Positions 1 through 54,416 of a stretch of 54,416 nucleotides of DNA are shown one piece after another. Numbering within the stretch: position 1 is the first letter of the stretch; every line of letters begins with the position of its first letter. Where the stretch lies: assembly GCA_944324285.1 (NCBI GenBank), contig CALUVR010000016.1:1-54416 (forward strand), in the 5' to 3' direction. The stretch comes from Candidatus Gastranaerophilales bacterium (lineage in GTDB: Bacteria; Cyanobacteriota; Vampirovibrionia; Gastranaerophilales; Gastranaerophilaceae). The notes beneath the pieces are model-generated. The model searched no databases and was not told the DNA's origin. It worked only from the letters and a program-made list of their open reading frames with translations. The position numbers were made by a program, and so were the translations under genes.

Positions 1-212
1 TATATTTATATTTAAAATATTGTTTCCGTTTAATCTCGTTTATTCTAGATTCAGCAATTCTGTTTAAATGTTCAAAAATGCCTAAAACAGCCATTTTTAT
101 TATTATAATTGGAATAATATCCCCTGTACATATTTGTTTTGACTGTGTTTTAAGGCTTTTTAACAATCAAATATCTTATGAATTTTGCTGTATAATCATA
201 AAAGAGGTTAGT

Positions 213-389
213 ATGAGTGATAAAAAACATATAGGTACAAACTTTGATAGTTTTCTTGCTGAAGAAAATATTTTGCAAGAAGCAGAAATCATTGCAAAAA
301 ATCGTGTAAATGCATATATAATAGAACAACAAGCCAATAAGACTTCTGACGAAAAACTTTCAAATAACGAAAATCAACAAATTACATAA
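213..389 (+). CDS. Small protein resembling the N-terminus of an XRE-type antitoxin
   Basis: A 58-residue protein beginning MSDKKHIGTNFDSFL. The start at 213 is chosen because AAAGAGG lies at 201-207; the longer frame back to 78 has no Shine-Dalgarno sequence and encodes an unlikely hydrophobic stretch. The segment HIGTNFDSFLAEENILQEA followed by a basic/aliphatic helix resembles the N-terminal helix of short XRE-type antitoxins found beside RelE/ParE toxins (family recollection, not searched). Those proteins normally continue for about 50 more residues with a helix-turn-helix; here the tail is polar (NKTSDEKLSNNENQQIT) and no HTH is visible. It may be a truncated antitoxin or an unrelated small protein. 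No toxin gene follows directly, though a ParE-like remnant lies about 1.25 kb downstream. Confidence 0.55.
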   Translation: MSDKKHIGTNFDSFLAEENILQEAEIIAKNRVNAYIIEQQANKTSDEKLSNNENQQIT

Positions 390-729
390 TTACTTTTTAT
401 TACAAAAAGAATTACATTCAAAATGATTGCTCTCATTATCTTTCAGACCACTTTTATTCATTTGTAATTTTGTAATACTAAAATCTTAGAAAAAAAATAA
501 AAAAATGAATAGATTGCAGAAGAACTTCTGTGAAATTTTTTGCTTTTGAATATATAAAATTATTAAAATGACTTTGAAAGTTTCATCTTGAATCATCTGG
601 GAATCTCTCAATAAACATCAGGCTAAATGTTTTAAATTTTCTATCTGATTAAATATGCAAGTAGTATTTATGTCAGTTATTTTGTTGTATAATTCTGTTA
701 TAAAAAGTTCCAATGTCGTACAGTCAGCG

Positions 730-757
730 GAGTTTTTTATTGCCAAACGAAAGCAGG
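730..757 (+). repeat. Direct repeat, copy 1
   Basis: GAGTTTTTTATTGCCAAACG followed by AAAGCAGG recurs at 941-968 with a single mismatch (27 of 28 positions identical). Directly after it, 751-758 and 764-771 form an 8-bp inverted repeat (AAGCAGGG/CCCTGCTT) followed by T residues, like a small intrinsic terminator. Confidence 0.75.
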
Positions 758-859
758 GCTTGTCCCTGCTTTTGTAATGACAGAAGTTTCAAAAGTTGGA
801 CGAGAACCACAAGGCAGAGCCTTGTCAGGTTCGAGCGCGAGGCGGCAGAGGGCGGAGGC

Positions 860-895
860 TTGCCTGCAAAATGTCTTAGACATTGCGGCAGGCAA
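860..895. repeat. Nested perfect inverted repeat (strong hairpin)
   Basis: The outer arms TTGCCTGC (860-867) and GCAGGCAA (888-895) enclose inner arms AATGTCT (870-876) and AGACATT (878-884). The whole can fold into one long interrupted stem. It lies inside the GC-richer repeat block with no gene nearby and may be a structural core of that repeat family. Confidence 0.7.
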
Positions 896-968
896 CCGAA
901 GACCCGTTTAATGCCGCCGAGCAAGACCGTCCAACCTGGGGAGTTTTTTATTGCAAAACGAAAGCAGG
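876..968 (+). repeat. Intergenic repeat family, copy A
   Basis: From TTAGACATTGC through GAGCAAGACCGTCCAACCTG to GGGAG this copy parallels 6372-6433, which has GAGCAAGACAACCTGGGGAG. Alignment by eye shows shared blocks (TTAGACA/GTAGACA, AATGCCG, GAGCAAGAC, AACCTGGGGAG) with small indels. The copy ends in the second direct repeat at 941-968. Confidence 0.6.
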
Positions 969-1020
969 CTTTATGCCGGTTTCTGTTTGACTTATAAAAT
1001 TCAGTGTTTGAGAACCAACC

Positions 1021-1036
1021 AGCCCGAAGGGCTTTT
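1021..1036 (+). repeat. Short terminator-like hairpin
   Basis: AGCCC-GAA-GGGCT followed by TTT gives a tight 5-bp stem with a 3-base loop. No gene ends nearby, so a terminator role is unproven; it is part of the repeat block. Confidence 0.4.
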
Positions 1037-1050
1037 GGTGAAGAGTCCAG

Positions 1051-1090
1051 CGCGAGCGAGCTGAGGCTGGAACGCTTTTGCGATTGTTGT
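1051..1090 (+). repeat. Intergenic repeat family, second module (copy near 1.07 kb)
   Basis: CTGGAACGCTTTTGCGATTG (1067-1086) matches 6349-6368 (CTGGAGCGCTTTTGCGATTG) with one mismatch. GCGAGCGAG upstream of it also recurs near 6410. This is the second half of a composite repeat whose modules appear in a different order at the two loci. Confidence 0.7.
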
Positions 1091-1636
1091 ATTAAACCAG
1101 ACATTTCAATCATGTACGGTTATGATTTTACCCCTTAAAGTGGCTTTGCGTTTAGGTTTTAACCTGCCGGAAGTGTCCGAAAATAATCAAACCAAATTAC
1201 TTAAAAAGTCCACGTAGTGTCCGTTGAAGTCCATCCATTCGTTTTTTGGTTGTAAACCTTATGTGGCGGAAGTTTAGGGTGTATTTGGATGTAAAGAAAC
1301 AGGACAATACAGAAAAAGGGAACTTGCCTCAAAGCCCTTCTGTGTAAATGTATTTTAGAATAATTTAGGGTTACAGAAAAGTCCGGTATGTCCGATTTGT
1401 GGGACTACCATTTTCACAAAAATATAAAAAGTGGAAGATAATATGCCAATAGCCTTATTTCTGTAAGATAATACCCGATAACAAACATAGGACTTTTGCC
1501 GTAAAAAAGTAACACGAGTTCCGTAAAAAAATTTTCTGTCACAAAACGGAACCTTAACGGAAACCATTGAGAAATAAGGTTAGACGGTAATATTATAAGT
1601 ATATTTTCTTTTTCTTCATACCATTTCTGTCCTGCA

Positions 1637-1762
1637 ATTAAAAGTGCTCCATAAGCATATAATGATATTGAAATAATTACAAATTATATTGCTAAAGACA
1701 ATAAAACTGCTGCAACAAAATTTGTAAAATTATTTTACAAGGCAGCAAAAAAATATATTTAA
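1637..1762 (+). pseudogene. ParE/RelE-type toxin remnant with in-frame stop
   Basis: Reading 1655-1762 gives AYNDIEIITNYIAKDN, then KTAATKFVKLFYKAAKKYI and a stop. This matches the start of ParE-family toxins (typically SPxAYNDLEEIxxYIAKDNPxAAxxFV). The preceding codons read IKSAP and then TAA (1652-1654) exactly where the family usually has Gln before Ala-Tyr, so CAA to TAA is a simple explanation. The frame ends after about 35 codons, whereas intact ParE proteins have about 90-100, and no start codon or Shine-Dalgarno precedes it. I infer a fragment broken at both ends. Assignment is from recalled family sequences only. Confidence 0.5.
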
Positions 1763-1804
1763 ATAGTATAGCTCATAATAAGAGTATAGTTGAGGTGGAT
1801 TAAG

Positions 1805-2317
1805 ATGCGAATTAATTCTGGGGAATTAATACCTGATGGTTACTTTTCTGCTAATGTCGTTTTCCCTAAGAATAATGTAGATACTAATTTATGCTGGTAT
1901 GCTGCTAATTTACCAGATATAATAAAAATGAATTCAAAAATTTTAGTAACAACAGACAAAGTAAAGCAAAAATTCACAAACTCAGAAATTAAAGATTTGT
2001 TTTTAAAATATTACGAGATACAAGAAACTGCTGATAAATATAATATTATTGTTACCAATAGTTGTCCTGCGGAGTCGTTATTTCACAAGAATGCAACAAT
2101 AAAATTTGTTGTCTGCACAGATATTCAGCAGAAAGGCGACAAAGTTTTACCTGCCGGATACTATTCGCCGGAACTAACTTTTCCTAAAAATCATGGCTAT
2201 CGTGAGATACTAAAAAATGGTAAAGAGCATCTTGACAGACTGTTAGAAGCTTTGCATCCCGGTTCAACTTCTCAAGAAAAAGATATTCAGAAACCTTTAG
2301 ATGAATTATTTGTATAG
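1805..2317 (+). CDS. Uncharacterised protein with internal duplication
   Basis: 170 residues starting MRINSGELIPDGYF. The ATG at 1805 is preferred over the TTG at 1790 because GAGGTGG lies at 1792-1798. I do not recognise the family. Two halves each carry a similar block: LIPDGYFSANVVFPKNN near the N-terminus and LPAGYYSPELTFPKNHG near residue 125, sharing the pattern LxPxGYxSxxxxFPKN, which suggests an ancient duplication. There is no signal peptide or membrane segment. It lies 10 bases upstream of the large 2328 gene in the same direction, so the two are probably co-transcribed and may act together; function unknown. Confidence 0.8.
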   Translation: MRINSGELIPDGYFSANVVFPKNNVDTNLCWYAANLPDIIKMNSKILVTTDKVKQKFTNSEIKDLFLKYYEIQETADKYNIIVTNSCPAESLFHKNATIKFVVCTDIQQKGDKVLPAGYYSPELTFPKNHGYREILKNGKEHLDRLLEALHPGSTSQEKDIQKPLDELFV

Positions 2318-2327
2318 GATTTAATAT

Positions 2328-5300
2328 ATGATTACCCCGGTTGATATAAATAAAATATACACTAAAACTGAATACACCCCAGCGTTCCGCGGAGTTAATA
2401 CTATTGTTAAAACGGCAGATTCTTTTACCAGGAATCTTTACCTGGATAATGCAAACAATAAACAAATTTTTATCTCCATTCAAAAGGAATTTAACAGGCT
2501 TCCGCAAGAAAATGTTATCGAAGCTTATCAGTGCATTTTGGATTCATCGGGAATTGCTAATCAGGAAGCTTTTGATGTTTTGTCAAAAGCATGTTTTAAA
2601 AAGAAAGGTCTATTACGCTTCTTTAGCTCAAAAAAACAAAATGACCCCTATGCTAAATTCGGCATAAAATTTATCACAAATATAATCGAAGCGGCAAAAG
2701 ACAATAATAAAAATCATTCTACAGTAAATCTTAATTTCCTTGAGAATATTTTGAAAACTTATTCTGCTTCTGCATCAGAGAATTACTTTAAACTGATAAG
2801 TATTAATAAAGATGCAAAGGGTATAATTTCTTCAAAAAATAATGAGTTGTTTTCCTTGCTAAATAAAAGCAGACATCTGGATTGCTATAAATATCTTAAA
2901 AATAAAGAAGGCAGAATCGGCGAAAATTTGAGAGATTATGTATTGAATGATATCCAAAAGAACAACGGGCACGTCGATAAAGAAATATTTGAGATAATCA
3001 AATATGTAAAGAACAATAATAATGTAAAAGAAATTTTGGATGAAGTAAGCCGGCAAAGACAAAAGGTTAAGCCTGAATATTTAAAATTTGCACTGGAACA
3101 TTCTCCTGACAATTCAGGGGCAATTTCTCTTGAAAACTTCAGACGGATTATTGATACAGCTGAGAACTCTCCTAAAATTTTAAAATACTGTGAAATATTC
3201 AAAGATAATAACGCTCTTATAAGATATCCTAATATAGACTTTGTAAAAAGTATTTCTCCTGATGTTGAAGATATAAAAATTCTTCAAAAATATGCACTAA
3301 TAGGTTCAGATAAAGAAGGAGTTGTATCAAATGATTTTACCCACAATCTAAAAAACTATTTAAAAAATAATCCACACACGAAAAAAGCTGAAACTTTAAT
3401 CTATTGCCTTGAACGGGTAAAAGATGCAGACGGTTCAATCAATTGGGATTGTATAAAAACTTTTTACGAGCTGAAAACTAGAATTCTATCGCAGAAAAAT
3501 ATCAAAAACAACAGTAATTCTATAGCCGGAGAAAATTTAGCGGAACAGATAACGCAGTACAATATTTTTGAACAAATTCTAAATGCTGTAAAAGATAAAA
3601 AAGGCAATATTTCTAAAGATTATACCAAAGCAGTCAGCGACCTGATGGGCGATAAACTTCTGAACGAGATTCCATATATTCTGGAAGCATCTTGCAAGCC
3701 TGATGGAACGCTTGATAATAAAGTTATAAAACAAACAACCATGCTTGTAAAAAATACTATTGAAAAAGAACGGCTTGACATCGCAAAATTTACCGCTAAA
3801 TGTAAAGATAATAATGGATATTTTGATACAGGCAGATTCCAAGAATTGCAATCTGTTCAAGCCGCAGGGATTAGAAGTAATATTGCCTCCATTGCCCTTG
3901 CACTTCACAATCCGGATAATTCATTCAGTAAAAAAGGGCTTAATCTTGTTGCGTATTTGAGGAAAAATTCGCACCATCAGATAGAAGAAGATCTTGCAAA
4001 AATTATTTCCCTATGCCGGGACAATTCGGGGTATCTTAATGATAAAAATATTCTGGCCGTAAAAGTAATTCAAGCCCGAAAACCGCATGCTGATTTATCT
4101 ATGTTGTTGAAAATAACAATTAATGATAACAAAATAGTAGATGTCGACAAATTAAAAGGTTTAAATGAAATTCTAAAACAATTTCACGGCAGCAGCTTAA
4201 ATAAGGAAATGTTAAATACAATTTTAAAGTTTTCAGCCGATAGAAACGGCGGGTATGATTTTGATATAATGAAGCTGCTTGTGAAAATCCAAAAGTCAGG
4301 TGAAAGTTTTTTTTCATACAGAGACATTATACCAGTATTTAAGGAGTTTATAAAATACTCAGGTGTTACATCGTTTCATCAATTGAATTTGCAGCAAAAA
4401 AGAGACATCTTGAGAAAAATAACAAAATATAAATCAGAATATCAAGACTACAGATTTCAGAAATACCTGGATATAAAAATACTTCCTAAAAATGAGAGCG
4501 ATTATTGTGAAACACTTGCTCGTCTTTCTCATTCAATAGGTATTAATGTAAAACCGTTGGAGCAAAAGATTATTGACAATTTTTACAGTGCACTGAAAAA
4601 TATGGCAAATCCTCAAAGTGAATTTATGCATTTGGACTTTGATAATAATGTGCCTAAACTAAATCTTAAATATCCGCTCGATAATTTTAAAAAAGATGTA
4701 TGGAATATAGTTAAAGATTTTTCTTATGGTGAAAGGATAAAGAGTCTTGATTATTTTGGTTTTGAGTTGAAAAATTATTCAGGCAGACTGATTTTAAACG
4801 GATTTCCAAGTGCGCATAAGCCGGATGGTAAACTCGCAGTAATAAAGGATGCAAATGTAAAGGCTGCAATATCAAAATTAACACCTTATGTTATAAAATT
4901 TACTCAAGGTAATGATGTGACAGTTTTAAACAATCCGGTATTGTCTAAAGAACTTACAGCTATAACAAAAGCTTTTCCTGAATTTTTGACAACAATAGGC
5001 AAAGTCCAGCATCCGGCACATGATTACACGCTTGATATTCACATTCTTAAAGTTTTGCAAGGGGTTTTTAAACATCCTGACTATGAAAAATTACCTGAAG
5101 CCTCCAAAAAGCATATTCAAATTGCAGCACTTCTTCACGATTTAAATAAATCAGCATACGATGTGGATAAACATCATCCGGAAAATTCCGCTTTTGATAC
5201 ATATTATCTCCTAAATAAGTTCAATATGCGTGAGAAGGACAAACTTAAAATATATGAAATAATAAAAAATCATAACTGGCTTGCAAGATATAATAACTCA

Positions 5301-6245
5301 TCAAATAAAAGTTCAATAGCAAAAGAATTTGCGTATGAACTTCGGCAGAATAATGCATTTGAGTTACTTTATATTCTTACAAATGCTGATATAAAGGGTG
5401 TAAAGAAACAAGAACAGTTCTTCAAAAGATATTCCGCTGCTTTGGATGATGCTCAAAAACAAATTTCTCCGCTGATACACGAAATCCAAAAAAATGCGAT
5501 AAACCTGCCGCAGACAAACATCCCGAAAGTATGTGACATTGATCATAATTCCCGATTTGTTTCTGTCATCCAAAAAGACGGGATTAGAAATACGGTTATT
5601 GATATCCAAAAAGGAATTAATTTGAAAAAAGTCGGCTTTGCAGAAAATATTTCTGTAAATGATTTGAATATACTTGTCCACGGGCTTGATACAAAGAATG
5701 ATGCTGCTATGTTTCAGGCGCTTGGCATGATAAATTCAGATGCTTTGTTGAGTTCTTCATACATAAATTACAGCAAAGGCAACTGGAGAGTATTCAGACC
5801 GCAAGGTTTTGTTTTGTATGTTCCGTCTGCTGATATTCAGGCCGGATACTGGCGGGATTTCGGTTCCGGATATAAAAAAGATCGAAGCACTTTATTTTCG
5901 CAATATTTGTTTTCCAATAATGAGACCAGAACTTATTTCCCTAATCAGCTAAAAAAAGAATTGAATTTGACAGACGCAGAATATATTAATTTATTGAGAA
6001 AGATCGAAGATGTTCCTATGAGTCTGCTTGATAGGTTTTTCCCGAATGTTGCAAATGCTTACAGAAATATATTTACTAATATGGAAACATCCAAACGCAG
6101 CTACAGCAGGAACTATAACGAAATACTTGTAACCAGACCTAAAATTCAAGCTGTATTTTGTTATGACCAAAAACCATCGGAAATATCTCCTTACTTGAGA
6201 AGCTATGCCCAAAGACAAGGTATTCCTATTTTAGTTTTTCACTAA
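2328..6245 (+). CDS. Giant repeat protein with HD domain and uncharacterised C-terminal domain
   Basis: 1305 residues; ATG preceded by AGGA. Residues 17-22 read TPAFRG, the N-terminal F-x-G motif seen in other proteins of this window. Residues about 60-680 are alpha-helical repeats; roughly 14 copies carry a charged turn of the form (C/V)(K/R)D-x-x-G-(Y/N/S)-(F/I), for example AKCKDNNGYFD, SLCRDNSGYLN, ERVKDADGSIN and NAVKDKKGNIS. An HD-type metal-binding domain follows: HPAHDYTLDIH near residue 895, AALLHDLNK near 935 and KNHNW near 980, in the style of GlnD-like HD domains but without a recognisable nucleotidyltransferase. The last 230 residues form a separate domain (ILVHGLD, NWRVFRPQGF, YNEILVTRPK) that I cannot assign. 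No signal peptide is seen. Enzymatic activity is inferred only from the HD motif; the substrate is unknown. Confidence 0.85.
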   Translation: MITPVDINKIYTKTEYTPAFRGVNTIVKTADSFTRNLYLDNANNKQIFISIQKEFNRLPQENVIEAYQCILDSSGIANQEAFDVLSKACFKKKGLLRFFSSKKQNDPYAKFGIKFITNIIEAAKDNNKNHSTVNLNFLENILKTYSASASENYFKLISINKDAKGIISSKNNELFSLLNKSRHLDCYKYLKNKEGRIGENLRDYVLNDIQKNNGHVDKEIFEIIKYVKNNNNVKEILDEVSRQRQKVKPEYLKFALEHSPDNSGAISLENFRRIIDTAENSPKILKYCEIFKDNNALIRYPNIDFVKSISPDVEDIKILQKYALIGSDKEGVVSNDFTHNLKNYLKNNPHTKKAETLIYCLERVKDADGSINWDCIKTFYELKTRILSQKNIKNNSNSIAGENLAEQITQYNIFEQILNAVKDKKGNISKDYTKAVSDLMGDKLLNEIPYILEASCKPDGTLDNKVIKQTTMLVKNTIEKERLDIAKFTAKCKDNNGYFDTGRFQELQSVQAAGIRSNIASIALALHNPDNSFSKKGLNLVAYLRKNSHHQIEEDLAKIISLCRDNSGYLNDKNILAVKVIQARKPHADLSMLLKITINDNKIVDVDKLKGLNEILKQFHGSSLNKEMLNTILKFSADRNGGYDFDIMKLLVKIQKSGESFFSYRDIIPVFKEFIKYSGVTSFHQLNLQQKRDILRKITKYKSEYQDYRFQKYLDIKILPKNESDYCETLARLSHSIGINVKPLEQKIIDNFYSALKNMANPQSEFMHLDFDNNVPKLNLKYPLDNFKKDVWNIVKDFSYGERIKSLDYFGFELKNYSGRLILNGFPSAHKPDGKLAVIKDANVKAAISKLTPYVIKFTQGNDVTVLNNPVLSKELTAITKAFPEFLTTIGKVQHPAHDYTLDIHILKVLQGVFKHPDYEKLPEASKKHIQIAALLHDLNKSAYDVDKHHPENSAFDTYYLLNKFNMREKDKLKIYEIIKNHNWLARYNNSSNKSSIAKEFAYELRQNNAFELLYILTNADIKGVKKQEQFFKRYSAALDDAQKQISPLIHEIQKNAINLPQTNIPKVCDIDHNSRFVSVIQKDGIRNTVIDIQKGINLKKVGFAENISVNDLNILVHGLDTKNDAAMFQALGMINSDALLSSSYINYSKGNWRVFRPQGFVLYVPSADIQAGYWRDFGSGYKKDRSTLFSQYLFSNNETRTYFPNQLKKELNLTDAEYINLLRKIEDVPMSLLDRFFPNVANAYRNIFTNMETSKRSYSRNYNEILVTRPKIQAVFCYDQKPSEISPYLRSYAQRQGIPILVFH

Positions 6246-6262
6246 AATAGGAATTTTCGTTG
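6222..6262 (+). terminator. Intrinsic terminator overlapping the stop codon of the 2328 gene
   Basis: Perfect 13-bp arms ATTCCTATTTTAG (6222-6234) and CTAAAATAGGAAT (6242-6254) with a 7-base loop, followed by TTTCGTTGTTT. The left arm encodes the last residues of the upstream gene and the stop codon TAA lies in the right arm. Confidence 0.75.
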
Positions 6263-6348
6263 TTTCTAATAACAGCGGGTTCCAAATGTTTTGTGAAAAT
6301 AGTTAAACTATCTGAACTAAATAATCAAACTATCTGTTCTTTTTACAG

Positions 6349-6433
6349 CTGGAGCGCTTTTGCGATTGTGTTGTAGACACATTAGCAAGGCGCAGAATGC
6401 CGTTAAACGCGAGCGAGCAAGACAACCTGGGGA
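6349..6433 (+). repeat. Intergenic repeat family, copy B
   Basis: Contains both modules seen around 0.88-1.09 kb: CTGGAGCGCTTTTGCGATTG (6349-6368) and GAGCAAGACAACCTGGGGAG (6414-6433), here in the order module 2 then module 1. It is locally richer in GC than the flanks and lies between the convergent ends of the 2328 gene and nrdG. Confidence 0.7.
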
Positions 6434-6449
6434 GAGGGAATATTAATCA

Positions 6450-7136
6450 TTATTCTCTTAGCTTTACTGTGTTTATATACGGTTTAAGAAGTTCTATTAT
6501 CTTTTCAAATTCAGCATTTAAATATGTTTCTTCTCCCATAAGTTCGGTATCAAGAATTTTTGACGGAATAAATTTTTGAAGATAATACCGCTTTGCTCCG
6601 TGAATGAGCTTGCCTATTTTTTCAAAATCTTCAAACTTAAGTTGTGACTTAACTACGGTTGTTCGGAATTCATAATCTACTCCGGATTCCATGATTATAT
6701 TTATACTTTTTTTTATTTTTCCGGTATCAATATTTACTTTTGTAATTTCACAGTATTTTTCAAGCGGAGCTTTTATGTCCATTGCAATATAATCTATATA
6801 CGGTAAAGTTTTTTTTAGCTTTTCAGGAAAACTTCCGTTTGAGTCAAGTTTTATCAGAAATCCCAGAGATTTAATTTCTTTTATTACATCTTCTAAATCA
6901 TCTTGAATACAAGGTTCTCCTCCCGTAATTACAACTCCGTCAAGCTTATCCGTTCTCGTTTTTAAAAACTCCAAAAGAGCAGGTACTGTCCATATCTGCC
7001 CTTTTGTTGTTATAAGCTCTGGATTGTGACAGTATCCGCAGCGAAAGTTGCATCCTTGAGTAAATACAATCGCGCTGATTTTCTCAGGATAATCCAGAAG
7101 GGATGTCTTTTGTACTCCGCCTATTTGCATCCGCAA
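6450..7136 (-). CDS. nrdG: Anaerobic ribonucleoside-triphosphate reductase activating protein NrdG
   Basis: A 228-residue radical-SAM enzyme that generates the glycyl radical on NrdD using S-adenosylmethionine and a [4Fe-4S] cluster. The cluster motif is visible as GCNFRCGYC (Cys29, Cys33, Cys36), followed by VVITGGEPCIQ, the usual glycine-rich SAM-binding segment. Length fits the NrdG/pyruvate-formate-lyase-activase-like form. The start overlaps the end of nrdD by 16 bases, so the two are translated from one message under the leader upstream of nrdD. Confidence 0.95.
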   Translation of the reverse strand: MRMQIGGVQKTSLLDYPEKISAIVFTQGCNFRCGYCHNPELITTKGQIWTVPALLEFLKTRTDKLDGVVITGGEPCIQDDLEDVIKEIKSLGFLIKLDSNGSFPEKLKKTLPYIDYIAMDIKAPLEKYCEITKVNIDTGKIKKSINIIMESGVDYEFRTTVVKSQLKFEDFEKIGKLIHGAKRYYLQKFIPSKILDTELMGEETYLNAEFEKIIELLKPYINTVKLRE

Positions 7137-8974
7137 TCCTCAATTGAAAAAGTTTTTCTGTCGGAAAATTCTTTTTGTTTTCCTTTATTCCACTGATTAA
7201 CAGGTCTTATGTATCCGACGACACGTGAATAAACTTCGCAGGAAGCAAGGCAATACGGACATGTATAGTGTTCACCTGATATATATCCGTGGTTTGGGCA
7301 GGTACTGAAGGTCGGCGAGAATGTAAAATACGGCAATCGATAGTTATAACATATTTTTTTGACAAGATTTTTCATTGTTTCTGTATTTTGTATTCTTTCA
7401 CCGGCATAAATATGTACAACAGTTCCGCCTGTGTATTTAGTCTGCAAATCGTCTTGATGGTCAAGAACTTCAAAAATATCATCAGTGTAATTTACAGGCA
7501 GCTGGGTCGAGTTTGTGTAATACGAATATTTTTCTTTATCCAGCTTAGCTAGTCTGTAAGAGGCGCCCTCACCCGGTGTTGCTTCAAGATTATAATTGTT
7601 TCCTGTTTCTTTTTGAAATTCAATTATTTTTGCTCTCATAAAGTCCATTACCTCAAGAGCAAATTCTTTACCTGCCGGAGTTCCTATGTCTTTGCCCAAA
7701 AAATTCAGGCAAGCTTCATTCATTCCTATCAAGCCGATAGTTGAGAAATGATTTTTCCAGTATACACCAAATCTTGATTTTATATCGCGCAGATAAAATC
7801 TGGTATAAGGATAGAGATCTTTGTCCGTCAACTCTTCAAGAAGTTTACGCTTAATTTCCAGGCTTTCTTTAGCCAGTTCCATTTTTTGAGTAAGTTTTTC
7901 AAAAAATTCCGATTTGTTTCCTGCAAAAGCACCTAATTTCGGCAGATTAATCGTTACAACCCCTATAGAACCAGTCAGCGGGTTTGAACCGAAAAGTCCG
8001 CCACCACGGTATTCAAGTTCTCTGTTGTCAATTCTTAATCTACAGCACATTGAACGTGCATCTTCAGGCGACATATCAGAATTTATAAAGTTTGAAAAAT
8101 ATGGGATACCGTATTTTGCAGCCATTTCCCAGAGTCCTTTTATATTTTCGTTATCCCAGTCGAAATTTTTTGTAATATTGTATGTAGGGATTGGGAAAGA
8201 GAAAACTCTGCCTGAATTGTCGCCGTTAAGCATTATTTCAAAAAATGCTTTATTCAGCATATCCATTTCCGGCTGAAATTCCTTATATACAGAATCCATC
8301 AATTCACCGCCAATAATGACCGGCTGCTCTGCATAATATGACGGAACAGTCAGATCCATTGTTATATTTGTAAACGGAGTTTGAAAACCTACACGGGTAG
8401 GAACATTCATGTTGAAAATAAATTCCTGCATTGACTGTTTTACCTGTTCATAGCTGAGTTTGTCATATCTGATGAACGGGGCAAGCAGTGTGTCAAAATT
8501 TGAAAATGCCTGCGCTCCGGCGGCTTCGCCCTGCATTGTGTACATAAAATTTACAATTTGTCCGAGTGCTGTTCTGAAATGTTTCGGTGGTGCACTTTCT
8601 ATTTTACCCTTTACTCCGGTAAATCCTTCTGCTAATAAATCCTTTAAATCCCAGCCGACACAATAAACTGAAATTATATTCAAGTCGTGGATATGTATAT
8701 CCCCTTCGAGATGCGCTCTTTTGATATGCGACGGATAAATTTTATTCAGCCAGTATTGTTTACTGATTTCAGATGCAACGTAATTGTTCAGACCCTGAAT
8801 TGAATATGTCATGTTGGAATTTTCGTTGACTTTCCAGTCAAGCTGTTTCAGGTAACCGTCAACAAGTGTAATGTTTTTATCACTGCTGACTTCCACAGGA
8901 TTTGACATGTAATTTCGTTTTGCAGATTCCAAATTAACAACATTTGTGTTGTTTGAATAAATAGTATTGTTCAT
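7121..8974 (-). CDS. nrdD: Anaerobic (class III) ribonucleoside-triphosphate reductase NrdD
   Basis: 617 residues; oxygen-sensitive glycyl-radical enzyme that reduces ribonucleoside triphosphates to deoxy forms. Visible signatures are GDIHIHDLN near residue 92, a C-terminal zinc-binding region with CPNHG and CPYC (about residues 558-576), and the glycyl radical segment SRVVGYIRPV near residue 586. It is shorter than many NrdD proteins, and I see no obvious N-terminal ATP-cone, so allosteric control may differ. It forms an operon with nrdG and sits behind a cobalamin-riboswitch-like leader. Confidence 0.95.
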   Translation of the reverse strand: MNNTIYSNNTNVVNLESAKRNYMSNPVEVSSDKNITLVDGYLKQLDWKVNENSNMTYSIQGLNNYVASEISKQYWLNKIYPSHIKRAHLEGDIHIHDLNIISVYCVGWDLKDLLAEGFTGVKGKIESAPPKHFRTALGQIVNFMYTMQGEAAGAQAFSNFDTLLAPFIRYDKLSYEQVKQSMQEFIFNMNVPTRVGFQTPFTNITMDLTVPSYYAEQPVIIGGELMDSVYKEFQPEMDMLNKAFFEIMLNGDNSGRVFSFPIPTYNITKNFDWDNENIKGLWEMAAKYGIPYFSNFINSDMSPEDARSMCCRLRIDNRELEYRGGGLFGSNPLTGSIGVVTINLPKLGAFAGNKSEFFEKLTQKMELAKESLEIKRKLLEELTDKDLYPYTRFYLRDIKSRFGVYWKNHFSTIGLIGMNEACLNFLGKDIGTPAGKEFALEVMDFMRAKIIEFQKETGNNYNLEATPGEGASYRLAKLDKEKYSYYTNSTQLPVNYTDDIFEVLDHQDDLQTKYTGGTVVHIYAGERIQNTETMKNLVKKICYNYRLPYFTFSPTFSTCPNHGYISGEHYTCPYCLASCEVYSRVVGYIRPVNQWNKGKQKEFSDRKTFSIEDCGCK

Positions 8975-8977
8975 AAA

Positions 8978-9108
8978 AAAATCTCCCAGATTTCCGTGGT
9001 AACATCAACCAAAATAAGCATTCCGACTATAACGGCTGCGGTCCAGTGTGGGAATTTCACCCATGCTTTCCTTAAATTGGTAATTATAATTTTAAGTCGC
9101 ATTTTAAT
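8978..9108 (-). promoter_or_regulatory. Cobalamin riboswitch-like leader of nrdDG
   Basis: On the minus strand the leader reads GGAAAGCATGGGTGAAATTC, then CCACACTGGACCGCAGCCGT, then TATAGTCGGAATGCTTATTT. This matches the cobalamin riboswitch core order: GGTGAAATTCC, an ACTG-like loop, CCGCAGC, and the B12 box AGTCGGAATGC. A following GTTACCACGGAAATCTGGGAG segment leads into the nrdD ribosome binding site, compatible with translational control. Recognition is by motif; a covariance-model search would settle class and boundaries. Confidence 0.82.
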
Positions 9109-9253
9109 CTTTGTCAACAAATCTCAAGATTTATTTTCTTATTAAACAAATCTAAATACAAACCTATAAGGGCTTGCGCAATACATATAATTAAATCTAA
9201 TCTAGTGTTATCACATTCACTCCTTAACGCAAAATATTCTCAGACTAATTATT

Positions 9254-10195
9254 TTAAACTTTTTGTTTTAATATTTCAATTAATTTTGAATTTTTTATTT
9301 TTCTTCTTACAAGCTCCTCCGTAAAATTACAATTTCTACATATAAATTCATGAACCCATTCATACTCTCCATCTTTAGATGTTTTAAGTTTGTTTTTTAA
9401 TTTTTTAGAAACTATTTCTAATAATTCACTATCTTTATTAGTTTTGTCAGAAGATTTAACAAGTAAGTTTATTTTTATTTTCCCTCTTTTTTCGACAGGT
9501 TCAAAATGTTCAAACTGAATATAGCTGTTGTATTCAGGATTTAGATGTTTTAACGGGATTTCTATTGAATACCCGTTTATATCATCTCTTTCATCGTCAA
9601 TATTCTTATCTTTAAAACTAATATATTCTTCTAATGCGGAAATACATATTTCTTGGGGATAATATATTTCCTTAAGTATTTTCTTATAGGCTTCAAGTTC
9701 TTCATTTGTTTCAATTGTTTCTATTATATTTAAGATATCTTTATATGTTATTTTTTTCCATTCTTTATTTGCTAATTGGTGCATGAATGGTCTTAGATAA
9801 ACAAATATGGGAGTTTTAGAGTATTTTTCTTTTATAAGAGTTTCATAACGTGTTAACTGATCTTTTATGTATTTGTCATCATCTTTTTTACTTGTATTAT
9901 TTTGATTTGTTCTATTTCTGTCTTTATACTTATTTTCAATTACCAGTACAAATTCTTCATTTTCAATTAATACATCAATATGATATTTTTCTGTAGTTGA
10001 CGATATTCCACTCAAGTTTTCAAAATCATAACCTGCTTTATTCAAAAACTTTGTTAAAAAATCACGATTTTTTAACAAAAAATATGCAAGCAATTCAGAG
10101 TGAATTGTTTCCTTGCTTTCAAATGTTCCTGCCTGTTGTAATATTTTTAATTTTTTACGTATTGTTTCAGCCTTTAATTCTGCTATATTTTTCAC
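9254..10195 (-). CDS. PD-(D/E)XK nuclease superfamily protein
   Basis: 313 residues with a GTG start at 10195; GGAG lies 9 bases upstream. The N-terminal HSELLAYFLL segment and the core YHIDVLIENEEFVLVIENKY (about residues 68-88) give the D-x(n)-E-x-K arrangement of PD-(D/E)XK nucleases, followed by QLTRYETLIKEKY and IFVYLRPF. This fits the PD-(D/E)XK group often found beside defence or DNA-repair genes (PDDEXK_4-like, from memory). It stands alone with no methylase or helicase beside it, so its role is unknown. Confidence 0.8.
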   Translation of the reverse strand: MKNIAELKAETIRKKLKILQQAGTFESKETIHSELLAYFLLKNRDFLTKFLNKAGYDFENLSGISSTTEKYHIDVLIENEEFVLVIENKYKDRNRTNQNNTSKKDDDKYIKDQLTRYETLIKEKYSKTPIFVYLRPFMHQLANKEWKKITYKDILNIIETIETNEELEAYKKILKEIYYPQEICISALEEYISFKDKNIDDERDDINGYSIEIPLKHLNPEYNSYIQFEHFEPVEKRGKIKINLLVKSSDKTNKDSELLEIVSKKLKNKLKTSKDGEYEWVHEFICRNCNFTEELVRRKIKNSKLIEILKQKV

Positions 10196-10391
10196 AATTA
10201 TTGACTCCTGGATTTTTATTTATTATACAATAGATTGGTTAAAAGTTCTCTCATATTCTAAAAACTATAATATTTTGTAAAAGCGTCACCATCGGTCGTG
10301 AAATTTTATATTAATTAACAGGTTTGAATTTTTGTAAAATATTTAGTTTTATGATGCAATTTATTTTTTGTGCGGCTTTATTAAAGATGTA

Positions 10392-11372
10392 ATGGATTTA
10401 ATAAATATACAACCTCATTGTAGAAACAAAAAAACTCCCCTCAAAAAAACAGTGACTTTTAGGGGGCAGGCAGCGTTTGAAAAACTTGCAAAAGATACAT
10501 TTGTCGGAGCAAGAACCCTTTTAATACTGGAAACAGCATTTTTTAGAGAGCCTGAAACTCTTGAATTTGTCAAAAAATATATCCTTAAATTTCTGAAAGA
10601 TAAACCTGAGATTAATATTATAGACGGAGCCTGTTCTAAAGGTTACGAAACATATTCTCTTGCAATGATACTTGATAAAATCGGGAAAAAGATTAATATA
10701 ACAGGGTTTGATTTAGGACCTCAGGCAATAACTGACGCAAAAAGCGGCAAATTTATTATTGAAACAATAAAAAGCAACGATTCTTTATCAAATACATATA
10801 AAATGGGATATTCCTCTTTTGATGACGATTATCTCGCGTTTTATGATAAAAGTTCTTTAACGGAAAAACAAACGGAATATAAATGCAAATTTAGTGAATT
10901 CTTTGATGAAATTCCATGGAGGGAGAATATCTCATTTTTAAGACGTATTCACAGGTTAATTTTTAAAAAATTGATACCTGATATAGCAACAAAGCAATTT
11001 CAGGTGAAGCCGGAAAAGTCAGGGATGTGTAATTTTGTTCAAGGAGATATTTTAAAGCTTGACGAAATTGTTCCGGATCACAGTGCAGATGTTCTTTTGT
11101 TTAGGAACGCGCTCTATCATTTGACGACAATAGAAGATGAATCTGCAAAAATCCCTTTATTGGATGAAACAATAGTTCGTACCGTGAAAAATGTCGTAAC
11201 GCAGGTGGATAAGGCTCTTTGTAAAAACGGGATTTTTGTTATAGGAGAACACCCGAACGATCACACATTAACTACCGGAAAGGTTTTATATAAAGAGTTA
11301 GAAAATAACAATTTTACTCCTGTATATAAAAATCATAACGATACATATTGCGTAGTATGGAAGAAAAATTAA
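10392..11372 (+). CDS. CheR-like SAM-dependent methyltransferase with F-R-G leader
   Basis: 326 residues from the ATG at 10392; a TTG at 10368 would add eight residues without better ribosome binding. Residues 20-25 read TVTFRG, the recurring N-terminal motif. Hallmarks of CheR-type methyltransferases follow: AFFREPETLEFV, the glycine-rich DGACSKGYETYSLAMIL (SAM-binding loop I), ITGFDLGPQAITDAKSGKF (acidic loop) and DVLLFRNALYHL. CheR modifies chemoreceptor glutamates, but there are no chemotaxis genes here and a roughly 90-residue insertion separates the acidic loop from the final motif, so the substrate is probably different. Confidence 0.82.
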   Translation: MDLINIQPHCRNKKTPLKKTVTFRGQAAFEKLAKDTFVGARTLLILETAFFREPETLEFVKKYILKFLKDKPEINIIDGACSKGYETYSLAMILDKIGKKINITGFDLGPQAITDAKSGKFIIETIKSNDSLSNTYKMGYSSFDDDYLAFYDKSSLTEKQTEYKCKFSEFFDEIPWRENISFLRRIHRLIFKKLIPDIATKQFQVKPEKSGMCNFVQGDILKLDEIVPDHSADVLLFRNALYHLTTIEDESAKIPLLDETIVRTVKNVVTQVDKALCKNGIFVIGEHPNDHTLTTGKVLYKELENNNFTPVYKNHNDTYCVVWKKN

Positions 11373-11460
11373 ATATCTGTATTTTGTTTGTTTTTGTAAA
11401 TTTTTATGAAAATCACAGAAATTTAGGTCAAATAATTTTATGATGGAACTTAAATGAAAT

Positions 11461-11745
11461 ATGAACGTACAAAAAATTTCAATGAATAATTATAATACCC
11501 CTGCATTTAAGGGTAAATATGAAGTAGATGCCTCAACTGCAATCGGTCGTAATCAGGTATTCACGCTTGGAATGCTGATGAGTAATTTTTGGATAAGGGA
11601 TGCGAGGTTGACCTGTTCACAGCTTAGGAACAACAGTGTTTACGGAAAAGTTACCATGAACGTAAATGTTAATAAAGAACACATTTTTGAGGCGATACTA
11701 AAGAATAATAACATCAAATTTAAAAAACTTGATACAAATGCTTAG
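11461..11745 (+). CDS. Small protein with NYN...TPAFKG leader
   Basis: 94 residues starting MNVQKISMNNYNTPAFKGKY. I do not recognise a domain in the remainder, which ends with a basic tail. The N-terminus closely resembles that of the 484-residue membrane protein at 33973-35427 (MKVEKINLTNYN...TPNFTG), although the two proteins otherwise look unrelated. The Shine-Dalgarno sequence is weak. The 3' end overlaps the convergent mnmG stop by four bases. Confidence 0.75.
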   Translation: MNVQKISMNNYNTPAFKGKYEVDASTAIGRNQVFTLGMLMSNFWIRDARLTCSQLRNNSVYGKVTMNVNVNKEHIFEAILKNNNIKFKKLDTNA

Positions 11746-13631
11746 TTTTCGGTTCTGGCGAAGGTATGTTTGTCCAGCAATACCATTAAGACAGATATAT
11801 CAGCCGGTTTAACACCTCCGATGCGTGATGCTTGGGCTAATGTTTTCGGTCTGATTTTGTTTAATTTTTCTTTAGTTTCTGATGAAATGTGTTCAATCCG
11901 CATATAGTCAATGTTATCCGGAATTTTGTATTTTTCAAGTTTATCTGCCTGATTTACCTGAAATTCCTGACGTTTTATGTAGCCCTCATATTTTGTTAAT
12001 ATTTCAACCTGTTCGTAAACGTCACGAGAAAGATTTAATTCTCTTGTTTCAGCGTCAACTTCTTGAATAACCTTATAATCAACATTCGGGCGTTTGAGGA
12101 GTTCTGCGAGTTTAATTCCTCTATCAATATGTTCACCGTATTTTGCAAGAATTGTATTCACTTCCTCTGTTGCTGGAAGTTTAGTTTCTGCTATACGGAT
12201 GAGTTCTTTTTGAATATTTTCCTGTTTTTGATTAAATATTTTAAATTGTTTATCGTCAATAAGCCCGATTTTATGTCCGATTGGAGTCAGTCTGGCGTCG
12301 GCGTTATCCTGTCTTAAGAGTAATCGGTATTCCGAGCGGGAAGTGAGCATTCTATAAGGATCCTCAATGTCTTTTGTGACAAGATCATCAATGAGGGTGC
12401 CTATGTAGGAAGAACTTCTCGGAAGTTCAAGCATTTCTGAGTTGTTGATATAATTGATTGCGTTTATTCCTGCAATTAAACCCTGAGCGGCTGCTTCTTC
12501 ATAACCGCTTGTTCCGTTGATTTGTCCACCGAAGAAAAGTCCTTTGACTTTTTTTGACATAAGAGAATGTGTTGTCTGGACTGCCGGAACGTAATCGTAT
12601 TCAACTGCATAAGCGGGTTTTATGACATGAGCTTTTTCTAACCCGGGGAGAGTGTGAAGCATTTGCACCTGAACATCCGCAGGCAGACTGCTCGAGAAGC
12701 CTTGAATATAAACTTCATAAGTTCCGAGTCCTTCTGGCTCAATGAAAATATGGTGTGACGGATTTTCGCTGAATCTGACAACCTTATCTTCAATAGAAGG
12801 GCAATAGCGTGGACCGACGCCATGGATTAAACCTTTATACATCGGGGATTTATCAAGGTTCGCGCGGATAATCTCGTGGGTGCGTTCGTTTGTTCTTGTT
12901 AAGTAGCACGGAACCTGCGGGCGTATCGGGCGGTTTGGTTTGAATGAATAGAAATTCAAAACCTCATCCCCCGGCTGAATTGTCATTTTTGAGTAATCTA
13001 TGGTTCTTTTATCAACACGCTGCGGGGTGCCGGTTTTTAATTTCTTTATTTTAATCCCGAGTTTCATTAAAGAGTCTGATAGTCCGATTGCAGCCTGTTC
13101 TCCAAGTCTGCCTGCACTGTAAGATTTTAGACCTACAAAAATTCTGCCATTTAGAGATGTTCCGGTTGTCAGGATGACCGCTCTTGCTTTATATTCAATC
13201 CCAAATTCATCAATTGCACCTGTTATTATGCCGTCTTTTGCTATTAAGTCTGTAATGCAGGCTTGTCTTAAGTAAATATTTTCATTGCTCTCAATTAGGT
13301 GGCGCATGTAATTTGAGTATTCTTTTTTGTCGGATTGTGCGCGGAGCGCTCTCACTGCAGGTCCTTTTGAGGAATTAAGCATTTTCATCTGGATGTAAGT
13401 TGCGTCGGCAACTTCCCCCATAACTCCGCCGAGGGCGTCAATTTCTCGGACAAGAGTGGATTTAGCAGGACCTCCAATAGCAGGGTTGCACGGCTGCAGC
13501 GCAATATTATCAAGGTTTAAGGTTGCCAGAAGAACCTTTGCACCTAATCTTGCACACGCAATAGCCGCCTCGCATCCAGCGTGTCCCGCGCCGACTACTA
13601 TTACATCATACTCATTTCTAAGATACATCAT
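11742..13631 (-). CDS. mnmG: tRNA uridine-5-carboxymethylaminomethyl modification enzyme MnmG (GidA)
   Basis: 629 residues. MnmG works with MnmE to modify the wobble uridine of several tRNAs, using FAD and NADH and a folate one-carbon unit. The dinucleotide-binding motif GAGHAGCEAA is at residues 14-23, followed by family signatures CNPAIGGPAKS, GPRYCPSIEDK and GQINGTSGYEEAAAQG. Length is standard. Two ATG codons lie together (13631 and 13628); AGGA is only two bases from the first, so the second may be used. No mnmE is in the window. Confidence 0.97.
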   Translation of the reverse strand: MMYLRNEYDVIVVGAGHAGCEAAIACARLGAKVLLATLNLDNIALQPCNPAIGGPAKSTLVREIDALGGVMGEVADATYIQMKMLNSSKGPAVRALRAQSDKKEYSNYMRHLIESNENIYLRQACITDLIAKDGIITGAIDEFGIEYKARAVILTTGTSLNGRIFVGLKSYSAGRLGEQAAIGLSDSLMKLGIKIKKLKTGTPQRVDKRTIDYSKMTIQPGDEVLNFYSFKPNRPIRPQVPCYLTRTNERTHEIIRANLDKSPMYKGLIHGVGPRYCPSIEDKVVRFSENPSHHIFIEPEGLGTYEVYIQGFSSSLPADVQVQMLHTLPGLEKAHVIKPAYAVEYDYVPAVQTTHSLMSKKVKGLFFGGQINGTSGYEEAAAQGLIAGINAINYINNSEMLELPRSSSYIGTLIDDLVTKDIEDPYRMLTSRSEYRLLLRQDNADARLTPIGHKIGLIDDKQFKIFNQKQENIQKELIRIAETKLPATEEVNTILAKYGEHIDRGIKLAELLKRPNVDYKVIQEVDAETRELNLSRDVYEQVEILTKYEGYIKRQEFQVNQADKLEKYKIPDNIDYMRIEHISSETKEKLNKIRPKTLAQASRIGGVKPADISVLMVLLDKHTFARTEN

Positions 13632-13764
13632 ATCCTGATTATATTACAAAGGAATTAAATTGCACATTTATCTAATATATTTGGAGGATATTTTGTAAAA
13701 ATAATAAAGAATGAAAATTTTTCTGTCGAAATGATACTTATACACATTTTATTTGGAGCTCAAA

Positions 13765-15432
13765 ATGTCAGAACAAATTTTAATTCAGTCTGTTTCAGGT
13801 GATAACAGTGAAAAACTAAGAAAAGCAAAAGAGTCTTTGGAAAAAGCGCGTCTTGCACATGAAAGATATTTAATAAGACAAAACAATAAGGATTTACAAG
13901 ATGCTATAACCAATTATATTGATGCCGTAAAGTTTGACCCGACAATTCCGGAGTCTTATTACCGCCTGGCAAGCCTTATGTGGGAACAGGGGCAAATTAG
14001 TATTAACGCGGCAATTGATCAATGTAAAACAGCAGTTTCGCTTGCTCCTGATAATATGAATGCGCATCTTTATGCAGGCTTTTTCATGAAGCTTGCAGAA
14101 AACTATCCTGAAGCCATGGAGGAATTTAAATCCGCTGTTAAGATGGGTAAGTTTAAGTCTGCAAGACCACGATTGGTTCTTTCTCAGGCTATTTTACAAA
14201 AAATTAATTCCGATAAGGGAAATTTTGCTGATTATCTTCAATTTGTTTACTATTTCCTGTCAGGCAGTGTCATGCTGGCATGGGACAGACCTTCATTAAA
14301 AATGTTCTACAAAAACATTTCTGATGACATTTCGGTGTTTACTTTTAATACAGTCGGCAAGTTTCTTGAAAAGTTCAAGCTCTATCCGGCTGCGGAAAAT
14401 ATTTATAAAAAAGCTGTCACAGAAACATGCCACGGGCAAATTTTCTATTCTAAAATGGGCGATTTGGCGTTAAAGAATAATGAGCTTGATCTCTGTGTAG
14501 ATTGTTATAAAAAAGTTCTCGAATCTAATCCGCTTTGCCGTGATGTACTCGTGAAGCTTGCAACAGTTTTGCAGACGTATTTCCCTGAAAATACTGATGC
14601 AGCTATCGACTGTTACGAAAAACTTTTGGAATTTGATATCGATACCGCCCAGATTTATTATGAACTCGGTCATCTTTATTTGAAAAAAGAAGATAAAATT
14701 AATTCAATCAGCGCGTTTAAACTTGCAGTAGAGCGTGAAGTTGAAAATCCTTTTTATAATAATTCCTTAGCTTATGCATTTTCAAAAGCAGAGTTATACG
14801 ATGATGCAATAGAGTATTATCAAAAAGCAATTGCAATCAATCCTGATAACGAATGGACAGCAATTGTATGTCAGGCACTCGGCGCTATATACGGTGAAGT
14901 TAAAGGTAATACAGAGGCTGCCGTTGCAACTTATCAGGCCGGTATTATTCTTGATCCGAATAATTATGATTTATATATTGCGCTCGGAGATATCTATATG
15001 GCTGAGTATGACTTAGACAAAGCCATCAGAACATATTGTGATGCGATTACCTTGAATCCTGAAGATTACAGAGGCTATTCAAAGGCAGGTATTGCTCTCT
15101 GGGAAAAAGATTACCTTGAAGAAGCTCTGGTTGCATACCATAAATCTATCGAATTAAATCCGGAAAATGAATTCTCTCAAAATAATCTTGGGATTATATA
15201 TCTTGACGGACTCGGTGATGCAGAAGAAGCGCTGGAATACTTTGAACAGGCAATTGAAATTAACGAAAGTTATACTCTTGCTTATTTCAATGCCGGTCGT
15301 GCAAGCCAGATGCTTGATTTTAGAAACGATGCCGCGCATTATTACCAGATGGCTATAGATTTAAATACTATTACTCATGATCTTGATGAGGAAGATATCA
15401 GAGAGAGACTACATAAATTATTTGAAGCGTAA
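13765..15432 (+). CDS. Tetratricopeptide repeat protein
   Basis: 555 residues from the ATG at 13765, with GGAG seven bases upstream; a TTG at 13753 overlaps that Shine-Dalgarno and is rejected. Around ten TPR units run from about residue 35 to the C-terminus, clearest as YDDAIEYYQKAIAINPDN, LDKAIRTYCDAITLNPED, LEEALVAYHKSIELNPEN and AEEALEYFEQAIEINES. It is a protein-interaction scaffold by architecture. There is no signal peptide, membrane segment or enzymatic domain, and the partner is unknown. It stands alone and is followed by a terminator. Confidence 0.9.
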   Translation: MSEQILIQSVSGDNSEKLRKAKESLEKARLAHERYLIRQNNKDLQDAITNYIDAVKFDPTIPESYYRLASLMWEQGQISINAAIDQCKTAVSLAPDNMNAHLYAGFFMKLAENYPEAMEEFKSAVKMGKFKSARPRLVLSQAILQKINSDKGNFADYLQFVYYFLSGSVMLAWDRPSLKMFYKNISDDISVFTFNTVGKFLEKFKLYPAAENIYKKAVTETCHGQIFYSKMGDLALKNNELDLCVDCYKKVLESNPLCRDVLVKLATVLQTYFPENTDAAIDCYEKLLEFDIDTAQIYYELGHLYLKKEDKINSISAFKLAVEREVENPFYNNSLAYAFSKAELYDDAIEYYQKAIAINPDNEWTAIVCQALGAIYGEVKGNTEAAVATYQAGIILDPNNYDLYIALGDIYMAEYDLDKAIRTYCDAITLNPEDYRGYSKAGIALWEKDYLEEALVAYHKSIELNPENEFSQNNLGIIYLDGLGDAEEALEYFEQAIEINESYTLAYFNAGRASQMLDFRNDAAHYYQMAIDLNTITHDLDEEDIRERLHKLFEA

Positions 15433-15460
15433 ATTTTTCATTCTTAATTCCACATATATA

Positions 15461-15488
15461 AAGCCTCCACACAGGAGGCTTTTTTTTT
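15461..15488 (+). terminator. Intrinsic terminator after the TPR gene
   Basis: Arms AAGCCTCC (15461-15468) and GGAGGCTT (15474-15481), loop ACACA, followed by a run of T residues to 15488. Confidence 0.92.
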
Positions 15489-15513
15489 GCATTTCTACAT
15501 TCTATTGTTTAGT

Positions 15514-17313
15514 TTAATTGTATATTTTCTTATTCAAATCAGCTTTTCTAATTCTGATGTTTTCAGGAGTAATTTCAACAAGTTCATCATCTCCGATATA
15601 TTCAAGACTTTCTTCAAGTGATAGAATTTTAGGCGCTTGAAGTGTAACCATTACATCAGCCGTAGCGCTTCTCATATTGGTAAGCTTTTTAGTCTTACAG
15701 ATATTTACTACAATATCCTGAGGTTTGTTGCATTCGCCGATAATCATTCCTCGGTAAACCTTTGTTTTCGGAGTTACAAAGAATACGCCACGGTCTTCAA
15801 ATTGAGCGAGTGCGTAAGGGATTGCTTCACCTTGTTCGTGCGCAATGATTGAGCCGTTTCTCTGGCGCGGAATATCCCCTGCGTAAGGTCTGTAGTGAAG
15901 GAATGTGTGATACATTATACCTTCTCCGCGGGTCATACGGATAAATTCGCTTCTAAAACCTATCAAACCTCTAGCCGGAATATGGAATGTCATGGAAGTT
16001 CTGCCTTTATTATTATTCATTTCTTTCATTTCGGCTTTTCTTCCTGATAATCTGTCAATACAGCTTCCCGCATATCCTTCCGGAACATCAACAATTAAGT
16101 TTTCATAAGGTTCGCACTGTTCCCCGTTAATTGTTTTATATATAACTTCCGGTTTTGATACCTGAAATTCGTAACCTTCACGGCGCATTGTTTCGATTAA
16201 AATCCCCAGATGCAGTTCGCCTCTTCCGGATACTCGGAAAACATCTGTAGAATCGGTATCTTCAACGCGTAAACTTACATTCTTTTCAAGTTCGTCGTAA
16301 AGGCGTTTTCTTAATTGTCTTGATGTTACGAATTTTCCTTCCTGTCCTGCAAACGGGCTGTCGTTTACGGAAAAATTCATCTGCAGTGTAGGTTCATCGA
16401 CCGTAATCAAAGGCAGCGGCTGCGGGTTATCTAAAGAACAGATACTTTCGCCGATTTGAATATCAGAAAATCCTGCTATCCCTATGATATCACCTGCAAA
16501 AACCTCCTGAATTTCAGTTCTGCCTAAATCGTGGAATCCGAAAAGTTTTGTGATTTTCCCTTTTTCCTGGGAACCGTCCGCGTGGATTACGCAAACCTGT
16601 TCCTGCGATTTAACCGAGCCGTTTTCAATACGTCCGATAACAATTCTTCCGACATAATCGTTGTAATCGAGAGTTGTTGCGCGGAACTGGAATGGCTTTG
16701 ATGCATCCCCTTTCGGCGGTTTAATGTTTTCTAATATGCAGTCCAGAAGCGGAATCATATCTTTTCTTTCGTCATCTAAATCTTTTATTGCAAAACCGTT
16801 CAAGCTGCTTGCAAAAATGAACGGAAAGTCTATTAAATCTTCTCTGTCCGTAAGTTCGGTGAACAGGTCAAAAACTTTATCCAGTGCAGTGAGCGGTTCC
16901 GCGGCAGGTTTATCTATTTTATTAATAACAACTATAATTTTTAAACCAAGTTCAAGAGCCTTTGAAAGAACAAATCTTGTCTGCGGCATCGGACCTTCTG
17001 CCGCGTCGACGATTAACAGTGCTCCGTCAACCATTCCGAGAACTCGTTCTACTTCTCCGCCGAAATCAGCGTGCCCCGGAGTATCCACTACATTAATCTT
17101 TGTATTTTTATAATTTATTGAAATGTTTTTTGAAAGAATTGTAATTCCGCGTTCTCTTTCTAAATCATTACTGTCAAGTACGCGTTCCTGCACCTGCTGA
17201 TTTTCACGAAAAGCGCCAGCCTGTTTCAAAAGACAGTCTACAAGTGTTGTTTTCCCGTGGTCAACGTGTGCGATAATTGCTATATTTCTTATATTTTCGT
17301 TAGTGTTTGCCAT
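15514..17313 (-). CDS. typA: Translational GTPase TypA/BipA
   Basis: 599 residues; ribosome-binding GTPase of the EF-G family involved in stress-related translation and 50S assembly. G motifs are visible: AHVDHGKTT (G1, residues 15-23), RERGIT (G2), DTPGHADF (G3), NKIDKP (G4). The C-terminal TypA region includes [11 protein letters not shown] and the [14 protein letters not shown]-like segment, here [19 protein letters not shown]. Start at the ATG with GGAA four bases upstream. It is divergent from prfB with about 150 bases between them. Confidence 0.97.
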
Positions 17314-17464
17314 AAGTTCCAGTCTTTCTTTTTTGGTAAAATTAAGGGTAAATCCATTAATTTTATTCTAGACCGCTCATAATATTTTTTCAACTGTCTT
17401 AGAATTTTACGATTTGTATGAGCATTACAAATCTTTTTATTTATTTTCATTGTATAATCATTAT

Positions 17465-18551
17465 ATGGAAACAGAATTAAAGCAGCTTTTGAATATTTTA
17501 CAGCCACGCATAAAAAGCGCGAAGGAGTGTCTTTGACTATGCCTCGCTCCATTCAAAACTTGAAAGACTAGAAAACGAAATGCAGTCGCCTGATATCTGG
17601 TCAGACAAGGATAAAGTATCAAAACTGGGTGCAGAGATAAAAGAGATTAAAGAGAATATTTCACTACTGGAAAGGTGGCAGTCTGCACTGGATGATGCAG
17701 CTGTTGCTATTGAGATTTCCGACCCTGATTTGATAAATGAAAGTTATGAAAATTTATCTGCAATAGAAAAAGAACTTGATAAATTTGAAATAAAACTTAT
17801 GCTGAGCGGTGAATACGATGAAGCGGACGCAATCTTAACGATAAACGCAGGCGCTGGCGGAACTGATGCTCAGGATTGGGCAAGCATGCTTCTTCGTATG
17901 TACATGCGCTGGGCGGAAAATCGCGGATGGCATGTTGAGTTGCTTGATAAGCTGGACGGTGATGAGGCAGGAATAAAATCCGCAACCATAAAGATTACCG
18001 GAAAATATGCCTTTGGTTATGCAAAGGCTGAAAAAGGTGTCCACAGACTCGTCAGAATTTCTCCATTTAACGCAAACGGAAAGCGCCAGACAAGTTTTGC
18101 CTCGGTTGAAGTATCGCCGATTATAGCAGACTTTGAAAAAACTATTGTAATTCCGCCTGAGGATTTGGAAATTGATACAATGCGTTCTGGCGGAGCAGGC
18201 GGACAGAATGTCAATAAAGTCGAAACTGCCGTGAGAATTCTCCATAAACCGACAGGAATTGTCGTCAAATGCCAGCAGGAACGTTCTCAATTACAAAATA
18301 AAGAAAATGCAATGCAAATTCTGGCGTCAAAACTCCTCGCAATCCGTCAGGCTGAACATGAGAAAAAATTAGCCGAACTTAAAGGAGAAAATGTTGATAT
18401 AAATTTTGGCTCCCAAATACGTTCATACGTATTTCACCCTTACAAAATGGTAAAAGACCATCGCACGGGCTTTGAAGTCGGTGATGTGGATTCTGTAATG
18501 GATGGCGATTTAGACGGGTTTATTGAGGCGTATTTAAAGCAGCAGCATTAA
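17465..18551 (+). CDS. prfB: Peptide chain release factor 2, with programmed +1 frameshift
   Basis: RF2 recognises UGA and UAA and releases the peptide. The frame opens at 17465 ([13 protein letters not shown]...) and meets an in-frame TGA at 17534-17536 after 23 codons. The context AAGGAGTGTCTTTGAC has an internal Shine-Dalgarno followed by CTT TGA C, the classic RF2 autoregulatory shift site; a +1 slip continues as [14 protein letters not shown] and runs to 18551, for 361 residues in all. Functional motifs are [10 protein letters not shown] (stop recognition region) and [11 protein letters not shown] (GGQ, peptidyl-tRNA hydrolysis). The stop overlaps the convergent regulator gene by four bases. 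Confidence 0.97.
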
Positions 18552-18760
18552 TCAAAATCAAAAAGGTCTCTCGGGTGAACTTGCAGGGTGTCAGCAATTA
18601 TTTTTACTTTTGACACCGTAAGGTCTGTTTTTGCTATTTCAATAAGGCTAATCATAGAACGCGAAATTTTGTCTGAGGCTAAATCATCCTGTGTCAGTCC
18701 TTTTTCTTTGCGCAGTCTTTTTAAGTTTTTTGCAAATTTTTGTAAATAACCCTTGTCCAT
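18548..18760 (-). CDS. Small XRE-family helix-turn-helix regulator
   Basis: 70 residues: a single Cro/CI-type helix-turn-helix with [14 protein letters not shown] and [21 protein letters not shown], and nothing else. Such small proteins usually repress their own promoter and the neighbouring one. It is divergent from the prepilin gene at 18826, and the 65-base gap holds two operator-like repeats, so it probably controls both genes. Confidence 0.9.
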
Positions 18761-18767
18761 TTATAAA

Positions 18768-18811
18768 TTGTTAGCTATACTAGCAATTAATACAACTAGT
18801 GACACTAGCAA
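18768..18811. promoter_or_regulatory. Paired operator-like inverted repeats between XRE regulator and prepilin
   Basis: Site 1, TTGTTAGCTATACTAGCAA (18768-18786), is an imperfect palindrome with arms TTGTTAG and CTAGCAA. Site 2 contains the perfect palindrome CTAGTG-A-CACTAG (18796-18808). Both end in ACTAGCAA, and the two copies of that word are 25 bases apart. Position in the divergent gap next to an XRE gene suggests its binding sites. Confidence 0.6.
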
Positions 18812-18825
18812 AATAGGAGGAATTT

Positions 18826-19440
18826 ATGGTTAATAAAGCGTTTACGTTGGCTGAGGTTTTGATTACTCTTGGAATAATAGGTGTCGTTGCAGCGATGACT
18901 TTGCCGACACTAATTCAAAGTCATAAAAAGTCAGAAGCCACTGCCAGATTAAAGAAATTTGTCAGTTCGATGGAGCAGGCAATTTTGTTTGCGGAGAATG
19001 ATAATGGTACAAAGGCATACCAGTGGACTGATATAGATGATTATTCGGAACAAATTGCAGAAAATCCCCAGCTTGAGCATGATTTGACTTATGCGTACTG
19101 GAAAAAATATTTTGCACCTTATATAAAGAGTGTAGAGGAGGAAAAAGGGGTATATGTTGAAACTGAAGATGGGGAAACAGATAATACTAAACGTACAAAG
19201 ATTTATTTTGCAGACGGATCAACAGTAGCAATGCATTTTGGTCATTGTATTGATTTAATATTTGATATAAACGGCGAGAGGCTTCCTAATAGTTACGGGA
19301 AGGATATGTTTATGTTTTTTATAGCTACCAATAAGTCTCATAGTAAGGAGGATGCGCATGAATTATATCCTAATAAATCTTTCGGAGCTGTTTATATGCC
19401 AGTATATAACTACTCGAGAAAAAGCCTTAGAAGCTTGTAA
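18826..19440 (+). CDS. Type IV prepilin-like protein, C-terminus frameshifted
   Basis: 204 residues as read. AGGAGG lies at 18815-18820. The N-terminus NKAFTLAEVLITLGIIGVVA is a class III prepilin signal; cleavage would fall before Phe with Ala rather than Gly at -1, and Glu at +5 is present. A globular domain follows with IFDINGERLPNSYGKDMFMF, which resembles the D-x-NG-x-x-x-PN-x-x-G-x-D-x-F motif of the prepilins at 24432 and 52551. The frame ends NYSRKSLRSL, but the +1 frame from 19409 reads TTREKALEACKSTANRCSA and on to a stop at 19519, the expected cysteine-containing tail. A one-base insertion near 19405-19411 would explain this. Confidence 0.85.
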   Translation: MVNKAFTLAEVLITLGIIGVVAAMTLPTLIQSHKKSEATARLKKFVSSMEQAILFAENDNGTKAYQWTDIDDYSEQIAENPQLEHDLTYAYWKKYFAPYIKSVEEEKGVYVETEDGETDNTKRTKIYFADGSTVAMHFGHCIDLIFDINGERLPNSYGKDMFMFFIATNKSHSKEDAHELYPNKSFGAVYMPVYNYSRKSLRSL

Positions 19441-19519
19441 AAGCACCGCTAACCGTTGCTCAGCTTTGTTACAGTATGATAACTGGGAATTTAAAGATGA
19501 CTACCCTTATAAGTTATAA
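19409..19519 (+). pseudogene. Out-of-frame C-terminal tail of the prepilin at 18826
   Basis: Frame +1 relative to the prepilin reads TTREKALEACKSTANRCSA then LLQYDNWEFKDDYPYKL and a stop at 19517-19519. It follows directly from the PVYN end of the in-frame part, and ends with the DNWEFKDDYP type of tail I associate with prepilins of this lineage. Its last 13 bases overlap the convergent PHP gene. Deleting one base near 19408 would restore a protein of about 231 residues. Confidence 0.7.
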
Positions 19520-20136
19520 TCATGTAAATCAGTGCCGCCGGTTTTTATCAGTCCGTATTTATCTGCGATTTTTTCAATATTATGAGTTGTCGTGAATTTT
19601 ATAATTCCGCGGTGGCGTTTGTAGGGGTAGTAAACTTCAATTCCATCTAAGCCGTAGGAGATTAATTTTTTTATAAATCGGTCATGACTCAGCGCCCAGC
19701 AGCAAGCTGGGTGTGCAATAACAGCAATTCCTCCTGCATTATGTATTGCACGGATAAGTTTTTTTATGTTCCGGGTCGCAAAAATTCTCACAATATCTAA
19801 TTCAGTTTCCCGTTTCGATTTTGCGCAGAATGATTGGAGTTCTTTGTTATTAACGTCCACGCCGTAGCCGAGCAAATGCATAAACACATATCCGCACCAG
19901 ACATCAAATTCAACCGCCGGGATTACAATATCATCAATACCGTGTTCAAGATAACCGTTTATTGTGTTGTGGTCGCAGATTGCAATTTTTTTATACCCTT
20001 TTTCTTTTGCCTGTTTGATTAAATCGCAAAAATCCCCGCGTCCGTCCGAATAGGTTGAATGTATATGTAAATTGACGCGCCCTGACGTATAATTTTCTTT
20101 ATTAAAACTTTTAATTAATTCTTTGTAATCTGTCAT
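19507..20136 (-). CDS. PHP-domain metal-dependent phosphoesterase
   Basis: 209 residues from MTDYKELIKS; the longer frame to 20211 begins with implausible hydrophobic sequence from the intergenic region. PHP motifs are visible: NLHIHSTYSDGRGD (motif I), AICDHNTINGY (II), VIAHPACCW (III) and GGTDLHD (IV), giving the His/Asp metal ligands. Similar proteins act as nucleotide or oligonucleotide phosphoesterases (for example the YciV/TrpH type, inferred). There is no clear Shine-Dalgarno. Confidence 0.88.
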   Translation of the reverse strand: MTDYKELIKSFNKENYTSGRVNLHIHSTYSDGRGDFCDLIKQAKEKGYKKIAICDHNTINGYLEHGIDDIVIPAVEFDVWCGYVFMHLLGYGVDVNNKELQSFCAKSKRETELDIVRIFATRNIKKLIRAIHNAGGIAVIAHPACCWALSHDRFIKKLISYGLDGIEVYYPYKRHRGIIKFTTTHNIEKIADKYGLIKTGGTDLHDYNL

Positions 20137-20220
20137 TGTTTTTTTTAGTTTATTTATAATAAAATTATAATACAAGAAAATAAAATAAATCATCCGTGAG
20201 TTTCTAAACAAGGAGAGAAT

Positions 20221-21192
20221 ATGTCAAGAAAAACTACAGGAAACGGAATTTTTAATATATTAATTGAAGGCGTAAAAATATATTGTCTTAACTTTTTAAA
20301 ATTTACGCAATATATGGCATTTCCTGTTCTGGGACAAATTCTCGGTATGGGGTTAATCTTCGGGCTTGCTGGGCTTTATACCGCATATTTGCCGGTTCTT
20401 ATTGAAAAATCTCCTGCGTTTAACAGTTTTACAACAATAGTTGCATGCGTAATTCTGATAACGGTTCCGGGTATGATAATATTTTTAAAAGCTTTTTGGG
20501 ATTATCTTGTAGCCTATGGTGCATTGAATTCTATGACAGAAAGCGCTCTGAATACAGGGAAGGTTTATGATTTTCCCGCTCATAACGCACTCATTACGCA
20601 GAGAACTTTTAAATATGTCGGGTTGTGGTTCCTTGTCGGGATTTTGAGTATCCTTGCAATTAACCCGTTTTTTATAATAATTGCGGCTGTTTTGTTTATT
20701 TATTTTATTCTGATTTTTCAGGTGTTTACGTTTGAAGACGATGTTTCAGTTTTCGGATGCTTCAGGCGCAGTATGCTTTTGATTAAAGGAAATTTTGCAA
20801 GAACCTTTATTCTGATGTGTATAATAGGATTTTTTACACATTATCTTTTTGTGGAAGGGTTTTCAGTATTTTTTGATTTGACGGGTGTCACTGCATTTTT
20901 GACAAAACCTTTTGAAAACTGGGTTATGACAAATATTCCGCTGGACAATTTCAACAACTGGCTTATAACGCTAAATCCGCGTTCACAGATTATTACTCCG
21001 ACAAAGGTCGCGGAGTTGTTAGTTTATCAGATTGCCTTTTTTATTGTAACAGGTTTTACGCTCCCTCTGAGAAGTGTCTGCTGGACTCTCTGGTATAAAG
21101 CATTAAACACAAATTTGGAAAGACGGGAGAAAAAAGTTAAAAAACTAGACAAAAATATTTTGAAAAGGGCAGAGCAAAAAGAAGACGAATAA
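20221..21192 (+). CDS. Multi-pass membrane protein of unknown function
   Basis: 323 residues with AGGAGA before the ATG. About six membrane-spanning segments can be picked out, for example YMAFPVLGQILGMGLIFGL, TIVACVILITVPGMIIFL, GLWFLVGILSILAINPFFII, FILMCIIGFFTHYLFV and LLVYQIAFFIVTGF. The C-terminus is strongly basic and cytoplasmic (KKVKKLDKNILKRAEQKEDE). I do not recognise a family. The stop codon shares one base with the start of the next small gene, so the two are in an operon, with rph following. Confidence 0.85.
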   Translation: MSRKTTGNGIFNILIEGVKIYCLNFLKFTQYMAFPVLGQILGMGLIFGLAGLYTAYLPVLIEKSPAFNSFTTIVACVILITVPGMIIFLKAFWDYLVAYGALNSMTESALNTGKVYDFPAHNALITQRTFKYVGLWFLVGILSILAINPFFIIIAAVLFIYFILIFQVFTFEDDVSVFGCFRRSMLLIKGNFARTFILMCIIGFFTHYLFVEGFSVFFDLTGVTAFLTKPFENWVMTNIPLDNFNNWLITLNPRSQIITPTKVAELLVYQIAFFIVTGFTLPLRSVCWTLWYKALNTNLERREKKVKKLDKNILKRAEQKEDE

Positions 21193-21416
21193 TGTTTATC
21201 TGTAAATTCTGTAAATCACGCGACAAATTTGAATTAATGTTTTCACCTGATTACCATGGCGCAAGACATTTTGAGCAAAGATACAACAGTAAAAACGAAA
21301 TAGAAATTTCTGTTGACGGCTATACCTTTGTGCCGGATTTACAGTTTATGAACGAACATGCAGTATGCAAATACTGCGGACAAATTTATATATGGGATTA
21401 CGATTATAAAGGATAA
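21192..21416 (+). CDS. Small zinc-ribbon protein
   Basis: 74 residues with two Cys-x-x-Cys knuckles, CKFC at residues 4-7 and CKYC near residue 59, which can bind one zinc. The stretch between them is polar. Start and previous stop overlap as TAATG. No function can be assigned; it lies between a membrane protein and rph in a tight run. Confidence 0.75.
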   Translation: MFICKFCKSRDKFELMFSPDYHGARHFEQRYNSKNEIEISVDGYTFVPDLQFMNEHAVCKYCGQIYIWDYDYKG

Positions 21417-21420
21417 GGTT

Positions 21421-22122
21421 ATGAGAAAAGGTAGAAAAAACGACGAATTAAGAGAGATTAGATTTACAAAAGATTTTACAAAAAATGCGCTTGGATCAGT
21501 TCTTGTGGAATTTGGCGACACAAGGGTTATCACAACTGCCTCTGTGGAAGAAGGAAAACCAAAATGGATGGAAAAAGATGACCCGCGCGGCTGGCTTACT
21601 GCGGAATATTCTCTACTTCCATCTTCTACGAATACAAGATGCCAGAGAGAACGCACTAAAATTTCCGGCAGAACTCAGGAAATTCAGCGGCTAATCGGCA
21701 GAAGCCTCAGGGCAAGTATTGATTTAGAGAAAATTCCTGATTTGACAATAACAATTGATGCTGATGTAATTCAGGCAGATGGCGGCACGAGAACCGCAAG
21801 TATCTGCGGAGGTTTCCTTGCCTTGAAAATTGCCGTTGAAAAGCTCCTTGAAAAAGGTATTATAAAAGAAAATCCGATAATAGAACCTGTTGCGGCGATT
21901 TCTGCAGGAATAATTGACGGAGAAGTTCGTCTGGATTTATGTTATGAAGAAGATTCGCATGCGCAGGTTGACAGTAATGTCGTTCTTACGAAAAGCGGCA
22001 AGATTATAGAATTCCAGACAACAGCAGAGGGCGAACCTTACGAATATTCGCAAATGCTTGAAATTTTCAAGACTGCTGAAAACGGAATTGAAAAAATAAT
22101 TGAAATATATGAGAAAGTTTAG
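21421..22122 (+). CDS. rph: Ribonuclease PH
   Basis: 233 residues, phosphorolytic 3' exoribonuclease that trims tRNA precursors. The start at 21421 (MRKGRKNDELREIRF) is chosen over the upstream ATG at 21358, which lies inside the previous gene. Family signatures are GDTRVITTASVEEG, PRGWLTAEYSLLPSST, RTQEIQRLIGRSLRA, DADVIQADGGTRTASI and DLCYEEDSHAQVDSNVV. Length is typical. It is followed by a 35-base gap with its own Shine-Dalgarno for the next gene. Confidence 0.96.
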   Translation: MRKGRKNDELREIRFTKDFTKNALGSVLVEFGDTRVITTASVEEGKPKWMEKDDPRGWLTAEYSLLPSSTNTRCQRERTKISGRTQEIQRLIGRSLRASIDLEKIPDLTITIDADVIQADGGTRTASICGGFLALKIAVEKLLEKGIIKENPIIEPVAAISAGIIDGEVRLDLCYEEDSHAQVDSNVVLTKSGKIIEFQTTAEGEPYEYSQMLEIFKTAENGIEKIIEIYEKV

Positions 22123-22157
22123 TATAATACTTTTTACAAAAGGAAAGGAGTTTTTAT

Positions 22158-22556
22158 ATGAAAAGAACTTTAATAGCATTAATGGCATTGTCAATTTTAT
22201 CGGTAGGAGTAGCTCAGGCTGCGGAAAAACGCCCTATTTCAAATTTTTTGAATAAACTTGAAGCAGCAGAAGAACAAACTTACAAAAAATTAGAAGCTAA
22301 TAAAAAAGAAGCGGAAATGCGCCAAAAACAACGCGAAGAAGCTAAAGCACAGAGAGAAGAACAGTGGAAAAAACAGCAGGAAGAAGCTAAAGCAAAGCAA
22401 GAAGCTTTAAAAAAACAACGAGAAGAAGCCCAAAAACAACGCGAAGAACAGTGGAAAAAACAGCAGGAAGAAGCTAAAGCAAGACAAGAAGCAAGAGAAA
22501 AGAAAATTGAAACTAAAAAACAACAGTGGAAAGATTTATTAGACATAGATAGTTAA
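22158..22556 (+). CDS. Exported highly charged coiled-coil protein with 29-residue repeat
   Basis: 132 residues; RBS AGGAAAGGAG upstream. A Sec-type signal peptide (MKRTLIALMALSILSVGVAQA, cleavage probably after AQA) precedes a Lys/Glu/Gln-rich alpha-helical rod. The block REEQWKKQQEEAKA occurs twice, 87 bases (29 residues) apart, from a DNA-level tandem duplication. It is presumably periplasmic, function unknown. A terminator follows immediately. Confidence 0.85.
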   Translation: MKRTLIALMALSILSVGVAQAAEKRPISNFLNKLEAAEEQTYKKLEANKKEAEMRQKQREEAKAQREEQWKKQQEEAKAKQEALKKQREEAQKQREEQWKKQQEEAKARQEAREKKIETKKQQWKDLLDIDS

Positions 22557-22582
22557 AAAAGTGCCTTATGGGCACTTTTTTT
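22555..22582 (+). terminator. Intrinsic terminator after the coiled-coil gene
   Basis: Arms GTGCC (22561-22565) and GGCAC (22571-22575), extended by A residues on the left and a T run on the right. Confidence 0.85.
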
Positions 22583-22583
22583 G

Positions 22584-22718
22584 ATTTATATAGCAGTTTA
22601 CGCTAAAAAAACGTAGACATGTCACCCTGAACTTGTTTCAGGGTCTAACAGCATAGACATACAGAAATAATTTGAGCATGACACTATTTGAGCATTTGGT
22701 GTAAACTGCTATATAAAT
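22584..22718. mobile_element. MITE-like element with 18-bp perfect terminal inverted repeats
   Basis: ATTTATATAGCAGTTTAC at 22584-22601 is exactly inverted at 22701-22718, bounding a 135-bp segment with no coding capacity. Inside is a second palindrome, ACCCTGA-ACTTGTT-TCAGGGT (about 22624-22644), a sequence type common in bacterial intergenic palindromes. It lies between a terminator and the ilvB promoter. I see no target-site duplication and no second copy in the window. Confidence 0.65.
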
Positions 22719-22732
22719 TCCACTTTTTTAAC

Positions 22733-22761
22733 TTTACACAATAAGGAATATGTGTTAGAAT
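22733..22761 (+). promoter_or_regulatory. Sigma70-type promoter of ilvB
   Basis: TTTACA (22733-22738), a 17-base spacer, and TAGAAT (22756-22761), about 25 bases before the ilvB start. Confidence 0.6.
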
Positions 22762-22785
22762 AAACGGAATAGGAGATGATTCATT

Positions 22786-24432
22786 TTGTTAGCTAATACT
22801 CAAACAGAAACTCTTTCAGGTGCCAAAATTCTTATTAAGACATTGAAGCAACTGGATGTTGATACCATTTTCGGCTATCCCGGCGGAATTGTTTTGAGTA
22901 TTTATGACGAATTATTTAAACAAAATGATATTAAACATATTCTTGTAAGGCACGAACAAGCAGCAGTACATGCAGCTGATGGTTACGCAAGAGTAAGCGG
23001 GAAATGCGGAGTCGTCCTTGTAACTTCAGGACCCGGTGCGACAAATACTGTGACAGGTATCGCGAATGCCTACCTTGACGGATTTCCTCTGGTCGTTCTG
23101 ACGGGGCAGGTTCAGGCTTCTTTAATAGGAAAAGATGCTTTTCAGGAAGTTAATATTATAGATATTACTAAATCTTGCACTAAAGCTAATTATCAGGTAA
23201 CCGATGTCAAAGATTTGCAGCAGGTTCTTGAAAAAGCTTTTAATACTGCAATAAGCGGCAAAAAAGGTCCGGTGGTTATAGATTTAGCGAAAAATATATT
23301 TTCGGAAACTGTAGAATTTAGACCTCAAACGATAGTTCAAACACCTCAAAAAGAATATTCACCTGACTTAATTAAAAATATTTTAAATGAAATTTGTAAT
23401 GCCAAAAGACCTGTGATTGTTGCAGGAGGCGGCGTAATCCATTCGGACGCATCCGAGGAATTACTCTCCCTGACAAAAATTTTGAACATACCCGTTATAA
23501 ATTCAATGATGTCTTTAGGATGTTATCCTCAGGAAAAAGAAAATTACCTCGGTATGTACGGAATTTTTGGTTCTTTTTCTGCCAATCAGGCTTTACGTGA
23601 AAGTGATTTAATCCTCTCACTTGGCGCAAGATTTAATGACAGAATTACGTGCTGTTTTAAAGACGGAAAACTTAACGGAAAATTTATTCAGGTTGATATT
23701 AATAAAGATGAAATTTCACGTAATCTAAAGGCAGATATTTCTGTTAATGCAGATATCAAAAATGTTTTATCAGACTTAATCTGTGAATTAAAAACAAATT
23801 CATATCTGCAAAATTCAGAGCAGCGTCTTTGGCTGCAAAGGACAGCGGGCTTTAAGGAAAAGATTAAGAAAAACCATAAAATTTCAGAAAAACTGCATTC
23901 CTTTGAAGTTATTGAGGCAATAAGCGATTTTACGAAAGATATGGAACCTATAGTTTGTACGGAGGTTGGGCAGCACCAGCTTTGGACTGCTCAAAATTTT
24001 AAATTTACCAAGAACACGAATTTTTTAACATCGGGAGGCTTAGGAACTATGGGGTTCGGACTGCCTGCTGCAATAGGCGCTTGTATCGCAGATTCAGGGC
24101 GTCCGGTCATTTGTATATCAGGCGATGGTTCCCTGCAGATGAATATTTCAGAACTGGAAACTTGCAGAGATTATAATCTGCCGGTTAAATTGTTTGTCCT
24201 TAATAACGGTTATCTCGGCATGGTAAGACAGCTGCAGGAACAGTTCTTTGGGAGCAGATTTTCTGAAACCAAAATTTCTAATCCGGATTTTGTAAAAATG
24301 TCAGAGGCTTACGGAATAAAAGGTTTTAGTGTTCAAACAAAAGAAGAGCTTCTTTCATCTATTAAAAAGGCATTTGAAATAGATGGACCTGTGTTAGTTG
24401 ATATTAAAACAGAAGCAATCGAGGTAGTGTAA
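22786..24432 (+). CDS. ilvB: Acetolactate synthase large subunit
   Basis: 548 residues from a TTG start; AGGAG lies at 22771-22775 and the nearby ATG is out of frame. The enzyme condenses pyruvate (or pyruvate and 2-oxobutyrate) using thiamine diphosphate, the first common step of branched-chain amino acid synthesis. The catalytic Glu57 is in RHEQAAVHAADGYARVSG; QVQASLIGKDAFQE is the anabolic-type substrate region, and the ThDP/Mg motif GDGSLQMNISELET starts near residue 446. No regulatory subunit (ilvN) is adjacent. The stop overlaps the next gene by one base. Confidence 0.95.
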   Translation: MLANTQTETLSGAKILIKTLKQLDVDTIFGYPGGIVLSIYDELFKQNDIKHILVRHEQAAVHAADGYARVSGKCGVVLVTSGPGATNTVTGIANAYLDGFPLVVLTGQVQASLIGKDAFQEVNIIDITKSCTKANYQVTDVKDLQQVLEKAFNTAISGKKGPVVIDLAKNIFSETVEFRPQTIVQTPQKEYSPDLIKNILNEICNAKRPVIVAGGGVIHSDASEELLSLTKILNIPVINSMMSLGCYPQEKENYLGMYGIFGSFSANQALRESDLILSLGARFNDRITCCFKDGKLNGKFIQVDINKDEISRNLKADISVNADIKNVLSDLICELKTNSYLQNSEQRLWLQRTAGFKEKIKKNHKISEKLHSFEVIEAISDFTKDMEPIVCTEVGQHQLWTAQNFKFTKNTNFLTSGGLGTMGFGLPAAIGACIADSGRPVICISGDGSLQMNISELETCRDYNLPVKLFVLNNGYLGMVRQLQEQFFGSRFSETKISNPDFVKMSEAYGIKGFSVQTKEELLSSIKKAFEIDGPVLVDIKTEAIEVV

Positions 24433-25073
24433 TGAAAAAATACAAAGCAGTCAGTTCAACTTTTGTCATATTTGCTGGAGTCATATTTATTTTAATAGCA
24501 TTGTCCATCTCAACTGTTATTAAAAATTTATCTAAGACGGAAAATTCCCGCAGGTTTAAAAATATTTATTCTACATATCAAACGGCGCTTTTACGTACTG
24601 AAAAAAGACTTGGCGGCGCAACCGGATGTTATTTTTCGGATGATCCTTCGATTGCGCATGATTTCTCGTTATGCGACGATTTTTACACAGAGTTTATGTC
24701 AAATTTTAAAATCAAAAAATATTGCGAAAAAGATGCATTACAAAACGGATGTATCCCGCAATACAAAGAATATACGACTAATACAAAATGCACCGGATTT
24801 TTTTCTTACATGATGAACAAAGTTGATGATGTTTTTGTTATGGAGGATGACAGTATTCTGATTGTGTATAAAAATGCTGACCACCAGCGCAGACCTATTT
24901 TTGCCATAGATATAAACGGTATGGGTGAACCTAACAGGGCTGGAGAAGATTTATTTTCCCTTTTAATTGTACGCGGCAGCCGCGGAGAATACTATTTTTC
25001 AGGCAACATTCATTACTGCCTGCCTGTCAACAAAGACGGAGTAAAGCATGTTGCGGAAATGTATGAATTATAA
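24432..25073 (+). CDS. Divergent prepilin-like protein
   Basis: 213 residues with one N-terminal hydrophobic helix (FVIFAGVIFILIALSISTVI) after a short basic head. It lacks the FTLAE prepilin motif, but the FAIDINGMGEPNRAGEDLFSL segment matches the D-x-NG-x-x-x-PN-x-x-G-x-D-x-F region of the prepilins at 18826 and 52551. Several cysteines may form disulfides outside the cell. It could be a minor pilin-like or simply membrane-anchored surface protein that lost the peptidase site. It is translationally coupled to ilvB (TAATG), an odd pairing. Confidence 0.75.
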   Translation: MKKYKAVSSTFVIFAGVIFILIALSISTVIKNLSKTENSRRFKNIYSTYQTALLRTEKRLGGATGCYFSDDPSIAHDFSLCDDFYTEFMSNFKIKKYCEKDALQNGCIPQYKEYTTNTKCTGFFSYMMNKVDDVFVMEDDSILIVYKNADHQRRPIFAIDINGMGEPNRAGEDLFSLLIVRGSRGEYYFSGNIHYCLPVNKDGVKHVAEMYEL

Positions 25074-25198
25074 ACTTTGAGCTGCTGTATACTTTTACGG
25101 TGCCTGCATGAAAAAGGCAGTACGAGTTTGGAATAAGCAATAAAATTGAAAAAGAATACTTCGAATTTTACTTTCAAGATGTTGTGTGTTTTTTCAAG

Positions 25199-26530
25199 TT
25201 ACATTTTTTCAGGGGTCAGAATTGAAATAACAGCATTATCAAGACTTAAATATGTTTCTATGGCATTATTTAAATCTGCAACAGTTATTGCTTCTAAATC
25301 TCTTAGATAATCTTCAATAAGTTTTAAATCGTTACAAACCGTAGTATAATACCCGATAGTTTCTCCGATTTCCGATACAGTTTCTGCGGAAAATGCGAAG
25401 CGTGATTTCGTTTTTTTCTTGGCTTTCCGGAGTTCTGCTTCCGTAATTGGATTTATCAAAAGTCCGGAGAGTTCTTCTTCTATGAGTTTTCTGGCGAGTT
25501 CCTGTTTTTCTGGTTTATAATTTGCCTGAATAAAGAAATTATTCCCGTCTTTGAATTGGTAGTGCTCGCTGTTTATCATATTAAATACAGGATCCGACTG
25601 TTTTTCTATCAAATTTTGATAGAGCCGTGAACTTGTTCCGTCGCCGAAAATTATGCTTATTAAATCAAGACAGATAGTATTTTTCAAATCATTTGCCCTA
25701 GGACCGAGCCATCCGTACATAATATATGAAGTGTTAATATGACCTGTGTTTTCTACAATTTTTGTTGAAGATACAGGCGAATCTGGTTCATTAAATTTTT
25801 GCGTAGCATTTGCTCTGCCTTTAAAATCAAATTCTTTTTCAACTTTTTCTAAGATTTCATTACTGTCGAAATCTCCGACGATGATAGTCGTCATATTTTC
25901 GGGTGAATAAAATGTACGGTAATAGTTCATAATGTCATCTCGGGTTACCTGAGAGATAATTTCCGGAGTTCCGATAACATCGCGCTTATAAGGGTGCTTT
26001 GAGTACATATTGTAGTTACATGCGTTATAAACTTTTGTCCAGTTCTGGTCTTTGCGCATTCTTATTTCTTCAATGACAACGTGTCGTTCACGCTTATCAG
26101 TAACTTGAGAATCATTCAAATCAAACGGCGCCCCTATTTCTTCTTCCGGCAAAATAGGATCAAGCATCATATCCGCGTGAAGTTCAATTGCAAGATTTAA
26201 ATCTTTTCCGCCTTCGCCTTTCGGAAGGGTAACATAGTAAAAAGTGTAATCCTTCCAGGTCGCAGCGTTTACTATAGCGCCTTTAGCTTCAAGAATTCTG
26301 TCAAACTCGCCTGCTTTATGTTTATGAGTACCTTTGAACATTAAATGTTCCAAAAAGTGGGAAATTCCGTTATTTTTGTCAGTTTCGTTTATAGAACCTG
26401 TTTTTACCCAGGTGCTGACGTTCGCCATAGAGCCTTCTTTATGCGCTAAAACTATTGTATGTCCGTTGTCACGGGTATAAACTTCTACTTGTTCTGTTAA
26501 AAACGGATATTTTACCAAACTTTTTTTCAT
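25199..26530 (-). CDS. M16-family zinc peptidase (insulinase/processing-protease type)
   Basis: 443 residues from MKKSLVKYPF; a GTG at 26545 is rejected because the AGGTGAGG Shine-Dalgarno overlaps it. The inverted zinc motif HFLEH (His58, Glu61, His62) sits in GISHFLEHLMFKGT, and the downstream Glu is in VVIEEIRMRKD. The domain order (M16 N-terminal catalytic, C-terminal M16C) and length match single-chain bacterial members similar to PqqL/YmxG. No second, inactive M16 partner is adjacent, although many such genes come in pairs. Confidence 0.92.
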   Translation of the reverse strand: MKKSLVKYPFLTEQVEVYTRDNGHTIVLAHKEGSMANVSTWVKTGSINETDKNNGISHFLEHLMFKGTHKHKAGEFDRILEAKGAIVNAATWKDYTFYYVTLPKGEGGKDLNLAIELHADMMLDPILPEEEIGAPFDLNDSQVTDKRERHVVIEEIRMRKDQNWTKVYNACNYNMYSKHPYKRDVIGTPEIISQVTRDDIMNYYRTFYSPENMTTIIVGDFDSNEILEKVEKEFDFKGRANATQKFNEPDSPVSSTKIVENTGHINTSYIMYGWLGPRANDLKNTICLDLISIIFGDGTSSRLYQNLIEKQSDPVFNMINSEHYQFKDGNNFFIQANYKPEKQELARKLIEEELSGLLINPITEAELRKAKKKTKSRFAFSAETVSEIGETIGYYTTVCNDLKLIEDYLRDLEAITVADLNNAIETYLSLDNAVISILTPEKM

Positions 26531-26597
26531 GTTAAATTTCCTCACCTTTTCTAAATATATTATAGCATAAGTTAAGATTTTAAGTTATAATATATAT

Positions 26598-27278
26598 ATG
26601 GAAATGGTTAATCGTTTAAAAAATAAAGTAGTAGTATCTGTGCAGGCAATGCCTTCTGAGCCTTTGTATTTAGAAAAATGCATGGCAGCCATGATGAAAT
26701 CCGTAGTGAAAGGCGGGGCAGGCGGGCTTCGTGTTGCTGGAGTTCGCGATGTCAAAAATGCAAAGACACTTTTTGATGTTCCTGTTATAGGGATTACAAA
26801 ACCGGATGTTATTCCAAAAAACTGGAAAGAGATAGTATATATCACACCGACATTGAAGGAAGTTATTTCCCTAATAGATGCCGGTGCGGATATAGTGGCA
26901 TTTGACGGAACTTCGCGTCCGAGAGAAGGATGTACTTTAAACGATATTATCAAATATATTAAGATAAATAAGCGTATTTCCATGGCGGATGTATCGACAG
27001 TGGAAGAAGGGGTAAATTGTGCAAAACTCGGCGCAAATATTTTATCTACCACCTTATCAGGTTATACGTCCCATTCAAAAGATGCAGGTGAAGGTCCAGA
27101 CTTTGAATTACTGGAGGCACTTGTAAAAGAAACGGATGTTCCTGTTGCGCTGGAAGGAAGAATCTGGGAACCGTGGCAGGTTGATAAGGCTTTTGAACTC
27201 GGTGCTCACTGCGTTGTAATAGGTTCGGCAATCACAAGACCACAGTTGATTACAAAACGTTTTGTCAACAGAAAATAG
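26598..27278 (+). CDS. nanE: N-acetylmannosamine-6-phosphate 2-epimerase
   Basis: 226 residues; TIM-barrel enzyme converting ManNAc-6-P to GlcNAc-6-P. Signatures: VVVSVQAMPSEPL, GGAGGLRVAGVRD, VIGITKPD (catalytic Lys), GADIVAFDGTSRPR, ADVSTVEEG and LEGRIWEPWQ. ATGs at 26598 and 26604 are both possible; no strong Shine-Dalgarno is present and TATAAT at 26586-26591 is very close, so the transcript leader may be short. It is followed 16 bases later by a ROK kinase, as in sialic acid catabolic operons. Confidence 0.93.
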   Translation: MEMVNRLKNKVVVSVQAMPSEPLYLEKCMAAMMKSVVKGGAGGLRVAGVRDVKNAKTLFDVPVIGITKPDVIPKNWKEIVYITPTLKEVISLIDAGADIVAFDGTSRPREGCTLNDIIKYIKINKRISMADVSTVEEGVNCAKLGANILSTTLSGYTSHSKDAGEGPDFELLEALVKETDVPVALEGRIWEPWQVDKAFELGAHCVVIGSAITRPQLITKRFVNRK

Positions 27279-27294
27279 TAAAAAGGAAACACTT

Positions 27295-28176
27295 ATGCGC
27301 AAGGCTCTTGCCATAGATATTGGCGGAACTAAGATTTATAATACAATTGTTAATGAAAATGGAGAGATTACGGGCGAAATAGAAAAGCGTCCGACCCCGA
27401 AAACTTTCGAAAAAATCAGGGAAGCTTTTAAAAGTATTATCTCAAAATACGAAAACGATGTTGATATCATCGCAATTTCGACCTGCGGGGCTGTCAATAA
27501 TTCAAACGATAAAATCCTAGGTTCGACAGGTAATATTGCAAAAGGTTATCCGGATATGGATTTCAAATCTTTGAGTAAAAAGAAAGTTTTTGTCGAAAAC
27601 GATGCAAACGCTGCAGCCTGGGCGGAACATATTTTAGGAGCCTCAAAAGGTATGGCAGATTCAATAATGATTACGCTCGGAACAGGTGTCGGCGGCGGCA
27701 TAATTATCAATAACAAACTTTTTAAAGGCAAAAACGGTGCCGCAGGTGAAATGCATTTTAAAATGCGCACGGATAAACACAGAAAATGCACCTGCGGAAG
27801 CTGGGATTGTTTTGAAGCCTATGCCTCAGGTTCAGGGTTAAAACATACAGCAGAAGAATTATCAAAAAATCCTGATATTACTACATACGATGTTATTGAC
27901 GGCTGGAAAAACAGCGATAAACTTATGACAGAAATTTTCAATAAATGGCAAAACGATATTCTTGACGGTCTAATAGGGCTTTCAAACCTTTTTGACCCTG
28001 ATGTGATTGTACTTTCAGGTTCTATGGGGGAATTCGTTGATACTGAATATTTAACAGAAGAAGTCAATAAGGCAATAATAACAACTCCAACAAGGGTTGT
28101 GAAGGCTCAGACCGGCAACTATTCGGGCATGATAGGTGCGGCACTTTTAGCTTTTGGTGAGGGGTGTAATGGGTAA
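27295..28176 (+). CDS. nanK: ROK-family sugar kinase, probably N-acetylmannosamine kinase
   Basis: 293 residues from MRKALAIDIGGTKI with AAAAGGA upstream. ROK features: N-terminal phosphate loop DIGGTKIYNTI, catalytic FVENDANAAAWAE, glycine-rich MITLGTGVGGGIII, and the zinc site CTCGSWDCFEAYASG. The adjacent nanE suggests the substrate is ManNAc, giving ManNAc-6-P for NanE; a glucokinase or other amino-sugar kinase remains possible. No sialic acid lyase or transporter is in the window. Confidence 0.85.
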   Translation: MRKALAIDIGGTKIYNTIVNENGEITGEIEKRPTPKTFEKIREAFKSIISKYENDVDIIAISTCGAVNNSNDKILGSTGNIAKGYPDMDFKSLSKKKVFVENDANAAAWAEHILGASKGMADSIMITLGTGVGGGIIINNKLFKGKNGAAGEMHFKMRTDKHRKCTCGSWDCFEAYASGSGLKHTAEELSKNPDITTYDVIDGWKNSDKLMTEIFNKWQNDILDGLIGLSNLFDPDVIVLSGSMGEFVDTEYLTEEVNKAIITTPTRVVKAQTGNYSGMIGAALLAFGEGCNG

Positions 28177-28387
28177 AGCTAAAAAAAGGAGTTTGCATCT
28201 AGGCATAAATGACAGAGTGTCTAATCTTTCAAGAGAAGATGCCGTAAAAACTGTTGCATCTGAAATAAAAAAAAATCCTGAAGAAGTCTACGGATTAATT
28301 ACCCTTTTCGGACTTACTGCGGAAGAACTCCTTGAAGCAGGTGCAAGTTATGAAGCTGTTATGAGAGTCAAAGGACTTTTAAAATGA
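28169..28387 (+). CDS. Small protein, unknown function
   Basis: 72 residues starting MGKAKKRSLHLGINDRVSNL. The ATG at 28169 overlaps the kinase stop by eight bases, with GGTGAGGGG upstream. It is helical and charged (EDAVKTVASEIKKNPEEVYGL, ELLEAGASYEAVMRVKGLL), possibly a small interaction or DNA-contacting module, but I recognise no family. Coupled to the UbiA-type gene by an ATGA overlap. Confidence 0.8.
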   Translation: MGKAKKRSLHLGINDRVSNLSREDAVKTVASEIKKNPEEVYGLITLFGLTAEELLEAGASYEAVMRVKGLLK

Positions 28388-29283
28388 TAAAAAAAATAAA
28401 ATTTTTTATTGATTGTTCAAGAGCGTTCGCGCTGCCTGTCACAATTCTTTCGTGGCTTACAGTTTTTGTTTTCGGGCTGATGTCCGGCGGAAATATTTTT
28501 AACGGTTTACTGGCACTTGCAGGAATTAGCTTTGCGCACCTTACGGGGAATATGGCTGATGATTACATTGATTACGGCATTCTATCACGAGATGAAAAAA
28601 TGATGGAAAGTGCAGTTGAAACAAAGTGCTGCTTTTTAAGAAATGGCACGATAACTCTTAAAGATTTAAAAAAAATGATTGCGGCGTGTTCGGTGATAGC
28701 AATTATTACAGGCATGATTTTATTTTTTAATAGCGGGTGGGGTGTAATTTTGTTGATGGCGCTCGGCGGAATTCTTACCCTTACTTATGCGAAATTTTCC
28801 CTTGTCGGTATGAGTGAAATAATAATCGGACTACTTTTCGGACCTTTGATGTTTGAAGGAGTTTGGTATGTGATGAAAAAATCTTTTTCTGCGGAAGTCT
28901 TTGTACTTTCTGTTGCGGTTGTGATGTTTACGGTGGCGTTTCTGTATATTCATACGCTTCTTGATTATGACTGCGATAAAATTTCTCACAAAAAAACTCT
29001 CTGCTGCCGTATTAATGATAAAGGGAAAGCTTTAATTCTTTTTGGAATATTTGTTGCCGCGGGTTATATAGCGGCAATTCTGTTCGGGGTTATGACATCA
29101 AATCCACTGGTGCTTCTGACATTTTTAACAATTCCCTTTGCTCTATGGGTGTATTTATTGATGAAAAATTATAACGCGTCAGTAGATAAAAGTTGTGAAC
29201 ATTTTTATTTTGTATTATTCAAGGCGCGGGATTTAATGGCAGTTTTCAGCATTCTTATGACCTGCGCAATTTTGCTAAAGTAA
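28384..29283 (+). CDS. UbiA-type membrane prenyltransferase
   Basis: 299 residues with eight or nine hydrophobic helices. Two aspartate-rich loops typical of the UbiA superfamily are visible: NMADDYIDYG near residue 55 and DYDCDKISHKKT near residue 195; these bind the Mg-diphosphate of a prenyl donor. The acceptor cannot be told; there are no quinone or chlorophyll genes here. It is the last gene of a run from nanE. Confidence 0.82.
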   Translation: MIKKIKFFIDCSRAFALPVTILSWLTVFVFGLMSGGNIFNGLLALAGISFAHLTGNMADDYIDYGILSRDEKMMESAVETKCCFLRNGTITLKDLKKMIAACSVIAIITGMILFFNSGWGVILLMALGGILTLTYAKFSLVGMSEIIIGLLFGPLMFEGVWYVMKKSFSAEVFVLSVAVVMFTVAFLYIHTLLDYDCDKISHKKTLCCRINDKGKALILFGIFVAAGYIAAILFGVMTSNPLVLLTFLTIPFALWVYLLMKNYNASVDKSCEHFYFVLFKARDLMAVFSILMTCAILLK

Positions 29284-29298
29284 AATGAGATTTTTATA

Positions 29299-29376
29299 AA
29301 AAGGTCTATATTTATTTTCTCAAACACGCTTCCGCTCCGCTCACGCTATCGTTTCGAAAACAAATATAGACCTTTT
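29299..29376. repeat. Long inverted repeat after the UbiA-type gene
   Basis: AAAAGGTCTATATTT (29299-29313) is exactly inverted at 29362-29376. The 48-base loop holds GCTTCCGCTCCGCTCACGC. T residues follow the right arm, so it may act as a terminator; the long loop is also compatible with a small palindromic insertion. Confidence 0.65.
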
Positions 29377-29465
29377 ATTATTAATATTGCTAAAATATCC
29401 ATTCATCGTTTCAACTTTTAAACCATTAAATCTTTTATAATTCCTTTATCTTTAGTATTTAAATT

Positions 29466-29494
29466 TTGTTTTCCCTGTGTTAAACTGGTAATGT
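29466..29494 (+). promoter_or_regulatory. Possible lysA promoter
   Basis: TTGTTT (29466-29471), 17 bases, then TAATGT (29489-29494) preceded by TGG. Located 28 bases before the lysA start; a weak match. Confidence 0.4.
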
Positions 29495-29521
29495 AAAAGA
29501 GATATTATCAGGAGCCAGCAA

Positions 29522-30853
29522 ATGCGAGAGAGTACAAACCAGTCAATAAAACCGGTTACAACAAAAGTTAATGAAAAAGGAAATCTCGAAATCGGCGGGT
29601 GTGACCTCGTAGAACTTGCTGAAAAATACGGGACCCCTCTTTATGTGCTGGATGAAGTAACAATAAGAAGTATTTGCAAGGACTATAAAGACGCTTTTTC
29701 ATCTTATCCTAAAATTAATATGATGTACGCATCAAAAGCTTTATGTACCCTTGCGACATCCGCAATTCTTTCAAAAGAAGGTTTTGGCTTTGATGTCGTT
29801 TCTGCGGGCGAGATTTATACTGTTTATAAATCAGGTGCGCCTATGGAAAAGGTTCTTTTTAACGGGAATAACAAGTCTTTTGATGAACTTAATCTCGCTC
29901 TTGATTTAGGGGTGGGCAGATTTTCTGTTGATAACTTTTTGGAACTTTCGTTGTTAAATGAAATTGCAAAAAGTAAAAATAAAACAGCTGATATTCTTCT
30001 CAGAATTACTCCGGGGATTGAATGCCACACTCACGAATATATTCAAACCGGTCATCTTGATTCAAAATTCGGTTTCGATTTGACTCAAATTGATGAAGCT
30101 GTTGATTTAATTCTCAATGAATATACAAACCTAAAACTCCACGGACTCCACGCCCATATAGGTTCGCAGATTTTTGAAACTAAAGTTTACCACGATGAAA
30201 TTGAAATTCTTGTAAAAGAGCTTGCGCGTCTGGATGAAAAATTCTCTCTGAAGCTTGATGAAATAAATATAGGCGGCGGCTTAGGCGTTAAATATACGGA
30301 AAAAGACCTTCCTCCGTCAACTTTTGAAATCGCGGACGTTATTATAAAAAGCCTGAATGCAAGTATTGAAAAATACAAAATTGACCCTCCGACACTATTT
30401 ATAGAACCTGGTAGAAGTATAATTTCAACTGCAGGTGTGACATTATATACTATAGGAAGTTCCAAACAGGTTCCTAAAGGGAAAAAATATATTGCCGTTG
30501 ATGGAGGTATGGCAGATAACCCGCGCCCATCAATGTACAGGGCTGAATATTTTGCACAAATTGCAAACAAACCGGAAACAGCAGCGGCAGAAGATGTTAC
30601 AATCGCAGGTCGTTACTGCGAAAGCGGAGATGTTTTGATTGATAATATCAAGCTTCCGCTAATTGAAGAAGGCGATATTTTATGCGTCTTTAATACCGGA
30701 GCATACAATTATTCAATGGCTTCAAATTACAATAGGGTACAAAAACCTCAAATGGTACTTGTAAATAATTCTCAATCTGATATTATAGTTATGAGAGAGA
30801 CACTGGAGGATTTGATTTCTCACGATGTAGTTCCGGATAGGTTAAAGTATTAA
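29522..30853 (+). CDS. lysA: Diaminopimelate decarboxylase
   Basis: 443 residues; PLP enzyme that converts meso-diaminopimelate to L-lysine. PLP lysine is in MMYASKALCTLA; the glycine-rich phosphate loop is INIGGGLGVKY; EPGRSIISTAG and GRYCESGDVL (substrate-contacting Cys/Glu) are standard. The N-terminus carries about 20 extra residues before the GCDLVELAEKYGTPLYVLDE start of the fold. RBS AGGAGCC. Followed two bases later by cdaA. Confidence 0.96.
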   Translation: MRESTNQSIKPVTTKVNEKGNLEIGGCDLVELAEKYGTPLYVLDEVTIRSICKDYKDAFSSYPKINMMYASKALCTLATSAILSKEGFGFDVVSAGEIYTVYKSGAPMEKVLFNGNNKSFDELNLALDLGVGRFSVDNFLELSLLNEIAKSKNKTADILLRITPGIECHTHEYIQTGHLDSKFGFDLTQIDEAVDLILNEYTNLKLHGLHAHIGSQIFETKVYHDEIEILVKELARLDEKFSLKLDEINIGGGLGVKYTEKDLPPSTFEIADVIIKSLNASIEKYKIDPPTLFIEPGRSIISTAGVTLYTIGSSKQVPKGKKYIAVDGGMADNPRPSMYRAEYFAQIANKPETAAAEDVTIAGRYCESGDVLIDNIKLPLIEEGDILCVFNTGAYNYSMASNYNRVQKPQMVLVNNSQSDIIVMRETLEDLISHDVVPDRLKY

Positions 30854-30854
30854 G

Positions 30855-31775
30855 ATGTTCGACGATTTTATTTTCTATTTACAATCTCAAATAGGCGCGA
30901 TGGATTTGTCATTTAATTGGACAAACCTATTTGAAGTCGTCGTAATCATCCTAATTCTCTATGCGTTTTACAAAAAGTTTATAAAAAATACCCAGTCTGA
31001 AAAGTTTGTAAAAGGTATTTTTATCTTAATTTTTGTCTGGATGTTCGGGGAAATCCTTGTCAGATTTGATTTAAAAATTCTCGGGATGTTTTTGAAGGCG
31101 ATAGTAACTCTTGTATCCTTGAGTCTTATCGTAATTTTCCAGCCTGAACTCCGCCGATTTCTGGGTTTTCTCGGGCAGGTTGACTTTATAAGCAAAGCTT
31201 TTTCTTCAAATAATAATAAGAATGATTCAGATGAAAAAATTGACGTTATGAAAGAAATTATAGAAGCCGTAAGATTTCTTTCAAAATCTCACACCGGTGC
31301 CCTTATGGTGTTCCAAAATGATTTAAGCAATACTTATTATGATGTCGGAACAAAATTAAATGCAGATTTATCAACAGAACTTTTGCTCACAATTTTCCAT
31401 CCGAATACTCCGCTCCACGACGGTGCCGTTGTCATAAGCGGACCCAAAATTATATCAGCAGGGGTTCTTCTTCCTCTTACGGAAGATCCGAAATTAAGCT
31501 GGAAATACGGAACCCGCCACCGTGCTGCAATCGGTATGTCAGAAGCAAGCGAGGCTGCCTGTCTTGTTGTATCGGAAGAAACAGGTGATGTGTCGGTTGC
31601 CCTTGACGGAACTCTTAAACGTTATGAAGATTTAGTTACTTTGAAAAACGATTTGGAAAATATCCTCGGATATAAAGAGGAAGATGAATTTGAGGACGGC
31701 AAAAAAACTATTTTTAAAATAAATAATTTTATTACAATAAGAAAAAATACCGGGAAAAGGGAAAATAATAAATGA
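30855..31775 (+). CDS. cdaA: Diadenylate cyclase CdaA
   Basis: 306 residues. Makes the second messenger c-di-AMP from two ATP. Three N-terminal membrane helices (residues about 15-90) precede the DAC domain with HDGAVVISG (about residue 187) and the GTRHRAAIGMSEASEA motif (about 219), the two conserved catalytic/ATP-binding elements. No CdaR or GlmM gene follows as in Firmicutes; instead lysA precedes and a YitT-type gene overlaps the stop by four bases. A probable c-di-AMP phosphodiesterase lies 6.4 kb downstream. Confidence 0.95.
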   Translation: MFDDFIFYLQSQIGAMDLSFNWTNLFEVVVIILILYAFYKKFIKNTQSEKFVKGIFILIFVWMFGEILVRFDLKILGMFLKAIVTLVSLSLIVIFQPELRRFLGFLGQVDFISKAFSSNNNKNDSDEKIDVMKEIIEAVRFLSKSHTGALMVFQNDLSNTYYDVGTKLNADLSTELLLTIFHPNTPLHDGAVVISGPKIISAGVLLPLTEDPKLSWKYGTRHRAAIGMSEASEAACLVVSEETGDVSVALDGTLKRYEDLVTLKNDLENILGYKEEDEFEDGKKTIFKINNFITIRKNTGKRENNK

Positions 31776-32650
31776 TAACAGATATTAAACCATTTTTGCA
31801 GCCTAAAAATATATTTAACTTAATAAAAAAAATGTTGTTTTTAGCAATAGGAGCATTTACTGCAGGTTTTGCGATTGAAGGCTTCCTTGTTCCGAACCAG
31901 ATGATTGACGGAGGGGTTGTCGGTGTTTCAATGATTTTGAGCCACATTTTCAACTATAACCTCGGGCTTTTAATCGTAATTTTAAATATCCCGTTTGTGT
32001 GTCTTGCCTTGACGAAAATGGGTAAGCAGTTTGTGCTTCAGACATTCTTTGCAATTGCAATGCTCGGTATTGCGACAAACCTTTTTCATCACTTACCTGT
32101 TACGGAAGATCATCTTCTTGCAACAGTATTTGGCGGAATGATTTTGGGACTCGGAGTCGGTATCGTTTTAAAAAATGAGGGTTCGCTTGACGGTACTGAA
32201 ATTATGTCACTGGTTCTGTCAAAAAAATTCGGGCTTTCTGTCGGTGAAATCATTATGGCATTTAATATATTTATCTATGGTGCCTCAGGACTTGTATTCG
32301 GCTGGGAACAGGCGATGTATTCAATCCTTACATATTTTGTTGCCTACAGAGTTATTGATGTTGTGATAGACGGACTTGATACTTCTAAATCCGTCAGAAT
32401 TATCAGTAATAAATCAGAAGAAATCGGAAAAGTTCTTGTTGAAGATTTGGAAATCGGGATTACTTATTTGTATGGAAAGGGCGGATATTCAGGTATTGAT
32501 AAAACCGTTATTTACTGCGTGGTTTCTCGTCTTGAAATGAGTAAATTGAAAGAAGTAGTGAGAAGAATTGATCCTACAGCATTTCTTTCTGTCGTTGACG
32601 TACACGAGGTTTACGGAACCCGCATGAAGAAAAGAATTGATAAAATTTAA
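31772..32650 (+). CDS. YitT-family membrane protein
   Basis: 292 residues. Five hydrophobic helices in the first 200 residues (AIGAFTAGFAIEGFLVPNQM, GLLIVILNIPFVCLAL and others) are followed by a cytoplasmic DUF2179-like domain of about 80 residues (SVRIISNKSEEIGKVLVEDL, IDKTVIYCVVSRLEMSKL, DPTAFLSVVDVHEVYG). This is the YitT architecture; members are of unknown or suspected transport function. ATGA overlap with cdaA indicates coupling, which may hint at a link with c-di-AMP signalling. Confidence 0.9.
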   Translation: MITDIKPFLQPKNIFNLIKKMLFLAIGAFTAGFAIEGFLVPNQMIDGGVVGVSMILSHIFNYNLGLLIVILNIPFVCLALTKMGKQFVLQTFFAIAMLGIATNLFHHLPVTEDHLLATVFGGMILGLGVGIVLKNEGSLDGTEIMSLVLSKKFGLSVGEIIMAFNIFIYGASGLVFGWEQAMYSILTYFVAYRVIDVVIDGLDTSKSVRIISNKSEEIGKVLVEDLEIGITYLYGKGGYSGIDKTVIYCVVSRLEMSKLKEVVRRIDPTAFLSVVDVHEVYGTRMKKRIDKI

Positions 32651-32715
32651 CATATAGACAATTCTTGAAGAATGTATTATACTTAACATATCAGTAATTA
32701 AAGGATTAGAAGAAG

Positions 32716-33063
32716 ATGGCAAAAAATATTGACACGGTTCCAATAGAGGTTAGCATATTAACGGTTGACCATGATATTAAAGGTATTGTACACGTTTCAA
32801 AATATACAAATACAAACCGTGAATTAACAGACCTTTTGAATGATAAAGAAAGACGTTTCCTTGCGGTTACTAATGCCGAGATTTATCCTCGTAATGCTAA
32901 TCAGGCACCTAGAAAATATAATTTTTTAGAAATCCACATGGATTATGTGTTGATGGTTCACCCGTCGACACAGGCAGTATTTAAGGATTCCGGTAAAACG
33001 CAGGAAGATATCGCAAGATTTAGAGATTTGCGCCTGAAACTTAATCAGACAAAACCTTTTTAA
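32716..33063 (+). CDS. Conserved-looking small protein, unknown function
   Basis: 115 residues with AAGGATTAGAAGAAG before the ATG. Predicted beta-rich: IEVSILTVDHDIKGIVHVSK, LTDLLNDKERRFLAVTNAEI and FLEIHMDYVLMVHP. It resembles small uncharacterised proteins with a beta-barrel pattern and an LTDLLN segment, but I cannot name a family. Single-gene unit with its own terminator. Confidence 0.8.
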   Translation: MAKNIDTVPIEVSILTVDHDIKGIVHVSKYTNTNRELTDLLNDKERRFLAVTNAEIYPRNANQAPRKYNFLEIHMDYVLMVHPSTQAVFKDSGKTQEDIARFRDLRLKLNQTKPF

Positions 33064-33073
33064 AATTTTTAAG

Positions 33074-33100
33074 AAAAAAGCGGTATTAGGCCGCTTTTTT
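33074..33100 (+). terminator. Intrinsic terminator
   Basis: AAAAAAGCGG and CCGCTTTTTT arms around TATTAGG, closing the 32716 gene. Confidence 0.9.
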
Positions 33101-33214
33101 AATATTCATAAGATTGAATTTTTTTGTTTAAAAAAAACGGTTGAAAATACGAACATAAAAGTGACTATACTGAATATATTTCATGGCAGTGCATTCTATC
33201 TAAAAATCACCAGA

Positions 33215-33976
33215 TTATTTTTCAGGGGTTGCTAAGGTTTTTATTTTATCTGTAAATCTGTTTACTTGTGCCGTCAACGGATTTTGCGGCTGGCAGTTCG
33301 ACTTACGGTGGTCATGTTTTTCTTTACAGTATGTGTTTTTAGTTTCGGAATTTATTTCTTCCGGTTTATCATTTCTGCACATCCACTCTTTTGTCTTATC
33401 AGCCAGAGGGGTTGCTATAAACGGAACAATTACACGTTTTCCGATAATCGTTGCCGCTACCAGTGATGTAATATTACTGAATGCTTCAACAGCCTTGTCG
33501 TGAATAGCATCCATTCCTTTCTGGAATTCTTTGCCTGTTATATTTTTGTATTTATCCTGTTGTTTTATAATTGCCTGATAACCTTTTGTAACACCACGGC
33601 TGAAATATTTGCCGTAAAGTCCTTTAAACATTTTCTTCTGCATAGCTTTACTTGAAATTGTAAGGAATAATAATATCTGCATTGCTATCATCAATCCGCC
33701 GTTTGCAAGGTCAAGCGCTGCTACAAATTTACGTTTATCAGCCGGTATTTTTTCGTTATTTAAACTCTGTTTAACATACATATAGCAGCCAAGACCATCT
33801 TTAAGGATGATTGATGCAATTCCGACACCATTCATGAAATTAAGATTCTTGTTGCAGAATTCTTTTCTTACATGTCCCATGCCCGGTGCAGTAGAGAGTT
33901 TCTGCAAAGGTTTTACAAGCCCGTATTCTACTGTTTTGTTTGCTATATTTGAAATTACATTATGAACTTTGCTCAT
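33215..33976 (-). CDS. Membrane protein, unknown (pair with 33973-35427)
   Basis: 253 residues. Two hydrophobic segments are visible (NGVGIASIILKDGLGCYMYV and GLMIAMQILLFLTI), with a third near SLVAATIIGKRVIVPFIATP. The C-terminal tail is Lys/Asn/Gln-rich with HDHRKSNCQ. No family is recognised. Its ATG overlaps the stop of the 484-residue gene (ATGA) and has a GAGGAGG Shine-Dalgarno, so the two are made together and may form a complex in the membrane. Confidence 0.82.
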   Translation of the reverse strand: MSKVHNVISNIANKTVEYGLVKPLQKLSTAPGMGHVRKEFCNKNLNFMNGVGIASIILKDGLGCYMYVKQSLNNEKIPADKRKFVAALDLANGGLMIAMQILLFLTISSKAMQKKMFKGLYGKYFSRGVTKGYQAIIKQQDKYKNITGKEFQKGMDAIHDKAVEAFSNITSLVAATIIGKRVIVPFIATPLADKTKEWMCRNDKPEEINSETKNTYCKEKHDHRKSNCQPQNPLTAQVNRFTDKIKTLATPEK

Positions 33977-35427
33977 CGTGCTGCCTCCTCTGTTTTAGGA
34001 GCTTTAGCAACGAGTGCGGAAGCTTCATTGTCGTGTTTTTTATTTGAAAGGTTCGGGAATACAGCATCCATAAATATCGGGTAAATCCAGTTCAATAAGC
34101 AGCAGGTAATCGGCAGAACCGCTAATGAAATTATCAGTCCCGTAAACCGCTTATAACCATCAAGACTGCTTTCTATATTAGCCTTGTATTTTTCTATTAC
34201 TTTTATTGAAAACGGAGTCTTGATGCTGCAATCTTCTGTTATATTTGCTTCTTTTAATTTATTTGCAATCTTTGTTTCAATATCTTTTACAGATATTCCT
34301 TCATTAATTTTGTTTTTTATCTCTTGAAGGGTTGAAATTGATGTTTCGAGAGCATGTTTTTTATTCTTTAAGCTTTCTTCAACATGTTTTGATACTTCCT
34401 CTTCTGATATTGCTTTTGAATAAGTATCCGCGTGATTAAGCATTTTTGAAACTTTATTTCTAATTTCTTCCATCAAGGCTTTTTCAGCATTAGCTTCTGC
34501 AGGTTTAATATTTGCACGTTCTTTAACTTCTTTTACCATTTTTATCAGTTCGTAGTCTGCATTTTCTGATTTCAATGTTTTTATCTTATGCGACAGATAA
34601 TCTTTATAGTCGTGAACGTTATTCAGCCCTTCCAAATTATTTTTAATATCAGTTAAAACACGTTTTGCGTTATCGTTATGCTGTCTGAAAAATTCACTTC
34701 TTATTTTTCGTTTTTCACTTGTTTTGTTACAGCTGGTTTGCTTCTCTTCATCATCTTTTATCATGCCCTCAACAGTTTTTAGGAGAAGGTTTTTGTAAGA
34801 CGCATCATCCATTTGTTTTGACGGAGCTTTGTACTGTTTTATATATATTGTATTTTTACTTTTAAGATTTTCTAAAAGTTCGTTATAAAGTTTTGTTTTT
34901 TCTTTTTCAACAGCCCTGTCTAACTGTTCTTTATTCAAACTAGGATTTGTTTGCTGCAATAATTTTTTGAGATAAGAATCACTAGGGAAATTGGTTTTGT
35001 TATAGTGATCTGGTAGATTACCTGTGTTTGCCATCCAGTTAATAAGGTTATTAAACGGAGCGACCATGCTTGCCTGGGTTGCGACTGCAAGTACAGCCGA
35101 AATCGGCTGCCTCCAAGCCGAATAAGTTCTTGTATCTTCATCTGTTTTTGATAGCGGATTATATTTAATAAAGATCGGAGCAACAAGACCTGTACCAAGT
35201 GAGTTGATAATAATGTTTTGAATTTCACCCATGCTGTCAGCTAATCTGTTTGTTACTTTGATTGTCCTTGGCATTAGTTTTTGCAGGTCTTTTACAAGGT
35301 CAGCCTGCAGCACTGAACCTGTAAAATTCGGGGTTGTAAAATTACGGTTAGGGCTTTGCATTCCGCGTGTAACGCGTAATTTTGACGCTCCGTTGTAATT
35401 TGTTAAGTTAATCTTTTCTACCTTCAT
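33973..35427 (-). CDS. Large membrane/coiled-coil protein with NYN...TPNFTG leader
   Basis: 484 residues. MKVEKINLTNYN opens the protein and TPNFTG occupies residues 32-37, the same leader layout as the 94-residue protein at 11461. A hydrophobic segment with GLVAPIFIKYNP and WRQPISAVLAVATQASMVAP comes next; then about 230 residues of charged helical or coiled-coil sequence (about residues 150-400), and a C-terminal pair of helices (LIISLAVLPITCCLLNWIYPIF). It recalls the 447-residue protein at 45703. No function is known; envelope location inferred. Confidence 0.82.
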   Translation of the reverse strand: MKVEKINLTNYNGASKLRVTRGMQSPNRNFTTPNFTGSVLQADLVKDLQKLMPRTIKVTNRLADSMGEIQNIIINSLGTGLVAPIFIKYNPLSKTDEDTRTYSAWRQPISAVLAVATQASMVAPFNNLINWMANTGNLPDHYNKTNFPSDSYLKKLLQQTNPSLNKEQLDRAVEKEKTKLYNELLENLKSKNTIYIKQYKAPSKQMDDASYKNLLLKTVEGMIKDDEEKQTSCNKTSEKRKIRSEFFRQHNDNAKRVLTDIKNNLEGLNNVHDYKDYLSHKIKTLKSENADYELIKMVKEVKERANIKPAEANAEKALMEEIRNKVSKMLNHADTYSKAISEEEVSKHVEESLKNKKHALETSISTLQEIKNKINEGISVKDIETKIANKLKEANITEDCSIKTPFSIKVIEKYKANIESSLDGYKRFTGLIISLAVLPITCCLLNWIYPIFMDAVFPNLSNKKHDNEASALVAKAPKTEEAAR

Positions 35428-35498
35428 AACACTATTTTTTACTAAACCCTTCTACATATATATAGGTTCAAACATAAGAAAAATTGCTATTCCTTCCA

Positions 35499-37118
35499 CT
35501 AATTATTAAGTTTTGTAAACTTAATTGCCGCCCATTCTCCTTTACTTCTAAAGTCAATTCTCGTAAGGCTTTCAGACAAATCATAGAATATTTGGGTTTT
35601 AATGTGCGAGAAAACTAAAAATAATAAAGGTGTTTGGTTATACAGTTCATCATCTGCTGTTATAGCCATCATAACATTTGAAGGATAAAATGCAACACTG
35701 TTAAGCATGACAACTAAAACGCTCTGACCTTTTTTGAGATTATTTATAACCTCAGTATTAATTTTATACTTAAGGTAGGGATTCATATTTGAGGCGAAAG
35801 TTTCACGGTAAAGAGCCTTTCCTTCTCTCAATGCTCTGGCGTAATCGGCATCTGGTGACATGTAGAGCGGAAAATTGCCTTTATCTATTGTGACTACTTT
35901 ATAATCCGAAAAGTCGAAATATTTTTCAAAACGGGAAGGCGGATAATATTCAAGGATGATGGTATCTCCTTTTTTAAGGTTTGATTGTTTAATTAAATCC
36001 GCAACGATGGCATGCCCTTGAGCGCGTCTTATTTTAGGCGCGGAAACCGGGCTTGCTGCAAGATACCCGACATGTATTATACAGAAAATTATTATAAGTG
36101 AATATTTCCATATCTTTTTTCTGAAACTCATAGCACCGCATGCCGCAAGAAAAATTAATACAGGATATATTTCCATTGAATATTTTGTGATGAATACAAG
36201 TTTGCCGGTTATCGCAGCAATTGTCATAACTAAAATCACACAAACCGAGCAGAGAAAAAGTCCGAGATTTATTTTATCTTTTATTAAAGATTTAACAATC
36301 CAAATCGCAGCGATTAGTGTCGGAACAAGCGCGCATATAAAAAATTCCGGCGTATTTTTGTAGAAAAATTGTGAAGGAGAATCTACAAGATTTGTCAAAA
36401 CCGGCGAGAAGTAGTCGGTCATTAAAAATCCGAATTTTGCCGGTGTAAAACTTCCCCACCACTGTGAAAATGTATGTGTTGTAAATATTTTAACAAGCAG
36501 CGGAACCGATAAAAGTAACAGAGCTGTAATAGTGCACCATAATGTGAGAATTATCTTTTTGAAATTTTTGTATAAAAACACACTTACAAAAAGTAAGTTA
36601 AAAAATACGTAAACAAAGCCTATTGTGTGGGTTAAAAGGATTAAAGCATCGGAAATAATTAGCCCTGAGAGGTTTTTTATGTCGGTATTTTTGAGCAATT
36701 TCAGGGTGAACAAAAGCGAAAGTGCCGAAAAAAGGAACAGCAGCGAATAGAGTCGGACTTCCTGAGAATAATATATAAGAAAAGAACTCATCGCAGTAAA
36801 AATTGCTGCTATAAACGCAGTGTTTTTCCCTCTCTGGCGTCCGGCAAGGTACATTACAGGAATTGAAACTACTCCCGGAAGAACTGATGCAAGTCTTAGC
36901 ACAATGTCGCTTTGACCGAAAAATACCATTATAAGTTTCAAATATATATAATAAAGCGGCATGTGACATTGCCATTTTATATGATTAACAAATTCAATTA
37001 TTAAAGGTTGTGAAGCCACCAGCCAGGAAATATATTCATCATTCCATAGTCCTTCAGGCTTGTTAATAAACAGTAATCTTGCGATAAGTCCCAAAATTGT
37101 TATTATCCAGATACCCAT
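35499..37118 (-). CDS. GT39/ArnT-like membrane glycosyltransferase
   Basis: 539 residues with about 11-12 membrane helices. GT-C features: the first periplasmic loop carries LWNDEYISW (acidic catalytic pair near residues 26-27) and HMPLYYIYLKL, followed by RLASVLPGVVSIPVMYLAG and IYYSQEVRLYSLLFLFSAL, typical of the ArnT/PMT (GT39-like) family. These enzymes use polyprenyl-phosphate sugars on the outer face of the membrane. Divergent from a GT2 gene of the type that makes such donors, which fits a shared pathway. Confidence 0.85.
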   Translation of the reverse strand: MGIWIITILGLIARLLFINKPEGLWNDEYISWLVASQPLIIEFVNHIKWQCHMPLYYIYLKLIMVFFGQSDIVLRLASVLPGVVSIPVMYLAGRQRGKNTAFIAAIFTAMSSFLIYYSQEVRLYSLLFLFSALSLLFTLKLLKNTDIKNLSGLIISDALILLTHTIGFVYVFFNLLFVSVFLYKNFKKIILTLWCTITALLLLSVPLLVKIFTTHTFSQWWGSFTPAKFGFLMTDYFSPVLTNLVDSPSQFFYKNTPEFFICALVPTLIAAIWIVKSLIKDKINLGLFLCSVCVILVMTIAAITGKLVFITKYSMEIYPVLIFLAACGAMSFRKKIWKYSLIIIFCIIHVGYLAASPVSAPKIRRAQGHAIVADLIKQSNLKKGDTIILEYYPPSRFEKYFDFSDYKVVTIDKGNFPLYMSPDADYARALREGKALYRETFASNMNPYLKYKINTEVINNLKKGQSVLVVMLNSVAFYPSNVMMAITADDELYNQTPLLFLVFSHIKTQIFYDLSESLTRIDFRSKGEWAAIKFTKLNN

Positions 37119-37183
37119 ATAATCATCCCCGTTTGTAAATATTATATTTTAATTATATAATAAAAAAAACTGAGAGGGTATGT

Positions 37184-38143
37184 ATGAAACTGGTAATTCA
37201 GATTCCGTGTCTAAATGAGGAGAAGGCGCTTCCCGTAACGTTGAAGGATTTGCCGCGAAAGATTGATGGAATTGACGAAATAGAAGTTCTTGTGATAGAC
37301 GACGGATCTTCGGATAGGACGGTTGAGGCGGCAAAAGAAGCAGGTGTTGATGAAGTGCTATCCTTAGGCTCAAATAAGGGGCTGGCAAAGGCTTTTTCGG
37401 CAGGGATTAACAGAGCACTGGAGATGGGAGCGGATATTATCGTCAACACCGACGCTGATAACCAGTATAAGGCTGATTATATAAAAGATTTAATAAAACC
37501 GATATTGGATGGCAGGGCTGATATTGTTATCGGCTCAAGACCGGTTGAAAAAATAAAACACTTTTCTCCGTTGAAAAAATGTTTGCAAAAACTTGGGTCT
37601 TTTGTTATGCGTTGTGTTAGTAAAACAGATGTAAAAGACGCTCCAAGCGGTTTCAGGGCTTTTTCCAGAAACGCTGCCATACAATTAAACGTATTTGATA
37701 ATTATACCTATACCCTTGATACAATAATTCAGGCAAAGGCTAAAGGACTTGTAACTGAGTGTGTGGAAATTGAAGTTAACCCTGAACTCAGAAATTCCCG
37801 ATTATTTTCTAATATGTTTTTGTATGTATGGCGTTCGATTTTTACAATGCTTAGAATGTTTATAATATATCGACCCTTTAGATTTTTTATAACAATAGGT
37901 GCGGTTTCGCTTTTATTCGGGTTTATCCTGGGGATAAGATTTTTGTATTATTATGCAGCAGGAAGCGGTCAGGGGCATATTCAATCCCTTATTCTTGCAG
38001 CAATATTGCTCCTGACAGGGGTTCAGGTTTCGTTAATTGCTGTGCTTGCTGAACTTATTTCAATTAACAGAAAGTTAATTGAAGATGTCCAAAAAATAGT
38101 GAAAACAGCAAACTTGAAAATTTCTAAGGAAGATATAAAATAA
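37184..38143 (+). CDS. GT2 glycosyltransferase with C-terminal membrane helices (dolichol-P-mannose-synthase type)
   Basis: 319 residues; GAGAGGG upstream of the ATG. GT-A fold: IQIPCLNEEKALPVTL, VIDDGSSDRT, NKGLAKAFSAGINRA, the DxD-like NTDADNQY, and APSGFRAFSR. Two C-terminal helices (FFITIGAVSLLFGFILGI and LILAAILLLTGVQVSLIAVL) match polyprenyl-phosphate sugar synthases. It probably loads a polyprenyl phosphate with a sugar for a GT-C enzyme such as the neighbouring 35499 protein. Confidence 0.9.
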   Translation: MKLVIQIPCLNEEKALPVTLKDLPRKIDGIDEIEVLVIDDGSSDRTVEAAKEAGVDEVLSLGSNKGLAKAFSAGINRALEMGADIIVNTDADNQYKADYIKDLIKPILDGRADIVIGSRPVEKIKHFSPLKKCLQKLGSFVMRCVSKTDVKDAPSGFRAFSRNAAIQLNVFDNYTYTLDTIIQAKAKGLVTECVEIEVNPELRNSRLFSNMFLYVWRSIFTMLRMFIIYRPFRFFITIGAVSLLFGFILGIRFLYYYAAGSGQGHIQSLILAAILLLTGVQVSLIAVLAELISINRKLIEDVQKIVKTANLKISKEDIK

Positions 38144-38182
38144 TTGATGTGGTATTTGATTTGATAAAATGGTGAGAATAGA

Positions 38183-40381
38183 ATGAATAAATTAATTTTT
38201 ACAGCCAGAATACGCGACTTTTTCTTTTCGTCGCAGGCATATAAAACAGCAGGATTTTTGTTGTTTACCATACTGATGACAGCGGTTATAGCGTCGCAGA
38301 ATTTCTTTTTCCAAACAATAGTTGAAAACGGCATAAGCAAAAAAGATGTCGTTGCACAAAAAACTATTACGGTAATAGACGTAAAACGCACAGAACAGCA
38401 TAAAAAAGAGGTGGCACAAAAGGTTGACCCTATTCTTGCCCCGGCAGAAGATAATTTTATCAAAACAAACCTCGACACCCTGGAAAATTCTATTGTACAG
38501 ATAAGGAAAAAAAATGCGACAGATGATGTAAAATTTGAAGAGTTGGCGCTTTTATTTGATATTTCAAGCGAAAGCCGTAAAAACTTTGTCATCAATTTCT
38601 TCTTAAAGTCGGATGATACTTCGCTGCGAGAAGTCTTTGATAAGGCTAATCTGACCCTTACCAATATATTGCAGAAAGGTATTAGCGAAAAAGACTTTGA
38701 AACCGTGAGTATCGACAGGATAATCAGTGAAAATCTTATATCAAATGTATCAAAGCGGCAGATTTCAATTATAAATTCATTACTGAGTCAAGTAATTGTA
38801 CCGAACCTTGTGGTAGACGAGTTTGCAACAGAAATTGCCCGTAAGAACGCTGAAAATTCCGTAAAACCTTATGAGGTTACTTTTCAAAAAGGGGATAAGA
38901 TTCTTTTTGAAGGGGAGCCTGTCACGCAGTTGAAACGTGATGCCTTGAGGCAGGCGGGATATAATGTTTACGAATTAAATGCGCAGGGGTTGATTGCAAT
39001 TTATATTCTTGTATTTCTGGCAACCCTTATATTTATTGCGTATATGAAATTTTTTGAAAAGCAGTTTCTTGAACCTCGTTATATGGCTATATCCGGAACT
39101 CTTGCCCTAATTCTTGCAGGAATATCCGTAGTTATGCCGACCGGATTTTCCCCGTATGTTCTGCCTATTCCGGCGTTTGTACTTTTACTTGCCATTTTCA
39201 CAAACCCGAGAGTCGCAATTGTTGCGACGATGGTATTATTGTCAGTTTTGACAGTAGGTGCGCAGTATTCGGCACATATTATCGTAACTTTTGCGCTTTT
39301 GAGTCTTGTTTCTATGATTACAATTTCGCAAATAAGATATTCAAGACGTTTTGACCTGATTAAAGCCGGTTTTGTAATTGCTGCGGCAGGTCTTGTGATT
39401 TTGCTTGCAATTTACGTTCTTGAACGCTGTTTGATTGAGGTTAATAATGTATTAATCCTGAAAAACTGCGTATTTATTGCACTAAACGGAATAATAAGTT
39501 CTATGATAGCGCTCGGAACCCTTCCTTTATTTGAAAGTATATTTAAAATAAATACGCCATACGGCTTAGCGGAACTTGCGGATCATAACCAGCCTTTATT
39601 GAAGCGTTTGCAGTTTGAGGCACCGGGGACATATCATCACAGCCTTATGGTATCTAACCTCTGCGAGGCTGCTGCGGAAGCAATAGGGGCGAACCCGATA
39701 CTTGCAAGAGTCGGAGCTTTTTACCACGATATAGGTAAACTGAAAAGACCGCTTTTCTTTGTTGAAAACCAATCCTATTTCGGTATCGAAAATCCGCATA
39801 CAAAATTAAACCCGAGATTAAGCAAAATGGTTATAACCGCACACCCTAAAGACGGTGTCGAACTTGCAAAAGAATACGGGCTTCCGCCTGTAATCAATAA
39901 TTTTATCCTCCAGCACCACGGCGAAGGGCTTGCAAGTTATTTCTATAATCAGGCAGTAAAAGAAGAAGGCGCGGAAAACGTTAAGGAAGAACAGTTCCGT
40001 TATACAGGTCCAAAACCTAATTCTAAAGAAACCGCAATCCTTATGATAGCGGATGCTGTAGAATCTGCAGTACGTTCTTTGAAAAATCCAACATCAGAGG
40101 AAATAGAAAAAATTATTGATAAGATTATTGTTGAAAGGCTGAATGACGGACAGTTGTCCGACAGTCCTCTAACACTCCATGATATAAAAGTTATCGCTGC
40201 GACCTTCAGCCGAATTCTGCGCGGTATGCAGCATAACAGAATTAAATATCAGGAAAATATTGAAGAAGAACTTAAGAAAAATAAAATCAACCTGCCATCC
40301 AAAATGCTTGATGAAGATTTGGAAAACAAGATAAAACAGCTTGAGGACAGAAATTCCAATGAGGGAAAGAATGAAAATTAA
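38183..40381 (+). CDS. pgpH: 7TM-HD phosphohydrolase, PgpH type (probable c-di-AMP phosphodiesterase)
   Basis: 732 residues. An N-terminal helix, an extracytoplasmic 7TMR-HDED region (about 40-270), seven membrane helices (about 280-460), and a cytoplasmic HD domain with GTYHHSLMVSNL, YHDIGKLKRP (about residue 515), TAHPKDGVELAKEYGLP and LQHHGEG. The ends match PgpH, which degrades c-di-AMP in Listeria; other HD enzymes act on other nucleotides, so the substrate is inferred. The gene order with ybeY and dgkA is shared with Firmicutes. It is translationally overlapped by ybeY. Confidence 0.92.
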   Translation: MNKLIFTARIRDFFFSSQAYKTAGFLLFTILMTAVIASQNFFFQTIVENGISKKDVVAQKTITVIDVKRTEQHKKEVAQKVDPILAPAEDNFIKTNLDTLENSIVQIRKKNATDDVKFEELALLFDISSESRKNFVINFFLKSDDTSLREVFDKANLTLTNILQKGISEKDFETVSIDRIISENLISNVSKRQISIINSLLSQVIVPNLVVDEFATEIARKNAENSVKPYEVTFQKGDKILFEGEPVTQLKRDALRQAGYNVYELNAQGLIAIYILVFLATLIFIAYMKFFEKQFLEPRYMAISGTLALILAGISVVMPTGFSPYVLPIPAFVLLLAIFTNPRVAIVATMVLLSVLTVGAQYSAHIIVTFALLSLVSMITISQIRYSRRFDLIKAGFVIAAAGLVILLAIYVLERCLIEVNNVLILKNCVFIALNGIISSMIALGTLPLFESIFKINTPYGLAELADHNQPLLKRLQFEAPGTYHHSLMVSNLCEAAAEAIGANPILARVGAFYHDIGKLKRPLFFVENQSYFGIENPHTKLNPRLSKMVITAHPKDGVELAKEYGLPPVINNFILQHHGEGLASYFYNQAVKEEGAENVKEEQFRYTGPKPNSKETAILMIADAVESAVRSLKNPTSEEIEKIIDKIIVERLNDGQLSDSPLTLHDIKVIAATFSRILRGMQHNRIKYQENIEEELKKNKINLPSKMLDEDLENKIKQLEDRNSNEGKNEN

Positions 40382-40868
40382 TATTTTCAGTGAAAATATA
40401 TTTCCCGATTGGGATGTAAATGAGCGTAAATTTATTCAAATAGCAAAAAAAATCCTTAAATTTTACCTGAAACGACCGGAAATCAGCGAAAATTGCTGCT
40501 TAAACGGGGAGCAATTTAATACTATTACCTTTGATTTTCTCTACTGCGACAGCGTAAAAACTCATGAAATCAACAGGGAATACAGAGATAAAGACTATCC
40601 TGCGGATATTATAACCTTTGCGATATTTGCGGATTCAGAGGAAAAATTTATCTTTGACGGAGAGATTAACCTTGGCGAAGTCATAATAGCACTTGATAAA
40701 GTTATGGAAGAGGCTGCAAAAAAGGGGGTTACGCCTGAATATGAACTTGCTTTTTTGATAAGCCATGGAATAATGCATTTGTTAGGATTTGACCACCAGA
40801 CAATGGAGGATTATAATTTTGTTATAGAACAGCAAAATAAAGCTCTGGAAAGTTTGGGGGAAGTATGA
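40371..40868 (+). CDS. ybeY: Endoribonuclease/rRNA maturation factor YbeY
   Basis: 165 residues from MKINIFSE; the in-frame ATGs at 40341 and 40359 lie inside pgpH and are less likely. The zinc motif H-x3-H-x5-H is visible as HGIMHLLGFDH near residue 133. YbeY matures 16S rRNA 3' ends and takes part in ribosome quality control. It overlaps the pgpH stop by 11 bases and dgkA by four. Confidence 0.95.
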   Translation: MKINIFSENIFPDWDVNERKFIQIAKKILKFYLKRPEISENCCLNGEQFNTITFDFLYCDSVKTHEINREYRDKDYPADIITFAIFADSEEKFIFDGEINLGEVIIALDKVMEEAAKKGVTPEYELAFLISHGIMHLLGFDHQTMEDYNFVIEQQNKALESLGEV

Positions 40869-41239
40869 GTAAATTTAAGGCTCAGGGGTTTGGAAATACC
40901 TTTAAAAATGCACGTAAGGGACTAAGAATAGTTTTAAAAAGTGAAAGAAACATCAGAATTCACTTTGTGACTGCGGTTTTCGTCCTTATTCTAGGGTTTA
41001 TTTTAAATTTCAGCGCCTTAAAAATAAGTGTCTTGCTCCTTGCAATAGGACTTGTGGTTGCGGCTGAAATGCTTAATTCTGCAATTGAATTTTCACTTGA
41101 TGCAATTTTCCATAACCGTTATTCAAGGATGGTAGGGATGGCAAAAGATATATCGGCAGGCGCGGTGATGTTTGTGACGATTATAGCCGTAATAATCGGC
41201 GGTTTGATATTTATCCCGGAAATTTTAATACGTTTATAA
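40865..41239 (+). CDS. dgkA: Diacylglycerol/undecaprenol kinase family protein
   Basis: 124 residues, three membrane helices. The signature region VVAAEMLNSAIEFSLD and AKDISAGAVMFVTIIAVIIG is typical of the DgkA family; Gram-positive members phosphorylate undecaprenol. Coupled to ybeY by ATGA with a GGGGG-rich Shine-Dalgarno. A terminator follows. Confidence 0.93.
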   Translation: MSKFKAQGFGNTFKNARKGLRIVLKSERNIRIHFVTAVFVLILGFILNFSALKISVLLLAIGLVVAAEMLNSAIEFSLDAIFHNRYSRMVGMAKDISAGAVMFVTIIAVIIGGLIFIPEILIRL

Positions 41240-41244
41240 TAATA

Positions 41245-41276
41245 AAAAAGCCTGCTTTTGTTAGCAGGCTTTTTAT
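41245..41276 (+). terminator. Intrinsic terminator after dgkA
   Basis: AAAAAGCCTGC and GCAGGCTTTTT arms around TTTTGTTA. Confidence 0.93.
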
Positions 41277-41332
41277 TACTATTCCTTTTTCCTTATTTTT
41301 CCAACGAAACTTTTTTATTGCGCTACAGACTC

Positions 41333-41536
41333 CTAATTGTTACTCAAAACCAGCCTGAACGTCGCAAGATTTTTGATTGACAGCATTGTATGTTTGTTAT
41401 GCTGTTCATCAGCAATATTAAAAATACGAATGATTCTCTGGATTTCTTCCAAATCTTTATGTGAATTTATTTTATATACGTTTTTTATAGGGTCAGCAAC
41501 TACTGACATCATTGTATTTAATTCTTGTTCTTTCAT
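41333..41536 (-). CDS. Small hypothetical protein
   Basis: 67 residues starting MKEQELNTMMSVVADPIKNV. The minus strand is chosen because GAGGAT lies nine bases before this ATG; the open frame on the plus strand covering the same bases has no Shine-Dalgarno. The central EEIQRIIRIFNIADEQHNKH is helical. No family recognised. Confidence 0.65.
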   Translation of the reverse strand: MKEQELNTMMSVVADPIKNVYKINSHKDLEEIQRIIRIFNIADEQHNKHTMLSIKNLATFRLVLSNN

Positions 41537-41623
41537 TTAGGTTATCCTCATTTCCTTATATATTAATAAAGGATTTTTTTACTGAAAAATTGCCTTTCTA
41601 GAAATAAAGTTGTTAATATTTAT

Positions 41624-42412
41624 TTACAAACTCCTGAAACCTTTATCCAACTGTTTTTTAGCTTCTTTCCAGAGAAGATCATATTCTTCGAAAGAGTAAT
41701 CGGAGAGAGGCTTTGTTGCTAATTCTTCCATTTTTCTAAATCTTGTCATAAATTTTTTGTTTGCCCTCAAGAGAGCCTGCTCTGCGTCAATTTTGTTCCA
41801 GCGGGCGAGATTGACAGTTGCAAAAAGTATATCACCGAATTCATCTTCCATTTTGTCCTTATTTCCGTCTTTTTCCGCTTCTCTAAATTCTTCAAATTCA
41901 GAAAAAATGCACTCATACAAAGATTTCTCATCCGGCCACTCAAAGCCTGTTTTGACTGCTTTTTTACTTATTTTCTGGGCGCTCATCAGGGCTGATTGCG
42001 CTTTTGATATTCCATCCATAGCCGATTTTCTGTGAGATTTTTCTTCAGCCTTAAGCTTGTCCCAGTTATCAATAATATCTTTTGTTGAATTAACTTTAAC
42101 ATTTCCAAAAACATGCGGATGGCGGTGGATAAGCTTATCCTTAAGTCCTTTTGCGACATCTTCAATGGTAAAAGCCCCTTCTTCCGAGGCAATTTGGGAA
42201 TGGAGAACTACCTGTAATAAGACATCTCCGAGTTCTTCTTTTAAGTGGTTCAAATCACCGTCATCAATTGCATCGACAGCCTCATAGGCTTCTTCAATCA
42301 TATTAGGACGGAGAGTCTTGTGAGTTTGTTCTCTGTCCCACTGGCAGCCGCCAGGCGCGCGAAGCCTTGCCACAACATCAATAAGTTCGTTTAATTCATT
42401 TACACATCCCAT
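41624..42412 (-). CDS. mazG: Nucleoside triphosphate pyrophosphohydrolase MazG
   Basis: 262 residues with two MazG domains. N-terminal domain: LRAPGGCQWDREQTHKTLRP, EEAYEAVDAI and EELGDVLLQVVLH (EExx...ExxD metal site). C-terminal domain: EFEEFREAEKDGNKDKMEDE with FGDILFATVNLARW. Hydrolyses NTPs, including non-canonical ones, to NMP and PPi. Single gene; the start has no strong Shine-Dalgarno. Confidence 0.95.
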   Translation of the reverse strand: MGCVNELNELIDVVARLRAPGGCQWDREQTHKTLRPNMIEEAYEAVDAIDDGDLNHLKEELGDVLLQVVLHSQIASEEGAFTIEDVAKGLKDKLIHRHPHVFGNVKVNSTKDIIDNWDKLKAEEKSHRKSAMDGISKAQSALMSAQKISKKAVKTGFEWPDEKSLYECIFSEFEEFREAEKDGNKDKMEDEFGDILFATVNLARWNKIDAEQALLRANKKFMTRFRKMEELATKPLSDYSFEEYDLLWKEAKKQLDKGFRSL

Positions 42413-42557
42413 ATCTACATTTTAACACAAAAAACATTTCAAATCTGCAACTAAAGTATAATGTTTTATTGAAATAATACTCCAAAAGGTTGATGGCGAA
42501 TCGGGCTTATATGATATCCTATAAATGTGAAGAATTTAGGTAGGAAAGGATTACATA

Positions 42558-43082
42558 ATGGCAAATTTATCAATCTCAGCAATTCGTGAGCGTATTTTTA
42601 ATAATACGAAACACGAACAAACAGTGGCTAGAAGTTCAAATCCGTTCGCCGTATCATCATTCAAAGGTAATGTATTAACAGCCGACGTATTTGCACCGGA
42701 AAAAGAAAAAGCCGCACAACCAAGTTTTACAGGTAAGTTAAAGGCAAGCGCTCTTGTAGGTTCTCTTGCCAGTGCAGGTTCTAAAATCAGTGCAGCTATT
42801 GAATCTGTAGGAGCTTTCTGTAACAGAATGAAAGATGGTGTTATAGGTTTCTGGAAAAACTTAGAACAAACAGAAGTTTCTCTTGATTTTATTTCAAAAG
42901 CAGGCGAAAAGGTTAAATCGAAAGTTGGATCAGCCATGAATGCTGACTTGGTAGATATGTTTAAAACGAAGTGGAATGCAATGCAGGATGAACATGCAAT
43001 TCAAGCCTACATGACACGTCCTGTTCGCGGTGAAAACGGATTAAAAGAAATGTTTGAACAATCCATAGGATTAGTAGCATAG
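42558..43082 (+). CDS. Unknown protein with two F-x-G motifs
   Basis: 174 residues; AGGAAAGG upstream. Residues 33-37 read SSFKG and residues 55-59 PSFTG, each followed by a helical segment (GNVLTADVFAP and GKLKASALVGSL). The rest is amphipathic helix (ISAAIESVGAFCNRMKDGVI, AGEKVKSKVGSAMNADLVDM). NVLTADV after the first motif resembles SVLQADL after the motif of the 33973 protein. Not exported by a recognisable signal. Ten bases separate it from the next gene. Confidence 0.82.
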   Translation: MANLSISAIRERIFNNTKHEQTVARSSNPFAVSSFKGNVLTADVFAPEKEKAAQPSFTGKLKASALVGSLASAGSKISAAIESVGAFCNRMKDGVIGFWKNLEQTEVSLDFISKAGEKVKSKVGSAMNADLVDMFKTKWNAMQDEHAIQAYMTRPVRGENGLKEMFEQSIGLVA

Positions 43083-43092
43083 GGGGAAGAAA

Positions 43093-43455
43093 ATGGATAG
43101 AAGAAAAGTTAAAAATATTATAGAAGCGCTTTGCCGCCACCAGGATCCAGATTCAATCAATGTATTGAATGAGGTTGGAACAAATTCGGCAATAGATGAA
43201 GTTAGAGAAATGACTTCCCGAGCCTTGGTTAAGAAAAACGTACACGATTCTTTGGAAGTTGTAATTACAAACAAAGGTAAAGGTATAAACGATTTAAGTA
43301 CACTGGTTGCGATGAGCACTATCAATGAATTGCTTGCTCTTGAAGATAAATCCGAAGCAATCAAAATTCTTGAAGACACAGTAGAAATGCATTCGGATGA
43401 GGAAGTACGAGATAATGCTCGTTCAGTAAAAGCGTTAATGGCATTAAGCTGCTAA
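43093..43455 (+). CDS. Small helical (HEAT-like) protein
   Basis: 120 residues. Sequence pattern ALCRHQDPDSINVLNEVG, AIDEVREMTSRALVKKNV, LLALEDKSEAIKILEDTV and SDEEVRDNARSVKALMAL looks like three or four HEAT/ARM-type helical pairs. The AGGGGGAAGAA Shine-Dalgarno is strong. It shares an operon with the F-x-G protein upstream and may bind it. No family name can be given. Confidence 0.8.
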   Translation: MDRRKVKNIIEALCRHQDPDSINVLNEVGTNSAIDEVREMTSRALVKKNVHDSLEVVITNKGKGINDLSTLVAMSTINELLALEDKSEAIKILEDTVEMHSDEEVRDNARSVKALMALSC

Positions 43456-43497
43456 TCCTATTTGTTGAAATCACTTTTTTGAATATATAAACCAAAG

Positions 43498-43522
43498 CTC
43501 CCGTTAGATATATAAACGGGAG
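43498..43522 (+). repeat. Hairpin after the 43093 gene
   Basis: CTCCCGTT (43498-43505) and AACGGGAG (43515-43522) form a perfect 8-bp stem. Only a short pyrimidine stretch follows, so it is a weak terminator at best. Confidence 0.55.
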
Positions 43523-43589
43523 TCTTCGTATATAGGGATAATTATATTATAAACAAAGAGAATTGGAAAAACGTTAAGCACAATCTCCC

Positions 43590-43970
43590 CAAGTAAAGGA
43601 GGATAAAAAGACTGCCCTCTACAATATGGAGAGGGGATTAGGGTTTACCCCTTTTGTAAAGGGGGATTAAGGGGGATTTTAATAATCTTTACTCCATATT
43701 CATTTTGTCCTTTGTCCCTCACCCTGCGGGAGAGGGCAGGGTGAGGGGGGCTGTATGAAAAGAAATCCCCCTTTACAGGTGGGAAGATTTACCCCCCTCT
43801 CCCCTTGAGGGAGAGGGCAGGGGTGAGGGGTAAAAGGAAACCCTCCGGCGCTAACGCACCACCTCCCTTACAACGGGAGGCAAATGCAGGGTTGCCTTTT
43901 TACAAATTCTATCTCCCTCGTCAAAAGGCTGCGGGCGGAAGGTTTTACCCCCCTTGAAAAGGGGGGGGAC
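43590..43970. repeat. Cluster of G/C-tract and palindromic intergenic repeats
   Basis: No gene is visible between the 43093 gene and folK. The stretch is packed with purine/pyrimidine tracts: GGGGGATTAAGGGGGATTTT, the palindrome CCCTCACCCTGC (43716-43727) with GCAGGGTGAGGG (43736-43747), and a second set CCCCTCTCCCCTTGAGGGAG near 43793-43812. The CCCTCACCCT...AGGGTGAGGG type is found between genes in many bacterial genomes, so this is probably a pile-up of such elements. Repeat units are not evenly spaced. Confidence 0.65.
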
Positions 43971-44074
43971 ATAATTCCTACTCCTATTTTACTATTTACT
44001 AAACTGTTCTCAACGCTCTGTTCTCCTCTTTATGCCATGTTGACTTTATCGCTAATAATCTATAAAATAAGTGT

Positions 44075-44581
44075 ATGGCTATAGTTTATTTATCTTTAGG
44101 GTCTAATAAAGGTGACAGAATTGGCTATATCCAACAAGCCACCAGTTTACTCGGCGCCTGCGACAATATCAGCGTTATCAGAACTTCTGCATTCTATGAA
44201 ACTGAACCCTGGGATATGAGTTCTAAAAACTGGTTTGTTAATGCTATTGTCGAAATTAAGACATCACTACCTCCTCAGGAACTTCTTGCTGAGTGTAAAA
44301 GAATTGAAATGCAGCTGGGACGTAAAGAACGAAGCGGTAACAATTATGAGGATAGAACAATAGATATTGATATTCTTTTTTATAATAAAGAAATTATTAA
44401 TGATGAAAATCTTACAATCCCTCATAAATATTTGCACTTAAGAGCATTTATTCTTGTTCCTATGCTGGAATTGAATCCTGATTTTGAACATCCGGTATTG
44501 CATAAGACAATTTCGGACTTACATAGTGATCTTGAAAATCCGGAAATGGTGTTTTTGTATGGTACAAGAGTCGAAATCTAA
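44075..44581 (+). CDS. folK: 2-amino-4-hydroxy-6-hydroxymethyldihydropteridine diphosphokinase
   Basis: 168 residues; folate biosynthesis, transferring pyrophosphate from ATP to hydroxymethyldihydropterin. Signatures: YLSLGSNKGDRIGYI, SAFYETEPW, NWFVNAIVEIKT, LGRKERSGNNYEDRTIDIDI (metal-binding DIDI) and HLRAFILVPM. Length is normal. The Shine-Dalgarno is weak. Its end overlaps the flavoprotein gene by 23 bases. Confidence 0.95.
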   Translation: MAIVYLSLGSNKGDRIGYIQQATSLLGACDNISVIRTSAFYETEPWDMSSKNWFVNAIVEIKTSLPPQELLAECKRIEMQLGRKERSGNNYEDRTIDIDILFYNKEIINDENLTIPHKYLHLRAFILVPMLELNPDFEHPVLHKTISDLHSDLENPEMVFLYGTRVEI

Positions 44582-45719
44582 GGTCGCAATTATTGGCGGC
44601 GGACCTGCAGGGTGTGTTTGCGCATATTTTCTCCAAAAAGATTTTGATGTAACAATATTTGAAGCAAGATCTCCTCTTGCGACACTTCTGCCAACTGGCG
44701 GGGGCAGATGTAATATTGCCCACGCAGAATATGATTTTCGAGCACTCGCTGCAAACTACCCGCGTGGTGAAAAGTTTTTATTTTCTGTTTTTTCTAAGTT
44801 CGGCACTGCAGAAACTGTGGATTTTTTTCGTTCAATAGGTGTAGATACTTACGTTCAGGACGATTTAAGAATTTTTCCTTTATCAAATAGTGCTGTAGAT
44901 GTTCGCGACAAATTGCTGAACAGTCTGAACCGTGTCAAAATAATTGAGCAGCGAGTTGATAGTATTATTGAAGAGGGAAGCGGATTTTCTCTTGTTTGCG
45001 GAAAATCCATTCATAAATTCAATAAAGTTGTTATTGCAACAGGCGGTCATTCAGGGTTTTCTCTTGCCGAAAACCTCGGGCATAAGATAATCCCGCCGCG
45101 ACCTTCTCTTTGCGGACTTAAAACCAAAGAAAACTTTGTTGATTTAAGCGGCGTCAGTTTTAAAAATATCACGGCAGAGGTGAACGGTAAAAAATATTCA
45201 GGCGATTTTATGTTTACGCATACCGGTGTCACAGGTCCTGTGATATATTATATTTCATCAATTATGGCTCGTGAAAAATTCCCATATTATATATATGTAG
45301 ATTTTACTGGTGATTTTGATTTTCAAAGTGTATTAAACGAAAATCCGCACAAAAGCATTAAAAATCTTCTATCAGATTATGTCCCGAAATCTTTTGCGGA
45401 ATTCATACTCTTACACAACGGAGTTAATGCGGACGAAAAATGCCATAAAATCAACGGACTTATGCGTGATAAAATTTTGAAACAACTCAGAAACTTTGAA
45501 ATAGAAGCCGTCGGAACCCGTCCTGACGGAGAAGTCGTAACTTCAGGCGGTGTTGATTTGAAGGAAATTAATCCTAAAACTATGGAATCAAATATTATTC
45601 CAGGAGTGTATTTCTGCGGAGAAGTTCTTGATATAGACGGCTTTTGTGGAGGTTTTAATCTGCAGAACTGCTGGTCAACAGCATTCATTGCAGCTCAGGG
45701 AATTATGCTGTCGCAATAG
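44559..45719 (+). CDS. BaiN/HI0933-type NAD(P)/FAD-dependent oxidoreductase
   Basis: 386 residues from the ATG at 44559 (MVQESKSKVAIIGGG). The FAD motif GGGPAGCVCAYFL is at the N-terminus; TGGGRCNIAHAE, VIATGGHSGFSLAENLGHKI, HTGVTGPVIYYIS and the C-terminal GFCGGFNLQNCWSTAFIAAQG match the BaiN/YhiN/HI0933 family. The substrate is unknown; the BaiN link to bile acids concerns distant members and should not be assumed. The last 17 bases overlap the convergent 45703 gene. Confidence 0.92.
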   Translation: MVQESKSKVAIIGGGPAGCVCAYFLQKDFDVTIFEARSPLATLLPTGGGRCNIAHAEYDFRALAANYPRGEKFLFSVFSKFGTAETVDFFRSIGVDTYVQDDLRIFPLSNSAVDVRDKLLNSLNRVKIIEQRVDSIIEEGSGFSLVCGKSIHKFNKVVIATGGHSGFSLAENLGHKIIPPRPSLCGLKTKENFVDLSGVSFKNITAEVNGKKYSGDFMFTHTGVTGPVIYYISSIMAREKFPYYIYVDFTGDFDFQSVLNENPHKSIKNLLSDYVPKSFAEFILLHNGVNADEKCHKINGLMRDKILKQLRNFEIEAVGTRPDGEVVTSGGVDLKEINPKTMESNIIPGVYFCGEVLDIDGFCGGFNLQNCWSTAFIAAQGIMLSQ

Positions 45720-47046
45720 TGTTTTCTTTTCTTGCCTGTTCCATTACTTTATATTCTTTGTTATTCGGCAGAATATATCTCATCGCTATCATTAACAAAG
45801 GCACCGCAACCCCTAAGGCGCCTACACAGGTTCCAATGTTTTTGATTACGGAAATTCTCTTTGCTTTGATTACTTTTTTCAAGTAGCCGTCTAAATCTTC
45901 TTTCGGGGCTTTTTCGTATAAAAGGTTAAGTTCGTCTTTAAGGTTTTTAAATTCTTTTATATCAAGATATGCTCTTGTGTCGATTTTAGAAGATGTGACA
46001 TCCTTAGAACCCTTTATTGTCGCAATGAGTTTTGATTTTTTGCCCATTTTTACAATAAAATTGTCCTGATTTTCATGGATAAATTTATAAATATCTACAT
46101 CGGATGCTGTTTCTGGACATTTTTTTGCAAAGTCATCAAGACTTTGTTTTATTGTTCCGAGTCTGAACGCTTCTCTCAATTCTTTACATTCTATTATTCT
46201 TGAATCAAGAGAAATCGGGAGCGGTTGTTTTTTTGCAAGCGATTTTTTCTCAAGATGATTTTTTATCATATCGCCTGCAAAATACATAAATAGCCAGGTT
46301 CCTGCTTCTTTAATTGAATAATTAATAAATTCCTGAGTACTCTGGGAATTTCTGAGTCTTTCTTCTGTAATGGCACCATCTAAGAGCATCATATTTTTGG
46401 CAGGGTTGAACATGAATTCCTGCAGTCCGCCGCTGAAGGTGATATCCTTGCCTTTTTGCTGTGTAACACCCTTAAATGCCTGCGGAACTTCATGTTTCAT
46501 CTGTACAGACGCTTTATTTACAGGTTTTGCATTTTTATTTTTTTCAGCAAGTTCTTCTTTTGCTTTTTTAAGTCTGTAATTTTGTCTGTATTTTGTAAGC
46601 CCCGTATACAAAGCAATTGCACCTGCCGTTGCAAAGACAAATTTACCCATTGCAAGGTTTTTAACGAGTTTTTCTTTTGCTGCGGCTTTTTTAATGCTCT
46701 CTGCAATCTCTTTTGTCGGAGCTTTCTCTATTGCAAGCGCAAGAATTTCTTTATTTTTAAAGTTTCTTACATCAAATTTCGGGTCAATCCCTAGTGCTTT
46801 ATATAATGTGAAGTTGGTTAGTCCTTTTAAAAACGGAATTCCGCCAATCCAGATGGCTTCTGTTCCGAATTCATCTATAAATCTGTCCTGACTCTCTACG
46901 TTTTTACCTGTGATATAAGAACCTGCAGTTAAACCAGTGCTGTTTGCTACGTCTTTAATTGCAAGGGGTAATAAAGATGAACTGCTTCCGAGTTCTGAAT
47001 ATATATAGCTTGTTATTCCTGATATCATTTTTGTGTTTTTCTCCAT
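45703..47046 (-). CDS. Membrane protein with internal F-K-G/F-S-G motifs
   Basis: 447 residues. The start may be 47046 or the in-frame ATG at 47028, which has GGAG 12 bases upstream. N-terminal region DRFIDEFGTEAIWIGGIPFL, a membrane helix near residue 140 (FVFATAGAIALYTGL), then PQAFKG and ITFSGG (about residues 188-205), another hydrophobic segment (WLFMYFAGDMI), a charged helical region, and a C-terminal helix (GTCVGALGVAVPLLMIAMRY). Layout resembles the 33973 protein. No function is known. Confidence 0.82.
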   Translation of the reverse strand: MEKNTKMISGITSYIYSELGSSSSLLPLAIKDVANSTGLTAGSYITGKNVESQDRFIDEFGTEAIWIGGIPFLKGLTNFTLYKALGIDPKFDVRNFKNKEILALAIEKAPTKEIAESIKKAAAKEKLVKNLAMGKFVFATAGAIALYTGLTKYRQNYRLKKAKEELAEKNKNAKPVNKASVQMKHEVPQAFKGVTQQKGKDITFSGGLQEFMFNPAKNMMLLDGAITEERLRNSQSTQEFINYSIKEAGTWLFMYFAGDMIKNHLEKKSLAKKQPLPISLDSRIIECKELREAFRLGTIKQSLDDFAKKCPETASDVDIYKFIHENQDNFIVKMGKKSKLIATIKGSKDVTSSKIDTRAYLDIKEFKNLKDELNLLYEKAPKEDLDGYLKKVIKAKRISVIKNIGTCVGALGVAVPLLMIAMRYILPNNKEYKVMEQARKENTIATA

Positions 47047-47047
47047 T

Positions 47048-47070
47048 GAACTGCCGAAAAACAGCAGTTC
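47048..47070 (-). promoter_or_regulatory. Hairpin between Shine-Dalgarno-like GAGGA and the 47046 start
   Basis: On the minus strand GAACTGC and GCAGTTC pair around TGTTTTTCG just before the ATG at 47046. A GAGGA sequence (47069-47073) lies on the far side, partly in the stem, so folding could bring it near the start or hide it. Confidence 0.35.
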
Positions 47071-47255
47071 CTCAATCCGTGTACTACAAGCCCCAGATTA
47101 AATTCATAAGTCTGACGAGCGGGGCATTCGCCTTTATGATTGAGTTTCGTCGAAGTTCTTTTGACATTTTACTAACCTTTCACTTATTTTCTAACGTTCC
47201 TGAAATTTTTAATTGCTTTTTCTGCTGATATTTTTTACCTTTTTTAACAAAAATA

Positions 47256-47279
47256 AAGACCTTTTTTCCAAAAGGTCTT
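47256..47279. terminator. Perfect hairpin in the 47.1-47.5 kb intergenic gap
   Basis: AAGACCTTTT (47256-47265) and AAAAGGTCTT (47270-47279) around TTCC, with A/T-rich flanks on both sides, so it could end transcripts in either direction. The remaining 400 bases between the divergent genes at 47046 and 47477 are AT-rich and show nothing else I can name. Confidence 0.55.
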
Positions 47280-47476
47280 GTTTATGATTTTTATAGTTTC
47301 GACAAAAGTAAGTGTCTTATTCTGTTAAACAAGCCCTTTTATTTTACTTACTATACGTCGGTATTGAAAAATTTTTGTCATTGCTTATCTATTATACGCG
47401 CAAACATTTTTCTTGTAAAGTACCTTTGTTGCATTTTTGAATTCATTTTGTTAAATTGGTAATCAGGGGAGGGGAT

Positions 47477-49612
47477 ATGCTTTTATTTTTAATTTCATTA
47501 ATTTTGGTTTCTGCAAGCGCATTTTTCATTGCAAATCTTCTTGACTCAAAAAATTTGATAAATAATATAATTTATTTTTTCCTTTCAGCGTTTGCACAAA
47601 TAATATTAACACTGGAAGTATTATCTCTTATGTCAGCTGTTTCTGTTTTCGGAATACTTCTGGCAAATGGATTTATTTTTATATCGTCGCTTATAATCTG
47701 GCTAAGCCTAAAGCGACCGAGAGTTACATTTCATTTCAAAGATTTTTTCAGGAAAATTTTTTATTCAGTAAAAACAGACAAAATTCTTGCCATATTATTG
47801 GCAGGATTTATCTTTATGCTTATGGCAGCGGGGTTTCTCGTTCTAATACTGCCTTCAAATGATGCCTCTGCAATCGGATATCACGTTGTCAGGAGTCTTT
47901 TCTGGATAGAGCACGGAAACCTTAACCACTTTAATATTGCGGATGCAAAAGCAGTGGTTTTCCCTGTTAATTCAGAATTATTATACACCTGGGTTTTACT
48001 TTTTTTGAAAAAAGATGTTTTCCTGAGCGGGTTTTCGTTTTTATCTTTTATATTATATATTGTTTCGCTGTGGGGAATTCTGGCAAAATTCACAACCTCG
48101 ATACGAAAAAAATTATGGGTTATATTTATAGTTTCCTCTTTTACTGCAGTCGCTGCCTGCCTGGCGTCCACTGAAACAAATATAATGATAGCAGCCCTCA
48201 CAATGACTGCTTTATACCTGATTATTGACTATGTTAAATCTGAAAATAAACCGGCATTTTTTATGTCAGCACTTGCGGCTTCCCTTTCTATGGGTGTCAA
48301 AACCTCTGCATTTTTCATCATGCCTGCTGTTTTTGTATTTTTTCTCGCTGCAGGATACCACTACAAAACCTCCCGCCCCTATAAAAGACTAATGCTATGG
48401 CTGGGTGTATTATTTTTAAATTTTCTAATCTTTTCATCTTATAACTATATTCTTAACTTTATTAATTACGGAGATTTTATATCTACTCAATCTGTTATGC
48501 AGTCCCACAAAAATCTCTTCGGATTAAAGGGTTTTCTTTTCAACTGCATTAATTACTTTGTTATGATGTTTAGATTTTCAGAATTTGACGGGATTTATAA
48601 TTTTTCAAATTTAGCTTTTGAAATTTTGAAAAAACTTCTTAGAATTTTTAATGAACCGTTTTTATTAGGACGTTACACAAACGACTATACATTCAAATTA
48701 ATCAATGCAGACCGCAGCGGGCTAGGAATTAACGGGCTTTTGGTATATTTTCCGTGTTTGATTTTTGCAATAAACGGGTTGAGATTAAAACGTAAAAAGT
48801 TTTTAATGTCCTTGTTTTCAATTATGTTTATTATTCCGTTTATTTTAATGGCGTATTCTGTCGTTTATATGTCATTTAATATACGGTTTATCGTAACATT
48901 TGCACTGATTTCGGCACCCGTAATTATATATTCTTATTCCAGGAAATTATCCTTTTATAAGATTCTGATAACATTTTTTGCCTGTCTTGGATTTTTCTAT
49001 ATATCTTTAAATATTACAAACAAAAATGTACCTTATCTGGTTAACTATTTACGTCACGGGTATTCAGCGGAAGCTATACGAGAAACTGCAATGTGTACAG
49101 GCATTTCCGGGGTTATTAATAATAATTATAAGAATATCTACTGCAAATTAAGGGATTATATAAAGGATTTCAACCAGAATAATAGAATTCTCTATTTATC
49201 TCAGGAAACAGACGGATTATTGATGATAAAACTTCTCCAATTAAAGGGATATCACATTGATGTCGATTTAATTGAAAACTTCGAAAATACTGACCTTGAA
49301 AAATATAATTTTATAATTACGCTTGAAAATAAACAGTCCTCCTTAATGTTCAATAAGCTTGATAAAATACGCAAAGGCTCATATAGAGGGGAAGGTATTT
49401 ACTGCAACTATAACGACATCAAGGGAAATCTGGCATTTGGCATAAATAAATCAATTCCATACATATCATATTGCGAAACTGCTGAAGACTTCTGGGGAAA
49501 TAATAATTTTAAACTGTTTGAGACATTGACCTTTTCGGAAACAATGTCTAATTACGAAGCAACCTATAAATATTACATTTATGAAAACATTAAAAATCCA
49601 ATTATCAAATAA
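47477..49612 (+). CDS. GT-C-like multi-pass membrane protein, first of a tandem pair
   Basis: 711 residues from MLLFLISLIL; the Shine-Dalgarno GGGGAGGGG is just upstream, ruling out the start at 47456. About 12 membrane helices are followed by a soluble C-terminal domain of some 180 residues (NRILYLSQETDGLLMIKLLQ, YNFIITLENKQ). The first large loop reads NDASAIGYHVVRSLFWIEHG. Together with FPVNSELLYTWVLLFL this is very like the next gene. Architecture suggests a polyprenyl-sugar-using glycosyltransferase of the GT-C group, not proven. Confidence 0.82.
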   Translation: MLLFLISLILVSASAFFIANLLDSKNLINNIIYFFLSAFAQIILTLEVLSLMSAVSVFGILLANGFIFISSLIIWLSLKRPRVTFHFKDFFRKIFYSVKTDKILAILLAGFIFMLMAAGFLVLILPSNDASAIGYHVVRSLFWIEHGNLNHFNIADAKAVVFPVNSELLYTWVLLFLKKDVFLSGFSFLSFILYIVSLWGILAKFTTSIRKKLWVIFIVSSFTAVAACLASTETNIMIAALTMTALYLIIDYVKSENKPAFFMSALAASLSMGVKTSAFFIMPAVFVFFLAAGYHYKTSRPYKRLMLWLGVLFLNFLIFSSYNYILNFINYGDFISTQSVMQSHKNLFGLKGFLFNCINYFVMMFRFSEFDGIYNFSNLAFEILKKLLRIFNEPFLLGRYTNDYTFKLINADRSGLGINGLLVYFPCLIFAINGLRLKRKKFLMSLFSIMFIIPFILMAYSVVYMSFNIRFIVTFALISAPVIIYSYSRKLSFYKILITFFACLGFFYISLNITNKNVPYLVNYLRHGYSAEAIRETAMCTGISGVINNNYKNIYCKLRDYIKDFNQNNRILYLSQETDGLLMIKLLQLKGYHIDVDLIENFENTDLEKYNFIITLENKQSSLMFNKLDKIRKGSYRGEGIYCNYNDIKGNLAFGINKSIPYISYCETAEDFWGNNNFKLFETLTFSETMSNYEATYKYYIYENIKNPIIK

Positions 49613-49665
49613 AATCTTGCATGAAAAACGGGGTTTTGCTAACATTCTTAATTAAGGAGAGGGAT

Positions 49666-51852
49666 ATGCTGCTATTTTTTACATCTTTAATACTGGTTTG
49701 TTTAACCTCGTTTTTCGTAACCTCAGTATTCAAATGCCATAAGTTTTACCTGTTTTTAATTTGCTTCTTACTAGTCTCTTTCGCAAACTTAGTGCTTACG
49801 TTTGAAGTATTGTCGCTGTTTTCAGCAATATCAAAAATCGGGGTTTTGATTGCGAATACTCTTTTTCTCCTCCTGTCTGCGCTTGTGTGGAACAAATCCG
49901 GCAGACCAAAACCTGAGTTTCCGATAAAAACTCCGTTGAAAAGTTTCGTTAATACCTTACTCAAAGATAAATATATCCTGGTATTATTTTTAAGCACTTT
50001 ATTCATGTGTATTGTAGCACTGTGGCTGATCAGTTTCATGCCTGTAGTGAACCCCGATGCCGAAGGGTACCACGTATTAAGGAGCCTTTTTTGGGTGTCA
50101 AATCACAGCTTAAATCACTACAGCACAACGGAAGCCCGAAGCCTTATGCTCCCGATAAATTCGGAAATTCTCTATGCTTGGATTATCCTATTCCTTCAAA
50201 AATGCGTCTGGTTCGGAATATTTTCATTCAGCGGATTTATTCTCGCAATAGCCTCGCTATGGGGAATTTTATCAAACATAGGATTTTCTCTAAGACGAAT
50301 ATTGTGGGTTTTATTAATAACCTCTTCGTTCGCATCTGTTATAGTTCAAATATCAGGAACAGAAACAGATATTATTATCTCGGGGCTTGTCCTTGCAAGC
50401 ATTCTGCTTTTCTGGAATGCTTTAAAAAACGGGAAAAAACTTCCTATTTTTATATCCGCGATGGCTTATGCTCTTGCAATCGGCACTAAAACCCCTTCCA
50501 TAATGCTTATACCTGGCGTCGGTATATGGATGATTGCTATGAGTATTTATTACAGAAAAAAAGACTTTTATAAACCGTTTTTACTGTTTATTGGTTTCGG
50601 AATTATAAACTTCATACTGTTTGCGGCGTATAATTACATCCTGAATTTCATTGACTACGGAGATTTTGCAGGGTCAGCGTCATTTTTAGCCGCACACAGA
50701 AACCCTAACGGATTAAAATCAGTAGCTGCAGATTTTATAAAATATATATTTATGTTTTTTGATTTCACGGGATTTACCTGGAATCAAACCCTCGGAGTAA
50801 AAATCATGCAATTCCGAGATTCATTAATCTCTAATATGGGATTATTTGTGCCGTTTGACGGAGTTAATTCATCTGATTCTTCCGTTACAAACAACAAACT
50901 GATTGAACCGTTGATGGGCATGGGAATTTTAGGTTTTCTTGTATATTTGCCCTGCCTGCTTTATTCTCTTATACGCCCGATTTTCACAAGACGAAAAAAA
51001 GATTGGTATGTGTTTTCTTTTGCGGTAATTCTGCCTGTCACAATTTTTGTCATGGCGCTGGAACTTCAATATATGACCTACAGCATAAGATTTCTAACCT
51101 CTTTTTGCGTGGTCTGCGCGCCTATTCTTGTATATTCTTATTGTAAGAAAAATAATCCAGTAAAATTTATTATTGTATTCTTTGCGTTATTTTATCTGCT
51201 TTTTGTTTCGACAAACCTCTGGGCGCGTTCAGCAATAAGAATTTTTGAATACTTCAGACAGGGCGCAACAGTTTCTCAGGTAAGAGAAATTGCAACGTGT
51301 TCAGGATTTTTCAAAAACATAAAAGATAAACCGGCTTTAATGCACAAATATCCGATTTTTAATCTATCGTGCTCAGTAAGAGATAAATTAAAAATGATAG
51401 ATAAACAGAATAGAATACTCTATTTTGCAAACTCCTCCGAAACTATTTTGATAATTAAAATGCTGGAATATCAGGGCTATAAAATTGATTTCGGAGTTGC
51501 AGAGGATATAGAAAACATTGACTTAAGCAAATACAATTTAATCATGACGATTAACGAACTGCAGATGTCGACAAATGTTTTAAAATACGAAAGCAGAAAC
51601 GCTGGCAGCGATTATATAACTGACGGAATCGTGTGTTCCTATCTTGATTTAACAGATAATCCGACAAAACCTGGCGATAAGATTTATCCTTACAAATCCG
51701 TGTGCAAATTTACAGACTATTTTTATAAAAAGCACGGTTTTAAATATTATAACGAATTTTCCGTAGATTATCAGGAAAACGGAGAAACCGTTGTCCTAAC
51801 ATACAGGTTCTATGAAAACAAAAACAATCCTGTAATCAACCCATTACGTTAA
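49666..51852 (+). CDS. GT-C-like multi-pass membrane protein, second of a tandem pair
   Basis: 728 residues from MLLFFTSLIL with AAGGAGAGGG upstream; the ATG at 49621 is unsupported. Paralogue of the preceding protein: shared N-terminus, the loop NPDAEGYHVLRSLFWVSNHS, LPINSEILYAWIILFLQK, YNYILNFIDYGDF, and a similar C-terminal domain (NRILYFANSSETILIIKMLE). Acidic residues before GYH, a place where GT-C enzymes carry catalytic Asp/Glu, differ between the two copies (PDAEGYH here, DASAIGYH in the first). Confidence 0.82.
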   Translation: MLLFFTSLILVCLTSFFVTSVFKCHKFYLFLICFLLVSFANLVLTFEVLSLFSAISKIGVLIANTLFLLLSALVWNKSGRPKPEFPIKTPLKSFVNTLLKDKYILVLFLSTLFMCIVALWLISFMPVVNPDAEGYHVLRSLFWVSNHSLNHYSTTEARSLMLPINSEILYAWIILFLQKCVWFGIFSFSGFILAIASLWGILSNIGFSLRRILWVLLITSSFASVIVQISGTETDIIISGLVLASILLFWNALKNGKKLPIFISAMAYALAIGTKTPSIMLIPGVGIWMIAMSIYYRKKDFYKPFLLFIGFGIINFILFAAYNYILNFIDYGDFAGSASFLAAHRNPNGLKSVAADFIKYIFMFFDFTGFTWNQTLGVKIMQFRDSLISNMGLFVPFDGVNSSDSSVTNNKLIEPLMGMGILGFLVYLPCLLYSLIRPIFTRRKKDWYVFSFAVILPVTIFVMALELQYMTYSIRFLTSFCVVCAPILVYSYCKKNNPVKFIIVFFALFYLLFVSTNLWARSAIRIFEYFRQGATVSQVREIATCSGFFKNIKDKPALMHKYPIFNLSCSVRDKLKMIDKQNRILYFANSSETILIIKMLEYQGYKIDFGVAEDIENIDLSKYNLIMTINELQMSTNVLKYESRNAGSDYITDGIVCSYLDLTDNPTKPGDKIYPYKSVCKFTDYFYKKHGFKYYNEFSVDYQENGETVVLTYRFYENKNNPVINPLR

Positions 51853-52243
51853 GCCTGCGTCCGGCACCTGAGAGCATGCTTTGCGCTTGAGCTTTTATCG
51901 CACGAGCCTGAGCCGCGACTTTGTAATCCTGTGGAGAAGGATCCCCCGGCGCCATAGCAGAACGGATAACGATATTTGCTTCGTCAATTGTCTTTTGAGG
52001 ATTATTCGGGTCCAGCGCCGGCATTTTTATAGGAACATGCCCGCCAACCGGAATACCATCAGCGTTCTTTTCAATGACGATATTTCCGGCTAAAGCCCCG
52101 CCTGCGGATTTATGAGCCTGTTCATGCGAATAGATTTCATGATAATTTTTGTTAATTAAATCCTGTTTTTGCTGATTATTTTGCTTAGCCTGCTGCCCTG
52201 CAAAATCCGCATATAAATTTCCAAACCTGACATTTCTAATCAT
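51836..52243 (-). CDS. SprA-related putative metallopeptidase
   Basis: 135 residues from MIRNVRFGNLYADFAG; the GTG at 52255 overlaps the Shine-Dalgarno GAGG. The zinc-type motif HEQAH (HExxH) is in YSHEQAHKSAGGALAGN; downstream VGGHVPIKMPALDPNNPQKT, IVIRSAMAPGDPSPQDYKVA and AAQARAIKAQAQSML match the SprA-related/CJM1_0395-type putative metalloproteases (from memory). The N-terminal YADFAGQQ resembles the F-x-G leader loosely. No signal peptide. The stop overlaps the convergent gene by 17 bases. Confidence 0.82.
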   Translation of the reverse strand: MIRNVRFGNLYADFAGQQAKQNNQQKQDLINKNYHEIYSHEQAHKSAGGALAGNIVIEKNADGIPVGGHVPIKMPALDPNNPQKTIDEANIVIRSAMAPGDPSPQDYKVAAQARAIKAQAQSMLSGAGRRLNVMG

Positions 52244-52330
52244 AGCAAACCTCACTACACATCCGAAAATATTATACTACTTTTGTAATAAATTATCAAC
52301 CTTATGTAACAAATTATAAATAGCACTAAA

Positions 52331-52352
52331 AAAGCGGCATATAAGCCGCTTT
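52331..52352 (-). terminator. Intrinsic terminator after tRNA-Glu
   Basis: AAAGCGGC (52331-52338) and GCCGCTTT (52345-52352) form a stem; on the minus strand it ends in a T run. Confidence 0.85.
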
Positions 52353-52357
52353 ATAAA

Positions 52358-52433
52358 TGGTACTCCCAGGGGAATTCGAATCCCCGTCTACACCGTGAAA
52401 GGGTGTTGTCCTAGGCCTCTAGACGATGGGAGC
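52358..52433 (-). tRNA. tRNA-Glu (anticodon UUC)
   Basis: Minus-strand sequence starts GCTCCCATCGTCTAGAGGCC and continues AGGACA, with anticodon arm ACACCC-TTTCACG-GGTGT-like pairing (CACCCTTTCACGGTG), a GGGGATTCGAATTCCCC T-arm and TGGGAGTACCA at the 3' end, so CCA is encoded. The TTC anticodon and the D-arm are typical of bacterial tRNA-Glu. Confidence 0.96.
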
Positions 52434-52550
52434 CTGTTTTATACTTTCGGGTTTTTACTTCAGCTTTTGCCTCTTGTTTTCTCAACCCGTGGGGTTTCCC
52501 TTTCCACGTTTTCTATAGTACCAAAACAAAATTTTTTGTCAACTGTTTTT

Positions 52551-53421
52551 TTATTTTATAAAATCATTCCAATAATCCTTAGTGTTATCCATAGGATTTT
52601 TATCTATGCTTGCCCAGTAAGCACATCCCATACCGTTTGTGCTATCAGATGATGTCATAGAGCATTCTGTAAATCCATTACTTCCGTTCGCGGCATCCTT
52701 CTTTGTATCCGGATTACCAAGCGGAATTACCCGCCCGTCTTTTGTCGGACGGAATGAAAACATGTCAACGCCAAGCTGGTTTGGTTTCTTGTAATATCCG
52801 TTTATATCAACTGTTATAACTGGACATTTCCCGGTGCCAGCCGGATTTCCATATTCAAAATAAAATGTCCTTTTCTGCATATTCCAGACTGATCCGTCAT
52901 CAAACATAGTTACAGCTGCCGTACTTCCTGTTAGAGTTTTTACCTTATTAATACCTTCATTATCAATATACTCGTTTTTTCCTGCAAAGTATTCTATGAA
53001 TTTTTTTGAAAATTCTTTTGAAGCTTCCATTACAGCTGACCCGCCATCAACAAGCATCCAGTTATATTCACACATATTTAGCCCTTCATCCTTAATAAAC
53101 ATCAGGTTTATCTGCTGTAATTCGCTATAGGTCTTTTTAAATTCAGCTTTTAAAACTTCTTTTCTGTGTTTTGCAATAAGTCCGGGCATTGTCATAGCAG
53201 CTACAATACCTATGATACCGAGGGTTATTAACACTTCCGCTAATGTAAAAGCAGGTTTATAAGGAGGTAAGCAGAAAAAAGTCTGGTTAATTTTTGAATA
53301 AAATTTTGCGGAGATAATTGTTAACTTATGGATTTTGTTTATTAATCCTGGAACTCCGTTCCTTTTGCCTTCAGAAGGTGCCCCCCCCCCCGAAATACAC
53401 TCTCTGTCTAAGTTTTAGCAT
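52551..53421 (-). CDS. Type IV prepilin-like protein with 11-G tract in its leader (frame currently off)
   Basis: The pilin body (about 228 residues in the frame 52551-53234) has PAFTLAEVLITLGIIGIVAA, ITVDINGYYKKPNQLGVDMF and a cysteine-rich C-terminus. The open frame continues upstream with no start codon before a G11 run (minus strand, 53381-53391). A good start sits beyond it: AAAGGAG (53429-53435) seven bases before ATG at 53421, giving MLKLRQRVYF, then Gly codons. With 11 Gs that frame stops after 16 codons (TGA 53371-53373); with 10 or 13 Gs it joins the pilin frame, giving about 289 residues with an unusually long leader (APSEGKRNGVPGLINKIHKL...). A GTG within the signal (53234) is a poor alternative start. 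Confidence 0.78.
53381..53391. repeat. Homopolymer tract (C11 on +, G11 in the prepilin reading frame)
   Basis: Eleven consecutive C residues, the longest homopolymer of G/C in the window, between the ATG at 53421 and the prepilin body. Such tracts change length readily by slippage. Confidence 0.95.
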
Positions 53422-53511
53422 ATATTTACTCCTTTATTCTTTCGCATATATATTTCAAATTTATCATATACTTTAGAATTTTTCAATATTTTCTAATACC
53501 CCTTTGCCCCC

Positions 53512-53540
53512 TTGAAAGATTTTTGTTTTTTATGTAAAAT
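53512..53540 (+). promoter_or_regulatory. Sigma70-type promoter of clpC
   Basis: TTGAAA (53512-53517), a 17-base spacer and TAAAAT (53535-53540), about 35 bases before the start. No CtsR-like operator is evident. Confidence 0.65.
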
Positions 53541-53574
53541 ATATATCATAAAAGAGAGAATAGGAGCTAATTTA

Positions 53575-54416
53575 ATGTTTGAACGTTTTACGGAAAAAGC
53601 CATAAAGGTTATAATGCTTGCTCAGGAAGAGGCGCGCAGACTCGGACATAACTTTGTCGGCACGGAACAGGTTCTTCTGGGACTTATCGGCGAAGGTACC
53701 GGCGTTGCCGCGAAAACCCTTAAATCTATGGGAGTTACCCTGAAAGATGCCAGAGCGGAAGTTGAAAAAATTATCGGCAGAGGCTCAGGCTTTGTCGCAG
53801 TTGAAATTCCGTTCACCCCGAGAGCAAAAAGAGTCCTTGAATTATCCTGGGATGAGGCAAGACAGCTCGGGCATAATTATATCGGGACTGAACACCTGCT
53901 TTTAGGCTTAATTCGTGAAGGCGAAGGTGTTGCCGCAAGGGTTCTCGAGAACCTCGGCGTTGATTTGAATAAAATAAGAAGCAACGTCGTTAAAATGCTC
54001 GGGGAATCAAAACCTCAAACAACAACTTCAGGTTCTTCAAGCTCCTCATCATCTTCATCTAGCGGCGGTAAAACTAAAACGCCGAGTCTTGATGAATTCG
54101 GCAGAGATTTAACTCTTGCCGCTCAGGAACAAAGACTTGACCCTGTTGTCGGCAGAGAAAAAGAAATTGAACGCGTTATTCAAATTCTAGCAAGACGTAC
54201 CAAAAACAACCCTGTCTTAATCGGAGAACCGGGGGTCGGTAAAACCGCTGTTGCGGAAGGGCTTGCCGCAAGAATTGTTAATGCGGAAGTTCCGGATATC
54301 TTAGACGGTAAAAAAGTTATCCAGCTTGATATGGGCTTACTCGTTGCAGGTACTAAATACCGCGGCGAATTTGAAGAACGTTTGAAAAAAATTATGGATG
54401 AAATTCGTCAGGCAGG
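53575..54416 (+). CDS. clpC: ClpC-type AAA+ chaperone, 5' part (cut by the window end)
   Basis: 280 residues visible. Start at ATG 53575 with AGGAG nine bases upstream. The double Clp N-domain is seen as [15 protein letters not shown] and [15 protein letters not shown]; a Ser-rich linker (about ten Ser in a row near residue 155) precedes the first AAA+ module with [18 protein letters not shown] and Walker [10 protein letters not shown] near residue 217. ClpC unfolds substrates for the ClpP protease. The remainder lies outside the window. Confidence 0.96.

Follow-up and report, generated by a model that had tools for sequence, protein, structure and literature searches.

A prepilin gene on the minus strand of the window (the whole 54,416-nucleotide stretch of DNA analysed, from Candidatus Gastranaerophilales bacterium) is very probably phase-variable. 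Comparative evidence supports well a reading in which the length of a G tract in the 5' part of the gene switches its translation, and in which OFF is the default state. The preliminary description had proposed phase variation for this single gene, and the proposal is now supported by the recurrence of the tract, by differences in tract length between paralogues, by linkers that stay in frame, and by purifying selection. The system goes beyond that gene: as the compared genomes, one per species, indicate, it is genome-wide and family-wide, and it also reaches glycan genes.

The prepilin locus in the window

The gene lies in the 52551-53435 region, and its coordinates were read directly. Its parts and its flanks are as follows.

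53458..53486, minus strand: promoter-like site TTGAAA-N17-TAAATT with TG before the -10 (consensus match only)
53429..53435, minus strand: ribosome-binding site AAAGGAG (read directly)
53392..53421, minus strand: pre-tract leader, ATG and nine codons (MLKLRQRVYF); equivalent short leaders precede other tracts in the same genome and in relatives
53381..53391, minus strand: tract of 11 Gs, proposed as the slippage switch; 10 or 13 Gs would bring the gene in frame
53371..53373, minus strand: TGA where the leader frame ends in the assembly (11 Gs)
53250..53380, minus strand: 131-nt linker, open in the pilin frame and with no start codon there; it would belong to the prepilin leader
52551..53249, minus strand: prepilin body with stop, FTLAEVLITLGIIGIVAAMTMP and a 210-residue head (232 codons), supported by Pfam N_methyl, TIGR02532, a pilin-like model and dN/dS
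52358..52433, minus strand: tRNA-Glu(TTC), syntenic flank outside the switch
53512..54414, plus strand: divergently oriented gene of a Clp-family ATPase, truncated where the window ends; syntenic flank outside the switch, conserved in genome G141

The preliminary description had placed the ATG at 53421 and the tract at 53391-53381, where we also find them; the ribosome site is at 53435-53429. At the assembled G11, the leader frame reads MLKLRQRVYFGGGGTF and stops after 16 codons at TGA 53373-53371, again as first described. From the tract as far as TAA 52551 no stop interrupts the pilin frame, and the first ATG, GTG or TTG within it is GTG 53234, inside FTLAEV, in line with the earlier claim that a start codon occurs only within the signal. 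Changing the tract to 10 or 13 Gs does fuse the two frames, yielding a single product of 289 or 290 aa, respectively, while 9 or 12 Gs give only 25 or 26 aa. A 5' coding homopolymer thus sets the frame, open at 10 or 13 and closed at 11 and 12, which is a feature of phase variation by simple-sequence repeats. The pilin itself was correctly recognized, but not its size: the mature pilin, counted from F at 53249, has 232 residues and not 228. A site of the form TTGAAA-N17-TAAAAT stands at the equivalent place upstream of the G141 orthologue.

Runs of at least eight Gs occur twice in the window, giving five overlapping 8-mer matches against a shuffled mean of 0.39, which is not chance. The other run (G8 at 43961) sits in an intergenic repeat at 43935-43970, a C-run/G-run palindrome (CCCCTTGAAAAGGGGGG) unrelated to the switch; the same palindromic intergenic repeats are also seen at loci L028, L037, L041 and L042. 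Elsewhere in the window, an AdoCbl-II (cobalamin) riboswitch at 9008-9090 on the minus strand scores just above threshold.

The encoded protein passes the thresholds of two prepilin families, N_methyl PF07963 (21.6 bits, cut-off 21.2) and TIGR02532 (21.8, cut-off 16.3). An AlphaFold model built from 40 sequences has a helix at residues 3-55 followed by an alpha/beta head, with a mean pLDDT of 81. In structure comparison its best match is PAK pilin, with a weak Z of 3.6, and pilins make up most of the listed chains; the Foldseek match is FimA, with a weak E of 0.22. A prepilin peptidase is encoded in G000, the window's genome (PF06750, E 1.7e-35, contig G000:C11). The prepilin motif and the encoded peptidase together suggest, from what is known of the family, that the leader is removed.

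A model of the switch can be proposed from these parts. Translation would start at ATG 53421 and run through the 10-codon leader into the G run. With 10 or 13 Gs, translation would continue via the linker into the prepilin, and with 11 it would stop after 16 codons. Slippage during replication would alter the G run by one, so that a minority of the cells of a strain would be reversibly ON. The prepilin peptidase would then remove the leader, the glycines encoded by the tract and the linker, and in-frame changes of length would thus not alter the mature pilin. The pilins would presumably be displayed at the cell surface, where they might bring a benefit against phage or host immunity.

Leader-tracts across the genome and the family

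The genome G000 (2.03 Mb, 99% complete) belongs to the Gastranaerophilales, which are non-photosynthetic Cyanobacteriota. It holds 36 tracts of at least 9 Gs, most of which share one position with respect to a start codon. Twenty-two of the 36 come after a ribosome site, an ATG and 9-12 leader codons, MKTIDMTEFHR being a frequent form of the leader; two further leader-tracts are incomplete, one being cut by a contig end (L020) and the other having no ATG (L021). Eighteen of the 22 lead into a prepilin in a single fused frame, and one (L018) precedes a prepilin with a separate start. The other three lead into glycan genes: a GT2-like protein (L012, ON), RgpF (L026, OFF) and GT11 (L019). This genome would thus have about 18 fused prepilin switches, the window locus among them, and glycan genes besides, most of them assembled OFF with ON one G away. 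Prepilin-like genes number 84 in total in G000.

At L036 (G000:C21), a G12 tract lies right behind the signal peptide of a 710-codon protein, which would be open at 10 or 13. This protein has GGA(I/V)xN repeats and matches PF02415 (Chlam_PMP); chlamydial Pmp genes are likewise phase-variable through poly-G. Non-prepilin tract genes encode a GT11 fucosyltransferase type, a GT2-like protein, RgpF, an FkbM methyltransferase and the Pmp-repeat protein, and these functions are typical phase-variable ones. Four other loci of the genome (L010, L011, L017, L035) have G10-G16 tracts away from gene starts, and a leader-like tail (ATAGCTT) precedes those of L010 and L011; the four are possibly cassette remnants.

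The range of the leader-tract was determined with a function-blind pattern (AGGAG, ATG, 18-42 nt, G9) and its reversal as a control. Of the 288 family genomes, 107 contain leader-tract starts; these genomes represent 23 of 41 genera and include 12 of the 13 genomes of the window's genus. A family genome has up to 77 matches, against 0-2 for the reversed pattern. Outside the family there are none in 3 other genomes of the order and none in 10 of the class, and the sample from the rest of the phylum gives ten stray matches in nine genomes against five for the control, so that the pattern is essentially absent there. Across 84,980 species genomes, the informative names among the listed matches to G9 plus FTLAEVLIT are Gastranaerophilales, Melainabacteria, Cyanobacteria SIG and Ca. 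Scatousia, with one exception, a MAG named Fusobacterium sp. CAG:439; other records are uninformatively named. This MAG carries Gastranaerophilales leader-tract-prepilin genes (L078, L085, L086, L140, L145, L174, L179), and its public name is probably wrong.

Most genomes of the window's genus have 60-160 prepilin-like genes; G209 and G158 have only 4 and 6, and almost no tracts. Between different genera, G144:C44:935-985 and G141:C1:668480-668532 are identical from the leader through the tract (AGGAGACGATGAAAAGCTCAATTATAGCTTCAAAACTCAGAC-G), which suggests a recent transfer of the cassette or of its gene.

Tract length, reading frame and selection

Tract lengths vary among close copies. Paralogue pairs were taken at 85% identity or more in the 45-nt flanks on both sides (n=26), and 14 of the 26, including 12 in G042, are unlike in tract length and frame, a count of non-independent trials since paralogues are related by descent. 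G042 has 14 genes in frame (ON), 12 with one G in excess and 4 lacking one, with all three phases found among near-identical copies, and a tandem pair in G048 (L067) has G12 and G10. The 191 fused prepilins have lengths of 9-12 with two exceptions, peaking at 10-11, and 31 of them are in frame as assembled. When lengths were permuted within genomes (5000 trials), a mean of 45.3 ON genes was expected and the minimum was 32; the 31 seen fall below every permutation, meaning that ON is avoided beyond the marginal length and frame distributions, although here too the genes are related by descent and are not independent trials. As far as mutS1 shows, loss of mismatch repair is not the cause of the variation, this gene being present in 191 of 191 genomes searched. 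MutS1 should moreover damp slippage, and this counts against phase variation.

The lengths are at the same time strongly biased. Of 90 tracts in the window's genus, 60 are G11 and 69 are exactly one G too long, most fused genes needing 10. In g7 the shift is the other way, with 18 of 21 tracts at G10 where 11 is needed (one G too few). G123 has tracts at 9-10, mostly needing 11 or 8. G141, which belongs to the window's genus, has G11 in 20 of 26 tracts, and G010 and G198 are likewise uniformly G11. Comparison with relatives, which the preliminary description had called for, gives no single fixed length of 10 or 13: the window gene and its syntenic orthologues in G141, G173 and G048 have G11, G13, G12 and G12, behind different leaders, with orthologue linkers of 133, 76 and 238 nt, respectively, and all four are one G too long.

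Such regularity speaks for constant recoding, in which the DNA tract stays fixed one G off and a fraction of the mRNA (transcriptional slippage) or of the ribosomes (frameshifting) slips, giving a low and steady amount of pilin in every cell. Uniform lengths within a genome, as in G141, G010 and G198, are seemingly not predicted by free slipping, unless the assembly reports the mode of the population, and the directional bias of 69 in 90 is not required by simple random switching; the 18 of 21 tracts one too short in g7 and the four orthologues one too long point the same way. We still consider constant recoding unlikely. The direction differs by lineage and by gene type at the same length, fused genes needing 10 and the leader-ORF genes described below needing 12, and the near-identical cassettes of G042 represent all three phases, a good many being plainly in frame. 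A fixed phase relation between the frames, as in programmed frameshifting or transcriptional slippage, is absent across the G042 copies, the lineages and the gene types. The three phases of G042 led us to reject a fixed programmed frameshift, and it is leaky recoding that is kept as the rival. A modal length specific to each lineage, with ON one base off either way, fits the population-consensus assembly of a switching tract better than it fits recoding in a fixed direction, and we infer that default-OFF phase variation is the better account.

A sequencing or assembly error, already raised in the preliminary description, would mean that the tract really has 10 (or 13) Gs and that the gene, long leader included, is intact. 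Homopolymers are error-prone, but this explanation is very improbable given dozens of independent assemblies: the same one-off lengths recur in dozens of MAGs, which come from several projects and pipelines of different names, unlike lengths stand side by side within one assembly, and errors would need to add Gs in one genus but remove them in another.

Whether the tract is translated can be judged from the linkers. In fused loci with linkers shorter than 60 nt, the pilin frame is open in 136 of 136, against 12 and 28 for the other two frames, and 131 of these 136 linkers have no start codon in that frame. Linkers that are open in frame and lack start codons argue that the tract is translated. 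Some prepilins of relatives do have their own ribosome site and ATG past the tract, and one could imagine that the window gene, too, starts downstream, the tract being an untranslated leader; this is scarcely probable, as the short linkers are always open though nearly all lack a start codon, and it was rejected for the window gene, whose pilin frame has no start codon other than the GTG within FTLAEV.

The OFF genes do not look dead. Among the four OFF orthologues, the pilin bodies have dN/dS values of 0.07-0.15, a sign of purifying selection, and an intact pilin frame is kept in 123 of 125 OFF loci; a never-expressed gene should not look so. The low dN/dS across four species suggests that the window prepilin would be functional when in frame. 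That the 160 of 191 tract prepilins assembled out of frame are decaying pseudogenes is hardly credible in view of these values and frames, and of the short linkers still open in the pilin frame.

Pilin bodies also seem to move. In two syntenic pairs between G000 and G141 (window 52551-53249 and L217; L029 and L260), sliding windows show the body to be 99-100% identical over about 525-675 bp, most flanking windows being about 81-97% identical, in these two cases only. The near-identical stretch starts inside the conserved N-terminal helix or past it, and runs to about the stop. Near-identical bodies within diverged flanks point to a recent transfer of the body under different leaders. The change of leader between G000 and G141 had been considered as a cassette swap, but the sliding identity puts the anomaly in the pilin body (100% identical, against about 81-97% over most of the flanks). 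An exchange of bodies is therefore at least as likely as a swap of cassettes, and the leader difference at the window locus would then have a separate cause.

A second architecture and comparison with known systems

In G010 and G198, two genomes of the window's genus, 65 sampled loci, which are duplicates of one another, have the leader MQKxxIDRI, with G11 in 59. After the tract come a conserved block and then, at about +72 to +90, a hairpin (CCGTG..CACGG); the prepilin that follows has its own ribosome site, and its ATG is at about +145. The window gene, with its single fused frame, is built differently. In the G010/G198 loci, most leader ORFs stop at +18 with 10 Gs and at +11 with 11; with 12 they mostly reach to within about 11 nt of the hairpin or beyond, ending at +61 to +127. 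This gene type thus sits at G11 and needs 12. At least 6 nt complementary to the pilin ribosome site are found in 52 of these 65 duplicated loci against 44 of 1300 shuffled controls, and exactly one phase translates through this anti-ribosome-site element in 47 of the 52. In L244 (G141), the 10-G frame ends ATT CCT CCG TAA across the anti-ribosome-site, and G123 has a strong terminator hairpin in place of that element. A possible -10 box (TAAAAT) lies 3' of the hairpin in 26 of 63 G010/G198 loci.

The pairing of the G010/G198 element shows no covariation, its bases being invariant. Codon-like conservation of the leader ORF was rejected, third positions being the least variable, which indicates that the block is conserved as nucleotides. 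Rfam gives nothing above threshold in the second architecture. Besides L273, L275, L287, L289 and L368-L433 (G010, G198), its loci are L320, L335 and L280 (G123), L018 (G000) and L244 (G141). In the GT11 fucosyltransferase-type gene of the window's genome (L019:1057-1950, minus strand, G000:C3), the ribosome site lies within a hairpin (GCCTCTATTGGAGGC). Only the 11-G leader frame passes through this hairpin, and its stop overlaps the ATG (ATGA), so G11 would here be the coupled, ON state. From the arrangement of its frames and hairpins, the second architecture resembles a phase-variable attenuator.

A wider model can be put forward tentatively, as a real possibility short of an even chance. 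In it, as many as about 77 genes of a genome, chiefly prepilin genes, are each headed by a portable leader-plus-poly-G cassette, which provides family-wide combinatorial variation of the surface. Its modal length would be OFF with ON one slip away. Gating would occur either by frame fusion or by a phase-dependent leader ORF, translation of which would free a separate prepilin gene at its ribosome site or terminator, and bodies would be exchanged between species beneath the cassette.

Poly-G phase variation is best known from host-adapted pathogens. The uncultured gut bacteria of this family, too, probably shuffle the surface proteins shown by each cell through slipping of a G run. With such a system spread over a family of uncultured gut Cyanobacteriota, apparent frameshifts conceal large pilin repertoires in MAGs, which are probably under-annotated. 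Reads over the tracts in existing metagenomes are predicted to show mixed lengths, with an ON fraction that shifts between hosts or time points. If the switching is confirmed, it would suggest strong pressure (phage, immunity, niche adhesion) on bacteria about whose biology hardly anything is known. In the open-access literature (subscription papers and preprints being outside its scope), no paper joining Gastranaerophilales with phase variation was found; one flagellin review mentions both Melainabacteria and phase variation. Nor did we find reported in that literature poly-G switching in this clade, its scale, the giant prepilin focus, the shared leader cassette or the default-OFF bias.

Several known systems are close. 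Antigenic variation of Neisseria pilE anchors pilin variation on a conserved N-terminal part, and the two pilin bodies that are identical between species within diverged flanks recall it, although here a G run lies within the reading frame. Neisseria also switches surface functions by frameshift through slipped G runs in ORFs (PMC5953494, PMC3786947); the likeness is in the switching, while here the pilin genes themselves carry the tract, dozens of them in parallel. In Campylobacter, the number of phase-variable genes per genome ranges over 5-81, and poly-G lengths peak at 9 and 10 (PMC6321876), so neither the mechanism nor the gene count is unprecedented here. Like the Campylobacter phasome, the present system has G runs of about 9-12 in the 5' part of surface-related genes, which would toggle their frame, and counts tens of genes per genome (PMC6321876). 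It differs by belonging to another phylum, by the dominance of one huge prepilin family and by a shared genome-specific leader, and also in that ON is under-represented and MutS1 present. The closest parallel to the second architecture of G010 and G198, and not to the fused gene of the window, is pil1 of Streptococcus gallolyticus, where a GCAGA repeat slips in a leader ORF upstream of the pilus genes and a minority of cells are ON (PMC3894217). The OFF leader stops about 49 bp before a terminator, and the ON leader 4 bp before it or within it (PMC3894217). Unlike pil1, the G010/G198 loci use poly-G and an element complementary to the pilin ribosome site, and they precede type IV-like prepilins, in about 65 sampled copies from two genomes. 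The attenuator form found in these relatives would be an independent counterpart, on a larger scale, of the pil1 mechanism.
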